This document shows positions 1 through 64,000 of a stretch of 64,000 nt of DNA, one piece after another. Position numbers and translations under genes: made by a program. This DNA comes from Alcaligenaceae bacterium (GTDB lineage: Bacteria; Pseudomonadota; Gammaproteobacteria; Burkholderiales; Burkholderiaceae_B): the NCBI GenBank assembly GCA_012839585.1, contig DUNB01000113.1, positions 1 to 64,000 of the forward strand, read 5' to 3'. How positions within the stretch are numbered: the stretch's first letter is position 1; every line of letters starts with the position of its first letter. The notes under the pieces are model-generated. The model searched no databases, had not been told where the DNA came from, and saw only the letters and a list, made by a program, of their open reading frames with translations.

Positions 1-374
1 TCAATCGGCGCGCCGCCACAGCTCCCAGCAAAATAACTCGGCGACCATAAAGCCCCTTTCCACAGCTTCTTTTTAATGCTGGGGTAGTTCTTTTTTCGGA
101 TAAGAAGACTGGATATACCCTTTAAGCTATTAACCAGTTTTGATATGGCGACTTTGGGCGGGTAGTTCACTAATAAGTGAACAGGGTCGCCCTCCCCATC
201 AAACTCCACTCACTCAGCATCAAAGTCAGCGCACACGCTAGCGAAAATTTCCTGAAGGTCGTTAAGGATGGTTTTTGTAAACACGTCACGGCGCTATTTG
301 GTCACAAAAACCAGATAGACGAGTATGACAAAAACACAGTGTCTACCGCGCCTAAAGTCATTGTTTTTCTTCAT
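1..374 (-). pseudogene. tnpA: IS200/IS605-family transposase TnpA (Y1 HUH), degenerate; 3' end runs off the window
   Basis: Reverse-strand reading from ATG at 374: MKKNNDFRRGRHCVFVILVYLVFVTK*RRDVFTKTILNDLQEIFASVCADFDAE*VEFDGEGDPVHLLVNYPPKVAISKLVNSLKGISSLLIRKKNYPSIKKKLWKGALWSPSYFAGSCGGAPI. In-frame stops at 294-296 (TAG) and 210-212 (TGA). Confidence 0.9.
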
Positions 375-395
375 AGATCTGAATATGATTGATTT

Positions 396-1634
396 ATGAA
401 ACGACTTCAAGCCTTTAAATACGAACTCATGCCAAACGGTGAGCAACAGCGCGCCATGCGCCGTTTCGCTGAGTCGTGTCGTTTTGTATTCAACAAAGCT
501 TTGGCGCTGCAACAAGCCCGTTATGCAGAAGGCAAAAAGACGTTGTCTTATACTGATTTATGTAAACAGCTAACCGAATGGCGCAAGAGTGACGAAACTC
601 CGTGGTTAGTTGAGACCCATTCCCAGCCCTTGCAGCAAGCCCTTAAAGACTTGGAACGGGCCTACAAAAATTTCTTCGAGAAACGAGCCGACTTTCCACG
701 CTTTAAAAAGAAAGGCCAATCGGATCGTTTCCGCTATCCACAAGGCAGCAAGTTGGATCAGGGAAATAGTCGAATCTTCCTGCCCAAACTGGGCTGGGTG
801 CGCTACCGAAACAGCCGGGAGGTGTTGGGCGTGGTGAAAAATGTCACCGTGTCCAGCAAGCAAGGCAAATGGTTCGTCTCCATTCAGACCGAGCGCGAGG
901 TGGAAACGCCGATTCACCCATCGACCGCCATCGTGGGTATCGATATGGGGATCACCCGTTTTGCCACCCTGAGCGATGGCTCTTATTTCGCTCCGCTCAA
1001 TCGTTTCAAACGCCAGGAAAAGGCCTTGGCAAAAGCGCAGCGAGCGCTGAGCCGAAAACAGAAATTTAGCAACAACTGGAAAAAGGCGAAGGCCACCGTC
1101 CAGAAAATCCATGCCCGTATCGGCAATGCCCGACGCGACTACCTGCACAAAGCCACGGCCACCATCAGCCAAAACCACGCGATCGTGTGTATCGAGGATT
1201 TGTCGGTTCGGAATATGTCTAAGTCCGCTTCAGGCACCATCGTAACACCGAGAAAAAACGTGAAGGCCAAATCCGGCCTGAATAAAGCCATTCTTGATCA
1301 AGGTTGGTTCGAGTTTCGGCGTCAACTAGACTACAAACTGGCTTGGTTGGGCGGGGAACTCCTTGCCGTCCCCCCCAGAAACACCAGTCGCACCTGCCCT
1401 TGTTGTGGTCATATCGCCAAAGAAAATCGGCGCAGCCAAGCGCGGTTCGACTGTGTGGGCTGTGGCTTCGAGGAAAACGCTGATTTGGTCGGCGCAATCA
1501 ATGTGTTAAGGGCGGGACACGCCCAGTTAGCTTGTGCAGAGACTTCGCCTGCAGTTAAGGGCGTCGGGCCAAGAACCCACCGAAGCGAGTCAGGCGATGG
1601 TCGCTTGAACGCCGTAGGAATCCCCGTCCTTTAG
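396..1634 (+). CDS. tnpB: IS605-family accessory protein TnpB (RuvC-like RNA-guided nuclease family)
   Basis: 412 aa; RuvC motifs GIDMGI, CIEDLSV, ENADLVGAINVL; zinc finger CPCCGH...CVGCG; typical C-terminus AVGIPVL. Confidence 0.95.
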   Translation: MKRLQAFKYELMPNGEQQRAMRRFAESCRFVFNKALALQQARYAEGKKTLSYTDLCKQLTEWRKSDETPWLVETHSQPLQQALKDLERAYKNFFEKRADFPRFKKKGQSDRFRYPQGSKLDQGNSRIFLPKLGWVRYRNSREVLGVVKNVTVSSKQGKWFVSIQTEREVETPIHPSTAIVGIDMGITRFATLSDGSYFAPLNRFKRQEKALAKAQRALSRKQKFSNNWKKAKATVQKIHARIGNARRDYLHKATATISQNHAIVCIEDLSVRNMSKSASGTIVTPRKNVKAKSGLNKAILDQGWFEFRRQLDYKLAWLGGELLAVPPRNTSRTCPCCGHIAKENRRSQARFDCVGCGFEENADLVGAINVLRAGHAQLACAETSPAVKGVGPRTHRSESGDGRLNAVGIPVL

Positions 1635-1650
1635 GGCGGGGAGGATGTCA
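1615..1650 (+). ncRNA. Putative IS605 right end / 3' scaffold of a TnpB omega-RNA (reRNA)
   Basis: Hairpin 1622-1629/1634-1641 overlaps the tnpB stop codon. Position matches known omega-RNAs; transcript not shown. Confidence 0.5.
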
Positions 1651-1670
1651 ACTGAGTTCCCTGCATAGGG

Positions 1671-2192
1671 TTATAGGGATAAGGCTAGGTGGGCGGCTAA
1701 GAGGCCGCCCATTTCTTTGGCCGCTTCGATTTGTTGTGTATTGAGGGTTTTGGGGGCGAGGATTTGCTCTGGGCTTTGAGCGTCTGTATTGATGATCAAC
1801 GTCGGTGCGACGGCACTAAGACGCCAGCCCGTGCAGATACGTTCTGTTTGTCGAGCCGCCCCGGTGCCATCAGAGCCGGCACTAATTATTAAGCCATAGG
1901 GGCGACCATTAAGCTGATCTAGAGCGGGGTAATAGTTTTGATCAAAAAAGGCTTTCATTTCACCGCTAAGACTGCCTAGGTTTTCAGGGGCGCAAAACAA
2001 ATAGGCGGCTGAATTTAGGAGCGTAGCCGTTTGCACTTGCTCAACAGGTAGGCATAACACGCGAACCTGAGAGGAAGCCTCCATGCTGTGCAAGGTTTCT
2101 TGTGCGGATTGCGCGGCAAAAAAAGCGGCTTGTTGACTCGTGGTCGTCCGTGAATGCCATACAATAAGTAAAGTTGTGTGAGACTGTTGCAT
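1671..2192 (-). CDS. Flavodoxin/NAD(P)H-dependent FMN reductase-like protein
   Basis: FCAPENLGSLSGEMKAFFDQNYYPALDQLNGRPYGLIISAGSDGTGAARQ; start placed at MQQSHTT. Confidence 0.7.
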   Translation of the reverse strand: MQQSHTTLLIVWHSRTTTSQQAAFFAAQSAQETLHSMEASSQVRVLCLPVEQVQTATLLNSAAYLFCAPENLGSLSGEMKAFFDQNYYPALDQLNGRPYGLIISAGSDGTGAARQTERICTGWRLSAVAPTLIINTDAQSPEQILAPKTLNTQQIEAAKEMGGLLAAHLALSL

Positions 2193-2267
2193 ATCTTTAT
2201 CTTTTTTTGGTGATAAGCCTACAGGTAGTATATCTGTTATGTGGCTTTCATTTGGTGTGTGGTTGTT

Positions 2268-4496
2268 ATGTCTAGTTTTATTCCTACTCAGCCCGAATCG
2301 GCGATGACGACTCAAACACCCTTCACTGAAGGGTGGCTAGAGCGCGTGAGCGCCGATTTGCCCGTCGCTCAGCAGCAGAAACTGCAACTCGCTATACAGC
2401 TGGCCGAGCCGTTAATACATGGGTTGTGTACGCCCTGGGGAGAGCCTCTGGATTCACACGTGGCGGCGGTGATTGAGATTTTGCAAGAGTTAAATGCCGA
2501 TGCCTCCACACGTATTTGCGCGACTTTGGCGGTACTCACACAAAAAAACCAGATCAAGCACGAAGAGATAAAAAAGCACTTTGGCGAAACCGTTGCAACG
2601 ATGATAGGGGCGGCAAGAGCGCTCTATCATATTGGGGAATTAGCGGCCAAAGGGCACGATCAAGCGGCGACAGGCACAGATCAAAAAGAAATGAAGCGCA
2701 AAATGCTGTTAGCGATGGCGGTAGATCTACGTACGGTATTAGTACGCCTAGCTTCACGTCTGCAGGTGCTACGGTGGTTTGCACACAGTAAAACACCTTG
2801 CCCGGTGGAGTATGCCAGGGAAACCATGGAGCTCTACACGCCTTTGGCGAACCGTCTAGGGATTTGGCAGTTAAAGTGGGAAATGGAGGACTTAGCCTTT
2901 AGGTTCTTGGAGCCCGACACGTATAAAAGTATTGCTAAAAAACTAGAGGAAAAGCGCACAGAACGAGAGCGTTTTATTGAGGGTGTGGTGCAAACTCTCT
3001 CACAATCATTAAGTGAAATAGGCGTTAAGGCCGAGGTCAGTGGTCGTCCTAAACATATTTACAGCATCTACAACAAGATGCGTAATAAGAACCTGCGCTT
3101 TGAGCAGCTGTTTGATATACGAGCTTTGCGGGTCATCGTAGAGGACGAACGCAGTTGTTATAGCACTTTGGCTTTGATTCATGCTATGTGGACGCCTATA
3201 GCCAATGAGTTTGATGACTATATTTCACGTCCCAAGCCAAATGGTTATCGTTCTCTACATACTGTGGTGGCGGATGATTCGGGACGCACCTTTGAAATAC
3301 AAATTCGCACAGCAGAAATGCACCATTTTGCTGAGTTTGGGATGGCGGCACACTGGCACTATAAAGAGGCCGGACCGAAGGGCGGTCAGGTGGCAGCCTC
3401 CGCTGAAGAGCAAAAAATGGCGTGGATGCGCCAGCTCTTGGCGTGGGATCACAATGAAACTGCTACGGAAGCACCCACTGAGGATAAAAGCATCGATGTG
3501 GAGCCCGAACACATTTATGTACTGACGCCGCAAGCCCGAGTGATTGAACTACCTTATGGCGCCACCCCTGTAGACTTTGCCTATTATTTACATACTGATT
3601 TAGGTCATCGTTGCAGAGGCGCCAAAGTCGATGGGCAAATGATGCCCTTGTTAACGCAGTTGAAAACCGGTCAAACCGTAGAGATTATCGCGGCTAAATC
3701 AGGGGGGCCTTCTCGTGATTGGCTGAACCCCCAACTCGGTTTTTTGGCTAGTCAGCGCTCCAGAGCAAAGGTGCGTGCTTGGTTTAATGCGGTGGAGCTA
3801 CAGCAACGCATTGCCCAAGGGCAAACCATGGTGGAAAAGGAGCTACAGCGACTTGGACGCACAGCGGTGAACCTAGAGCAGTTGGCGCAAAAACTGGGGT
3901 TTGCCAGAGCAGATGATTTATATGTCGCGGTGGCCAAGGATGAGTTCAGCCTGCGTCAAATAGAAACGGCGTTCAAAGCACCTGCCACGTCAGAAAATAC
4001 CGAGGAGCTACAAACAAAGGTTTTTGATGCGAACCGCGCTAGCGTGACACGCACAGGGCGCAGCGGTGTGTTGGTGGTGGGGGTGGACTCGTTAATGACG
4101 CAATTAGCGCGTTGTTGCAGACCGGCTCCCCCCGATGTGATAGCGGGTTACATCACAAAAGGTAGGGGGGTCTCCATCCATCGTAGTGACTGTAAATCGT
4201 ACTTAGGCTTGGTGGCGTCCCAGCCGGAGCGGGCCATTGAGGTGGAGTGGGGCGAAACAGGGGATGGACTGTATCCGGTTGATTTGTCCGTGACAGCCAC
4301 AGAGCGCCCAAATTTATTACGTGATATTTCCGAGGTTTTTGCGCGTCTTCGAGTCAATGTAGTGGGGGTGAATAGCCAAAGTCGGCGCTCATTGACACAG
4401 CTGCTATTTACTATAGAAGTCAATAATGGAGATCAAATACAGCGGACTATCAGTGCCTTACAAGAAATCCCTGGAGTGCAAGCACAGCGTCATTGA
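2268..4496 (+). CDS. relA: RelA-type (p)ppGpp synthetase with degenerate HD domain
   Basis: Synthetase motif EFDDYISRPKPNGYRSLHT (ExDD, RelA type), TGS domain, C-terminal ACT; HD hydrolase motif replaced by AVLTQKN. Confidence 0.93.
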   Translation: MSSFIPTQPESAMTTQTPFTEGWLERVSADLPVAQQQKLQLAIQLAEPLIHGLCTPWGEPLDSHVAAVIEILQELNADASTRICATLAVLTQKNQIKHEEIKKHFGETVATMIGAARALYHIGELAAKGHDQAATGTDQKEMKRKMLLAMAVDLRTVLVRLASRLQVLRWFAHSKTPCPVEYARETMELYTPLANRLGIWQLKWEMEDLAFRFLEPDTYKSIAKKLEEKRTERERFIEGVVQTLSQSLSEIGVKAEVSGRPKHIYSIYNKMRNKNLRFEQLFDIRALRVIVEDERSCYSTLALIHAMWTPIANEFDDYISRPKPNGYRSLHTVVADDSGRTFEIQIRTAEMHHFAEFGMAAHWHYKEAGPKGGQVAASAEEQKMAWMRQLLAWDHNETATEAPTEDKSIDVEPEHIYVLTPQARVIELPYGATPVDFAYYLHTDLGHRCRGAKVDGQMMPLLTQLKTGQTVEIIAAKSGGPSRDWLNPQLGFLASQRSRAKVRAWFNAVELQQRIAQGQTMVEKELQRLGRTAVNLEQLAQKLGFARADDLYVAVAKDEFSLRQIETAFKAPATSENTEELQTKVFDANRASVTRTGRSGVLVVGVDSLMTQLARCCRPAPPDVIAGYITKGRGVSIHRSDCKSYLGLVASQPERAIEVEWGETGDGLYPVDLSVTATERPNLLRDISEVFARLRVNVVGVNSQSRRSLTQLLFTIEVNNGDQIQRTISALQEIPGVQAQRH

Positions 4497-4559
4497 TCTT
4501 AATGGTAAAATGTTTTTTTACACGAGCATCGTGTGTACTGATTAGATGAGAGTAATGCC

Positions 4560-5759
4560 TTGACAACCTATAACTATCCCGATGAGCAGGGACATTTTGG
4601 TCCTTATGGCGGTTCTTTTGTGGCGGAAACGCTGGCTCATGCTCTAGATGAGCTACGCAACGCTTATGACAAATACCGCAATGACCCTGAGTTCTTGCGT
4701 GAGTTTAACTACGAGTTAAAGCATTTTGTAGGTAGACCTTCGCCTATCTATCACGCGAAGCGATGGTCGGAACAGCTGGGTGGGGCGCAGATCTGGCTTA
4801 AACGAGAGGATTTGAACCACACTGGAGCGCACAAGGTAAATAACTGTATTGGTCAGATTTTACTGGCTAGACGTATGGGCAAAACTCGTATTATTGCCGA
4901 AACGGGTGCCGGTCAGCACGGTGTGGCAACGGCTACCGTGGCGGCACGCTACGGTCTGAAGTGCGTGGTGTATATGGGAAGCGAAGACGTAAAACGTCAG
5001 GCTTCCAACGTATACCGCATGAAACTATTGGGCGCAGAGGTCATTCCGGTTAGCTCTGGTTCTTGCACTTTAAAAGATGCTTTGAACGAGGCCATGCGTG
5101 ACTGGGTGACTAACATTGAAGACACCTTCTACATTATTGGGACAGTGGCAGGTCCACATCCTTATCCAGAGATGGTGCGTGATTTTCAATCCGTGATTGG
5201 CACCGAATGCTTAGAGCAAGTACCCGAAGAAACCGGTCGTCAGCCCGATTATATTTTGGCCGCAGTAGGCGGTGGCTCTAATGCCATGGGGATTTTTTAT
5301 CCCTACCTTAACCACAAGGATGTGCAGTTAATCGGTGTAGAAGCTGGGGGCGAGGGCTTAACCTCACTTAGACATTCAGCGTCCTTGAACGCGGGTCGAG
5401 TGGGAGTGTTGCATGGTAACCGCACCTATGTGCTACAGGATGAGGCCGGTCAAATTCAAGCAACACACTCCATTTCAGCAGGTTTAGATTACCCGGGGGT
5501 GGGCCCTGAGCACGCATGGCTTAAGGACTTAGAGCGTGCGCGTTACGAGGTCATTACGGATGAAGAGGCATTAAAGGCTTTCCATGATTGTTGCCGTATC
5601 GAGGGTATCATGCCTGCGCTAGAGTCTTCCCATGCGATTGCTCAAGCTGTGAAAATGGCGCCTACCTTAAGCAAAGACAAAATCATTTTGGTGAACTTGT
5701 CTGGTCGTGGCGATAAAGACATGCACACCGTTGCTGAATACAGTGGCATTAGCCTTTAA
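4560..5759 (+). CDS. trpB: Tryptophan synthase beta subunit (TTG start)
   Basis: [41 protein letters not shown]. Confidence 0.98.
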
Positions 5760-5776
5760 TTCTTAGGTGTTATTTT

Positions 5777-6598
5777 ATGTTAAATACTACTAATCCACGT
5801 CTAAAGGCGACGTTTGAACGATTAGATGGGCGTGCCGCGTTGATTCCTTATATTACGACTGGGGATCCATCGATAACGGCAACGGTGCCTTTGATGCATG
5901 CTTTGGTGCAGGCCGGGGCTGATGTAATTGAGTTAGGCGTGCCTTTTTCAGATCCTATGGCGGATGGCCCTGTGATTCAACGCGCCGCTGAACGGGCCGT
6001 GGCCCGTGGTGTATCATTGCGTACCGTGTTAGATCTGGTGGCTGAGTTTCGTCAGACTGATGAGCAAACCCCAGTGGTGCTCATGGGATACGGGAATCCC
6101 ATCGAGGCAATGGGTCAACAGACTTTTGCCCAAGCCGCAGCACAGGCCGGTGTAGATGGGGTCTTGACGGTGGACTACCCGCCTGAAGAGTGCGAGGACT
6201 TTGTCCGTTATTTGTCCGAGCACCACATTGATCCGATATTCCTTTTAGCGCCTACCTCTACCGATGCCCGAATTAAGCGTATTGCTGACATTGCGCGTGG
6301 TTATGTTTATTATGTGTCTTTAAAAGGGGTGACGGGTTCTGCCTCTTTAAATGTGGCCGATGTGGCCAAGCAATTACAACGTATACGTCAACATGTCACC
6401 ATTCCCGTGGGAGTCGGTTTTGGTATACGTGATGCCCAAAGTGCACAAAAGGTGGCTGAGCATGCAGATGCCGTAGTCATTGGCAGCAAAATTATTGAAA
6501 CCATGGAACAAAACTTTAATGAACATGGCGATGATGCGCTGGCAATACAGGCGGCGGCGGACTGGTTGCGTACCGTTCACCAAGCCTTGATCGCTTAA
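5777..6598 (+). CDS. trpA: Tryptophan synthase alpha subunit
   Basis: [32 protein letters not shown]; adjacent to trpB. Confidence 0.98.
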
Positions 6599-6624
6599 AT
6601 TTTGTGTTGTGATAACTATTTACT

Positions 6625-6649
6625 TAGCTAGAGACGAAGTCTCTAGCTA
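6625..6649 (+). other. Perfect 11-bp stem hairpin with GAA loop between trpA and accD
   Basis: TAGCTAGAGAC-GAA-GTCTCTAGCTA; no strong T-run follows. Confidence 0.6.
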
Positions 6650-6702
6650 TTTACGATTTACGTTATTTATTAGGACGTAGATCAACCAAACAGGATTGCC
6701 CC

Positions 6703-7578
6703 ATGAGCTGGATCCAAAAATTATTGCCTCCTCGCATCAACCGTAATCACGAAAACAGCAAACGAGTGCCCGAGGGACTATGGGTTAAGTGTCCTTCATG
6801 TGAATCGGTGCTCTACAAAGAGGACCTACAGGCCACTTTGAATGTATGTCCTAAATGTAATCACCATATGCGCATTAATGCTCGAGCTCGAATCGATGCC
6901 TTACTGGACGCAGATAACCGTACAGAGATTGGTGAAAACACACGTGCAGTTGATCCACTGAAATTCCGTGATAGTAAACGCTATCCAGACCGTTTGTCAC
7001 AGGCTATTAAGGCTACAGGCGAGTCAGAAGCTATGGTTGTTATGAGCGGAACCATTTTGTCTGTGCCGGCTGTAGTGGCTTGCTTTGAGTTTGAGTTCAT
7101 GGGTGGTTCTATGGGCTCGGTGGTGGGTGAGCGCTTTGTGCGTGGTGTCCAAGAGGCCATTCGTACTCGTTCCGCCTTTGTTTGTGTGGCCGCGTCGGGT
7201 GGTGCCCGCATGCAGGAAAGTTTGTTCTCCCTGATGCAAATGGCAAAAACCAATGCCATGTTAGTGAAACTGTCCGAAGCCGGTCTGCCTTTCATTAGTG
7301 TGCTGACAGACCCAACCATGGGTGGGGTGTCTGCCAGCTTTGCCTTTATGGGTGATGTGGTGGTGGCTGAGCCTAATGCCTTGATTGGTTTTGCTGGCCC
7401 GCGTGTCATTGAGCAAACCGTACGTGAAAAACTGCCCGAAGGCTTCCAGCGTGCTGAGTTCCTTCAAGAAAAAGGCGCCATTGATATCGTGATTGACCGC
7501 AGAGAAATGCGTAAAGAGCTCGCCTCTATCATGGCATTATTAATGCGTCTGCCTGCAGAGGTCGTGCAACCGCGTTAA
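6703..7578 (+). CDS. accD: Acetyl-CoA carboxylase carboxyltransferase beta subunit
   Basis: Zn ribbon [41 protein letters not shown]. Confidence 0.98.
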
Positions 7579-7597
7579 TCTACACGACCAATACAGA

Positions 7598-7636
7598 AAA
7601 AACCCAGCCTAGCTTTTACTAGTGCTGGGTTTTTTT
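7598..7636 (+). terminator. Rho-independent terminator after accD
   Basis: AACCCAGC...GCTGGGTTTTTTT. Confidence 0.85.
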
Positions 7637-7884
7637 ATGGATCAGATCATTCTAGTAGCTAGGCAAAATACGGATACCGTACTGCTTGCCAAGGCGTACC
7701 ATACTAGATTGACAAGCTATTGGGCTGCTTCACAACGTATCTATACGCCTCCTGTTTCCGTCTCCAACATAACTTGTTAGGGCCAAGGGTCTGGTTTTGA
7801 ATGGTTTTGTGTCAGCCCAAAGATCGGATCAGAGAAGCGTTTAATTTTCTAGGTGTTTTTGACGGGGAGAGCAATGTGCCAAGC

Positions 7885-9084
7885 ATGAGCTATGCAGTGG
7901 TGGGAGGTGGGATTAATGGATTAGCCGTAGCGCGGCAGCTGTTATTAGATAACCCCGAGGCCAAAGTGACGTTGTTTGAAAAAGAGGCCAGCGTTGCGCA
8001 GCATCAAACCAGCCACAATTCGGGAGTAGTACATGCGGGCTTGTATTATGCCAAAGGTAGCTTAAAAGCCAGGCTATGCCGTCGTGGCGTAGCGCTGTTG
8101 CGTGCTTACTGTCAAAGCCATCAGTTACCCTACGATCAGTGTGGCAAGCTGGTAGTGGCCTTGACTGAGATCGAGGAAAAGCGGCTCCAAGCCCTTTTCC
8201 AAATAGCCCTAGATAATGAGGTGCCCGGCGTACGCATGCTGTACGGGGAGCAAATCAAAGAGGTGGAGCCCAATTGCGTGGGCGTAGCCGCTTTGTACTC
8301 ACCTGAAACCGCTATTGTGAGCTATGAGGCCATTGCTAAACAGCTGGCCCAAGAAATCACGGAGCGTGGCGGGACGATTTTATTGAACTGCTCCGTGCAG
8401 TCTTTAACGAATCAGGGTGAGCAGGTTCAGGTGATGTTGACCACAGGTGCTTACCCAGAAATGTTTGACCGTGCTGTCAGTTGTGCTGGGCTACAGTCCG
8501 ATCGTTTAGCCATGCAGTCTGGGGACGAGCCTGAACCCAAGATCGTACCTTTTTTTGGTCAGTATTTCGTTTTGGACGAGGCGTACACTGATCAGGTTAA
8601 GGGGCTGATTTACCCGGTACCGGATCCTAAATATCCTTTTTTAGGTGTGCATTTCACCAAGCGTATTGATGGTCGGATGACCATTGGTCCAAATGCTTTT
8701 TTATCCTCGGCCCGAGAAAACTATGATGGCAAAGGGGTTAATTGGCAGGATGTACGAGATTATCTAGGTTTTGCTGGATTTTGGCGTTTTTCGCTGCGTA
8801 ATATCCCCGCGGCCCTGCGTGAGTTTAAAACCGTCTTGAGCCAACAGCAGTTCATTGCCGAGGCAACCAAATACGTACCCTCTTTGGCGACGATGACGGT
8901 ACAAACAGCAACCCGAGGGATTCGAGCTCAGGCTATGGATAATCAAGGGCATTTAGTGGATGATTTTGTGATTCGCCGAGATAGACACATTACCCATATT
9001 CGTAACGCACCCTCGCCCGGGGCCACCTCTTCGTTGGCTATTGCTGAATATATCGTGCGTGAGGTCATGACAGCCAAATCCTAG
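7885..9084 (+). CDS. lhgO: L-2-hydroxyglutarate oxidase (FAD-dependent)
   Basis: YAVVGGGINGLAVARQL, QTSHNSGVVHAGLYYAKGSLKA, GPNAFLS. Confidence 0.9.
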   Translation: MSYAVVGGGINGLAVARQLLLDNPEAKVTLFEKEASVAQHQTSHNSGVVHAGLYYAKGSLKARLCRRGVALLRAYCQSHQLPYDQCGKLVVALTEIEEKRLQALFQIALDNEVPGVRMLYGEQIKEVEPNCVGVAALYSPETAIVSYEAIAKQLAQEITERGGTILLNCSVQSLTNQGEQVQVMLTTGAYPEMFDRAVSCAGLQSDRLAMQSGDEPEPKIVPFFGQYFVLDEAYTDQVKGLIYPVPDPKYPFLGVHFTKRIDGRMTIGPNAFLSSARENYDGKGVNWQDVRDYLGFAGFWRFSLRNIPAALREFKTVLSQQQFIAEATKYVPSLATMTVQTATRGIRAQAMDNQGHLVDDFVIRRDRHITHIRNAPSPGATSSLAIAEYIVREVMTAKS

Positions 9085-9139
9085 CTAGCACGGTAGTGGC
9101 GTTTCAGTGCGGAGAAGGCTTTCCGCGCATTTTGGTAAA

Positions 9140-9186
9140 AAGCCCCAAAACCTCTGCGATGATTCGCGTTGGTTTTGGGGCTTTGG
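9140..9186. terminator. Bidirectional terminator between lhgO and rne
   Basis: AGCCCCAAAACC...GGTTTTGGGGCTTT inverted repeat. Confidence 0.75.
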
Positions 9187-9205
9187 CCGTTAAAGCAAGG
9201 CTAAC

Positions 9206-12200
9206 TTAGTTGGAGTTGGTTTCTACCAATTCTAAGGCCTCGTTAGTTGGCTGTGCAACGGGTTTGCGTGGACGACCCAGTTTAACGGGCGGCTCCACCA
9301 CAGGTTGAACCTGATCAGCGCGTGTTTGCACCAATTCCAAACCAGCTTGTTCTAAAACAGGGGCTAGTTCTGTTGGGTCAAACACAACCGTGCTGGCAGT
9401 TGCGGGCTCAGCGGCTACCTCAGCAGGTGCTTCGGCCTGTGTGGTCGCTTGAGCGACCGCTGTGGCTTCTGCGGCAGGCTGGCTAGCAGGTTCTGCTTGT
9501 GCTTCGGCGACGGGCTCAGAGGAGGTCTCTACAACAGTGCTGGCCTCGGTCGGCTCCGTGGTGTCGGAGACTTGAGCTGGGGCGGCAGTCGTTTGCACCT
9601 GTGTGAGCTCGGTTTCAGCCTGAACGTGAGGTTCAGTTTGAGTGGTTGGCTCAGCAGGGGCTTCTACCGGAGCTTCGGTCGCTTCGACGTTTGTCTCAGT
9701 GGCCTCGGAAACAAACTTAGGCTCTTCACCTGTTTCGACTTGTAGCAAAGGCTCGGCCACGATGGGTTCAGCCCAGCGAGAGCGAGGGTTGCGACCTACA
9801 GGTTGGGCAGGCTCTGGCTCGACGGGAGCGGCTTGAGTGGTCTGCACTAACTGTAATCCCGCTTGTGCCAAATCAGCTTGTAGCTCGTCCACAGACGTCG
9901 TAGTTACAGGGGTTTCTGCGACTGGCTCTGGGGTGCTGACCTCTGGCTGCGTTGAAGTGACTTCTGGCGCAGGAGCTTCAGTAGGCGTCACCTCTGGAGC
10001 AGGAGCTGCGACAGGCGTAGTGGCTTTTTGCTTTGCTTTAGCATCGCTAGTAACGGTTTCCACTACCACTTCTAGGGGCGTCGTGGTGTCCACTTCATCT
10101 TGCTCTAGGACTTTGGCGTCAAAGCGAGGGGTCTCGTGGGGCACAAACTGGGTTGTCGTGGTGTCCTCTTTTTCCTCGGAGCTTGTGCTGGTGTTTTCCA
10201 CTACGGCACTGGTCTCTACTGGACGACGGCTACGACGACTGCGGCGGCGACGGCTGCGACGACGCTCAGATGGTTGATCGTCCTCGTCTTCGTCGTTTTG
10301 AGGTGCTACTGCGCTGTGCTCTAGTTCCTCGTCCTGATCCCTTTGCCCTCTAGTGGGTTTAGGAGTGGGTGCTGCGGCAGAGGCGGATGAGTTCTCATCA
10401 GACTCCGCGCTAGGGTCGAGCTGTTGATTTTGAATCTGTTGCTCGTCTACTGGTGCATGATCACGACGACGGTTGCGAGGGCTACGACGGCGGCGACGGT
10501 TGTTAGACTGCTCTTGACTCTCATCGGTGGAGGAGGCCTCGATCACCGGTACTACCGCCTCAGCTTTATGTGGTTGGCGGCGTGAGCGTGAAGGACGCGC
10601 CTTAGTATCGACGACGGCTTTAGGATCGGTAGGATCAGGGCGACGCTCGGATTTAGCGCGGTTTTGACGCTGACGATCGCCATGATGACGGCGCTCGTTT
10701 TTATGACGAGGAGGGCGTTTCTGCGTGGTTGTTTCCGAGCTTTCGGCGGCCTTTTCCTCATTGGCAGCGGGCGCTGCGGTTAAGGACTTAAACCAAGCAC
10801 CAATGCGAGCCAAAAAGCCAACGGAAGGCGCTTTTTCTGGTGTGGCAGTAGAGCCTGGAGCCGGTTGCGCCGGAGTGATGCCTTTGACGAGGGCCTCGGG
10901 ACGCGGTTTGATCTCGTGAGTGCGATGTGGGGTAAGCGTGGTTTCCTCTTCGGGCTTGACCTGCTCGAAGCTGATTTTTAGCTCATCAAGACGAGGGTCG
11001 TCATGACGTAAGCGCTCAATGATGTGATGTGGCGTCTCGAGATTTTTGTTTGGAATCAGCGTCAGTCCTACATTGAGACGTGATTCAATCTTTGTAATAT
11101 CACTGCGTTTTTCGTTGAGCAGGTAGGTGGCCACATCTACGGGCAATTGAGCATGAATGGCCGCCGTGCCTTCTTTCATGGCTTCTTCTTGGAGCAGGCG
11201 TAAAACGTGTAACGCACTGGACTCTGCATCACGGATCACACCGGTACCCGTACAACGAGGACAGGTGACGTGAGAGCCTTCGTTCAAAGCGGGGCGTAGA
11301 CGTTGGCGTGATAACTCCATCAAGCCAAAGCGTGAGATTTTGCCCATTTGTACGCGGGCTCTGTCTACATGGAGTGCGTCACGTAAGCGTTGTTCTACGG
11401 CGCGTTGGTTTTTGCTGTCTTCCATGTCAATGAAGTCAATGACAATCAGACCACCTAAGTCACGTAAACGTAACTGACGAGCCACCTCTTCGGCGGCCTC
11501 GAGGTTTGTGCGTAAGGCGGTTTCCTCGATGTCTGCGCCGCGGGTAGAGCGCGCCGAGTTCACATCAATGGCAACCAAGGCCTCGGTGTGATCGATGACC
11601 ACAGCACCGCCGGAGGGGAGCTGTACGGTACGTGAGTAGGCCGTTTCAATTTGGTTTTCGATTTGGAATCGAGAAAACAACGGAATGTCATCGCGGTACA
11701 TTTTGACGCGGTTGACGTTATCTGGCATCACCACGTTCATAAAGGCGGTGGCTTGTTCGTAAATGTCGTCCGTGTCGATCAGTATTTCGCCGATGTCTAG
11801 AGAGAAGTAGTCGCGAATAGCGCGAATAACTAGACTGGACTCTAAGTAGATCAGGATGGGAGCTGGGTTTTCTTTAGCTGCACCATCAATGGCAGACCAC
11901 AGTTGTAAGAGATAGTTTAAGTCCCACTGTAGTTCTTCTACGCTGCGACCAATACCTGCGGTGCGAGCAATAATGCTCATGCCCTGCGGTGTATTGAGCT
12001 GGTCCATGGCTTCGCGTAGCTCTTGACGCTCTTCGCCCTCTACGCGGCGCGATACACCGCCACCACGAGGGTTATTCGGCATCAACACCAAATAGCGACC
12101 GGCTAAGGAAATAAAGGTCGTTAGGGCCGCGCCTTTGTTGCCGCGCTCCTCTTTTTCGACCTGAATAATAAGCTCTTGGCCTTCGGTGAGTGCGTCTTGG

Positions 12201-12466
12201 ATGCGGGCGCCACGTACGTCTACGCCTTCTTTGAAGTAGGTGCGAGCGACCTCTTTAAACGGCAAAAAGCCATGACGATCTTCGCCATAGCTTACAAAAC
12301 AAGCCTCTAGACCGGGCTCAATGCGGGTGATAACTCCTTTGTAGATGTTGCCTTTGCGTTGTTCGCGTCCGGCGGATTCTATGTCGAGATCGATCAGCTT
12401 TTGACCGTCGACTATTGCAACACGTAGTTCTTCTTGGTGTGTTGCATTAAACAGCATGCGTTTCAT
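9206..12466 (-). CDS. rne: Ribonuclease E
   Basis: [31 protein letters not shown]1/5' sensor/DNase-I-like regions, CPRCTGTG zinc link, long Arg-rich and PAET-rich C-terminus. Confidence 0.97.
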
Positions 12467-12687
12467 GAATGAAATTCTCCGTAGTCATAGCGCGCAGACA
12501 ATCGGCGCGCGACCGCGGGTCACTCGGTGTGTGGCACTGCAAGGGCTGCAAAGAAGTGGGCGAATATAAATTACGCGATGCCCACACTTTGTCGAATGGG
12601 CACAGCGCGTGGATATTTACGCAGTTCAATCAGCAGACGGGTCATTTTCACAATAGTGTTTGACGAATAAAAAATTGCTGGGAACCA

Positions 12688-12712
12688 CCGTTGTGTTTGT
12701 AATGCACAACGG
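12688..12712 (-). promoter_or_regulatory. Hairpin in rne 5' leader region
   Basis: CCGTTGTG-9 nt-CACAACGG in the ~490-bp rne/rluC divergent intergenic region. Confidence 0.4.
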
Positions 12713-12953
12713 GTGCTAAATTCTGTTTACAGCGACAACTTGGCAGATATTCAGTGCCGCACGCGGGTGGCGTACAAAAAGACCTGTGCGGAGCGTGTTA
12801 ACCGCATCTGTGTCTTTGTATCGCCCCGGCGACCTTATGACCCGAAAACTGTGCACAATACGTATTACAATAAATACTTTTACGGCTAGCGGAGACGCAC
12901 CTTGCATCTCTACGTCTAGCGGTGTCACAGTTCCCATAGGCTGAGGCGATTAT

Positions 12954-13922
12954 ATGCCTCTTTTGAGTATGAGAAAACCATTAGCAGTGAAAAAGACCAT
13001 ACCGCAAGTGCGGATGATAGAAATAAGTGCCGAGTGGGCCGGACAGCGTCTGGACAATTTTCTGGTGCGTGAGTGCAAAGGTGTGCCCAAAAGCCATATC
13101 TATAAAGCCATACGTAGCGGGCAGGTGCGCGTTAATAAAGGACGAGTAAAAAATGAGTATCGCCTCGAGGCAGGTGATGTGTTGCGTATCCCCCCCATGC
13201 GTTTGCCGGACCCAGATGCTAAACCCGTGGTGCCTGGCGCCCAGTTCCCTATAGTGTTCGAAGATGACTACCTATTAGTCATTGATAAACCCGAAGGGGT
13301 AGCGGTGCATGGTGGTAGCGGGGTGTCGTTTGGGGTGATCGAGCAATTACGCGCTGCTAGACCTGAGGCGAAATTCTTAGAACTAGGCCATCGCTTGGAT
13401 AGGGATACTTCAGGGTTGCTGATTATTGTGAAGCGCCGCAGTGCATTGGTAGCCGTGCACGATATGTTTAGAAATGGGCAGATTGATAAGTTCTACCAAG
13501 CCTTGGTTGAGGGCGATTGGGTCAATGACCGTCAGCATATCAAAGCCCCTTTGTTGCGTTGGATGACGGCCTCAGGAGAGCGTCGCGTGCGTGTTGATCC
13601 CGAAGGCAAGCCCTCACACACCATCATCTCTTTATTACAACGCTTTGGGCGTTATAGTCTAATAGAGGCTGAATTAAAAACAGGTCGTACGCATCAAATT
13701 CGCGTGCATTTGGCCCATACCGGCTTTCCTATTGTGGGCGATGATAAATATGGCTCCGACGAGGTGCGAGCCCATTTTGCTCGTTTGGGCTTTAAACGCA
13801 TGTTTTTGCACTCGGCACGCCTGCGGATGCAGCATCCCATTACCGAACAATGGCTAGAGCTCGAGGCTCCGCTGCCTACACCCTGTGTAAATATTATTCA
13901 TACTTTGGAGACTCAGCAGTGA
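12954..13922 (+). CDS. rluC: 23S rRNA pseudouridine synthase RluC
   Basis: S4-like RLDNFLV..., catalytic HRLDRDTSGLLIIVKR. Confidence 0.93.
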   Translation: MPLLSMRKPLAVKKTIPQVRMIEISAEWAGQRLDNFLVRECKGVPKSHIYKAIRSGQVRVNKGRVKNEYRLEAGDVLRIPPMRLPDPDAKPVVPGAQFPIVFEDDYLLVIDKPEGVAVHGGSGVSFGVIEQLRAARPEAKFLELGHRLDRDTSGLLIIVKRRSALVAVHDMFRNGQIDKFYQALVEGDWVNDRQHIKAPLLRWMTASGERRVRVDPEGKPSHTIISLLQRFGRYSLIEAELKTGRTHQIRVHLAHTGFPIVGDDKYGSDEVRAHFARLGFKRMFLHSARLRMQHPITEQWLELEAPLPTPCVNIIHTLETQQ

Positions 13923-14575
13923 AGCATTACGACGCCGTTATTTTTGATTGGGATGGAACCTTAATGGATTCCACTTTTTCTATTGTCGAGTCGATTCAGC
14001 TTGCTAGTGCCGATGTGGGCTTGCCGGTACCGTCAACGATGCAAGCCAGCTGGATTATTGGCTTGTCTTTGGAGTCTGGTCTCTATAAGGCGGTGCCTGA
14101 GCTCACAGCAGACTTGATGCCGGCATTTATAGAGCGTTATAGGCACCACTTTTTTCAGCGGGATAAATCCATCAAAATGTTTGATGGCGCAGTGCCTATG
14201 TTGGCCGAGTTACGACAACGTACGATTCCTATTAGCGTGGCTACAGGTAAGAGTCGTGTCGGCTTAGACAGAGTGTTACGCGCTGTTGAGCTGGTGGATT
14301 ATTTTAATACCACCCGCTGTGCCGATGAAACGCAAAGCAAGCCGGACCCGCAGATGCTGCATGAAATTATGTGGGAATTGGACTTGGAGCCCGAGCGTGT
14401 CTTGATGGTGGGCGATACCACGCATGATATTCACATGGCTCACAATGCGGGTATGGATAGTTTGGCCGTGACCTACGGGGCGCATGATGTGCCCACCTTG
14501 GAAAAATCCGAACCCACGGTGATTGTAGAGTCTGTGCCAGAAATGCGAGAGTGGATTTTTAGGCGGCTGAGCTAA
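13919..14575 (+). CDS. HAD-superfamily hydrolase (phosphoglycolate phosphatase-like), GTG start overlapping rluC stop
   Basis: DAVIFDWDGTLMDS, GKSRVGLDRVL, MVGDTTHDIHMAHNAGM. Confidence 0.9.
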   Translation: MKHYDAVIFDWDGTLMDSTFSIVESIQLASADVGLPVPSTMQASWIIGLSLESGLYKAVPELTADLMPAFIERYRHHFFQRDKSIKMFDGAVPMLAELRQRTIPISVATGKSRVGLDRVLRAVELVDYFNTTRCADETQSKPDPQMLHEIMWELDLEPERVLMVGDTTHDIHMAHNAGMDSLAVTYGAHDVPTLEKSEPTVIVESVPEMREWIFRRLS

Positions 14576-14591
14576 TTGTTTTTTAATATTT

Positions 14592-14615
14592 AAAAGGGCC
14601 TATAAAGGCCCTTTT
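14592..14615. terminator. Bidirectional terminator
   Basis: AAAAGGGCCT-ATAA-AGGCCCTTTT. Confidence 0.85.
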
Positions 14616-14621
14616 CCCATT

Positions 14622-15299
14622 TTATAAACTCAGTTTTTCAGTGGTTTTCTTTGCTGCGGCTTTGACGGCTTGGATTGCCCTGTCAATATTAAGTCCTTCC
14701 ATGGCCACCACGCCTATACAGCTTTCTGGAAATAGTTCTGTAGAGTAGGTGCGTATTGGACAGGCTACTCCAATAGCGCCTTTTTGTAATACACCCTGAG
14801 TCAAACTATAGCCTTGCTCTCTTGCCAAGATGATTTCTTGACTATCTGCTGAGTGAGGTGGCCGCCCAGACAGTATCGCTATACCTGCAGCTCCTTTCTC
14901 TAGTGGGTGTTGGCTGCCTACTCGATATCCCACTTGTAAAAAAACGTCTTTGGGCTCTTCTACCATGATGACGTAGCAATTATCTCCCTGTGCTATAGAA
15001 ATAAAAGCGGTAGCAGCAGTGGTGTGAGCCAAATCAATCAGTAAAGGGCGAGCTATCTCACGGAACTGAGGCTGAAAACGATAAGAAAACAGCACTGCTG
15101 CCGCTCCTAATCGCAAATGCCCTGTTTTCATTCTTGTAATCAAACCGTGCCCCTCGAGGGTGTTGGCGATTCGATAAGCAATGGCGCGATTGATGGAAAG
15201 CGCTGCTGCTACCTCACTGACTGTCATACCTCTTTCTGACTGAGAAATGAGCTCAAGTGCTACAAGGCCTCGGTCTAGCGTTTGCAACGTATTCTTCAT
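14622..15299 (-). CDS. IclR-family transcriptional regulator
   Basis: N-terminal wHTH (LDRGLVALELISQSERGMTVSEVAAALSINRAIAYRIANTLEGHGLI) plus IclR effector domain. Confidence 0.92.
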   Translation of the reverse strand: MKNTLQTLDRGLVALELISQSERGMTVSEVAAALSINRAIAYRIANTLEGHGLITRMKTGHLRLGAAAVLFSYRFQPQFREIARPLLIDLAHTTAATAFISIAQGDNCYVIMVEEPKDVFLQVGYRVGSQHPLEKGAAGIAILSGRPPHSADSQEIILAREQGYSLTQGVLQKGAIGVACPIRTYSTELFPESCIGVVAMEGLNIDRAIQAVKAAAKKTTEKLSL

Positions 15300-15432
15300 A
15301 GCGATTTTTATTTGATAAATATAGGTGTTAGGAATGTTGTGTGTTGTATCGCGTTAGCTTGTCAGCTCAAAGGATGAGCCTTTTATTGTATATAAAAGAT
15401 GATTTTGAGTGTTTTCCCCTAGCTGTTCTCGG

Positions 15433-15488
15433 TTGACTCACTTTTCTTAATGACTCCATAATTAAAGCATATTTTCCTTTAAAAGGAA
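15433..15488 (+). promoter_or_regulatory. Putative sigma70 promoter plus palindromic operator for the P450 operon
   Basis: TTGACT-18-CATAAT (15433-15438/15457-15462), then TTCCTTT-A-AAAGGAA (15474-15488). Confidence 0.5.
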
Positions 15489-15520
15489 TTGATTGTTCGA
15501 TAAAAGTAAAAGGTGGGGTT

Positions 15521-17857
15521 GTGACAGATCAAATTATAGATAAAGCAAGACGAGGTGGTTGTCCTTTTCATCATTCATCAGATAGCGCAGTGGCACCAAA
15601 TGGAGTGCCAATCTCTCAGGCAGCGCAAAAATTTGACCCCTTTGAGCCTGGCTACATGAAAAATCCAGCGGCTTTTTTAGCAAGGTTTCGGGAAGAGGAG
15701 CCAGTTTTTTATAGTCCTGAGCTAGGGTATTGGGTCGTAACACGTTACAGCGATGTTAAAGAGGTATTCAGAAATAGCGCGGTTTTCTCTCCAGCGAATG
15801 CTTTAGAGAAAATCACCCCTTTTTCTGAACAAGCTAATGCCGTGTTAAAGAAACACAATTATGGGATGGCCCGAACTTTAGTGAATGAGGATGAGCCTGC
15901 TCATATGGAGCGCAGGCGAGCCTTGATGTATTCTTTTTCCCCAGAAGAGCTAGCCAAACATGAGCCAATGGTTAGACGCTTGGCTAAGGAGTACGTGGAC
16001 CGGTTTATAAATAACGGCCAAGCTGACCTAGTAAATGAGATGCTCTGGGAAATCCCATTAACGGTAGCGTTACATTTTTTAGGTGTACCGGAAGAGGATA
16101 TGAATACTTTGCGCAAATATTCAATTGCGCATACGGTGAATACATGGGGGAAGCCGACAGAGGAGGAGCAGGTTCAGGTTGCCGAGGCTGTGGGCAACTT
16201 TTGGAATTACTCCGGTAAGGTGTTGGAGAAGATGCGTGAAGACCCATCTGGAAATGGCTGGATGGAATACGCTATACGCCGCCAAAAAGAACTACCAGAT
16301 GTTATTACCGATTCCTACTTGCACTCTATGATGATGGCGGGAATAGTGGCTGCCCATGAAACCACCGCGCATGCTACAGCAAATGCTATCAAACTCTTAC
16401 TAGAGAATCGTAAAGAATGGGAGCGAATTTGTGCAGATCCTAGCTTAATTCCACTGACTGTAGAAGAATGTTTGCGTCATTCGGGCTCTATTGTGGCATG
16501 GCGTCGAGTCGCGATGGCCGATGTGGAGGTTGGGGGCGTGCATATTCCTAAAGGCGGCAAACTTCTCATTTCAAATGCCTCCGCAAATCATGATATTCGT
16601 CATTTTGAAGATCCTCACTCCATAGATATTTATAGAGATAACGTTGCCGAGCACTTAAGTTTTGGTTATGGAACACATCAGTGTATGGGCATGAATTTAG
16701 CCCGTATGGAAATGTGTATTTTTCTTGAGGAACTGAGTGCGCGCTTACCTCATATGCGCCTTGTGCCGAATCAGGAGTTTACGTACCTAGCTAATACCTC
16801 GTTCCGTGGTCCTGAGCATTTGCTCGTGGAGTGGGATGTGAGTCTCAACCCTAAAAACACAGAGTCTCGTGAAGAGGTAGTCATTAAAACGGGCGCCCCT
16901 TCTAAAAACTTACTGTACAGAGAGGTGGTGGTAAAAGAGATAAAAGCAGAGGCGGAAGATATTGTTCGTTTGACGTTGACTCTTGCTAATGGAGAGGACT
17001 TTCCCCAATGGACTCCAGGTGCTCACATTGATTTGATGTTTGGAGACTTTAGTCGCAAGTACTCTTTATGTGGTGCTTTGGATAATCGTAAAGAACTACA
17101 AATTGCTGTCCTTAAAGAAGATTTAGGTCGAGGAGGCTCTCGTTATCTGCATCAACATATCAAGGTGGGTGATACGCTCAAAATTAAAGGTCCAAAGAAT
17201 AATTTTCAGCTTCAGCCTAAGGCCGAAAAATATATTTTGATTGCGGGTGGGATTGGAATTACACCAATTATTTCTATGGCTGATGCGCTTAAGAGCGCTG
17301 GCTTGGCGTATGAGATTCACTATGCGGGGAGATCTGAAGCTGCCATGGCGTTTTTGACGCGAGTGCGGCGCGATCATGGGTCAGTATTGAAATGCTGGGT
17401 AGGTGAACAAGGAATGCGTTTAGCTCTACCGCAGGTTGTCGCCAATATGAAGGACTCCATGCAGATTTACGTGTGTGGTCCTGAGCGTATGATTCAAGAG
17501 TTAGAGGGTTTATGTGAGAACTTGCCTCGCTCTGTATTGCATTTCGAGCACTTCAGTGCCTCAGCCGAGTTGCTAGATCGCAGTAATGATAGTGAGTTTG
17601 AGGTGTTTTTAGAAAACTCTAATCTTCAGTTACGTGTTCAGCCAGGACAAACATTACTCGAAGTGTTACTCGAAGCGGGGGTGGAGATTGACTATGACTG
17701 TAAGGAGGGATTGTGTGGTAGCTGTGAGGTGGTAGTCACTGAAGGAGACATAGAGCACAGAGATAATGTGTTGTCGCGAGCTGAAAAAGCAAAAGGGCGC
17801 AGCATGATGACATGTTGCTCCAGAGCAAAAAGCAAAAAAATTAAGATAGCCCTATAA
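15521..17857 (+). CDS. Self-sufficient cytochrome P450 fused to a phthalate-dioxygenase-reductase-like FMN/NAD(P)H/[2Fe-2S] module (CYP116B-like)
   Basis: Heme ligand motif FGYGTHQCMG, I-helix AAHETTA, ExxR-containing helix VEECLRHS region, reductase GGIGITPI, ferredoxin CKEGLCGSC...C. Confidence 0.93.
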   Translation: MTDQIIDKARRGGCPFHHSSDSAVAPNGVPISQAAQKFDPFEPGYMKNPAAFLARFREEEPVFYSPELGYWVVTRYSDVKEVFRNSAVFSPANALEKITPFSEQANAVLKKHNYGMARTLVNEDEPAHMERRRALMYSFSPEELAKHEPMVRRLAKEYVDRFINNGQADLVNEMLWEIPLTVALHFLGVPEEDMNTLRKYSIAHTVNTWGKPTEEEQVQVAEAVGNFWNYSGKVLEKMREDPSGNGWMEYAIRRQKELPDVITDSYLHSMMMAGIVAAHETTAHATANAIKLLLENRKEWERICADPSLIPLTVEECLRHSGSIVAWRRVAMADVEVGGVHIPKGGKLLISNASANHDIRHFEDPHSIDIYRDNVAEHLSFGYGTHQCMGMNLARMEMCIFLEELSARLPHMRLVPNQEFTYLANTSFRGPEHLLVEWDVSLNPKNTESREEVVIKTGAPSKNLLYREVVVKEIKAEAEDIVRLTLTLANGEDFPQWTPGAHIDLMFGDFSRKYSLCGALDNRKELQIAVLKEDLGRGGSRYLHQHIKVGDTLKIKGPKNNFQLQPKAEKYILIAGGIGITPIISMADALKSAGLAYEIHYAGRSEAAMAFLTRVRRDHGSVLKCWVGEQGMRLALPQVVANMKDSMQIYVCGPERMIQELEGLCENLPRSVLHFEHFSASAELLDRSNDSEFEVFLENSNLQLRVQPGQTLLEVLLEAGVEIDYDCKEGLCGSCEVVVTEGDIEHRDNVLSRAEKAKGRSMMTCCSRAKSKKIKIAL

Positions 17858-17877
17858 AAAACATAAGGAGATGAGTA

Positions 17878-18912
17878 ATGTTTAAGCCAGTATTAAAAAG
17901 CCTAGCAATAGGTATAAGTTTAGGTTTTTCGATGGGAGTAAATGCTCAGGTTACGACACTAAATGTGGCGACTTGGCTACCACCTACGCACGTACAAAAT
18001 GAAGTGGTTTGGCCAACCTGGGCCTCATGGGTGGAGCAAGCTACCGAAGGGCGAGTAAAAGTAAATATTGAACGTACGTCTAGTAATCCTGCTCAGTTGT
18101 TTCAAATGGTAGAGGACGGTGTTGCAGATGCCTCTTTTAGCTTCCATGGTTTTGTGCCTGGTCGCTTTGCTCTGCAAGAAATCGTTGAGCTCCCGGGGTT
18201 AGGGGTCAATGCCGAAGCTGCCTCGGTCGCGCATTGGCGCATTAATGAAAAATATTTGAAACAAGCCGGTGAGCACGAAGGTCTGGAGTTACTTGCTTTG
18301 TTTACGCACGGGCCTGGGGTGATGCAGACCAACTTTCCTGTTTCTGGGCTAGATGACTTAAAAGGGAAGAAGATTCGGATAGGGGGTGGAGTGCAGGCGC
18401 AGATTGGTGAAAGACTCGGCGTTACCTCTGTGGCAGCCCCAGGAAATAAGGTCTATGAGCTTTTGCAACAAGGTGTAACGGACGGTGTGTTTATGCCGAT
18501 GAGCGAGCAGAAGGCTCAACGCTTGGCGGAGGTGGCTCCTTATGTCACGATTTTACCATCAGGTATGTACATGGGCAGTTTTGTCATGTTTATGAACCCT
18601 GAGTTTCTCGAGTCTTTAAGCGATAAGGATAGGAAGGCTATTTTGGCCGTTTCAGGTGAAAAACTATCCGCTATGGCTGGAAAGGAGTGGGATAGAGCTG
18701 ATCGTGAGGCCTTGGCCTATGCTAAAGAGCAAGGGGTAAAAGTAGTTGAGCTTAGCGCTACTGATGCTATCAACGTAGATTATTTGGAAAAGATGAAAGG
18801 TTTAGATGCTGACTGGGTAAGTCGCGTGAAAAACAAAAAACTGGATGCTATGGCAGCGCTAGATGATTTACGAGCGCAGGCGAAAGAGTACGCTGAAAGT
18901 CAGCAGCCTTAA
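17878..18912 (+). CDS. TRAP transporter substrate-binding protein (DctP family)
   Basis: Signal peptide; LDDLKGKKIRIGGG; LLQQGVTDGVFMP. Confidence 0.92.
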   Translation: MFKPVLKSLAIGISLGFSMGVNAQVTTLNVATWLPPTHVQNEVVWPTWASWVEQATEGRVKVNIERTSSNPAQLFQMVEDGVADASFSFHGFVPGRFALQEIVELPGLGVNAEAASVAHWRINEKYLKQAGEHEGLELLALFTHGPGVMQTNFPVSGLDDLKGKKIRIGGGVQAQIGERLGVTSVAAPGNKVYELLQQGVTDGVFMPMSEQKAQRLAEVAPYVTILPSGMYMGSFVMFMNPEFLESLSDKDRKAILAVSGEKLSAMAGKEWDRADREALAYAKEQGVKVVELSATDAINVDYLEKMKGLDADWVSRVKNKKLDAMAALDDLRAQAKEYAESQQP

Positions 18913-18927
18913 CGAAAAAGGAGTCTT

Positions 18928-19455
18928 ATGTCTTTTCGGACTTGGATGCGCTCCCAGTACGAGGAAAAAGGGCCAATGAAATGGTTGGCCTTTTTCTTTG
19001 AGTTGCTAGCTAGCGTGGCGCTATTTGGGTTAATGGCGATGACCTGTTTTGATGTGATTGGCCGTTATTTTTTTAATAGCCCGGTACGAGGCGGTACAGA
19101 GCTTACGGAGATGGGGTTAGCGATCGTTGTGTTTGCGGCCTTGCCAGTAGTGACTTGGCGTGGAGGACAAATCGTCGTTGATTTAATTGACCCTTATTTG
19201 AATGTACGAGTTTTGCGCTTATTAAGTGTGCTTGGCACTGTCATTATGACGGCTTCTTTATTTTATTTAGGTAATCGTATTTTTGACATTGCGGAGCGAG
19301 CACTACGCCGAGGGATTGTCACTGACTTTCTGGCTATACCTACTGGGTATTTGATTCAGTATATAGCTGTGATGAGTTGGGTGACGGCTGTCGGAGTGGC
19401 GACCTATGGCTTATATCGAGTTTGTACTAGCAAGGACGCAGGGGACGCATCATGA
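18928..19455 (+). CDS. TRAP transporter small permease (DctQ)
   Basis: Four TM segments; GRYFFNSPVRGGTELTEMGLAIVVFAALP. Confidence 0.92.
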   Translation: MSFRTWMRSQYEEKGPMKWLAFFFELLASVALFGLMAMTCFDVIGRYFFNSPVRGGTELTEMGLAIVVFAALPVVTWRGGQIVVDLIDPYLNVRVLRLLSVLGTVIMTASLFYLGNRIFDIAERALRRGIVTDFLAIPTGYLIQYIAVMSWVTAVGVATYGLYRVCTSKDAGDAS

Positions 19456-20780
19456 TGATTTTAATGATTGGGTTTTCTGTTTTATTGTTCTTGATTTTGG
19501 TAGTCCGAGTACCGATTGCTTTTGCGATGGGGGTCGTTGGTTTTTTCGGTTTTGCAGCGTTAAATGGCTTGGATTGGGGGAATTGGTCGACCTTCCGCTG
19601 GAGTGTGCCTCTATCGATGGCCGCAAATCGTGTTATTGATACGGCCCAAGACTATAGCCTGTCCGTTATCCCCTTATTTATCCTTATGGGAAATTTGGTC
19701 ACTCGCTCAGGACTCTCTAAAGAGCTCTATATGGCTTCGAATGCTTTTTTAGGTCATAAAAAAGGTGGCTTAGCTATGGCGACAGTCGTGGCATGTGGTG
19801 GGTTTTCTGCTGTATGTGGTTCCAGCTTAGCCACGGCAGCTACGATGTCTAAAGTGGCAATGCCACCTATGAGACAGTATGGTTATTCAGATTCCTTAGC
19901 CACAGCATCCATCGCAGCGGGAGGCACATTAGGTATTTTGATTCCTCCTAGTGTGATTTTGGTGATTTACGGGCTATTAACGGAAACAAGTATTCGCGAG
20001 CTATTTGCTGCTGGACTGATTCCTGGCATTTTAGGGGTGTTTCTTTATTTAGCGGCCGTGCGCTATACCGTTTGGCGTGACCCTTCAGCAGGTCCTGTGG
20101 GAGAAAAACTAAGTTGGAAAAGGAGGATGCAGGCTCTTAAGGGGGTTCGAGATGTCTTGGGCCTATTTGTGCTGGTAATGGGCGGTATTTATCTAGGGGT
20201 GTTTACTCCTACCGAGGCGGCGGGCATCGGGGCCGGGGGAGCGTTTTTTATCACTTTGCTGCGACGTAAGCTGAGTTGGGCGGGGCTGTTTGAAACACTT
20301 GCCGAGACAGCGCGTACATCGACTGTATTATTTACTATCGTGATAGGAGCTTTAATCTTTTCCGACTTTGTGAATCGAGCAGGCTTGCCAGATATGCTTT
20401 TGCAGCTTGTGACAGATTTAAATATATCGCCGTTTATGGTGATCATAGTCATCTTATGTATTTATGTGTTGCTCGGGCTGATTTTTGAAAGCTTATCCAT
20501 GCTTTTGTTAACCGTGCCAGTGTTTTATCCTTTAATAGCTAGCTTAGGTTTTGATCTGGTCTGGTTTGGCATCGTAGTTGTGGTAGTGACGGAAATAAGT
20601 CTTATTACTCCACCGGTGGGAATGAATGTCTTTGTCCTAAGCGGTGTATTGCGGGATGTGAAAACTGGGACTATTTTTAAAGGGATCTTACCGTTTTGGG
20701 CCTTTGATATGCTTCGCCTTCTTTTGATAGTGATCCTTCCGCCTTTGTCTTTATACTTGCCGCATCTTTTGTATCGTTAA
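19452..20780 (+). CDS. TRAP transporter large permease (DctM)
   Basis: GSSLATAATMSKVAMPPMRQYGYSDSLATASIAAGGTLGILIPPS; 4-bp overlap with dctQ. Confidence 0.95.
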   Translation: MMILMIGFSVLLFLILVVRVPIAFAMGVVGFFGFAALNGLDWGNWSTFRWSVPLSMAANRVIDTAQDYSLSVIPLFILMGNLVTRSGLSKELYMASNAFLGHKKGGLAMATVVACGGFSAVCGSSLATAATMSKVAMPPMRQYGYSDSLATASIAAGGTLGILIPPSVILVIYGLLTETSIRELFAAGLIPGILGVFLYLAAVRYTVWRDPSAGPVGEKLSWKRRMQALKGVRDVLGLFVLVMGGIYLGVFTPTEAAGIGAGGAFFITLLRRKLSWAGLFETLAETARTSTVLFTIVIGALIFSDFVNRAGLPDMLLQLVTDLNISPFMVIIVILCIYVLLGLIFESLSMLLLTVPVFYPLIASLGFDLVWFGIVVVVVTEISLITPPVGMNVFVLSGVLRDVKTGTIFKGILPFWAFDMLRLLLIVILPPLSLYLPHLLYR

Positions 20781-20784
20781 CCTC

Positions 20785-20818
20785 AAAAGCCCTGCACGTT
20801 TAGTCGAGCAGGGCTTTT
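20785..20818. terminator. Terminator downstream of dctM, overlapping the 3' end of the amidase CDS
   Basis: AAAAGCCCTGC-12 nt-GCAGGGCTTTT. Confidence 0.8.
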
Positions 20819-21594
20819 AATATGCCCAGTGTTTGAGCATCGGGTTGTCCGTCATAGAGGCTGGGTCTATAACGCATTTGGAATGCTGCTAGGACGTTTT
20901 GAGAGGCTTTGTCCCATTGACCATGTAAGGGGACTTCGTAGCCAGCTTGTTTAAGCATTTGTTGAATTTCGGCATAAGGTGCTAGACCGAATAGTTCAAA
21001 CTGAGCCTGGTGCCGTAGCGCCTGTTCCTGGTCGTACCAACGACCTAGGCCTGCTCTGGCTAATTGTTCCCAGGGAAACAGAGGGCCAGGATCTATTTTG
21101 CGCTGAGGGGCAACATCACTATGTCCCACAATATTGGCAGGGGAAATGCGATGGCGTTCAACGAGCTCTTGGAGTAAAGCGGTGAGCAGCTCAATTTGAG
21201 CTGGCTGATAGGGCGCCCAACTGTGGTCGGGCAAACGACCTGCGTTGACTATTTCAATACCGATGGAACTGGTATTGAGATCAACATGGTCATGCCATTG
21301 ACTGACCCCAGCGTGCCAGGCGCGTTGGCTCTCGTCGACAAAGCGATAGAGTTTGGGGGGCTGTTCATCAGTTATTAAATAGTGGCTGCTGACATTTTTT
21401 TGCGTAAGCACCTTGATGGAGGTGGGCGTGTCGGCCGAGGTGTAATGCAAAACTAGATGACGCACTCGGCTGTTTTGCCCTTCGGCTTGCAGGCTGGTGT
21501 CGATGCGATGGCCCCCAACTTTAGGGGCTGTGCTACAGGCAGCGAGCAGCCCACAAAGCAATAGGCTGCTGAATAAACGAAATGAATTAAGCAC
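20800..21594 (-). CDS. N-acetylmuramoyl-L-alanine amidase lipoprotein (AmiD-like)
   Basis: Lipobox LLAAC; VRHLVLHYTSADT, GIEIVNAG, NIVGHSDVAPQRKIDPGPLFPW; C-terminal peptidoglycan-binding-like region. Confidence 0.9.
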   Translation of the reverse strand: MLNSFRLFSSLLLCGLLAACSTAPKVGGHRIDTSLQAEGQNSRVRHLVLHYTSADTPTSIKVLTQKNVSSHYLITDEQPPKLYRFVDESQRAWHAGVSQWHDHVDLNTSSIGIEIVNAGRLPDHSWAPYQPAQIELLTALLQELVERHRISPANIVGHSDVAPQRKIDPGPLFPWEQLARAGLGRWYDQEQALRHQAQFELFGLAPYAEIQQMLKQAGYEVPLHGQWDKASQNVLAAFQMRYRPSLYDGQPDAQTLGILKALLD

Positions 21595-22303
21595 TGGCTT
21601 GAAATAAAAATAGGGTGGGGTATTTATTGAGATCAGGGGCGGTTTGGTTGCGCCACTGGCTAACGGTATGAGTACGAATCCATTCGTCAGGTGTGGTTAA
21701 AGAGCGTGCTACACAAAGACGGGTGGAGGGCTCTAGGGTTTTGAGCAGCGCCTCAAACAAGGCGGGGTTGCGATAGGGTGTTTCAATAAATATCTGGGAC
21801 TGCTGTTGTTTCTTTGAGGCCTGCTCCCAGAGCTTGAGGGTGCGGGCCTGGTCATCGGCCTGTTTAGGCACATAGCCATGAAAGCAAAAATTCTGTCCAT
21901 CCAAACCACTGGCCATCAATCCTAAAAGAATAGAAGAGGGGCCTACGTGAGGTTTGACGGTAAAGCCTAGATCATGCGCCAACGAGACCACCACGGCGCC
22001 TGGGTCGGCCACGGCTGGGCAGCCAGCCTCTGAGACCAGACCTACACCGTTTTCAGCCTCTGGCGCTTGTAGCCATTGTTGAATTTGTTTTTTTGGTGTG
22101 CCGCGTTTGTCCAATTGGTGAATGATGATGTCCTGCAGGGGGCGTTGCGTGCCCATCTGCTTTAAAAAGGCACGTGCTGTTTTGGCGTTTTCTGCAATAA
22201 AATAGGACAGCTCGTTGGCTTGTTGTTGTACGGCAGCGGGTAGCCAGTTTTCGTTAGCCGAATCGCCCAAAGGCACAGGAATGAGGTGTAAGGTTTTGGA
22301 CAT
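21587..22303 (-). CDS. Tetrapyrrole-methylase-family SAM-dependent methyltransferase (RsmI-like paralogue)
   Basis: LHLIPVPLGD, GLVSEAGCPAVADPGAVVV, GPSSILLGLMASGLDGQNFCFHGYVP. Confidence 0.85.
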   Translation of the reverse strand: MSKTLHLIPVPLGDSANENWLPAAVQQQANELSYFIAENAKTARAFLKQMGTQRPLQDIIIHQLDKRGTPKKQIQQWLQAPEAENGVGLVSEAGCPAVADPGAVVVSLAHDLGFTVKPHVGPSSILLGLMASGLDGQNFCFHGYVPKQADDQARTLKLWEQASKKQQQSQIFIETPYRNPALFEALLKTLEPSTRLCVARSLTTPDEWIRTHTVSQWRNQTAPDLNKYPTLFLFQASA

Positions 22304-22310
22304 AGTATAG

Positions 22311-22898
22311 TTAGGCGCTAATAGGTGAAGCCAGCGGGTTGAGGCCAAACTGACGCAGTAGACGAGATAACTCAATCAAAGGTAAACCAATAATCGCAGT
22401 GGGATCATTGGACTGCATGGATTGCATCAAAGCAATCCCTAGGCTTTCGGCTTTGGCACTGCCTGCCGTGTCATAGGGTTTTTCAAACTGCAAATAGTTT
22501 TCAATTTCATCACGACTGAGTTCGCGAAAATGACAGGTGGTGAGCACGTTGACGACTTCTTGGTGTGTGTTTTGTGCCACGCATAAAGCGGTATGAAAAA
22601 CGACTTTTTGGCCGCTTAACTGCTGAAGCTGGGCCACGGCTTTTTCATGGCTGCCTGCTTTTCCTAAGCAAAGTGAGCCCAGCGCAGCGACCTGATCCGA
22701 ACCAATTACAATGGCGTCGGGATGTTGGCTTGCAATGGCTTGGGCCTTGCTGATAGCTAGACGCTGAGCCAGTGCCGCCGGGGCTTCGTTAGGGAGAGGG
22801 CTTTCATCCACATCAGGCGACTGCACCGAAAAAGGAAGTTGCAAGCGTTCGAGCAGATTTCGCCTGTAAATAGAACCGGATGCCAGAATAAGACGCAT
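22311..22898 (-). CDS. maf: Maf-like nucleotide pyrophosphatase
   Basis: MRLILASGSIYRRNLLERL, IVIGSDQVA, YDTAGSAKAES. Confidence 0.92.
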   Translation of the reverse strand: MRLILASGSIYRRNLLERLQLPFSVQSPDVDESPLPNEAPAALAQRLAISKAQAIASQHPDAIVIGSDQVAALGSLCLGKAGSHEKAVAQLQQLSGQKVVFHTALCVAQNTHQEVVNVLTTCHFRELSRDEIENYLQFEKPYDTAGSAKAESLGIALMQSMQSNDPTAIIGLPLIELSRLLRQFGLNPLASPISA

Positions 22899-22921
22899 AA
22901 TAGCTTTGTAGTGTAAAATGA

Positions 22922-23509
22922 GTGAAGTGTTTGACTCGATTAGGGTCTGCACGGTATTATCTCTCTTTTTCTTCGTTATTGGAAATACAAGCCTTGCAGC
23001 AAACACAATATCTTTTAGATGCCGCGACGTTTACGCGTAACGGTCAGGTTTTTGCGGCACAAAGCCCGATTTCTATTTTTAATCGTGCTCTTGACGGCTT
23101 ACCTGCCCAACAGGATCAAACCATCGACTGGTCCGTTAAAGGCAGAACCGACAACGCAGGTCAACGCTATTTGACAGTACACGTGGTTGGCTACGTGGTG
23201 TTGATATGTCAGCGTTGCTTACGTGATTTTCACTATCAGATTGATGCCGAAAACACGGTGTTAGTCGTTAATGATGAGCTGGATTTAGATGTGGATATCG
23301 ATGACCCTGATGCGCCGGAGCGCATTTTGGCTTCTGCCCATCTCAATGCCCTAGAGCTCGTCGAAGATGAGCTAATTCTTAGTTTGCCTTATGTGCCGCG
23401 TCATGATCAGTGTCCTGATCTGCACGAGGCTTTGCAAAACCAAGACGAAGAGGCCGAAGACGAAAAGCCAAATCCTTTTGCCGTCCTCAGTCAATTTAAA
23501 AAATCGTAA
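22922..23509 (+). CDS. yceD: YceD/DUF177 family protein
   Basis: CQRCLRDFHY, DDPDAPERILAS, ELVEDELILSLPYVPRHD; directly upstream of rpmF. Confidence 0.88.
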   Translation: MKCLTRLGSARYYLSFSSLLEIQALQQTQYLLDAATFTRNGQVFAAQSPISIFNRALDGLPAQQDQTIDWSVKGRTDNAGQRYLTVHVVGYVVLICQRCLRDFHYQIDAENTVLVVNDELDLDVDIDDPDAPERILASAHLNALELVEDELILSLPYVPRHDQCPDLHEALQNQDEEAEDEKPNPFAVLSQFKKS

Positions 23510-23572
23510 TTTAATTTCATTTTCATTTACGGGGCTGGTCACTGTTGATCTGCTCTGTGTACAGGAGTCATC

Positions 23573-23755
23573 ATGGCTGTTCAGCAAAACAAAAAGAGCC
23601 CATCCCGTCGTGGCATGCGTCGTTCTCACGATGCGTTAACTGGTCCAGCAACTGCTATTGAGCCTACAACTGGCGAATTGCACTTGCGTCACCACATCAG
23701 CCCTAACGGTATCTACCGTGGCCGTAAAGTGTTGCAAACTAAAAACGACGATTAA
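23573..23755 (+). CDS. rpmF: 50S ribosomal protein L32
   Basis: [22 protein letters not shown]...[15 protein letters not shown]. Confidence 0.98.
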
Positions 23756-23794
23756 TTCATTTGATCACTCGTTTATTGCGCCGTAGCGTTTTTC

Positions 23795-24874
23795 ATGTCT
23801 AAACAATCCATACGTATCGCCATCGACTGCATGGGCGGTGATGTCGGCTTGGCCGTCACCATTCCCGCAGCAGCTCAGTTCGCTCATCAATATGAGGATG
23901 TGTACTGTTTGCTGGTCGGTGACGAGGCCGGTATTGCTCAGAGTTTAAAGCAGCACCCGGGACCCAACCGTGACTGGTATCAAATAGTGCATGCCTCTGA
24001 AGTCATTGCAATGGATGACTCAGTAGAGGTCGCATTACGGCGCAAAAAAAATTCCTCAATGCGCGTGGCAGCACAGTCTGTAAAAGACGGGCTGGCTGAC
24101 GCGTGTATTTCTGCCGGTAATACAGGCGCATGGATGGCGATTTCGCGCTATGTGCTTAAAACCCTAGACGGCATTAGCCGCCCGGCAATTGCTACCTCCA
24201 TTCCCAATCAGATTGGAGGAGCCACAATTATGCTTGATTTAGGTGCTAACGTTGATTGTAGCGCCGAGCATTTATTGCAGTTTGCCATTATGGGATCTGC
24301 ATTGGCCTCTATCGTTGATAAACACGAAAGTCCTACCATTGGTCTTTTAAATATTGGCGAAGAGGTCATCAAAGGCAATGAAGTCGTTAAACAGGCCGCC
24401 GAACTTTTACGTCAAAGCGGTCTGAATTTCTACGGCAACGTAGAAGGCGATGACATCTGCAAAGGCACCGTTAACGTGATTGTGTGTGACGGCTTTGTAG
24501 GTAATGTTGTCCTGAAATCTCTAGAAGGTCTGGCCAAAATGGTCGCTTCCATGTTGCGCGAAGAGTTCACGCGTAATAGCCTCTCTATGGCAGCAGGTCT
24601 GGTTGCTAAACCCGTATTAAGCCGCTTGAGTGATCGCGTTGATAACCGTCGTTATAACGGCGCGGCCTTACTTGGTTTGCGTGGTATTGTTATCAAGAGC
24701 CATGGATCTGCCGATGCGTATGCTTTTGGCTATGCATTGCAGCGCGCACGCGATGCGGTGCGTAATGGGTTGTTGGCCGGAACAAATGCCGCTATTGACC
24801 AACTGCGTCATAATTTACCTTGTGGTAATGGTAAAGAGGTTTTGTTAGACGCACACTCCGAGTCTGCGCACTAG
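23795..24874 (+). CDS. plsX: Phosphate acyltransferase PlsX
   Basis: [30 protein letters not shown]. Confidence 0.96.
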
Positions 24875-24898
24875 ACGCGGCGAGCAAAGGATTTCACT

Positions 24899-25873
24899 AT
24901 GCTATATACCAAAATTATTGGTACAGGGGGGTATTTGCCACCCCGTATCGTCAGCAACAATGATCTGGCGGCTCAATTAGCCGAACAAGGCTTAGAAACC
25001 TCGGATCAGTGGATTACAGAACGTACAGGAATCCGACAGCGTCATTTGGCAGAGCGTGGAGTTACTTCGAGTCAGCTCGCGACACAGGCAGCACGCCGTG
25101 CCTTGAGTGATGCGGGCATAGAGGCTTCCGACATTGACCTTATCATTGTGGCGACTTCTACCCCTGATCATATCTTCCCCAGTACAGCTTGCTTGGTTCA
25201 AAATGAACTAGGCATCTCTGGCGGCGCAGCCTTTGACGTGCAGGCCGTTTGTAGCGGTTTTGTGTACGCCTTGACCACGGCCGACGCGTTGATTAAGGCC
25301 GGCGTAGCAAGTAAAGCACTTGTGATTGGCGCTGAGGTCTTCTCTACTATCCTAGATTGGAACGATCGTGGCACTTGTGTGCTCTTTGGCGATGGCGCCG
25401 GTGCTGTGGTTCTTAGTGCCTCATCAGAACCCGGCATCTTGGCCGCTCAACTAAAAGCCGATGGCAGCCAAAATGGTATTTTATGTACCGCGGGTAATGT
25501 GTCTTATGGCGAAGTTGTAGGCGATCCTTTCTTACGCATGGACGGTCAGGCCGTATTTAAATTCGCGGTCAATGCCTTGACGCAATCAGCCCAAGATGTG
25601 GCCAGTAAAGCGCAAATTGACTTGTCGGAAATTGACTGGATGGTGCCACATCAGGCCAACGTACGAATCATTAATTTTATTGGGCGTAAACTAGGCATGC
25701 CTACTGATAAAATTGTGATAACCCTAGATAAACATGCCAACACCTCGGCCGCTAGTGTGCCTTTGGCCCTAGACGCAGCCCGTAAAGATGGTCGCATTAA
25801 AGCCGGAGACACCGTGTTAATGCAAGGCGTTGGTGGCGGCTTTACTTGGGGTTCGGTCCTAGCGCGCATGTAA
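24899..25873 (+). CDS. fabH: 3-oxoacyl-ACP synthase III
   Basis: [37 protein letters not shown]. Confidence 0.97.
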
Positions 25874-25923
25874 TGATTTTGTGTTAGGCTTGACGGCAAC
25901 GACTACCACTATCAATAAAAATC

Positions 25924-26856
25924 ATGAAAATTGCATTTGTATTTCCCGGACAAGGTTCACAAACCGTTGGCATGCTTGATGCATGGGCTGACAGCCCCGC
26001 TGTACAACACGCTATTGGCGTAGCTAATAAGGCCCTAGGTCAAGACCTAGGTGCGCTTATCGCCCAAGGTCCTGATACCGACTTAAATCTCACGACAAAT
26101 ACCCAGCCAGCCATGCTGCTATCGGCCGTCGCCATGTTTGAAGCATGGCTAGAGGCTGGCGGCGCTTTGCCGGATCTGATGGCTGGGCACAGTTTAGGCG
26201 AATACTCCGCCTTAACAGCTGCCGGGGTGCTGGATCTAGCCGACGCGGTTAAACTCGTGCGTATTCGTGCTAATGCGATGCAGGATGCCGTACCAGTGGG
26301 TGTGGGTGCCATGGCAGCCGTATTAAACCTAGACGACGACCAAATCAAAGACGTTTGCTCATTAGCGGCCCAGGATCAGGTAGTAGAGCCCGTGAACTTT
26401 AATGCACCGGGTCAAATCGTAATCGCTGGCCACAAAGAGGCGGTAGAGCGCGCTTGTGAAATTGCCAAAACAGCTGGTGCGCGTCGCGCGGTATTGTTGC
26501 CCGTGTCTGCGCCTTTCCACTCCAGTTTGCTAGAGCCTGCAGCACAAATTCTTGAGCAGGCCTTAGACCAGATCGAATTACATAGCCCACGTATTCCCGT
26601 GATTAACAACGTGGATGTAGAAATGCCAGTGGAAATCGATGATATTAAGTCCGCATTGGTACGCCAAGCCTGGCATCCGGTACGTTGGGTGGAAACAATT
26701 CAAGCAATGAGTGCTCAAGGGGTAACACATATTGTAGAATGTGGTCCGGGTAAAGTACTATCCGGGTTGGTAAAACGTATAGATAAAAACATTACCGTTT
26801 TATCTATTACCGATCCTAGCTCTCTAGAACAAACACTTAACAGCTTGAAAAACTAA
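25924..26856 (+). CDS. fabD: Malonyl-CoA-ACP transacylase
   Basis: FVFPGQGSQ, GHSLGEYSAL, CGPGKVLSGL. Confidence 0.97.
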   Translation: MKIAFVFPGQGSQTVGMLDAWADSPAVQHAIGVANKALGQDLGALIAQGPDTDLNLTTNTQPAMLLSAVAMFEAWLEAGGALPDLMAGHSLGEYSALTAAGVLDLADAVKLVRIRANAMQDAVPVGVGAMAAVLNLDDDQIKDVCSLAAQDQVVEPVNFNAPGQIVIAGHKEAVERACEIAKTAGARRAVLLPVSAPFHSSLLEPAAQILEQALDQIELHSPRIPVINNVDVEMPVEIDDIKSALVRQAWHPVRWVETIQAMSAQGVTHIVECGPGKVLSGLVKRIDKNITVLSITDPSSLEQTLNSLKN

Positions 26857-26857
26857 T

Positions 26858-27595
26858 ATGACGACTCCTTTAGCTGGAAAAATTGCGCTAGTAACCGGCG
26901 CATCACGTGGATTGGGCCAGGCCATTGCATTACAATTGCAGGCCTTAGGTGCTCATGTGGTGGGTACCGCAACGACTGCCGAAGGTGCAGAAAAAATCAC
27001 GTCTTACTTGAACAACCCGAATAGCCGTGGTGTGCAGTTAGACGTCAATGACGATCAAGCTTGCGATGATTTAATTGCCCAGTTGTCTAAGGAAGGTGGC
27101 CCTCATATACTAGTAAACAACGCGGGCATCACTCGCGATGGATTGGCCATGCGTCTTAAAGACGATGACTTTGATGCGGTAATGGATACGAACTTACGTG
27201 CTGTATTCCGCCTCAGTCGCGCTGTGATTCGTCCTATGATGAAAGCCCGTTGGGGTCGTATAATAAACATCAGCTCGGTGGTTGGATATAGTGGCAACCC
27301 TGGGCAGGCCAACTACGCTGCAGCTAAGGCCGGCGTAGCGGGGATGTCGCGGGCATTGGCTCGTGAACTAGGCAGCCGCAATATCACGGTCAACTGTGTT
27401 GCTCCGGGTTTTATTGATACCGATATGACTCGAGCCCTTTCCGAGGAACAAACACAGGCGCTATTGACTCAAATTCCATTGGGTCGACTAGGGCAAAGCC
27501 AGGATATTGCTAATGCTGTAGCCTTTTTGGCTGGGCCACAAGCCGACTACATTACAGGTACTACCTTGCACGTCAATGGTGGCATGTACATGTAA
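26858..27595 (+). CDS. fabG: 3-oxoacyl-ACP reductase
   Basis: ALVTGASRGLG, NNAGITRDGLAMRLKDDDFD, YAAAKAG, VNGGMYM. Confidence 0.97.
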   Translation: MTTPLAGKIALVTGASRGLGQAIALQLQALGAHVVGTATTAEGAEKITSYLNNPNSRGVQLDVNDDQACDDLIAQLSKEGGPHILVNNAGITRDGLAMRLKDDDFDAVMDTNLRAVFRLSRAVIRPMMKARWGRIINISSVVGYSGNPGQANYAAAKAGVAGMSRALARELGSRNITVNCVAPGFIDTDMTRALSEEQTQALLTQIPLGRLGQSQDIANAVAFLAGPQADYITGTTLHVNGGMYM

Positions 27596-27779
27596 AGGAC
27601 TTGGCTAAAAGCCGATCTAGGGTTAAATTATCCACTTAACTCAATTTTTTTAAGGGGCGTATCAGTTTCCCTTTGCTTGCAAAGCTAAACCGATATTGCC
27701 GTTTTTTGTCATAGCCTGCACCCTTTTTTATTGTTTGGCTATACTTTGAGGGAATTAATCCCCAATTTGGAGAATCTGC

Positions 27780-28019
27780 ATGGAAAGCATCGAACAGCGC
27801 GTCAAGAAGATCGTCGCTGAACAACTTGGCGTAAACGAAGCCGAGATCAAGAACGAATCTTCTTTTCTTGACGACCTCGGTGCCGACTCGCTCGACATGG
27901 TCGAGCTCGTGATGGCGCTCGAAGACGAATTCGAAACCGAAATCCCAGACGAAGAAGCTGAGAAAATCACGACGGTTCAGCAAGCTGTTAACTACATTAA
28001 CGCTAACAGCGAGCAGTAA
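27780..28019 (+). CDS. acpP: Acyl carrier protein
   Basis: 79 aa; [23 protein letters not shown]. Confidence 0.98.
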
Positions 28020-28171
28020 TTTCAAACCTGGGTGTGGGCAGGCTATGTATTTACTTGGCTTGCCCCTTAGCTCAAGGCGGTTTACAGAGAATGATGCGAT
28101 CGTCTCTACCTTATAGGTGTCACGTTGGGTCATTCGCTACGAACCGCTTTTTTTGTATTTAGGAGTCATCC

Positions 28172-29404
28172 GTGAAACGACGTGTCGTAATTACCGGCCT
28201 GGGTATTGTTTCCCCTGTAGGCAACGATATCACTACCGCATGGGATAACATCGTTAATGGGCGTTCGGGTATCGGGCGTATTACGCATTTCGATCCCTCG
28301 GCTTTTACCGCCCAAATAGCGGGTGAGGTTAAAGATTTTGATGTCACCAAGTACATCTCTGCCAAAGAAACCAAACAAATGGATACCTTTATCCATTACG
28401 GTATTGCAGCAGGTGTGCAGGCGTGGCAGGACGCTGGCCTAGAAATTACCGAAGACAATGCTGATCGCGTAGGCGTGATTGTTGGCTCGGGTATTGGCGG
28501 TTTACCGCGCATCGAGGCCACGCAAGCCGAGTTCCTCGAACGTGGTCCGCGCCGTATTTCCCCTTTCTTTGTACCGGGATCCTTGGTGAACCTGGTATCT
28601 GGACAGCTCTCAATTATGCTAGGTCTAAAAGGCCCTAGCTATGCGGTTGTCTCTGCATGTACTACTGGTTTGCACTCCATTGGTGATGCCGCTCGTTTAA
28701 TCGAGTACGGTGATGCTGATGTGATGGTAGCTGGTGGTGCTGAGGCCACTGTGTCCCCACTAGGGATTGGTGGTTTTGCGGCAATGCGCGCTTTATCTAC
28801 CCGCAATGACGATCCAGAAACAGCCTCCCGCCCTTGGGACAAAGACCGTGATGGTTTTGTGATGGGCGAGGGTGCGGGTGTTCTAGTGCTAGAGGAATAC
28901 GAACACGCTAAAAAACGTGGTGCTCGTATTTATGGCGAGTTTGTCGGCTATGGTATGAGCTCTGATGCTCACCACATTACAACGCCAGATAGCGATGGTC
29001 CTCGTCGTGGCATGCTTAATGCATTGCGTAACGGCGGCATTAACCCAACCGAAATTGATTACATCAATGCGCATGGTACATCCACGCCACTAGGTGATAT
29101 CAATGAAACCGAATCCATTAAATTGGCATTGGGCGATCACGCTAAAAAAGTTGTAGTGAACTCGACCAAATCCATGACCGGTCACCTATTAGGTGCGGCA
29201 GGTGGTATCGAGGCCGTATTTACTACGCTGGCTTTATATAATCAAATCTCACCGCCTACAATTAATATTTTTAATCAAGATCCTGCCTGTGACTTAGATT
29301 ACAGCGCAAATCAGGCCCGTGATTTGAAAATTGATGTGGCCATGTCCAACTCCTTTGGATTTGGTGGCACCAATGGCACAATGGTGTTACGACGTTTGTC
29401 TTAA
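28172..29404 (+). CDS. fabF: 3-oxoacyl-ACP synthase II
   Basis: RRVVITGLGIVSPVGND, SACTTGLHSIGDA, NAHGTSTPLGD, NSFGFGGTNG. Confidence 0.98.
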   Translation: MKRRVVITGLGIVSPVGNDITTAWDNIVNGRSGIGRITHFDPSAFTAQIAGEVKDFDVTKYISAKETKQMDTFIHYGIAAGVQAWQDAGLEITEDNADRVGVIVGSGIGGLPRIEATQAEFLERGPRRISPFFVPGSLVNLVSGQLSIMLGLKGPSYAVVSACTTGLHSIGDAARLIEYGDADVMVAGGAEATVSPLGIGGFAAMRALSTRNDDPETASRPWDKDRDGFVMGEGAGVLVLEEYEHAKKRGARIYGEFVGYGMSSDAHHITTPDSDGPRRGMLNALRNGGINPTEIDYINAHGTSTPLGDINETESIKLALGDHAKKVVVNSTKSMTGHLLGAAGGIEAVFTTLALYNQISPPTINIFNQDPACDLDYSANQARDLKIDVAMSNSFGFGGTNGTMVLRRLS

Positions 29405-29408
29405 TACC

Positions 29409-29852
29409 ATGCTAAATCAAGCCCAACATTGGCAAACACGTACACCCATACGTGTGCGCGTGTTGGGCTTGTTGTTTTTTGTACTGCTAATCGCCATGAT
29501 TGGACTGCTGTGGCGCAATTGGGGGTACTCGCTGTGGGTCTATTCCCCTATTGGGGCATTTCTTTTGCTCGCTTTGACCCGGGCTTTGTGGTCTCAACCC
29601 AGACTGTCTTTGTTTTTTGATGAGAACAACGGGTTTTGCTTCGTAGACGATAACATTACGGAGTCCGTATCTATTGCTCAGTTTTGGTATAGTCCTTTTG
29701 CGATTTCATTAACGGTCATAGTCCAAGGAAAAACGCGATTGTTGGTGTTTTGGCGTAGTGCGCTAACACCAGAGGCCTGGAGACAATTGCATCTTCAGCT
29801 ATTGCGTTATCAGCTTCAGTATCAATTTGCGGATTATAAAGGTGCACCATGA
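29409..29852 (+). CDS. Small two-TM protein, YgfX-like
   Basis: Two hydrophobic helices then W/R-rich cytoplasmic tail; located between fabF and rpoE. Confidence 0.55.
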   Translation: MLNQAQHWQTRTPIRVRVLGLLFFVLLIAMIGLLWRNWGYSLWVYSPIGAFLLLALTRALWSQPRLSLFFDENNGFCFVDDNITESVSIAQFWYSPFAISLTVIVQGKTRLLVFWRSALTPEAWRQLHLQLLRYQLQYQFADYKGAP

Positions 29853-30433
29853 GTCATGATGTAGACCAAGAATTAGTACGTCAGGTGCAGCAGGGCAATA
29901 AACGAGCCTTTGATCTGTTAGTGATTAAATACCAGCGCCGTATCATGCGTCTGTTAGCACGTATGATTAATGATCCCGCTGAGGTAGAGGACGTCGCCCA
30001 AGAAACCTTTATCAAAGCGTATAGAGCTTTGCCACAGTTTAGAGGCGATAGTCATTTTTATACTTGGCTATATCGCATTGCGATTAACTCTGCGCGCAAT
30101 TGGCAGGCCGCTAAACAGCGCCGCCCTATGCAATTAAATGAGTATGAGAACGAAGAGGGTGAAACTTTTAGCCCTGCTGACACTCTAACTGATATCAATA
30201 CGCCTGAGTCTGAGTTAATCAGTAGACAGGTTGCGGATACGATCAAGACCGCTATTGAGGCGCTTCCCGAAGAATTACGTAATGCAATTTTATTACGCGA
30301 AATAGAGGGGCTCAGTTACGAAGAAATTGCCGAAACCATGGGTTGTCCTATAGGAACCGTTCGATCTCGTATATTTAGAGCACGGGAAGCTATTACAGAA
30401 CAGTTACGACAGGTACGAGAAAGTAGCCGCTAA
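29849..30433 (+). CDS. rpoE: RNA polymerase sigma factor RpoE (ECF)
   Basis: DVAQETFIKAYRALPQFRGDSHFYTWLYRIAINSARN; LREIEGLSYEEIAETMGCPIGTVRSRIFRARE. Confidence 0.96.
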   Translation: MSHDVDQELVRQVQQGNKRAFDLLVIKYQRRIMRLLARMINDPAEVEDVAQETFIKAYRALPQFRGDSHFYTWLYRIAINSARNWQAAKQRRPMQLNEYENEEGETFSPADTLTDINTPESELISRQVADTIKTAIEALPEELRNAILLREIEGLSYEEIAETMGCPIGTVRSRIFRAREAITEQLRQVRESSR

Positions 30434-30447
30434 GGAAAGCCATTATT

Positions 30448-30924
30448 ATGCAAGCTAAACCGAATAATAATCACGATGAGAAACAGGTTCATAGCCTAGA
30501 AGAATCTATTTCTCTTTGGTTGGATAACGAACAAAGCATTGATGCGGATCAGCTTGATAGTCCTTATGGCCGCCAGCTTTGGGAAAACTATCATCTGATT
30601 GGTGATGTGCTACGCAGCGAAGAGCTCGCCATTGAACCTTCGGAATTATTTTATGCTCGTCTCTCTAAAGCGATTGACGAAGAGCCTATTGTTTTTGCAC
30701 CTAAAGCTTTAAAGCCTCCTATGTGGCGTCGTTGGCTAGTTCCTACGGCGGCGGTTAGTGCTGCCTTGTTGGCCACGCTTTGGTTTGTACAGCCAGAGCC
30801 CGTGACCGAAGTATCCCCTATATTGGCGAATGCCGATGATTTATGGGGCGATTACATCGATGCCCACCGCTCTTTAACGGGTGGTGGCTTGGCGACTTAT
30901 GCGTCTTATACAGTAGGTAATTAA
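30448..30924 (+). CDS. rseA: Anti-sigma-E factor RseA/MucA
   Basis: SLEESISLWLDNEQSIDADQLDSPYGRQLWENYHLIGDVLRSE; one TM; between rpoE and rseB. Confidence 0.85.
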   Translation: MQAKPNNNHDEKQVHSLEESISLWLDNEQSIDADQLDSPYGRQLWENYHLIGDVLRSEELAIEPSELFYARLSKAIDEEPIVFAPKALKPPMWRRWLVPTAAVSAALLATLWFVQPEPVTEVSPILANADDLWGDYIDAHRSLTGGGLATYASYTVGN

Positions 30925-30926
30925 CG

Positions 30927-31913
30927 ATGACACGTTGGTTAAAAAACCTAGGCTGGCTCATGTGCATGGGGTGGATGGGACTATCCAGTGCACAAGCTGA
31001 AACGGCTCCTTCTGAATTAACTATGTTGTTGCAGCAGGTCCAACAGGCGGCCCGCCAGTTGGACTACTCAGGGATGCTTAGTTACAGTAACGAGGCGGGT
31101 GTGCAGTCCATGCGTTTAATCCATGTGGTGGATGGCAAAGGTGAGCGTGAGCGGCTAGAGGTCCTAGACGGTGCCGCCCGAGAATTCATTCGAGCAAATG
31201 ACATCACGCATTGCTTACTACCTGATCAACAGGTGGTAATCCAGGAAAAAGCACGTGACGATCGCTTCCCCGCCTTTTTAACGGGTGATGTGACCCAGCT
31301 AGATCAGTATTACGACTTTGAAATAGGGCCAGTACAGCGCGTTGGTGGCAGGCAATGCCAACAATATAGCTTAATGCCTAAAGATAATTGGCGTTATGGT
31401 TATACGATGTGTGTGGACCAAAGCCAGCACCTACTATTAAAGCTGCAAACGCTTTCACGGCATGCTGAACCCAAGGTCTTAAATCAAGTGGCTTTTGCTA
31501 ATGTGGTTATTGGCAAAGAGGTGGACGTGAGTGCGCTGAAGACCGCTTGGAAGTACAATGAATGGAAAGTGATTGCCGCAAATTTAGAACAGACTAATTT
31601 AGCTGCTCAAGGCTGGCGAATTCCTTATCCCATTGGTTTTCAGCCTGTCACTGAAATCAATCGATTTATACGTACTGAACGTCAAGTCGCCCAGTTGGTG
31701 TTGTCAGATGGTTTGGCTTCGATTTCTATTTTCATCGAACCCGTCGATGATTACAGCCAACGCCTCAAGGCCGACCCCGGCTCCAAAAAAGGCAGTATTC
31801 ATTTATATCGCAAACGAATTGGTGATTTTTGGTTAACAGCCACTGGTGAAGTTCCACTCGAGACCTTACATTATTTGGGTAACAACACGGAATTTGTTCC
31901 TGTCACTAAATAA
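30927..31913 (+). CDS. rseB: Sigma-E regulatory protein RseB/MucB
   Basis: Signal peptide, LDYSGMLSYSNEAGVQSMRLIHVVDGKGERERL; operon context. Confidence 0.9.
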   Translation: MTRWLKNLGWLMCMGWMGLSSAQAETAPSELTMLLQQVQQAARQLDYSGMLSYSNEAGVQSMRLIHVVDGKGERERLEVLDGAAREFIRANDITHCLLPDQQVVIQEKARDDRFPAFLTGDVTQLDQYYDFEIGPVQRVGGRQCQQYSLMPKDNWRYGYTMCVDQSQHLLLKLQTLSRHAEPKVLNQVAFANVVIGKEVDVSALKTAWKYNEWKVIAANLEQTNLAAQGWRIPYPIGFQPVTEINRFIRTERQVAQLVLSDGLASISIFIEPVDDYSQRLKADPGSKKGSIHLYRKRIGDFWLTATGEVPLETLHYLGNNTEFVPVTK

Positions 31914-31936
31914 AAACAACTTACGGAGTCCATTTA

Positions 31937-33403
31937 ATGCTAATGCGCACCACAAAAATTCGTCATACAGTTAGCCGTCTTTCTCTTGCCGTCGCCTTAG
32001 GTTTGGGCCTAGGTATGGGAGCCTCTCCGGTGATGGCTCAAACTGCAACCCCACCTGCTGTGGTGTTGCCTGACTTTAGTCAGATCGTAGAGAAAACGGA
32101 GAAGTCCGTGGTGAATATTCGCACCACAGAGTCCATTCCAGTACGCCCAGCCATGGGGGGGAATGGGGATCCTTATGACCTGTTTCGTTGGTTCTTCGGT
32201 CCAGACTTTATGCCGCCTGGACCAGGTAACGGTCCTCATCGCGGTAATCCTCCCTCCCAAGAAGAGCGTGTGGTTCCGCGTGGGGTAGGGTCGGGCTTTA
32301 TTATTTCGGCAGATGGTTACATCCTAACCAATAACCACGTGATTGCTGACGCTAAGGATATCTTTGTGACCTTGGTGGATGGCAAGGAATACAAGGCCAA
32401 AGTCATTGGCGCCGATGAACGCACGGATGTCGCTCTAATTAAAGTCGAGGCCAAAGACCTACCTCCGCTAACGATTGGTAATCCAGCGGACCTGAAAAAA
32501 GGTCAGTGGGTGATGGCCATTGGTTCACCATTTGGCCTGGATTCTACCGTGACCGTGGGTATTGTTAGTGCGATCAACCGTGATACCGGCGACTACTTAC
32601 CCTTCATTCAGACTGATGTGGCGGTGAACCCAGGTAACTCGGGTGGTCCATTGCTTAACTTGTCTGGTGAGGTCGTAGGGGTGAACTCGCAGATTGTGTC
32701 TCGCAGTGGTGGCTTTATGGGGATTTCCTTAGCCATTCCTATCGACGAGGCCATGAATGTGGTTGAGCAACTTAAAACCCACGGCAAAGTGACGCGCGGT
32801 AGAATAGGGGTGCAGATCACTGATGTTAGCGAGGACGTTGCCAAGGCCCTCGGTCTCAAAGATAGCAAAGGGGCATTGGTGAGCAATGTCGAGGACGGTG
32901 GTCCTGCCGCTAAGGCTGGCATCCGAAATGGGGATGTGATTTTGAGCTTTGACGGCAAAGAAATCAAACAAATGAGTGATCTTCCCCGTATTGTTGGTGC
33001 AGTTCAACCTGGTAACAAGGTAAACGTAGAGGTATGGCGTAAAGGCAAAACCCTGACGCTTAAAACCGAGGTCGGCGAACTAACCACGGGCACTGCAAAG
33101 AAACCAGAGGCTGAGCCTACAGCAGAAATAGATCGTTTGGGTCTAGGGGTAGAGCCTTTAGCCGAAGCCGATTTAAATCGCTTAGGTGTCAGCAGTGGGG
33201 TAAAAGTCACACGCGCTGGTCAGCCCGCTACGCAGTCTGGTATTACCGAGGGTGATATTATCTTACAGATCAATAATCATGACGATTTAGATATAAATAG
33301 TTATCAGCGCATAGTAAAATCTCTGACTGCAGGGGAAAATGCCGCACTTTTGGTAGTGCGTGGTAACAACGCCCAATGGGTACTGGTACAACCAACCAAG
33401 TAA
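31937..33403 (+). CDS. mucD: DegP/MucD-type periplasmic serine protease with two PDZ domains
   Basis: GVGSGFIISADGYILTNNHVI, DVALIKV, FIQTDVAVNPGNSGGPLLNL. Confidence 0.95.
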   Translation: MLMRTTKIRHTVSRLSLAVALGLGLGMGASPVMAQTATPPAVVLPDFSQIVEKTEKSVVNIRTTESIPVRPAMGGNGDPYDLFRWFFGPDFMPPGPGNGPHRGNPPSQEERVVPRGVGSGFIISADGYILTNNHVIADAKDIFVTLVDGKEYKAKVIGADERTDVALIKVEAKDLPPLTIGNPADLKKGQWVMAIGSPFGLDSTVTVGIVSAINRDTGDYLPFIQTDVAVNPGNSGGPLLNLSGEVVGVNSQIVSRSGGFMGISLAIPIDEAMNVVEQLKTHGKVTRGRIGVQITDVSEDVAKALGLKDSKGALVSNVEDGGPAAKAGIRNGDVILSFDGKEIKQMSDLPRIVGAVQPGNKVNVEVWRKGKTLTLKTEVGELTTGTAKKPEAEPTAEIDRLGLGVEPLAEADLNRLGVSSGVKVTRAGQPATQSGITEGDIILQINNHDDLDINSYQRIVKSLTAGENAALLVVRGNNAQWVLVQPTK

Positions 33404-33511
33404 CCCGCTAAAAAGGCTAAACTAGACAGCCAACGCAGGGGCGCTCTGGGCGTCCCTGTTTTGTATTGATGGGCTGGTTCCGATTAACAGGTTGTTTTTT
33501 TATTTGGGTCT

Positions 33512-35308
33512 ATGGATCTTATCCGCAACTTTTCTATTATTGCTCATATCGACCACGGTAAATCTACCTTGGCTGATCGTTTAATCCAACGCTGTGGCGG
33601 TCTAGAAGATCGAGAAATGTCCACACAGGTCTTGGATTCAATGGATATCGAGCGAGAGCGTGGCATTACGATTAAGGCGCAAACCGCAGCACTTAATTAC
33701 AAAGCCAAAGACGGTAAAACCTACCGTTTAAATTTAATTGACACGCCTGGACACGTGGACTTTTCTTACGAGGTCAGCCGCTCCTTACAAGCCTGTGAAG
33801 GTGCCTTACTGGTAGTAGATGCCTCCCAAGGGGTAGAGGCGCAAACCGTTGCCACCTGTTATACCGCACTAGAGCAAGACCTAGAAGTCATCCCTGTATT
33901 AAATAAAATTGATTTGCCTTCTGCCGACCCCGACTCGGCACGTCAAGAGATTGAGGACGTGATTGGCATTGATGCCTCGGAGGCCATTCCTGCCAGTGCG
34001 AAAACTGGGCAAGGTATAGAAGACATCCTTGAAGCCATTGTGGCGCATATTCCTGCTCCAACCGGCAATACAGAAGCACCGCTACAAGCACTGATTATTG
34101 ACTCCTGGTTTGATAACTATGTGGGCGTAGTGATGTTGGTACGCATTATGAATGGCGTACTAAAACATCGCGATAAAATTCAAATGATGGCCAATGGGTC
34201 TAACCACATTTGTGAACAGATCGGGATGTTTACTCCCAAAGCCACACCGGTAGAGCAATTATCGGCCGGAGAAGTGGGCTTTGTGGTCACAGGGATCAAG
34301 GAACTAGAACAGGCCAAGGTGGGTGATACCATCACGCACAGTGGTAACAAAGCCGCTGCTGCGCCTTTGCCTGGTTTTAAAGAGGTCAAGCCTCAGGTTT
34401 TCGCTGGGGTGTACCCGGTAGAAAGTAGCGAATACGATCAGCTGCGCGACTCCTTAGAAAAGCTCAAACTAAATGATGCCTCATTGATGTTTGAACCCGA
34501 GGTCTCGCAGGCGCTAGGTTTTGGTTTCCGTTGTGGCTTCCTGGGTCTATTGCACTTAGAAATTGTCCAAGAGCGCTTAGAGCGCGAATTTGATATGGAC
34601 ATCATCACCACGGCACCTTCGGTGGTTTACGAGGTACACCGTAATGATGGCGAGGTGCTGATGATCGATAGCCCTTCGCGCATGCCTGATGTAGGCCAAA
34701 TCGCAGAAATTCGTGAACCAATTGTGCAGGTGACCTTACTGATGCCCCAAGACTATGTGGGCCCAGTGATGACACTGTGTAATCAAAAACGAGGCGTTCA
34801 GGTCAATATGACCTATTTAGGTCGCCAAGTTAGCCTGGTCTACGAAATCCCTCTCGCAGAAATTGTGCTGGATTTCTTTGATAGGCTGAAATCGGTATCG
34901 CGTGGCTATGCTTCGATGGACTACGAGTTCATTGAGTATCGCGCGGCGGATGTGGTCAAAGTTGATTTACTTATCAACGGTGATCGTGTTGATGCGCTTT
35001 CCATGATTGTGCATCGTCAAGGCGCCAGATACCGTGGCCGCGAAGTAGTATCCAAAATGCGTGGTATTATTCCGCGCCAGATGTTTGATATTGCGATTCA
35101 GGCGGCCATTGGCGCCGAGGTTATCGCCCGTGAAAACGTTAAAGCCCTGCGTAAAAACGTATTGGCCAAATGTTACGGTGGTGATATTTCTCGCAAGAAA
35201 AAACTCATTGAGAAGCAAAAAGAAGGTAAAAAGCGCATGAAACAAGTGGGGAACGTAGAGATTCCTCAAGAGGCTTTCTTAGCGATTTTACAAGTCGAAG
35301 ACAAATAA
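33512..35308 (+). CDS. lepA: Elongation factor 4
   Basis: [35 protein letters not shown]-terminal [25 protein letters not shown]. Confidence 0.98.
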
Positions 35309-35323
35309 CAAACGGTGTCGCAT

Positions 35324-36208
35324 ATGCGTTGGGACTTCTCCCTGATTTTATTTATTTTGTTGGTGATTACGGGAATCATTTGGTTTTGGGATCGTTATGC
35401 ATTGGCGGCCAAACGGCGGCAGCAAGCCGATGCAGCAGCGGCCAGCGTGCCGCATGTGCCCGGACTAAGCCCGCAACAACAGCAAGAGCTTAAAGACGAG
35501 GCCCGCGCCAAAGCAGGTGCGATGTCATGGTGGGTAGAATACGGGGTGAGCTTTTTCCCCGTGATTCTCTTTGTTTTTGTTTTGCGTTCGTTTATTTTTG
35601 AGCCATTTCGCATTCCGTCGGGTTCTATGTTGCCCACTTTGCAAAACGGTGATTTTATTTTGGTAAATAAATTCCAATATGGGGTGCGTTTACCTATTGT
35701 TAACAAAAAGATTATTCCTCTGGCTGACCCCAAAGCTGGTGATGTATTGGTTTTTAAATACCCAGTAGAACCTGGTGTTGATTACATCAAACGTGTAGTA
35801 GGGGTGGCGGGCGATACTGTCCATTACGAGGGCAAGCGTCTGTATGTGAATAACAAGCAGGTGGATTTAGCCCCCAATGGTCAGTACTTTGAACCGGATC
35901 GACATAATTATGTGTCGCAGTTCACCGAACAGTTAGGGGATAAGCCTCACCAAATTTTATTAAATACCCAACAACATCAGGATTTCATGCCAATTTCACG
36001 TTTTCCCTATTTGGAAAACTGTGATTACACACGCCAATCAGTACGTTGCGTGGTGCCGGATGGACATTATTTTGTAATGGGTGATAACCGTGATAACAGC
36101 TTAGATAGCCGTTATTGGGGTTTTGTACCGGATGAAAATGTAGTGGGTCGCGCATTTTTCATTTGGATGAATTTTAGCGAACCCGGTCGTATAGGACGAT
36201 TCCACTAA
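35324..36208 (+). CDS. lepB: Signal peptidase I
   Basis: [52 protein letters not shown]. Confidence 0.96.
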
Positions 36209-36927
36209 TGGCAGCACGGCTTACTCAATTACAAGACGCCATCGATTACCAGTTTAAAAACATTGCTTTACTAGAACAAGCAGTCACACATCGTAGCCAC
36301 AATGCTAAGCATAACGAGCGTCTAGAGTTTTTAGGTGACTCAGTATTGAATTTTATTGTTGCGTCCTTGTTGTATAAACAGTTTGATCGTATTGATGAGG
36401 GTGATTTATCCCGTTTGCGAGCAAATTTAGTTAAACAAGCTACTTTGGCCGAGATTGCGCAACGACTAGCGCTGTCTGATTTTTTACGCTTAGGTGAAGG
36501 CGAGCTAAAAAGTGGTGGGTTCAGACGACCTTCTATTTTGTCAGATGCGCTAGAAGCCGTTTTCGGTGCTGTCTATTTGGATGGTGGTTTTGAGGCCGCC
36601 TCCTATGTGGTAGGGCGTCAATATGAGCCTATTTTACTAACGGTGGACCCAAAAACATTGGGCAAAGACCCCAAAACGCTGCTGCAGGAAATGCTGCAAG
36701 GACGACGTTTGGAGCTGCCGTTGTATTTAGTTGTTGCTACACATGGTGCGGCGCACAGTCAGGTGTTTGACGTGGAGTGCCGCATTGATAAGCTTGATAT
36801 TGTGGTGCAAGCCAGTGGCAGTAGCCGCCGTGCGGCCGAGCAGGCTGCGGCCTTGCAAGCTATCGAGCTCGTAGAGGCGATTGAGCCGACCAAAACCGGT
36901 CGTACGGCTCGTCGTGCTCGTCACTAA
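36208..36927 (+). CDS. rnc: Ribonuclease III
   Basis: [32 protein letters not shown], dsRBD; TAATG overlap with lepB. Confidence 0.96.
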
Positions 36928-36946
36928 TATTTACTCAGGATACTGA

Positions 36947-37840
36947 ATGAGTTTTGATTCTGATTTTCGCTGCGGCTTTGTTACCGTGGTGGGACGCCCT
37001 AATGTGGGCAAGTCTACGCTAACAAACGCTTTGATTGGCGCCAAGATCTCCATTGTGTCACGCAAGGCACAAACCACCCGTCATCGCATCAACAGTGTAT
37101 TGACGCGTGAAAAAGAACAATTTGTTTTTGTAGATACCCCTGGTTTTCAAACACGTCATGGCGGGCTCATGAACCGTATGATGAACCGGGTGGTGACGCA
37201 GTCTCTTACCGATGTGGATGTGGTGCTGCATGTGGTAGAGGCGGGCAAGTGGAACGAAGGGGACGAACAGTTGATTCCTTTGTTCCCCAAGGATGCGGCC
37301 GTGATTTTGGTTGTGAACAAAGTGGATCTGTTCAAAAACAAAGCAGAGCTATTGCCTTATATTGCACAGGTGGCTGCTAAATATGATTATGCCGCCGTAT
37401 TACCCGTGAGTGCACAACGCGGGGTGCAGTTAGACACCTTATTGGACGAGGTCGCTAAATACCTGCCTGTGAACGAACCCATGTTCGAAGAAGACACCAT
37501 TACCGATCGCTCCATGCGTTTTATTGCGGCCGAACTATTGCGTGAAAAGATTTTCCGTTTGGTGGGTGATGAGCTGCCTTATGGGTGTGCGGTCATGATT
37601 GAACAATGGGAAGAAAACGAGACTGGGGCGCGCATTGCGGCCTGTGTGTTGGTCGAACGCGAAGGGCACCGTCCCATTCTGTTGGGTGAAGGTGGACAGC
37701 ACATGAAACGTATCGCCACAGAAGCTCGTCAAGACATTCAAAACCTACTTGAAAAACCAGTGTATTTGGATGTGTATGTCAAAGTACGCAAAGGTTGGAC
37801 TGAGCGCGAGGCCACACTGCGCGAATTAGGACATGAGTAA
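36947..37840 (+). CDS. era: GTPase Era
   Basis: GRPNVGKSTLTNALIG, DTPGFQTRHGG, KH domain GGQHMKRIATEARQDI. Confidence 0.97.
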   Translation: MSFDSDFRCGFVTVVGRPNVGKSTLTNALIGAKISIVSRKAQTTRHRINSVLTREKEQFVFVDTPGFQTRHGGLMNRMMNRVVTQSLTDVDVVLHVVEAGKWNEGDEQLIPLFPKDAAVILVVNKVDLFKNKAELLPYIAQVAAKYDYAAVLPVSAQRGVQLDTLLDEVAKYLPVNEPMFEEDTITDRSMRFIAAELLREKIFRLVGDELPYGCAVMIEQWEENETGARIAACVLVEREGHRPILLGEGGQHMKRIATEARQDIQNLLEKPVYLDVYVKVRKGWTEREATLRELGHE

Positions 37841-38432
37841 TAGACGGCAACGTGTGGCTGAGGCCGCAAGTTACCTACTGCATGCAACGGCCTGGAAAGA
37901 AAGCTCTCTAATCACGCAAATGTTTACGCGGGATTATGGCATCGTTGCAATGGTGGCAAAGGGCGCTAAGCGCCCTTATTCGGCTCTGAAGCCAGTGCTG
38001 TTGAATTTTCAGCCTCTGTTGCTTTCGTGGACTGGGGCGAATGAAATTAAAACCTTAACGCGGGCCGAATTAGCTGGCTTACACCCGCTATCGGGGCGCG
38101 CCTTAATGTCGGCGTGGTATATGAACGAGTTGCTGTTGCGTTTGTTACCTCGCGAAGACCCACATCCTGCTCTCTTTGATCAATACAAAGTGGCGCTGCA
38201 GGCCTTGACCTTAGGCCAGCAAAGTGCGGCTTTGACCTTGCGTCGTTTTGAATGGTTGCTCTTACAGGAAACCGGCTATGGCTTGGATGTGGCCACACCG
38301 GATTTTAATGATCCTGAATTAGAACCACAGTTACGGCAGCAGTTACGACGTCGCATTGATTATTTGCTAGGTCGGCCATTACGTACACGGGATGTGTTGA
38401 TGGAACTAAGGGAATTACAAGAGCATGCTTGA
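37833..38432 (+). CDS. recO: DNA repair protein RecO (short form)
   Basis: YLLHATAWKESSLITQMFTRDYGIVAMVAKGAKRPYSAL; follows era with an 8-nt overlap; 199 aa. Confidence 0.88.
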   Translation: MSNRRQRVAEAASYLLHATAWKESSLITQMFTRDYGIVAMVAKGAKRPYSALKPVLLNFQPLLLSWTGANEIKTLTRAELAGLHPLSGRALMSAWYMNELLLRLLPREDPHPALFDQYKVALQALTLGQQSAALTLRRFEWLLLQETGYGLDVATPDFNDPELEPQLRQQLRRRIDYLLGRPLRTRDVLMELRELQEHA

Positions 38433-39024
38433 GCCCAAAAAACAGCAGACTGAGGTCATTGTTTTAGACGCCTGCATTCTTATTTCGAATGTGTTGCGCT
38501 TTATTAGTTTGTCTTTGGCGCAGAAAGGCTATTTTCAGCCCGCCTGGAGCCCTATCATTCGCGATGAGTGGTTACGTAACGCCTCTAGGCTATGGAGCGT
38601 AGAGCGTGCGCAACTCGCCTTAGATTGGGATCAGTGGGACGAACAGTTTCCTTTGGCTGATCAGGGCATCATCCACAACTGGAAAGAAGGCTTGCAATAC
38701 AGTGATCCTAAAGATTGGCATGTCATTGCAGCGGCTCGTGCTGCACAGGTGCGATTCCCTGGTCGATTGGTACGCATACTGACCCTGAATAGCAAAGACT
38801 TTAATCGGGGTGAACTACGACGCTTGGGCTTAGAGCGTTATGAACCGGATTTGTTTTTTTGCTCTTTATGGCCCGAAGCCCAAGAGGATTTTTATACGAT
38901 TCTCAATCAAATGCCCGAAGCGGTAACGGCACCAGATAAACCTATGCTGACTGTGCCAGAATTGCTCAAACGTGAACGCTTATTTAATTTGAGCAAACGT
39001 TTTGGACAGCAGCAACCGCTTTAA
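38425..39024 (+). CDS. PIN-domain protein (putative ribonuclease)
   Basis: Acidic residues in PIN order: VLDACILIS, RDEWLRNA, DPKDWHVIAAA, TLNSKDFN; overlaps recO by 8 nt. Confidence 0.8.
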   Translation: MLEPKKQQTEVIVLDACILISNVLRFISLSLAQKGYFQPAWSPIIRDEWLRNASRLWSVERAQLALDWDQWDEQFPLADQGIIHNWKEGLQYSDPKDWHVIAAARAAQVRFPGRLVRILTLNSKDFNRGELRRLGLERYEPDLFFCSLWPEAQEDFYTILNQMPEAVTAPDKPMLTVPELLKRERLFNLSKRFGQQQPL

Positions 39025-39059
39025 CACTATCAGTTAGCCTTTCACGTTACGGAATTAGT

Positions 39060-39959
39060 ATGAAACAAGGTATTGCCTTATCGGTAGGTGCCTCTTTTTT
39101 GTTCGCGGTCATTTATTATTTTGCTACTGTCTTAGAGCCTTTAACAGGAAGCGAGGTGTTTGCGTGGCGTATTGTATTAGGGCTGCCTACCTTAGCCTTA
39201 GTCATAACACAGGCCCAGCGCTGGAATGAGATTAAAGCGAATTTATTTCGCTTATGCACTGACTTTAGGTTTTTTCTTTGGCTGCTTTTAAGTGCATTTT
39301 TATTTGGAACACAAACGTGGTTGTTTGTGTGGGCACCGGTACATCAAAAAGCCTTAGATGTATCTTTGGGTTATTTTTTATTGCCCTTGGTCATGGTGTT
39401 AATCGGGCACATCTTTTATAAAGAAAAGCTCAGTAGGATGCAGTGGTTAGCGGTGGCTTTCGCAGCTGCTGGTGTGCTGCACGAATTTCTGCGTGTTTAT
39501 TCTTTTTCCTGGGCAACTGCTTTGGTGGCTTTTGGTTATCCACCGTATTTTATGTTGCGCCGTTATTTGCAAATCGGTTCGCTACCGGCTCTATGGTTTG
39601 ATTTTAGCTTTTTACTATTTCCTGCTATCTATTTATTGTATTCGCAGGATATAGGTTTATTGGCTCGCTTTGCAGAGGCACCACGTTTTTTTTGGCAGAT
39701 CCCTCTTTTTGGTTTGATTAGTTCGGTCGCCTTGGTGGGCTATTTAAGTGCCAGTCGATTACTACCGTTGGGACTGTTTGGTTTATTGAGCTATACAGAA
39801 CCTTTGTTGTTATTTTGGGTGGCTTTTTTATTGTTGGGAGAGCCCATTAGTGCCCAAGAGTGGTGGACCTATATCCCTATTTGGATCGCAGTGGGATTAT
39901 TAGTTACAGAGGGTGCATTTAATGTGCATCGTGATTGGCGAGCGGGTCGACTACAGTGA
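39060..39959 (+). CDS. EamA/RarD-family transporter
   Basis: About 10 hydrophobic helices; KQGIALSVGASFLFAVIYYFATVLEPLTGSEVFAWRIVLGLP. Confidence 0.85.
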   Translation: MKQGIALSVGASFLFAVIYYFATVLEPLTGSEVFAWRIVLGLPTLALVITQAQRWNEIKANLFRLCTDFRFFLWLLLSAFLFGTQTWLFVWAPVHQKALDVSLGYFLLPLVMVLIGHIFYKEKLSRMQWLAVAFAAAGVLHEFLRVYSFSWATALVAFGYPPYFMLRRYLQIGSLPALWFDFSFLLFPAIYLLYSQDIGLLARFAEAPRFFWQIPLFGLISSVALVGYLSASRLLPLGLFGLLSYTEPLLLFWVAFLLLGEPISAQEWWTYIPIWIAVGLLVTEGAFNVHRDWRAGRLQ

Positions 39960-40079
39960 GTTGTGCACCCATGAGGTGCTGTAAGTAGTGAGATCAAAGA
40001 CTGCTGTAGCTTGTTAGAGCCAGACTAGTTATAGGATTGGCCCTTTAAATCCAATCAGTACATTGGGTCTAACATGAAT

Positions 40080-40121
40080 AAAAAAATCGCCGTCAGGGTT
40101 TGAAGCTGACGGCGATTTTTT
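40080..40121. terminator. Bidirectional terminator
   Basis: AAAAAATCGCCGTCAG...CTGACGGCGATTTTTT. Confidence 0.88.
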
Positions 40122-40138
40122 ATATGAATAACGCGCGC

Positions 40139-40840
40139 TTAGTCGCGGTCACCACCGAGTACACCTAGTAGCATCAAGAGGTTGCTAAAGATGTTGTAGA
40201 GGCTGAGGTAAACGGCAAGCGTAGCGGAGATGTAGTTGGTTTCCCCACCGTTAATAATGCGCTGTAAATCTACCAATAAGAAGGCGGAGAAGATCCCAAT
40301 CGCCATCACAGATACAGTGAGCATCAAGGCGGGCATTTGTAAAAAGATGTTGGCGAGTGAAGCCACAATCAAAATAACGGCACCAATGAAGAGGAATTTC
40401 TGCATGCCGCTGAAATCACGTTTGGTGGTGCTGGCAATCGTGGCCATTGCCCCAAATACAGCCGCTGTGCCGCCAAAGGCAAACATAATGAGCTGTGCGC
40501 CATTGCCCATGCCCAGCACAAAGCCTAAGAGACGAGACAACATCACACCCATAAAGAAGGTAAAGGCCAAGAGCAGCGCTACACCTAAGGAGTTGTTTTT
40601 GTTGCGTTCAATCAAGAACATTAAACCGAAAGCACCGGCTAAAAACAAAATGGCACTAAAGCCGGGGCTGGAGCCCATAACGCGGTTAATACCGCTTTGT
40701 AAGCCTACCCATGCACCCAACACAGTGGGGATCATGGAGATGGCTAAGAGTAGGTAGGTGTTACGTAAAACACGATTACGTACCAGTGCTGCCTGAGCAC
40801 CAGTACCGTAGCCAGAGACGTTTTGTGGGGAGTTGTCCAT
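40139..40840 (-). CDS. Bax inhibitor-1/YccA family membrane protein
   Basis: Seven TM; VLRNTYLLLAISMIPTVLGAWVG; SLYNIFSNLLMLLGVLGGDRD C-terminus. Confidence 0.93.
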   Translation of the reverse strand: MDNSPQNVSGYGTGAQAALVRNRVLRNTYLLLAISMIPTVLGAWVGLQSGINRVMGSSPGFSAILFLAGAFGLMFLIERNKNNSLGVALLLAFTFFMGVMLSRLLGFVLGMGNGAQLIMFAFGGTAAVFGAMATIASTTKRDFSGMQKFLFIGAVILIVASLANIFLQMPALMLTVSVMAIGIFSAFLLVDLQRIINGGETNYISATLAVYLSLYNIFSNLLMLLGVLGGDRD

Positions 40841-40929
40841 CCTAATTCCTTTGAAGCAGATCTAATTGATTAATTTAAGAATAGCTGACAATTAGCTGAC
40901 AGAGCAAGCCGCATCAGTAAAAAACGACG

Positions 40930-41364
40930 TCATTCGCCTAAATGGTGTGCATTTACTTGGTAGCCTTGTTCTTGATATTGTCGCCAACGTTGACGTGCGA
41001 GTTGCCTGTCTGATTCTTGGGTAGAGACGATTTCCAAAATACGGTGGAAAGAACTCGGTAAGGGCGGGCCCTTTTTATCTAGATTGATCAGCCAGGTGTC
41101 AGGCGCGTTGTGATGGGCTAAGGCCTCGGCGTGCTCGCAAAGCAAAATAGGGGTTTGATTTGCTAAGGGATCATCTATCATGACGTGGGGAATGTAGGCA
41201 GTTGGCTCAAAACCCCAGAGCATACGATCGAAGCGTTGTAACTCGCGGGGATCGGATTGGTAGATGATGAGTTGGCGCCCAGCTAGATAGTGTTTGCGCA
41301 CCACATCACAGGCGGTGCGCAAACGATTGGGCGCGCCGAAGGCAAAATCGACGCGTACCGACAT
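40930..41364 (-). CDS. holC: DNA polymerase III subunit chi
   Basis: RVDFAFGAPNRLRTACDVVRKHYLAGRQLIIY; next to pepA. Confidence 0.9.
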   Translation of the reverse strand: MSVRVDFAFGAPNRLRTACDVVRKHYLAGRQLIIYQSDPRELQRFDRMLWGFEPTAYIPHVMIDDPLANQTPILLCEHAEALAHHNAPDTWLINLDKKGPPLPSSFHRILEIVSTQESDRQLARQRWRQYQEQGYQVNAHHLGE

Positions 41365-41365
41365 A

Positions 41366-42856
41366 CTATTCAGCGCATTGGTTGATGAGGTACTGGACTA
41401 ACACGGGCACAGGGCGACCAGTTGCACCTTTGTTTGCGCCACTGCTCCACGCTGTACCCGCTACATCCAAATGAGCCCAAGGGTATTTCTCTGTGAAGCG
41501 AGCTAAGAAGCAAGCCGCCGTAATGGAACCAGCACCAGGCGTACCAATGTTAGCAATGTCCGCAAAGTTGGACTTGAGCTTGGCCTGGTATTCGTCTGTG
41601 ATGGGCAGTTGCCATACGCCATCATCGGTTTGCTGGCTCGCCTCTTTGACTTGCTCTGCCAAGGCATCGTTATTACTAAACAAACCGCTGTTGATATCGC
41701 CCAAAGCCACAATACATGCACCGGTTAAGGTAGCGATGTTAATGACTGCGGCAGGGTTGAAGCGTTCTGCATAGGTCAGCGCATCACACAACACCAAGCG
41801 ACCTTCGGCATCTGTATTAAGGATTTCGATGGTTTTTCCAGCCATGGAAGTCACTACATCGCCGGGTTTGTTGGCTTTGCCGCTGGGCATGTTTTCGCAT
41901 GCGGCCACAATACCAATGATTTCACGGTTTAGACCCAGTTCAGCCACAGCGCGCATAGTACCTAATACGCTAGCTGCACCACCCATGTCATATTTCATTT
42001 CATCCATGTTGGCAGCGGGTTTTAAGGAAATACCACCCGAGTCAAAGGTCAGACCTTTACCGACTAGGACCAACGGGGCTTCCTCGGTGGGGGTCGCTGG
42101 GCTGTGCTTGATTACGATAAATACAGGTGGTTCTTCAGAGCCTTTGGCTACCGAGAGGAAAGATCCCATTTTGAGGGCTTCGATCTGTTTGCGCTCTAGG
42201 ACTTCGACTTTGAGGGAGTCGAATTCTTTGCCTAGGTCTTTGGCCGCATTGGCTAAATAGGTGGGTGTACACACATTAGGCGGAAGGTCGGCCAATAAAC
42301 GGGTAAAATTAACCCCATTGGCGATGGCTTTACCGTTTTTTAGGCCGGTTTTGGCCTCGGACTCTAAGGTAGGCGCCGACCAGACACTGAACTGCTCGAT
42401 CGTTTTGTCTTCGTTCTTTTTGCTAAGGGTGGCGTCGTACTTGTAGTTAGCGTATCCGACGGCTTGCGCTGCAGCACGAGCACGATCAGCCAAGGTGTTG
42501 TCCGCCACATCAATGCTGGCTAGGGTAGAGACGGCCTCTGTGACCGAGGCTGATTTACAATACGAGGCGAAAACGCTCTCTGCAGCGGCATGCGCTTTGG
42601 CATTGTATTTGTCTTGTTCGCCTAAACCGATTAATACCACGCGTTGGGCTGCTACACCAGGTAGCTGACGTAATACCAAATGCGTTTTGGTATCGGCTTT
42701 GAATTCAGACTCCAGCACAGCGCGGATCGCTCCCTGGCTGGCTTGATCGATCTGTTGGGCGGCGTCGCTTAGTTCTTGGTTTTTAAATACGCCAACGCTC
42801 AAGGCCTGAGTTTGGATTTTGGCTAAATCAGTTGTACTTTGTGTGCTAAATTCCAT
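41366..42856 (-). CDS. pepA: Leucyl aminopeptidase
   Basis: VGKGLTFDSGGISLKP, NTDAEGRLVLCDALTYAE. Confidence 0.97.
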   Translation of the reverse strand: MEFSTQSTTDLAKIQTQALSVGVFKNQELSDAAQQIDQASQGAIRAVLESEFKADTKTHLVLRQLPGVAAQRVVLIGLGEQDKYNAKAHAAAESVFASYCKSASVTEAVSTLASIDVADNTLADRARAAAQAVGYANYKYDATLSKKNEDKTIEQFSVWSAPTLESEAKTGLKNGKAIANGVNFTRLLADLPPNVCTPTYLANAAKDLGKEFDSLKVEVLERKQIEALKMGSFLSVAKGSEEPPVFIVIKHSPATPTEEAPLVLVGKGLTFDSGGISLKPAANMDEMKYDMGGAASVLGTMRAVAELGLNREIIGIVAACENMPSGKANKPGDVVTSMAGKTIEILNTDAEGRLVLCDALTYAERFNPAAVINIATLTGACIVALGDINSGLFSNNDALAEQVKEASQQTDDGVWQLPITDEYQAKLKSNFADIANIGTPGAGSITAACFLARFTEKYPWAHLDVAGTAWSSGANKGATGRPVPVLVQYLINQCAE

Positions 42857-42881
42857 AATTGTTCCTTAAAAAATTGGCTAC

Positions 42882-44024
42882 GTGCCAATGTACCTATCTA
42901 TTGTCGCATATATGTCTTTATTTAAACGCGCCGTTGCTTCTGAAATTCTAAGCCATGCTGGGGTGGTGCTGTCTACTCTGTTGGTAGTGTGGCTCAGCGT
43001 GCTTTTGGTTCGGTTATTGGGCGAGGCAGCAGGAGGCAATATTGGTGCAGAGGTGGTGCTGAGTCTGGCCGTTTTTTCTAGTATTACGGCACTGCCGGTT
43101 ATTCTAACGGTTTCTTTATTTATTGCGGTACTCAGTACCGTTACGCGCAGCTATCGAGAGTCCGAGATGGTGGTTTGGTTTACCAGTGGGCTCTCGTTAC
43201 GTGACTGGGTAGGCCCCGTTTTGCGTTGTGCTGTTCCGGTTGCCCTCTTTATTGTGTTGTTGACCTTTTTTGCTTCGCCATGGGCTTATAGGCAAATGTC
43301 CGAATACCGACAACGCTATGAGTTGCGTTCGGATCTGAGCAAAGTGACAGTGGGACAGTTTATTGAGACAGAAAATGGCAATCGCGTCTTTTTTACCGAA
43401 TCACCCGAACGAGCCGAAGATGAATTAGGCAAAGTCGTTGCCCGTGTGATAGATGACGAAGGCTGGGTGAATGTGATTACCGCAGACAGTGCTCACATAG
43501 AGACAGCTGAAAATGGTGATCGATTCTTGGTGCTGAATCAGGGGCAGCGTTATGACGTGATGCCAGGCCAGCCACAGCTTCGTCTGGTGAACTTCGACCG
43601 CTATGGGGTGCGATTAGAGAGCAAAGGGGACCAAAGCAGCCCTGAAAGTATTCGTGCCAAAGCAGAACAACACATTAAAGGCCGTCCTACGCAGCAATTA
43701 CTGCAAGACGACACGGCTAAATCTTGGGCTCAGGTGATGTGGCGTTTAGCCATGCCCTTTGCTGTGTTAAACCTGTGTTTGCTCGCCATTCCGTTGGGGG
43801 CGGTGAATCCACGCTTAGGCAGATCAGGGGATGTGTTGTTGGCTGGGTTAATTGGGCTGTTGTACATGAATCTGATCAACCTATCCAGAGGATGGATCGC
43901 TAACGAAAGCCTGCCTTTTGTGCTGGGTGTCTGGTTAGTGCATGCTTTTTTTGCATTATTGATGGTGGGGATGTTCTGGCAGCGCTTACGTATTAAGGCG
44001 CCTAAAGACGCTGGGCATAACTAA
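42882..44024 (+). CDS. lptF: LPS export ABC transporter permease LptF
   Basis: SLFKRAVASEILSHAGVVLSTLLVVWLSVLLVRLLGEAAGG; divergent from pepA. Confidence 0.92.
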   Translation: MPMYLSIVAYMSLFKRAVASEILSHAGVVLSTLLVVWLSVLLVRLLGEAAGGNIGAEVVLSLAVFSSITALPVILTVSLFIAVLSTVTRSYRESEMVVWFTSGLSLRDWVGPVLRCAVPVALFIVLLTFFASPWAYRQMSEYRQRYELRSDLSKVTVGQFIETENGNRVFFTESPERAEDELGKVVARVIDDEGWVNVITADSAHIETAENGDRFLVLNQGQRYDVMPGQPQLRLVNFDRYGVRLESKGDQSSPESIRAKAEQHIKGRPTQQLLQDDTAKSWAQVMWRLAMPFAVLNLCLLAIPLGAVNPRLGRSGDVLLAGLIGLLYMNLINLSRGWIANESLPFVLGVWLVHAFFALLMVGMFWQRLRIKAPKDAGHN

Positions 44025-44108
44025 AAAAGCCATTAAGCATATAACCAAAAGAAATATTGCGGCCTATCCATATTCTATATAATAAGCTCATAACTAGAGG
44101 CTTTTTAT

Positions 44109-45050
44109 ATGAACTTACAACAATTCCGTTTTGTACGTGAAACCATCCGTCAAAACTATAATTTGACGGATGCGGCACGTGCGCTTTACACCTCGCAACC
44201 TGGGGTCTCTAAAGCCATTATCGAACTAGAAGATGAACTAGGCATTAAGATTTTTGAACGCCACGGTAAGCGTTTAAAGGGGCTGACACGCCCAGGCGAG
44301 GCCGTCGCTCAGGTCATAGACCGTATTATGAGCGAGGTCGATAACCTACGTCGCGTCAGCGATGACTTTGCGCGTCATGATGAAGGGGCTTTGGTAATTG
44401 GTTGTACGCACGCCCAAGCTCGATATTTATTACCCAAAGTGATTCCTGCTTTTCGCGAGCGTTTTCCAAAGGTTCATATGTCTTTGGCCGAGGGCAGCCC
44501 ACCAGTGCTAGCACAAATGGTGTTACAGGAAAAAGCAGACTTGGCAATTGCCACTGAAACCCTGTCACAGACCCCGGGTTTGGTGACCTTACCAGTGTAC
44601 TCGTGGCAGCACACTGTAGTCGTGAGCCCAGATCATCCTTTGGCTGATCTGCCCTCGAATAAAGCCGAGGCTTTGTGTCTAAAGGACTTGGCTAAATACC
44701 CTATAGTGACCTATGACCATGCGTTTTCAGGACGTACCTCTATTGACGAGGCCTTTGCCAAAGAAGGGATTAGCCCAGACATTGTTCTAGAGGCCATTGA
44801 CGCGGATGTGATTAAAACCTACGTGGATGTGGGCTTGGGGATTGGCATTATTGCGGGTATGGCTTTTGATCCACGCCGAGATAAAGGTTTAGTGGGGCTA
44901 CCTGCAGGGCATTTGTTTGGCACGCACCATACCCGAGTCGCGGTAAAAGAGGGCACCTTTATGCGCGATTATTTATATGTGCTGCTAGAGATGTTGAATC
45001 CTGAGTTAGATCGGGATGTGATCGAAGCGGCGATTGGGTTACCCGAGTAG
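44109..45050 (+). CDS. cysB: CysB-like LysR-type regulator
   Basis: MNLQQFRFVRETIRQNYNLTDAARALYTSQPGVSKAIIELEDELGIKIFERHGKRLKGLT. Confidence 0.92.
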   Translation: MNLQQFRFVRETIRQNYNLTDAARALYTSQPGVSKAIIELEDELGIKIFERHGKRLKGLTRPGEAVAQVIDRIMSEVDNLRRVSDDFARHDEGALVIGCTHAQARYLLPKVIPAFRERFPKVHMSLAEGSPPVLAQMVLQEKADLAIATETLSQTPGLVTLPVYSWQHTVVVSPDHPLADLPSNKAEALCLKDLAKYPIVTYDHAFSGRTSIDEAFAKEGISPDIVLEAIDADVIKTYVDVGLGIGIIAGMAFDPRRDKGLVGLPAGHLFGTHHTRVAVKEGTFMRDYLYVLLEMLNPELDRDVIEAAIGLPE

Positions 45051-45179
45051 TGATCTAGGTGTGCGTTAAGTTGTAGTCTCTAAAATAGAGCAGCCTTTAA
45101 GACAATCTCAGATGAGACCGCAAATCGAACGCCACGAGAGTTTTCTTGTGGCGTTATTTTTTATCTTCTGATTGACTGA

Positions 45180-45198
45180 TTAAATGAGAATCATTATC
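45180..45198. promoter_or_regulatory. Fur box
   Basis: ttAAATGAGAATCATTATC: 15/19 to GATAATGATAATCATTATC; core AATGAGAATCATTATC 15/16. Confidence 0.82.
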
Positions 45199-45232
45199 AT
45201 TTACATATGAGTCATTTCATGGAGACTACCTC

Positions 45233-45562
45233 ATGTCGCAATCGATTAGTGCGGTGATTGTAGGAGCAGATCGTTTGGGCAATATCCCCAACCTACTGAA
45301 AAGCCATAACATTAAAATTAAACAACATATCAGCGGCCGGGATTCAGCCCACCAGAAAAAAACCTTGTCTTTGCCCAGTGGTACGGAGCTGTTGATTTTA
45401 TTGACAGACTTTTTGGGGCACAACGTGATGAAAGCCTTTAGAGCGGCTGCACAGCGCTCAGGCGTTAAAATCGTGGCTTGTAGGCGTTCAGTATGTAGTG
45501 TGCAGGCCGCACTAACGCAAGAGGGGCTGTGCGAAAACTGCCCCTATAAATCACGGAGCTAG
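45233..45562 (+). CDS. DUF2325 family protein
   Basis: 109 aa; SAVIVGADRLGNIPNLLKSHNIKIKQHISGRDSAHQKKTL; C-terminal Cys cluster CRRSVC...CENC. Confidence 0.85.
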   Translation: MSQSISAVIVGADRLGNIPNLLKSHNIKIKQHISGRDSAHQKKTLSLPSGTELLILLTDFLGHNVMKAFRAAAQRSGVKIVACRRSVCSVQAALTQEGLCENCPYKSRS

Positions 45563-45587
45563 AGATAATGGGATGGATTTATCGGTA

Positions 45588-45618
45588 TTAAAAAAGGCGC
45601 TATCAGCGCCTTTTTTAA
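45588..45618. terminator. Bidirectional terminator
   Basis: TTAAAAAAGGCGC...GCGCCTTTTTTAA. Confidence 0.88.
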
Positions 45619-45628
45619 TACAAGTTTT

Positions 45629-46270
45629 TTATTGAGCACTGGCTAGACGGCGTGCACCGTTATAGCGTTTTTTCCAATAAGCAATGCTCATGTCCTCTAC
45701 ACGTACGACAGAACCAGTACGCGGCGAGTGCACAAATTTATTATCCCCTAAATAGATACCTACATGGGAGTAACGAGCACCGTTAGTATTGAAAAAGACC
45801 AAATCGCCTTTTTGTAGATGATTACGTTTAATGCTTTCACCTAAACGAGCCATTTCTTCAGCACGACGGGGAAGCTTTAAACCTAATGATTTTTCAGCTA
45901 CATAGGTGATCAGGCCGCTGCAATCAAAACCACTGGAGGGAGCACTGCCACCAAAACGATATTTAACACCTAAGTAGTTAAGAGCCGTGTTGGCGAGTTG
46001 ATGATTGCTAGCACCTAAAGTCGGATTCTGGTTGTCACGCGTGTGACTGTAGGTGGTAATAACATCGGCTTTGCTGCGATTTGCTAGGTAGGCACCGAGC
46101 GGGTCAGATTGTGTTGAGTAAGAGTATTCGTTGTTTAGTTGCGCCAGTAGGGCCTCAGCTTCGGCTGCTGCGGAATCAGAGGGCTGTGTGGTTGCACATC
46201 CGGTCAACCAGAGAGCAGATAAAACAAGACCGATGCGCACAGGGTTAATAAATTTTAAGAATGAAGACAT
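45629..46270 (-). CDS. NlpC/P60 (C40) peptidase lipoprotein
   Basis: LTGCATT lipobox; FGGSAPSSGFDCSGLITYV; GDLVFFNTNGARYSHVGIYLGDNKFVHSP. Confidence 0.94.
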   Translation of the reverse strand: MSSFLKFINPVRIGLVLSALWLTGCATTQPSDSAAAEAEALLAQLNNEYSYSTQSDPLGAYLANRSKADVITTYSHTRDNQNPTLGASNHQLANTALNYLGVKYRFGGSAPSSGFDCSGLITYVAEKSLGLKLPRRAEEMARLGESIKRNHLQKGDLVFFNTNGARYSHVGIYLGDNKFVHSPRTGSVVRVEDMSIAYWKKRYNGARRLASAQ

Positions 46271-46513
46271 AGGGGCAAATGGTGATGACTTGCTATGTGA
46301 GTTTATGAACACGAGTGGCTTGTTTTGGTTGGATGGAGAATTAAACGTACCATCCGGCAAACTAAATGATAGGTTAGAAGTTTACCTAAGGTGTTAAAGA
46401 AGGTAAACAGTGAAAGCCCTAGGTTTTAAACCTGTGTTATTTACTGAGGCACGACTGTGTCAAAATAAAGCGAGCCTCTTTGAGTTTGTGACAAATTGTG
46501 TGGAGAAAGCCTA

Positions 46514-47806
46514 ATGAATACACGCTCTGTATTACAAAAAGAAGTGAAAAAACGCGAGCTATTTGCATGGGCTTTATATGACTTTGCGAACTCGGGATAC
46601 ACCACTGTGGTATTGACCACGGTGTTTAGCGCTTATTTTGTTGGCGTGATTGCTGCGCAAAACTCAGCTGCCACCTTATTATTTACCGCCACGATGTCGA
46701 CATCGTATTTGTTACTAATGTTAACGCTGCCACAGTTGGGCGCCTGGGCGGACAAAACCATTAATAAAAAAAGAGTGTTGCTTTTCAGCACATCGATTTG
46801 TGTGATTGCCACGGCGCTTTTGGCAAAGTCTGGAGCAGGGACCATTGGCTGGGCCATGGTGTTTTTACTGATCTCGAATTACGCCTACGGTGTGGGCGAA
46901 GCCGTTATTGCCGCTTTTTTGCCTGAAATAGCCAAACGAGAGGCTTTAGGACGTGTGTCGGGTTGGGGCTGGGGTTTCGGTTATTTTGGTGGCATGCTGA
47001 CTTTGGGGTTGGCGCTTTGGTTGGTGACTACGGCAGAGGCTGATGGCTTGGACGCCAGCTTTTATGTGCCCAGAGTGATGTTGTTAACGGCGGGGATTTT
47101 TGCCGCAGTAGCGGCTCCCGCTTTGCTTTTTTTACGTCAGCGTCAAGTGCCTACAAAGACGGGAACCTCCGTATTGTTTTGGCAGCGCTTGCCCGCCTTA
47201 TATAAAGAGTGCAGAAGCACTTATCAAGATTTGGGCTGGCTCTTAGTTTGCGGAGCGTGTTATCACGCCGGCATTTCAGTGGTGATTACTTTATCGTCTG
47301 TGTATGCCACACAGGAAATGGGATTTAGCATGAGCCAGACCATGATGCTGATCTTCACGGTGAATATCGCTGCGGCCCTAGGGGCCTTAGGCTTTGGCCA
47401 TGTACAAGATCGTATTGGACACAAAAGGGCCTTGGCTTTGACCTTGTATGGTTGGTTACTGATGGTCTTTGTGGCGGTGTTAACTCGCTCGGCCTCTGGG
47501 TTTTGGTTGGCTGCAACCTTAGCTGGTTTATGCATAGGAAGTAGCCAAAGTGCAGGGCGCGCCATGGTGGGGTTACTTGCTCCCGCAGGGCGTCTGACCG
47601 AAATGTATGGCCTATGGGGTGTGGCGGTACAGTTCGCCGCAGTGGTTGGTCCTTTGGCTTACGGCTTAGTCAGCTGGTTTAGTGGTGGAAATCATCGTTT
47701 GGCGCTCAGTACGACCGCTTTGTTTTTTATAGCAGGGCTGTGGGTGCTTAGAAAAATCCAGTTTAAGCGAGGTGCGCAGGCGGCGCTGAATGAAGCGCGT
47801 TTATAA
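46514..47806 (+). CDS. MFS transporter, UMF1/Atg22-like
   Basis: FAWALYDFANSGYTTVVLTTVFSAYFVGV; 12 TM pattern. Confidence 0.9.
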   Translation: MNTRSVLQKEVKKRELFAWALYDFANSGYTTVVLTTVFSAYFVGVIAAQNSAATLLFTATMSTSYLLLMLTLPQLGAWADKTINKKRVLLFSTSICVIATALLAKSGAGTIGWAMVFLLISNYAYGVGEAVIAAFLPEIAKREALGRVSGWGWGFGYFGGMLTLGLALWLVTTAEADGLDASFYVPRVMLLTAGIFAAVAAPALLFLRQRQVPTKTGTSVLFWQRLPALYKECRSTYQDLGWLLVCGACYHAGISVVITLSSVYATQEMGFSMSQTMMLIFTVNIAAALGALGFGHVQDRIGHKRALALTLYGWLLMVFVAVLTRSASGFWLAATLAGLCIGSSQSAGRAMVGLLAPAGRLTEMYGLWGVAVQFAAVVGPLAYGLVSWFSGGNHRLALSTTALFFIAGLWVLRKIQFKRGAQAALNEARL

Positions 47807-47811
47807 AAGAA

Positions 47812-47851
47812 CCCCTAAGATGACTGGCATAAAATCCAGTCGCCTTAGGGG
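47812..47851. terminator. Long hairpin downstream of MFS gene, possible terminator
   Basis: CCCCTAAGatgACTGG...CCAGTcgcCTTAGGGG. Confidence 0.5.
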
Positions 47852-47947
47852 CTGTGAGATCGGTGGGGCGGTCTGCCCACCGTTGGTGTGTCTTTAGCCT
47901 TGGCTTCGTTCGATTTGAATCGTGTCCGAAGCCGCTAAAGATCGAGG

Positions 47948-49594
47948 TTACATACCTGGGTAAACGGGGCCTTCGCCACCTTGTGGTGCCACCCAGACAA
48001 TATTTTGTGTGGGATCTTTAATATCACAGGTTTTACAGTGCACGCAGTTTTGAGCATTGATTTGCAACTGATCCGCCCCCGTATCGTCCTTAATGAACTC
48101 ATACACCCCAGCCGGGCAGTAACGACTTTCTGGACCTGCGTATTTAGCCAGGTTGACCTGTACGGGTACGCTGTCGTCTTTAAGCGTAAGGTGGATGGGC
48201 TCGTCTTCCTCGTGGTTGGTGTTGGAAAGGTAAACCGAGCTTAAACGGTCAAAGGTCAGCACCCCATCGGGTTTGGGGTAATCAATGGGCGCACACATGG
48301 CGGCAGGCTGTAGGTAAGCGTGATCGGGCTTGGTGCTTTTCAAGGACCAAGGCATTTTGCCTTTGAGTACTAATTGTTCAATCCCTGTCATCAAGGTGCC
48401 AACGGTACGGCCTTTTTTAAACCATTGCTTAAAGTTGCGGGCTTTGTTGAGCTCCTCGTAGAGCCAAGAGCGCTCAAAAGCATGGGTGTAGGCGTTGAGT
48501 TCATCATGCTGGCGTTCTGCTTTGATGGCCTCGAAGGCGGCCTCTGCTGCCATCATGCCGCTTTTAATGGCGGCATGGCTACCTTTAATGCGAGAGGCAT
48601 TTAAAAAGCCAGCCTCACAGCCCACCATGGCACCGCCTGGGAATATAAACTTAGGCAACGCCAGTAAGCCGCCGGCGGTTAAGGAGCGAGCCCCATACGC
48701 AATGCGTTTAGCGCCTTCGAAGGTGGGGCGAATGGAGGGGTGAGTCTTATAGCGCTGGAATTCCTCAAAAGGAGATAACCAAGGGTTGGCATAGTCCAAA
48801 CCAACGACCAGACCCACAACGACGATGTTGTTATCTAAGTGGTATAAAAATGAGCCGCCATAGGTATCAGGGTCCAAGGGCCAACCGGCAGTATGCATAA
48901 CCAGACCAGGCTGAGAGCGAGAGGGGTCGACCTCCCACATTTCTTTGATACCTAGCGCATAGCTTTGGGCATTGCGACCGGCGTCTAGCTTGTATTTTTC
49001 AATGAGCTGGCGACCCAGTTGACCACGGGAGCCCTCGGCAAAAAGGGTGTATTTGGCCAGTAGTTCCATGCCGGGCTGGTAATCGGGTTTTTGTGAGCCA
49101 TCACGAGCTATCCCCATATCACCTGTGACAATGCCCCGTACGGCGCCATCGTCGGTGTACAACACCTCTACGGCAGCAAAGCCAGGGAATACATCCACCT
49201 CTAGGGCTTCAGCTTGTTCGCCTAGCCATTGGGTTACCTCGCCCAAACGTACGACGTAGTTGTCTTCGTTTTTAAAGCAATCAGGGAGCATCCAAGAAGG
49301 GGTGCTGCGCGCTTTGTCCGCGGTCAAAAACAAAAACTGATCGTCGCTGACAGGCACATTGAGCGGAGCCCCTTTTTCTTTCCAGTCAGGGATCAGTTCA
49401 GATAAAGCACGAGGATCCATGACGGCACCCGATAGGATGTGGGCTCCGACTTCGGCGCCTTTTTCCAAAACACAGACGCTAATCTCTTGATTCTGCTCAG
49501 CAGCCAGTTGCTTTAAGCGAATGGCTGTAGCTAAGCCCCCAGGCCCTGCCCCAACGATGACCACATCATATTCCATCGATTCGCGTTCAGACAT
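47948..49594 (-). CDS. Electron transfer flavoprotein-ubiquinone oxidoreductase
   Basis: VVIVGAGPGGLATAIRLKQL; C-terminal 4Fe-4S NCVHCKTCDIKDPTQNIVWVAPQGGEGPVYPGM. Confidence 0.97.
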   Translation of the reverse strand: MSERESMEYDVVIVGAGPGGLATAIRLKQLAAEQNQEISVCVLEKGAEVGAHILSGAVMDPRALSELIPDWKEKGAPLNVPVSDDQFLFLTADKARSTPSWMLPDCFKNEDNYVVRLGEVTQWLGEQAEALEVDVFPGFAAVEVLYTDDGAVRGIVTGDMGIARDGSQKPDYQPGMELLAKYTLFAEGSRGQLGRQLIEKYKLDAGRNAQSYALGIKEMWEVDPSRSQPGLVMHTAGWPLDPDTYGGSFLYHLDNNIVVVGLVVGLDYANPWLSPFEEFQRYKTHPSIRPTFEGAKRIAYGARSLTAGGLLALPKFIFPGGAMVGCEAGFLNASRIKGSHAAIKSGMMAAEAAFEAIKAERQHDELNAYTHAFERSWLYEELNKARNFKQWFKKGRTVGTLMTGIEQLVLKGKMPWSLKSTKPDHAYLQPAAMCAPIDYPKPDGVLTFDRLSSVYLSNTNHEEDEPIHLTLKDDSVPVQVNLAKYAGPESRYCPAGVYEFIKDDTGADQLQINAQNCVHCKTCDIKDPTQNIVWVAPQGGEGPVYPGM

Positions 49595-49876
49595 GGATGA
49601 TTTTCTCCGTGATAGTTATTAGTTTGGTAGCGTGCACAGCATAGAGGCTGTGTAAGGAGTTATTTTGTCCTATTGTATGGTAAGAGGAGTGGAGATAGGC
49701 ATGAATTTGGCGGTGCTGCCTTGATTTTTGTCCACTCACTTTTGTTATAGCTAGTTATACTCTTAATATATATCGTTACGAACTACTATAGTTGTAGCAA
49801 GAACAAAGGCAGAAAACAATAAATAGGTAAAGGCGCAGGTTAACGGGCGTCACTTTTATTAATAGGAGCTATCGTT

Positions 49877-50569
49877 ATGGATAAGGTATACGCCAGTGCG
49901 ACTGAGGCCTTAGAGGGCTTAGTGGCAGATGGACAAACCATTGGGGTTGGAGGCTTTGGTTTATGTGGTATTCCCGAGGCATTAATTGCGGCGCTGCGTG
50001 ATTCAGGCGTCAAGGATCTAACCTGCGTAAGTAACAACGCTGGGGTTGATGGCTTTGGACTGGGTTTATTATTAGAGACGCGACAAATTAAAAAAATGAT
50101 TTCATCCTACGTGGGTGAAAATAAAGAATTTGAGCGCCAATATTTATCTGGTGAATTAGAGCTCGAATTTACCCCCCAGGGCACATTAGCAGAACGTTTA
50201 CGTGCTGGTGGTGCAGGGATTCCCGCTTTCTTTACCGCTACAGGGGTGGGAACTATTGTGGCCGAAGGTAAAGAGGTGCGCGAGTTTGACGGCAAACAAT
50301 ATATTATGGAAAAAGCCATTACGCCGGATGTATCTATTATCAAAGCGCATATCGCGGATCGCAGTGGTAATTTAATTTTCCGTAAAACAGCTCGCAACTT
50401 TAATCCCAACGTTGCCCAGGCGGGTAAAGTCACGGTGGTAGAGGTTGAAAAAATCGTTGAGATAGGCGAATTAGATCCTGATCAGGTTCATTTGCCCGGT
50501 ATTTATGTTCAACGCATCGTGTTGAATGAAAACCCAGAAAAACGTATTGAACAACGCACCACACGCTAG
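49877..50569 (+). CDS. scoA: 3-oxoacid CoA-transferase subunit A
   Basis: [65 protein letters not shown]. Confidence 0.96.
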
Positions 50570-50578
50570 GAGGATAAA

Positions 50579-51232
50579 ATGGCTTGGACAAGAGATCAGA
50601 TGGCGGCGCGTGCTGCCAAAGAACTACAGCATGGCTTTTACGTCAATTTGGGTATTGGTATGCCCACCCTAGTCGCTAACCATGTGCCTGAGGGCATGCA
50701 GGTTTGGCTACAGTCTGAAAACGGCTTATTAGGCATTGGCCCATTTCCATCGGATGATGAGGTCGATGCAGATCTGATTAACGCCGGTAAGCAAACCGTC
50801 ACCACTTTACCTGGTTCCTCTTTTTTCTCTTCCGCAGACTCCTTTGGCATGATTCGCGGCGGCAAAATTGATTTGGCCATTTTGGGGGCGATGCAGGTTT
50901 CCGAAAAAGGGGATCTAGCGAACTGGATGATCCCAGGCAAGATGGTCAAAGGCATGGGTGGGGCGATGGACTTGGTCGCTGGGGTTGGTCGCGTCGTTGT
51001 CCTGATGGATCATGTGGCCCGCGCTAAAGACGGTACAGAGTCCCTAAAAATCCTTTCTGAGTGCTCTTTGCCTTTAACCGGGGTAGGGGTAGTGGATTTA
51101 ATCATCACTGACTTAGGCGTGATGGAAGTCACGGAAAATGGATTGAAATTGCTCGAGTTAGCGGATGGGGTGACGCTAGAGGAAATTCAAGCGAAAACCG
51201 AGGTAAAAATGGATGTGTCGGCGGTTGCCTAA
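50579..51232 (+). CDS. scoB: 3-oxoacid CoA-transferase subunit B
   Basis: [29 protein letters not shown]. Confidence 0.96.
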
Positions 51233-51254
51233 CACCTCTATTTACGAGTAATGT

Positions 51255-51297
51255 AAACAGGCATACAGTGTTTTTATGTATGCCTGTTTTCTTTTTT
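51255..51297 (+). terminator. Terminator after scoB
   Basis: AACAGGCATAC...GTATGCCTGTTTTCTTTTTT. Confidence 0.8.
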
Positions 51298-51309
51298 AAA
51301 GCGATGGTT

Positions 51310-53121
51310 ATGTCTGTATATTTATCCCGTTTAACACAGCTGCGCGCGGCAATGCAGCAGGCTCAGATTGATGCCTATGTGGTTTTTAGCTCGGATCCGC
51401 ATTTGTCCGAATACTTGCCAGATCATTATCAGGGACGCGCTTGGCTAAGTGGTTTTGCGGGCTCGGCGGGATCTTTGCTCGTCACTGCTGATTTTGCCGG
51501 GCTGTGGACAGATAGCCGTTACTGGGTGCAAGCCGAGACGGATTTGATCGATAGCGGCTTCGAGCTGATGCGTTGGGGGGATATTCAAACCCCCGAAATG
51601 GTGGATTGGGTAGCGACCCATTTGCAAGCCGGCCAAACCGTAGCGTTTGATGGTCAGGTAGTGGCTTTGGCACAAGCACAAGCCTGGCGGCAGATGGCAG
51701 AACAATCAGGACTGCTACTGCAACAGGATCAAGACCTGCTAGCGACGATTTGGACAGACCGACCGGCTTTGCCTTGTGAGCCAGTCTATCTACACGCGGC
51801 CCCATTTTGTCAACGAACAGTGACAGAAAACCTCGCTGCAGTCAGACAAGGCATCCAACAGCTAGGGGCACATCAACACCTTATCTCTAGTTTGGATGAT
51901 GTGGCGTGGCTGTTTAATTTACGTGGAAGTGATGTGGCGTATAACCCCGTCTTTTTGGCCCATGCCATGATCGGCTTAGACAGTGCGACCTTATTTATTG
52001 ATCAGAGAAAAGTGACGGCTCAGGTCGCACACCATCTGTATCAGAATGATATTGAGGTGCAGCCTTATGAGGCTTTGGCACAGCACTTAGCCGCCTTGGA
52101 TGCGGACACCACCTTATTGGTGAATGCGAACACGGTGACCACAGGGGTGTTAGCGGCGGCGCAGCAAGCACAGCTGATCCAAGCTCCTAATCCTTCTACC
52201 CTACTAAAAGCCTGCAAAAATCAAGCGGAAATCGAGCAGGTGCGACAAACCATGGCCCAGGATGGGGCGGCGCTGTGTGAGTTTTTTGCTTGGTTTGAGA
52301 AAACCGTGGCGCAGCGTGCCGTTAGTGAGCTCGAGGTGGACGAACAGATCACGGCAGCACGAGCACGTCGTCCGCACTTTGTGTCGCCTAGTTTTGGTAC
52401 GATTGCGGCCTTTGGCGCGAATGGTGCCATGCCGCACTATCAAGCTACTGAGGATTCTTATGCGCAGATTAGCGGAGATGGTTTGCTGTTGATTGATTCG
52501 GGCGGGCAATATTTGGGGGGTACCACGGATATCACCCGTGTTGTTCCTGTTGGTACTCCTACCCCAGAGCAAAAACGGGATTACACTCTAGTATTAAAAG
52601 GTATGATTGCATTATCGATGGCGGTGTTTGCCAAAGGGGTGAGCGGTCAACAATTGGATGTGATTGCGCGTCTGCCTTTATGGCAGGCAGGTTTAGATTT
52701 TGGGCACGGAACTGGGCACGGAGTCGGTTATTTTATGAACGTGCACGAGGGGCCTCAGTCTATTTCATGGCGTACACGCCCTGGCGCGCAGCCTCAGCCT
52801 ATGCAGTTAGGAATGATTACTTCCAATGAGCCCGGATTGTATCGAGCAGGGCAGTGGGGGATTCGTATAGAGAACCTAATTGTCTGTGTGCCGCATTTAC
52901 GCAACGAATTTGCTGAACTCTACGCCTTTGAAACGCTCACTTTATGCCCCATCGATACACGTTGTATTGAGCTGTCTTTAATGACTCAGACCGAAGTACA
53001 GTGGCTAAACCAGTACCACCAAGAGGTTTATGCTCGTTTGGCGCCACTGGTTGTCGAGGAGGCTCTGACGTGGTTAGAACAGCGCACTCAACCTTTAGCA
53101 ACAACAAATTGTTCCAACTAG
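51310..53121 (+). CDS. Xaa-Pro aminopeptidase (M24B, three-domain)
   Basis: LIDSGGQYLGGTTDITRVVPVG, GHGTGHGVGYFMNVHEGPQ, SNEPGLY. Confidence 0.95.
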   Translation: MSVYLSRLTQLRAAMQQAQIDAYVVFSSDPHLSEYLPDHYQGRAWLSGFAGSAGSLLVTADFAGLWTDSRYWVQAETDLIDSGFELMRWGDIQTPEMVDWVATHLQAGQTVAFDGQVVALAQAQAWRQMAEQSGLLLQQDQDLLATIWTDRPALPCEPVYLHAAPFCQRTVTENLAAVRQGIQQLGAHQHLISSLDDVAWLFNLRGSDVAYNPVFLAHAMIGLDSATLFIDQRKVTAQVAHHLYQNDIEVQPYEALAQHLAALDADTTLLVNANTVTTGVLAAAQQAQLIQAPNPSTLLKACKNQAEIEQVRQTMAQDGAALCEFFAWFEKTVAQRAVSELEVDEQITAARARRPHFVSPSFGTIAAFGANGAMPHYQATEDSYAQISGDGLLLIDSGGQYLGGTTDITRVVPVGTPTPEQKRDYTLVLKGMIALSMAVFAKGVSGQQLDVIARLPLWQAGLDFGHGTGHGVGYFMNVHEGPQSISWRTRPGAQPQPMQLGMITSNEPGLYRAGQWGIRIENLIVCVPHLRNEFAELYAFETLTLCPIDTRCIELSLMTQTEVQWLNQYHQEVYARLAPLVVEEALTWLEQRTQPLATTNCSN

Positions 53122-53164
53122 GGCGGGCTAACCGTTATAATTCAAATTTCCAGTTCTCGCCTGA

Positions 53165-54832
<1,668 letters not shown>

Positions 54833-54883
54833 TCTTAATTTTCATGCACCGCTTCGGCGGTGTATGTTTTTGTGAGAACGACG

Positions 54884-57128
<2,245 letters not shown>

Positions 57129-57142
57129 TTTGCCTTAAAGCA

Positions 57143-57172
57143 AAGGGCTTGGCCTTGTGACCAAGCCCTTAT
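57143..57172 (+). terminator. Terminator after eno
   Basis: AGGGCTTGG...CCAAGCCCTTATTATT. Confidence 0.65.
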
Positions 57173-57187
57173 TATTGATCATAAAAA

Positions 57188-57466
57188 ATGCGCCTTATCT
57201 TTTTGTTCCTATTGGCACTATTAGCCTTCTTTAATTACGAGCTGTGGCTTGGTGACAATGGTGTGGACCGCATTACGGATCTACAGCAAAAAATAGCGGA
57301 ACAACAAAAAATGAATGATGCCGCGCTGGCCAGAAATAACGCGATGGCTGCCGAGGTGCAGGATTTGCGTGACGGTGGTATGGCCGTAGAGGAAATCAGC
57401 CGTCTAGAGCAAAGCATGATCAAACAAGATGAAATTTTTGTACAAATCCTAACACCTAATCCTTAG
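57188..57466 (+). CDS. ftsB: Cell division protein FtsB
   Basis: TM then coiled coil; LFNYELWLGDNG-type motif; follows eno. Confidence 0.92.
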   Translation: MRLIFLFLLALLAFFNYELWLGDNGVDRITDLQQKIAEQQKMNDAALARNNAMAAEVQDLRDGGMAVEEISRLEQSMIKQDEIFVQILTPNP

Positions 57467-57565
57467 TGGTTTTTAAGCTTTTTAAGCCTTAGTTAAACAG
57501 ACTAAAGGCTTTAGCATTCCCTTTTTGCCTCTGTACACTTAGGTGTCTTAGGCATTTTTTATGCC

Positions 57566-57633
57566 TTTTAACTTAGGCTACAGCACACATCTGCCTTTTA
57601 CTCCCTTTAGCTTGGGCCGCAGCACAAATCTGT
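57566..57633. repeat. Imperfect tandem direct repeat (38-bp units, ~29/38 identity) spanning the 3' end of the TadE-like gene
   Basis: Minus strand: GACAGATTTGTGCTGCGGCCCAAGCTAAAGGGAGTAAA / GGCAGATGTGTGCTGTAGCCTAAGTTAAAAGGCATAAA. Confidence 0.75.
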
Positions 57634-58533
57634 CGTACAGCCAGTAGGCGGAGGTTGGTTTGCGTCTGGCGGTTGTCCAGGTTGAGCCGTAGAGGTCGGT
57701 GGCTGCCAGGGCTGCGTGGGTGAGGTAGGTGGCGTCCCAGGTTGGGATGGGCCAGTGCCTGGAGGTGTCCAAGGCGGCAGTGGAGAGGTGGGGTTAGCAT
57801 TGGGGTCGGACGGTGGCTCTGTACCTGTCTGAGGCGCTGTATCTGCGTCTGAGCCTGGTCCAGTAGGGGCAGAGCCACCACCTGAGCCAGGCGCGTGTGA
57901 TGAGGTATCAGCAGGTAGAGTTAGGTGACTGAAATAATGCTGAGGGGGCGTAGTGCTGACAGCACGATGGTCTGACTGCATAGCAACCTGTACCTCTGTG
58001 ACGATGGGAATGTAGCCGTGACGATAAGCCCGTTGGTAGGGACCTGAGAGCTGCCCCAAAAGAAAGGCAATGGCCTGACGTATTAAGGGAATAGCGGGTT
58101 GGTGCAAATAATGCAGCCGCAGATGCAGGGTATTGGCATCAAAGACCTGGGTGTGCCCCTGTTGGTATTGCAGTGCTTGGTAATCGAAGCGAACTGGTGT
58201 GACGGAGTTGGACGTAAGAGTGGGAAGGGAGTGTTTTTCTATATGCCAACGGTTGCTTTCTGGATTAAGGTCAAAAGACGCCCGCTGTTGTAAGGCTTTT
58301 ATAAAGGCCTCGTTGATAATGGTGGGATGAGCGTGTTGGGTTGCTGCGACTCTGGCCGTATCCAATAAGGCATGGTTTAAGGCCTGACGTAATAAGAGCC
58401 AGTAGGTGCTTTCATAGGCGGCAAAGGCGAACAATAAAAAGACCAGAATCAGGACCGTATGTTCTAGGCTGCTCGCGCCGCGCTGCGAGGGACGGGCAAT
58501 AAAAATAGGCATGAGGTTATTTTGAAATAACAA
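57607..58533 (-). CDS. TadE-like single-TM protein with long Pro/Gly/Thr-rich C-terminal tail
   Basis: RGASSLEHTVLILVFLLFAFAAYESTYWLLLRQALNHALLDTARVAATQ; tail PPGTGPSQPGTPPTSPTQPWQPP...CTTDLCCGPS. Confidence 0.7.
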   Translation of the reverse strand: MLFQNNLMPIFIARPSQRGASSLEHTVLILVFLLFAFAAYESTYWLLLRQALNHALLDTARVAATQHAHPTIINEAFIKALQQRASFDLNPESNRWHIEKHSLPTLTSNSVTPVRFDYQALQYQQGHTQVFDANTLHLRLHYLHQPAIPLIRQAIAFLLGQLSGPYQRAYRHGYIPIVTEVQVAMQSDHRAVSTTPPQHYFSHLTLPADTSSHAPGSGGGSAPTGPGSDADTAPQTGTEPPSDPNANPTSPLPPWTPPGTGPSQPGTPPTSPTQPWQPPTSTAQPGQPPDANQPPPTGCTTDLCCGPS

Positions 58534-58565
58534 CTCATGCCTAACAATCTGTGGCTTATACGTAA

Positions 58566-59486
58566 TTAATGCACAGAGTCGTTGTCACTGTTGGGGCGAT
58601 CGCTTTTGGCAATAAACAGTTGGGCGCAATCCACCGGATCAAACTGGTAGGGTTTGCCGCAGAAATTACAAGAGACCTCGACCTGTTCTTGTTCGCTCAG
58701 GATGGATTCGATTTCTTCGCGACCTAACATGCTTAGCATGTCAGCAACACGTTCACGTGTGCAAGGGCAGTGCCAATTTAAGTCGGTAGGAGCTAGCTGC
58801 ATCAGGTCCTCTTGCCAGAATAAGCGATGAATTAACTCAGAGGCAGGTAGATTTAATAACTCTTCGTTTTTAACGGTAGCGGCTAATTGTTGTGCACGAT
58901 CCCAGCTTGGCTCTTCGGGAGCATCTGTGCCCTCGATGTGGCCACCGGTACCAGGTAGTCGCTGTAGTAGTAGACCATTGGCTTTTTCTGCGTTGGCCGC
59001 CAAGAAGATCTTGGTATCCAGCTGCTCGGAGTGCTTCATGTAGTTCTCTAGCACTTCGGCAAGGGTGTCACCCTCCAGTGGCACGATACCTTGATAGGGT
59101 TGTAAGTCTGAGCCAGATTTAGGCTCTAAGACCACAATGAACTTTCCATTATCATAGGTGTTCAAGAGGTTTTGTAAGTTGCCTTCGGCGGGCATGTCAG
59201 CACCTTCACGCAACGAGACTGTCGCCCGGATATTAAACTCAGACGAGCACTCGACTACCATCAACGCGATAGGGCCATCGCCTTGAGCCTGTAGAACGAG
59301 TGAGCCGTCTAGCTTGAGGTTTCCGGCTAAGAGCACCGCGGCGGCGGTGAGCTCGCCCAATAAATTGCGTACAGGCTCGGGGTAGGACTGATGGCTCAAG
59401 CCTGTTTGCCAGGAAGCGGAGAGCTCTACCGTTTGAGCACGCGTGAGCTGGTCAGCAAAAAGATATTTATTAAGTTGATCTGTCAT
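58566..59486 (-). CDS. hslO: Redox-regulated chaperone Hsp33
   Basis: DQLNKYLFADQLTRAQTVEL; CxC...CxxC as HCPCTRERV...VSCNFCGKPYQF. Confidence 0.96.
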   Translation of the reverse strand: MTDQLNKYLFADQLTRAQTVELSASWQTGLSHQSYPEPVRNLLGELTAAAVLLAGNLKLDGSLVLQAQGDGPIALMVVECSSEFNIRATVSLREGADMPAEGNLQNLLNTYDNGKFIVVLEPKSGSDLQPYQGIVPLEGDTLAEVLENYMKHSEQLDTKIFLAANAEKANGLLLQRLPGTGGHIEGTDAPEEPSWDRAQQLAATVKNEELLNLPASELIHRLFWQEDLMQLAPTDLNWHCPCTRERVADMLSMLGREEIESILSEQEQVEVSCNFCGKPYQFDPVDCAQLFIAKSDRPNSDNDSVH

Positions 59487-59512
59487 AAGATTGGTACGTA
59501 AAGTAAACAGTA

Positions 59513-60031
59513 TTACGTCTTTAGATGGGGACGAATATCTACAATACGAGTGCCAGCGATGCGGTCATGCAAAAACTGTTGTTCGGTATCGAACCAAGTC
59601 CAGATAAAGACGACAAAGGGTGCAAAAACAATGAGTAAATTGGTGGAGTAGTACCCGGTATAGGAGGACAAAGCATAGACCCCTAAGGCATAGAGCAAGG
59701 GCAGTATCCACATTAAAACATAACGATACAACGCACGAGGCCAGCTGAGTTTTTGGCCATCTGTGGTTTGCAAACGCATGCTCCAGGTTTTCATGGGCAG
59801 GGTTTGACCGGTGCGACGCCAAGACAATAAAAAATATAAGCCTATCGCCATAAATAAAATGACTTGGCGCGCATCACGTAGCATCAAAGCATGGCGACTT
59901 TGGGTGAGAAAATCAAACACCAAAAGCACACCAAAGACGAGTCCAAACAGAAGTACGCCTTCGTACATCATGCTGGAGAATCGACGCCAACGGGAGGGAG
60001 TAGGGGATAAAAAAAGGGCTTTAGCAGACAT
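59513..60031 (-). CDS. RDD-family membrane protein
   Basis: SRWRRFSSMMYEGVLLFGLVFG; QFLHDRIAGTRIVDIRP. Confidence 0.88.
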   Translation of the reverse strand: MSAKALFLSPTPSRWRRFSSMMYEGVLLFGLVFGVLLVFDFLTQSRHALMLRDARQVILFMAIGLYFLLSWRRTGQTLPMKTWSMRLQTTDGQKLSWPRALYRYVLMWILPLLYALGVYALSSYTGYYSTNLLIVFAPFVVFIWTWFDTEQQFLHDRIAGTRIVDIRPHLKT

Positions 60032-60151
60032 GGGGCAAATTATAAACGATGCCGCTGTTTTTAGGTGATTAAGGAGTCCCTATCGAACCTAAAACGCATA
60101 TCCACTAAAGCCGAAGACGGAGATGTCTTGTTCGCTGCGTTTGCTGATTAA

Positions 60152-60286
60152 TTAAGCAAATAAACGTTTGAACCAGTATTTCAGTGCTGCGATAGGGCGG
60201 TAACGAAACTGCTCTTCAATCGCTTTCTGAATAAGACGACGCTCTAAGTCGTCAGTCATATATTGGTTGCTATTTTGGTAAATCAT
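60152..60286 (-). CDS. Unannotated 44-aa small protein
   Basis: MIYQNSNQYMTDDLERRLIQKAIEEQFRYRPIAALKYWFKRLFA; below the track's length cut-off; preceded by a promoter-like sequence. Confidence 0.55.
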   Translation of the reverse strand: MIYQNSNQYMTDDLERRLIQKAIEEQFRYRPIAALKYWFKRLFA

Positions 60287-60300
60287 GATTGATATCCACG

Positions 60301-60350
60301 TTAGTAATCAGGGTTAACCCTATTATAGGGGTTAACCCTTACTAATGCAA
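60301..60350 (-). promoter_or_regulatory. Sigma70-like promoter with paired GGGTTAACCC operators
   Basis: Minus strand TTGCAT (60345-60350) - 17 bp - TATAAT (60322-60327); GGGTTAACCC at 60311-60320 and 60329-60338; outer TTAGTAA/TTACTAA inverted repeat. Confidence 0.7.
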
Positions 60351-60369
60351 GCGGCTATCAATGTGTGAT

Positions 60370-61827
60370 TCAACGGTTACTAGCGGCTACCATTTGGAAA
60401 TTAAATAGACGACAGTCTAAGGGGCCGTTGTAGAGCGGATGGCGACGATTCGGCTTCAAACGCAGTTTAGATGGAATGTCTAAATCACTGGTGATCATGT
60501 TGACACTCCAGCCTGCAAAGTTTTGTTTTAAGTGGGCAGCCCACTCTGACCAAAACTCGGCATCGGTATCGTCTAAGCGTTCGCCATAAGGGGGGTTGGT
60601 CACAATCCAGCCTTTGGCGGCCACGGGCTGTATGTCTAAGGCGTTACCTACCTCGAAACGAATCGTATCGGGGTGTAGATGGGCTCTAGCTAGGTTCGCT
60701 TTAGCGGCCTCAATCACGCGGGGATCGATGTCGTAGCCAATGAGTGGGACTTCGATCTCCGGTGCAATATGGGCGCGCGCTTCGGCTTTGAGGTCTTGCC
60801 AAGCACGGGCATCGTGATGGCGTAAGCGCTCGAAATGGAAAGGACGCCAAATACCGGGAGGCGCACCTAGCGCAATCCACGCCGCTTCGATGAGGATGGT
60901 GCCACTGCCGCAAAACGGATCGATAAGTGGTGCATTGGGATCCCAATCGGAAAGAGCCAATAGACCAGCGGCTAAGTTTTCACGTAGGGGGGCTTCCCCT
61001 TTGTGATGACGCCAGCCACGTTTAAATAGCGACTCGCCGGTGCTATCGATATAGAGCGTAGCGGAGTCTTCGTTTAAAAAGGCATGAACTTTGGCATCAG
61101 GGCGTACGGTGTCGATGCTAGGACGCTCACCCTCTCGGTCACGTAAGCGGTCACAAATGCCGTCTTTGACGCGTAGGTTCGCAAATTGCAGGCTTTGGAA
61201 TGGACAACGAATCGCAGAGGTATCTACGCGTAAGGTTTGCTCGGCCCCAAACCAGTTTTCCCAGGGGGTGTGGTAGGCCAGCTCATAGAGCTCGTCCTCG
61301 TTAGCGATTTTGGCGTAGCTCATTTGCACCAAAATACGCGTGGCCAGACGGGAGTATAAGTTGGCGCGCAGCACACCATTCCAGTCCGTGGCAAAGTGAC
61401 AGCCCGCACGACCTTGGCTTACGTGCTCAAAGCCCAGTGCTTGTAATTCCGCAAATAGGGCTTCTTCCAGGCCTTGAGGGCACGGAGCAAAGATATTGAA
61501 GAGATCGTCTCGGTTGGCACTAAAGGTAGCCTGAATCTGGGGGCCTGCAATGCGCGGCTTTTTAACCGGATTCGGGGTAGGGCGTTGTGTGGGCTTGGCG
61601 TAGCCAGTCGGCGTTTTAGCCGGGCGTTTGGCAGCTCTGGGCGGCGATTTTTTTTCGGGCCGAGCCGCTTTGGATGGAGCAACGATTTCGGTTGGTTCTT
61701 CTTTTAGACGCTGCATTTGCATGGCTTGTCTGGCGCGAGCGCCAGAACGTATACGCCGCGTTTCTGCTTCTTCAGCGGCCGATGGTTTTTTTTTCAGCGT
61801 CAGCGTTTTTTTTGGGGTGGAGGTCAT
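60370..61827 (-). CDS. THUMP-domain class I SAM RNA methyltransferase (RlmL-like) with basic N-terminal extension
   Basis: FNIFAPCPQGLEEALFAELQALGFE; LIDPFCGSGTILIEAAWIA; IVTNPPYGERL. Confidence 0.9.
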   Translation of the reverse strand: MTSTPKKTLTLKKKPSAAEEAETRRIRSGARARQAMQMQRLKEEPTEIVAPSKAARPEKKSPPRAAKRPAKTPTGYAKPTQRPTPNPVKKPRIAGPQIQATFSANRDDLFNIFAPCPQGLEEALFAELQALGFEHVSQGRAGCHFATDWNGVLRANLYSRLATRILVQMSYAKIANEDELYELAYHTPWENWFGAEQTLRVDTSAIRCPFQSLQFANLRVKDGICDRLRDREGERPSIDTVRPDAKVHAFLNEDSATLYIDSTGESLFKRGWRHHKGEAPLRENLAAGLLALSDWDPNAPLIDPFCGSGTILIEAAWIALGAPPGIWRPFHFERLRHHDARAWQDLKAEARAHIAPEIEVPLIGYDIDPRVIEAAKANLARAHLHPDTIRFEVGNALDIQPVAAKGWIVTNPPYGERLDDTDAEFWSEWAAHLKQNFAGWSVNMITSDLDIPSKLRLKPNRRHPLYNGPLDCRLFNFQMVAASNR

Positions 61828-61833
61828 AAAGAG

Positions 61834-62256
61834 TTAAAAGGGTTTAAATACCACAAGAATAAGTACTAGCAACAGCATCAACACGGGAATCTCATTGAAC
61901 CAGCGATAATACACGTGCGAGCGTTGGTTAAGACCTGCTTTAAAGCGTTGTAAGAGGCGACCACAATACCAATGGTAGGCAATCAGACCTAATACTAAGG
62001 TGATTTTGGCATGGATCCAGCCCATGCCTTTACCTATATCAAAATACAGAAATAAGACAAATCCGGTGATGACGGTTAAGACGGCCAAGGGCAGCATAAA
62101 CTTATACAGTCGATGCGCCATGCCTGTTAGGACTTGCATGGTGGCTGCATCATGAGACTGCGCCATATTGACGTAAATGCGAGGCAAGTAAAACAGCCCC
62201 GCAAACCAAGAGGTCACTAACAGGATGTGAAAGGTTTTAACCCAAAGATAGGCCAT
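61834..62256 (-). CDS. HemJ/CopD-like membrane protein (putative protoporphyrinogen oxidase)
   Basis: YLWVKTFHILLVTSWFAGLFYLPRIYVNMAQ; HAKITLVLGLIAYHWYCGRLL; RWFNEIPVLMLL. Confidence 0.88.
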   Translation of the reverse strand: MAYLWVKTFHILLVTSWFAGLFYLPRIYVNMAQSHDAATMQVLTGMAHRLYKFMLPLAVLTVITGFVLFLYFDIGKGMGWIHAKITLVLGLIAYHWYCGRLLQRFKAGLNQRSHVYYRWFNEIPVLMLLLVLILVVFKPF

Positions 62257-63536
62257 TAATTTTGTCCACGTAATTGACCATTACCGTTTAATACCCATTT
62301 TTGGGTGGTGAGACCCTCTAGGCCCACAGGACCACGAGCATGTAAACGGTTGGTGGAAATACCAATTTCTGCGCCTAGACCATATTCAAAGCCATCAGCA
62401 AAACAGGTGGGTAGATTCACATAGACTGAGCTGGAGTCGACTTCACGCTGGAAGCGACGAGCTGCCTCGATACTTTCTGTGACGATGGATTCGGTGTGTT
62501 CGGAGCTATATTGCGCAATGTGATCAATGGCTTGTTCTAGAGAGGTCACAATGCGAATGGCCAAAATAGGTGCGAGGAACTCGGTTTCCCAGTCGGCTTC
62601 CGTAGCAGGCACAATGTCGCTTAATAGGTTTTGGGTGCGTTCACAGCCACGTAGTTCTACGCCTTTTTCCTGTAAAGCATGAGCCAAATCAGGCAACACA
62701 GCTGGAGCAATATCATTATGAACCAGCAGCGTTTCCATGGCACCGCAAATGCCATAACGGTGGGTTTTGGCATTAATGGCAATTTTTTGTGCTTTGCTGA
62801 CGTTCGCATCTTTGTCTATATAGACATGACAGTTGCCGTCTAAGTGCTTAATAAGAGGCACTTTGGCCTCGGCGCTAAGGCGTGCAATCAAACCTTTACC
62901 ACCGCGTGGGATGATCACATCCACATAGTCGGTCATGGTGATGAGGTGGCCCACCGCAGCGCGATCGGCGGTGCCTATCACTTGTACTGTGTGCTCGGGT
63001 AAACCTGCTGCCGCCAAGCCTTGGCGAATAATAGCGCCCAGCGCTTGGTTAGAGTGAAACGCTTCGCTGCCGCCACGCAAAATAGTGGCGTTGCCCGATT
63101 TAAGACAAAGGGCTGCCGCGTCAATGGTGACGTTAGGACGAGACTCGTAAATAATACCAATCACACCAATAGGCACACGCATTTGTGCCACCGTCATGCC
63201 ATTAGGACGGGTAATGGTCGGACCTAAGGATCCGACGGGATCGGCCATGGCGGCAATTTGACGCAAGCCTGTGGCCATGATCTCTAAGGCCTGATCCGAT
63301 AGTTTGAGGCGATCGATCATGGCGGGCTCTAAGCCATTTTTTTCTGCCGCTTCGATATCTTTGGCGTTTTCAGCCTGTAGCTGCTCTTTGTTGGCTTCGA
63401 TCAGGTCGGCCATGGTGAGCAAGGCTTTGGATTTTTGAGCATCGGACGCATTGCGAATGGTTTTGGCTGCGGTACGAGCTTGTTGGCCTATTTGCAGCAT
63501 ATCTTGGGCCAGCTGATCAATGGTTTGTTCGGTCAT
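62256..63536 (-). CDS. proA: Glutamate-5-semialdehyde dehydrogenase
   Basis: [52 protein letters not shown]. Confidence 0.97.
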
Positions 63537-63579
63537 AGCAGTACACAAAAGAAATCAAGATTAAATAGCTATAGCGCGT

Positions 63580-64000
63580 TTAAGCCGCCAAAGCAATACG
63601 TAAACAAAGACGGGCAGCTTCCTCCCAGGGATCGTCTAAGCTACCGGGGTTTTTAAGACCTTTGATCAGACGATCGACCTCGTGAGCATGCCGCACCGCG
63701 GGTGGCCAGATAGAGGCGGGCAAGCGCTGTAAGCACTGGCGCAGTTGTTTTTCACGGGCGCCGAACAGACGCTGTTCGCGTATGGCCTGGTTAAGATCAC
63801 CACCACTTTGTTGAACCGCGGATAAGGCGGCCAGAATGCGGATTTCGTCGCCGATTGCCCATAGTACCAAAGGCAGGGCCTCACCCTCGCCTCGTAAGCC
63901 ATGAAGAATGGTCAGCGCGCGTTTTGCATCCCCATTAAGCATAGCGTCGCGCAAGTCAAAAATATTATAGCGAGCCACATTTAACACCGCAGCTTGGGCT
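63580..64000 (-). CDS. holA: DNA polymerase III subunit delta, C-terminal part (5' end outside window)
   Basis: NIFDLRDAMLNGDAKRALTILHGLRGEGEALPLVLWAIGDEIRIL; downstream proA context. Confidence 0.88.
   Translation of the reverse strand, partial: AQAAVLNVARYNIFDLRDAMLNGDAKRALTILHGLRGEGEALPLVLWAIGDEIRILAALSAVQQSGGDLNQAIREQRLFGAREKQLRQCLQRLPASIWPPAVRHAHEVDRLIKGLKNPGSLDDPWEEAARLCLRIALAA

Follow-up and report, generated by a model that had tools for sequence, protein, structure and literature searches.

The 44-aa open reading frame (ORF) at 60152-60286 on the minus strand of the window analyzed here (the whole stretch of DNA, 64,000 nt) is, on comparative evidence, a genuine, unannotated, chromosomal protein-coding gene that is conserved across the Alcaligenaceae. 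Its promoter carries a pair of GGG-W4-CCC sites around the -10 box, and such a twin site recurs mostly before tiny uncharacterized proteins in the Alcaligenaceae and Burkholderia. This shared layout points to an undescribed small-protein regulon with one putative regulator. On balance, we lean toward the joint reading that the gene is real, that it is repressed via the paired sites by a common putative regulator of small proteins, and that its product docks on a partner protein. Small proteins are usually encountered singly; one well-conserved operator would here mark a set of small proteins, unannotated or known only as DUFs, in two families, to which Achromobacter, Bordetella, and Burkholderia belong, and would offer a direct handle on the regulator and on the inducing condition of the whole set.

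A conserved small-protein gene behind rlmL

The ORF is listed with an ATG start and encodes MIYQNSNQYMTDDLERRLIQKAIEEQFRYRPIAALKYWFKRLFA. The gene order on the minus strand is rlmL, the 44-aa gene, the gene for an RDD protein, and hsp33, and the promoter of the 44-aa gene lies in the 83-bp gap that separates the rlmL end (60370) from the ATG (60286) (Table 1). Homologs, which we term family A, were found by protein search, accepting E values of up to 0.1 per genome, in 177 of 269 Alcaligenaceae genomes and 30 of 43 genera, and the best match outside its own genome had an E value of 1e-15. The first-pass annotation had placed the ORF at this position and had let its proposal stand or fall with protein-level conservation among relatives, which is present. 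The family A core reads LTDELERQLMxQAIEEQFRxKP, and 10 residues are invariant in an alignment of 40 sequences (D12, L14, E15, R16, L18, A22, E24, Q26, R28, and P31). The synonymous bias that the annotation had suggested looking for was also seen: pN/pS in the core was 0 to 0.46 (13 pairs), and codon differences were most frequent at position 3 (0.61, versus 0.36 and, at position 2, 0.24). Given this conservation and these pN/pS values, we consider the ORF to be more than a chance reading frame. Homologs beyond its own genus are mostly 56 to 64 aa long, with a C-terminal tail that is absent from the 44-aa protein. Outside the Alcaligenaceae, matches to family A were weak and confined to a second family (f31), the Burkholderiaceae, in which one genome (G545) has DNA with 87% identity to that of Burkholderia arboris.

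Family A had no family match in Pfam, NCBIfam, or PHROGs. The 44-aa protein and 14 homologs did not match the DUF1127 (PF06568) or DUF3563 (PF12086) profile above the cutoff, and neither family A nor its paralog family B (below) had a Pfam match to the phasin profile (PF09361). Rfam and plasmid-origin searches returned no match. The best match in the PDB (E value of 0.049) spanned 31 residues within a 231-aa chain that is unrelated, and it was taken as chance.

Table 1. The 44-aa gene and its promoter elements, in positions of the window
Feature	Position	Strand	Basis
Small protein gene, 44 aa, family A	60152..60286	-	ORF list, homologs, alignment, pN/pS
-10 box TATAAT	60327-60322	-	Sequence; consensus match
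-35 box TTGCAT, 17-bp spacer	60350-60345	-	Sequence; TTGCNN at the equivalent place in relatives
Operator copy 1, GGGTTAACCC	60329-60338	.	In the spacer, directly upstream of the -10 box
Operator copy 2, GGGTTAACCC	60311-60320	.	Covers the predicted transcription start (about 60315)

A paired operator around the -10 box

Two exact GGGTTAACCC palindromes flank the TATAAT, in agreement with the twin operator described in the first-pass annotation, and the ATG lies 36 bp past the -10 box, where it had been estimated at about that distance. The promoter had also been called strong, which holds for the -10 box, a perfect consensus, but not for the -35 box, which matches TTGACA at only 3 of 6 positions; because of this, a simple sigma-70 scan omits the promoter. 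In the 2,319,607-base assembly, the exact palindrome occurs only in these two copies. When one mismatch was allowed, the same genome held 68 matches versus 75 for the reversed control, so that what stands out is the exact pair. A wider regulon of single GGGTTAACCC sites with one mismatch in this genome was thus rejected.

The operator is retained with family A. We compared 80 family A loci, fetched by protein similarity alone, with 1,508 control windows from the same loci; the 80 are not all independent events, since many come from closely related Achromobacter, but more than 12 genera are represented. An exact GGGWWWWCCC lay within 200 bp upstream at 79 of the 80 (3 of the 1,508 control windows), and a pair of sites, each with no more than one mismatch, was likewise found at 79 (1 control window). 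The center-to-center distance of the copies is 17, 18, or 19 bp, and a copy abuts a TANA(A/C)T -10 box in 97 of 101 family promoters, at loci preselected for at least one copy. The operator center differs among A/T words, and the part that is kept consists of GGG, four weak pairs, and CCC. The stricter pattern GGGTTWACCC-N6-9-GGGTTWACCC was present in 57 of 269 family genomes, compared to 0 for its reversed control.

The twin site recurs ahead of other small-protein genes

A search of 12 genomes found the twin pattern at 0 to 4 places in each, and its reversed control at 0 places in 11 genomes and 1 in the other. The second twin GGGWWWWCCC site of the 44-aa gene's own genome lies on contig C60, at the promoter of a paralog of 80 aa (L206:4655-4897) that carries the motif WTDSIERSVM. 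This paralog belongs to family B, whose members are 77 to 80 aa long, many with a GSQW or GTQW end, and have a like promoter in Achromobacter (L211), a Pollutimonas-type genome (L209), and other genera. More twin sites precede paralogs in three genomes (G005, G209, and G227), with two in tandem in G227. A profile built from members of family B and of family C, a distant relative, recovered the superfamily in 208 of 269 family genomes, many with 2 or 3 loci. Twin sites also stand ahead of short ORFs beginning MANIKLALAGNA... (L210, L256) and MANAVKNMM... (L255) and of a 63-codon ORF in G183 (L321).

The Burkholderiaceae have twin sites ahead of DUF3563 proteins (PF12086, E values of 1e-21 and 6e-9) and ahead of a third short family. 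Conversely, when loci were chosen by PF12086, 25 of the 30 had an exact site no more than 220 bp upstream, with none in control windows of the same loci, and the DUF3563 promoter of Burkholderia cenocepacia has the same layout (CTAGGGTTTTCCCTATAATTCGGGAAAACCCTAG). DUF3563 proteins are uncharacterized, about 50 to 60 aa long, and share the promoter layout CTAGGGTTTTCCCTATAATNNGGG(W4)CCC with the 44-aa gene; however, they have no sequence homology to the 44-aa protein, and family A has no PF12086 match. Superfamily membership, the same-genome paralog, and the reach of the operator into the Burkholderiaceae were all absent from the first-pass annotation.

The GGG-W4-CCC motif is not perfectly specific for small-protein genes: four twin-pattern matches (L208, L212, L215, and L260) and several single-site matches lie upstream of ordinary genes or have no clear gene after them. 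The twin GGGWWWWCCC small-protein regulon is a class defined in this analysis, within which the 44-aa gene falls by its two GGGWWWWCCC sites, its TATAAT-type promoter, and its ORF of less than 100 aa. Our literature search found nothing relevant on the operator motif or DUF3563; most subscription journals lay outside the search, and we make no claim of priority. In B. cenocepacia J2315, a member of a family that carries this operator, highly expressed small proteins have been described (PMC7798474) that are hypothetical, respond to stress, and mostly have start sites of their own; the text of that study contains neither "motif" nor "DUF."

The 44-aa protein as a candidate adaptor

The AlphaFold (AF2) model of the 44-aa protein is one helix spanning residues 6 to 43, with modest confidence (pLDDT of 72, pTM of 0.31). 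The distinctive amphipathic character ascribed to this helix in the first-pass annotation was not borne out, given that its Eisenberg moments (0.19 and 0.25) were reached by 41% and 23% of shuffles. Polar residues are frequent among the invariant ones (D12, E15, R16, E24, Q26, and R28), and we therefore favor docking on a partner protein. A short, helical, non-enzymatic protein of this kind would act on a specific partner, as DUF1127 proteins do on the sensor kinase PhoR. The DUF1127 proteins (YjiS, CcaF1, and the Agrobacterium SDPs) are often shorter than 50 aa, predicted to be helical, and Arg-rich; they act by protein-protein or RNA binding, and small members bind PhoR (PMC12501420). Family A resembles them in being small and, by prediction, helical but has no PF06568 match. 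Together, the invariant residues and the DUF1127 analogy suggest that the 44-aa protein is most likely a non-enzymatic adaptor that is DUF1127-like without being a DUF1127 member. DUF1127 was present in only 1 of 18 Alcaligenaceae and Burkholderiaceae genomes tested, and it is conceivable that family A functionally replaces it.

We also considered that the C-terminal ALKYWFKRLF could form a helix that inserts in the inner membrane, making the product a membrane-surface peptide. The C terminus is indeed aromatic-basic with a net charge of +3, but the helix moment does not exceed that of shuffles, Achromobacter and Bordetella homologs carry the non-aromatic RALAAGLRKLAHG at this place, and the invariant residues fall mostly in the N-terminal half. 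We regard membrane insertion as unlikely, and partner docking remains our preferred mode of action.

Predicted regulation by a common factor

The combination of a protein gene with a tight paired operator in its promoter supports the regulated small protein proposed by the first-pass annotation; its response to stress or a signal, also suggested there, is putative. The 44-aa gene would have a sigma-70 promoter of its own in the gap behind rlmL, and a dimeric regulator bound to the two GGG-W4-CCC copies that straddle the -10 box would exclude RNA polymerase; release of the regulator would then allow the small protein to be made. Binding should repress because copy 2 covers the predicted transcription start and copy 1 the spacer, and we infer repression from this placement of the sites; they could instead be occupied by an activator or by a nucleoid protein. 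The shared layout is also consistent with a common regulator, such that one regulator-operator pair would control family A and the 77- to 80-aa paralogs of family B and, in the Burkholderiaceae, family C and the unrelated DUF3563 proteins. A broader and more tentative proposal, to which we give somewhat less than even weight, is that an undescribed factor of the Alcaligenaceae and Burkholderiaceae reads GGG-W4-CCC pairs at the -10 box, its targets being mainly tiny, partly non-homologous proteins that replace the near-absent DUF1127 proteins as adaptors of signaling proteins.

The main rival on regulatory grounds is a granule role, in which the 44-aa protein would be a phasin-like accessory of polyhydroxybutyrate granules under joint control of PhaR. 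Many family A genes do have the phasin-promoter box TTGTTGCRNYGCAACAA about 100 bp upstream (18 of 86 above the 98% control level), and the box was also found for family B (4 of 13), family C (2 of 2), and DUF3563 genes (4 of 26). However, no such box was seen upstream of the 44-aa gene, its own genus is absent among the high scorers although its own phasin promoter has one, the assignment of TTGTTGCRNYGCAACAA to PhaR is itself presumptive, and there is no phasin homology. A granule role is thus, in our estimation, still less probable than membrane insertion. As a separate observation, the phasin genes compared (L291 to L302, with L298 from the same genome as the 44-aa gene) have TTGTTGCRNYGCAACAA upstream in common, likely a PhaR site.

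That the palindromes form an RNA hairpin (a terminator or processing signal for rlmL read-through) rather than a DNA operator appears very improbable. The pair can fold into an 11-bp stem (-19 kcal/mol with its downstream sequence), and the copy centers are complementary in 42 of 94 pairs versus 34 expected, with 0.6% of shuffles reaching 42. On the other hand, a T-run is missing after the pair, copy 1 precedes the predicted start of the gene's own transcript, more than half of the pairs are non-complementary (TTAA/TTAT, TTTA/TTAA) with only GGG, W4, and CCC kept, and the same sites stand ahead of unrelated genes elsewhere in the genomes.

Least probable of all, and rejected, is that the 44-aa protein is a ribbon-helix-helix (RHH) autorepressor binding GGGTTAACCC at its own promoter: the protein is small and basic, its RLTDELERQL is what we take to resemble the start of some RHH proteins, and the genome holds a single exact target, but where an RHH protein has an N-terminal strand with conserved DNA-contacting residues followed by two helices, the would-be strand here varies (NVAKDARL, YQNSNQYM, HYNAQAAM) under an identical operator, the AF2 model, at its modest confidence, is all helix with no strand, no Pfam RHH family matched, and the operator also serves the unrelated DUF3563 proteins. 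The small protein itself is probably not the regulator, given that the N terminus varies under a constant operator, unrelated proteins share that operator, and the AF2 model is one helix.

Additional features in and around the locus

A further TATAAT (60044-60039, in the segment 60031-60044, minus strand) lies 7 nt ahead of the ATG of the RDD-family gene, and a TATAAT is similarly near this ATG in three relatives; being so near, it suggests that the RDD mRNA may be leaderless. The element TGAACGAAACGTTCA was found in the 5' leader of family A genes of Pusillimonas/Pollutimonas-type genera (L088, L089, L092, L093, and others) and is absent in the window. Its arms covary (AA/TT in 29, AG/CT in 5, AT/AT in 1, and one broken), in the manner of a hairpin in the 5' mRNA or of an additional operator. 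A 308-aa ORF at 57607-58533 (minus strand), between ftsB and hsp33, has a weak TadE-like N terminus (E value of 9e-4) and a long Pro/Gly-rich C terminus.
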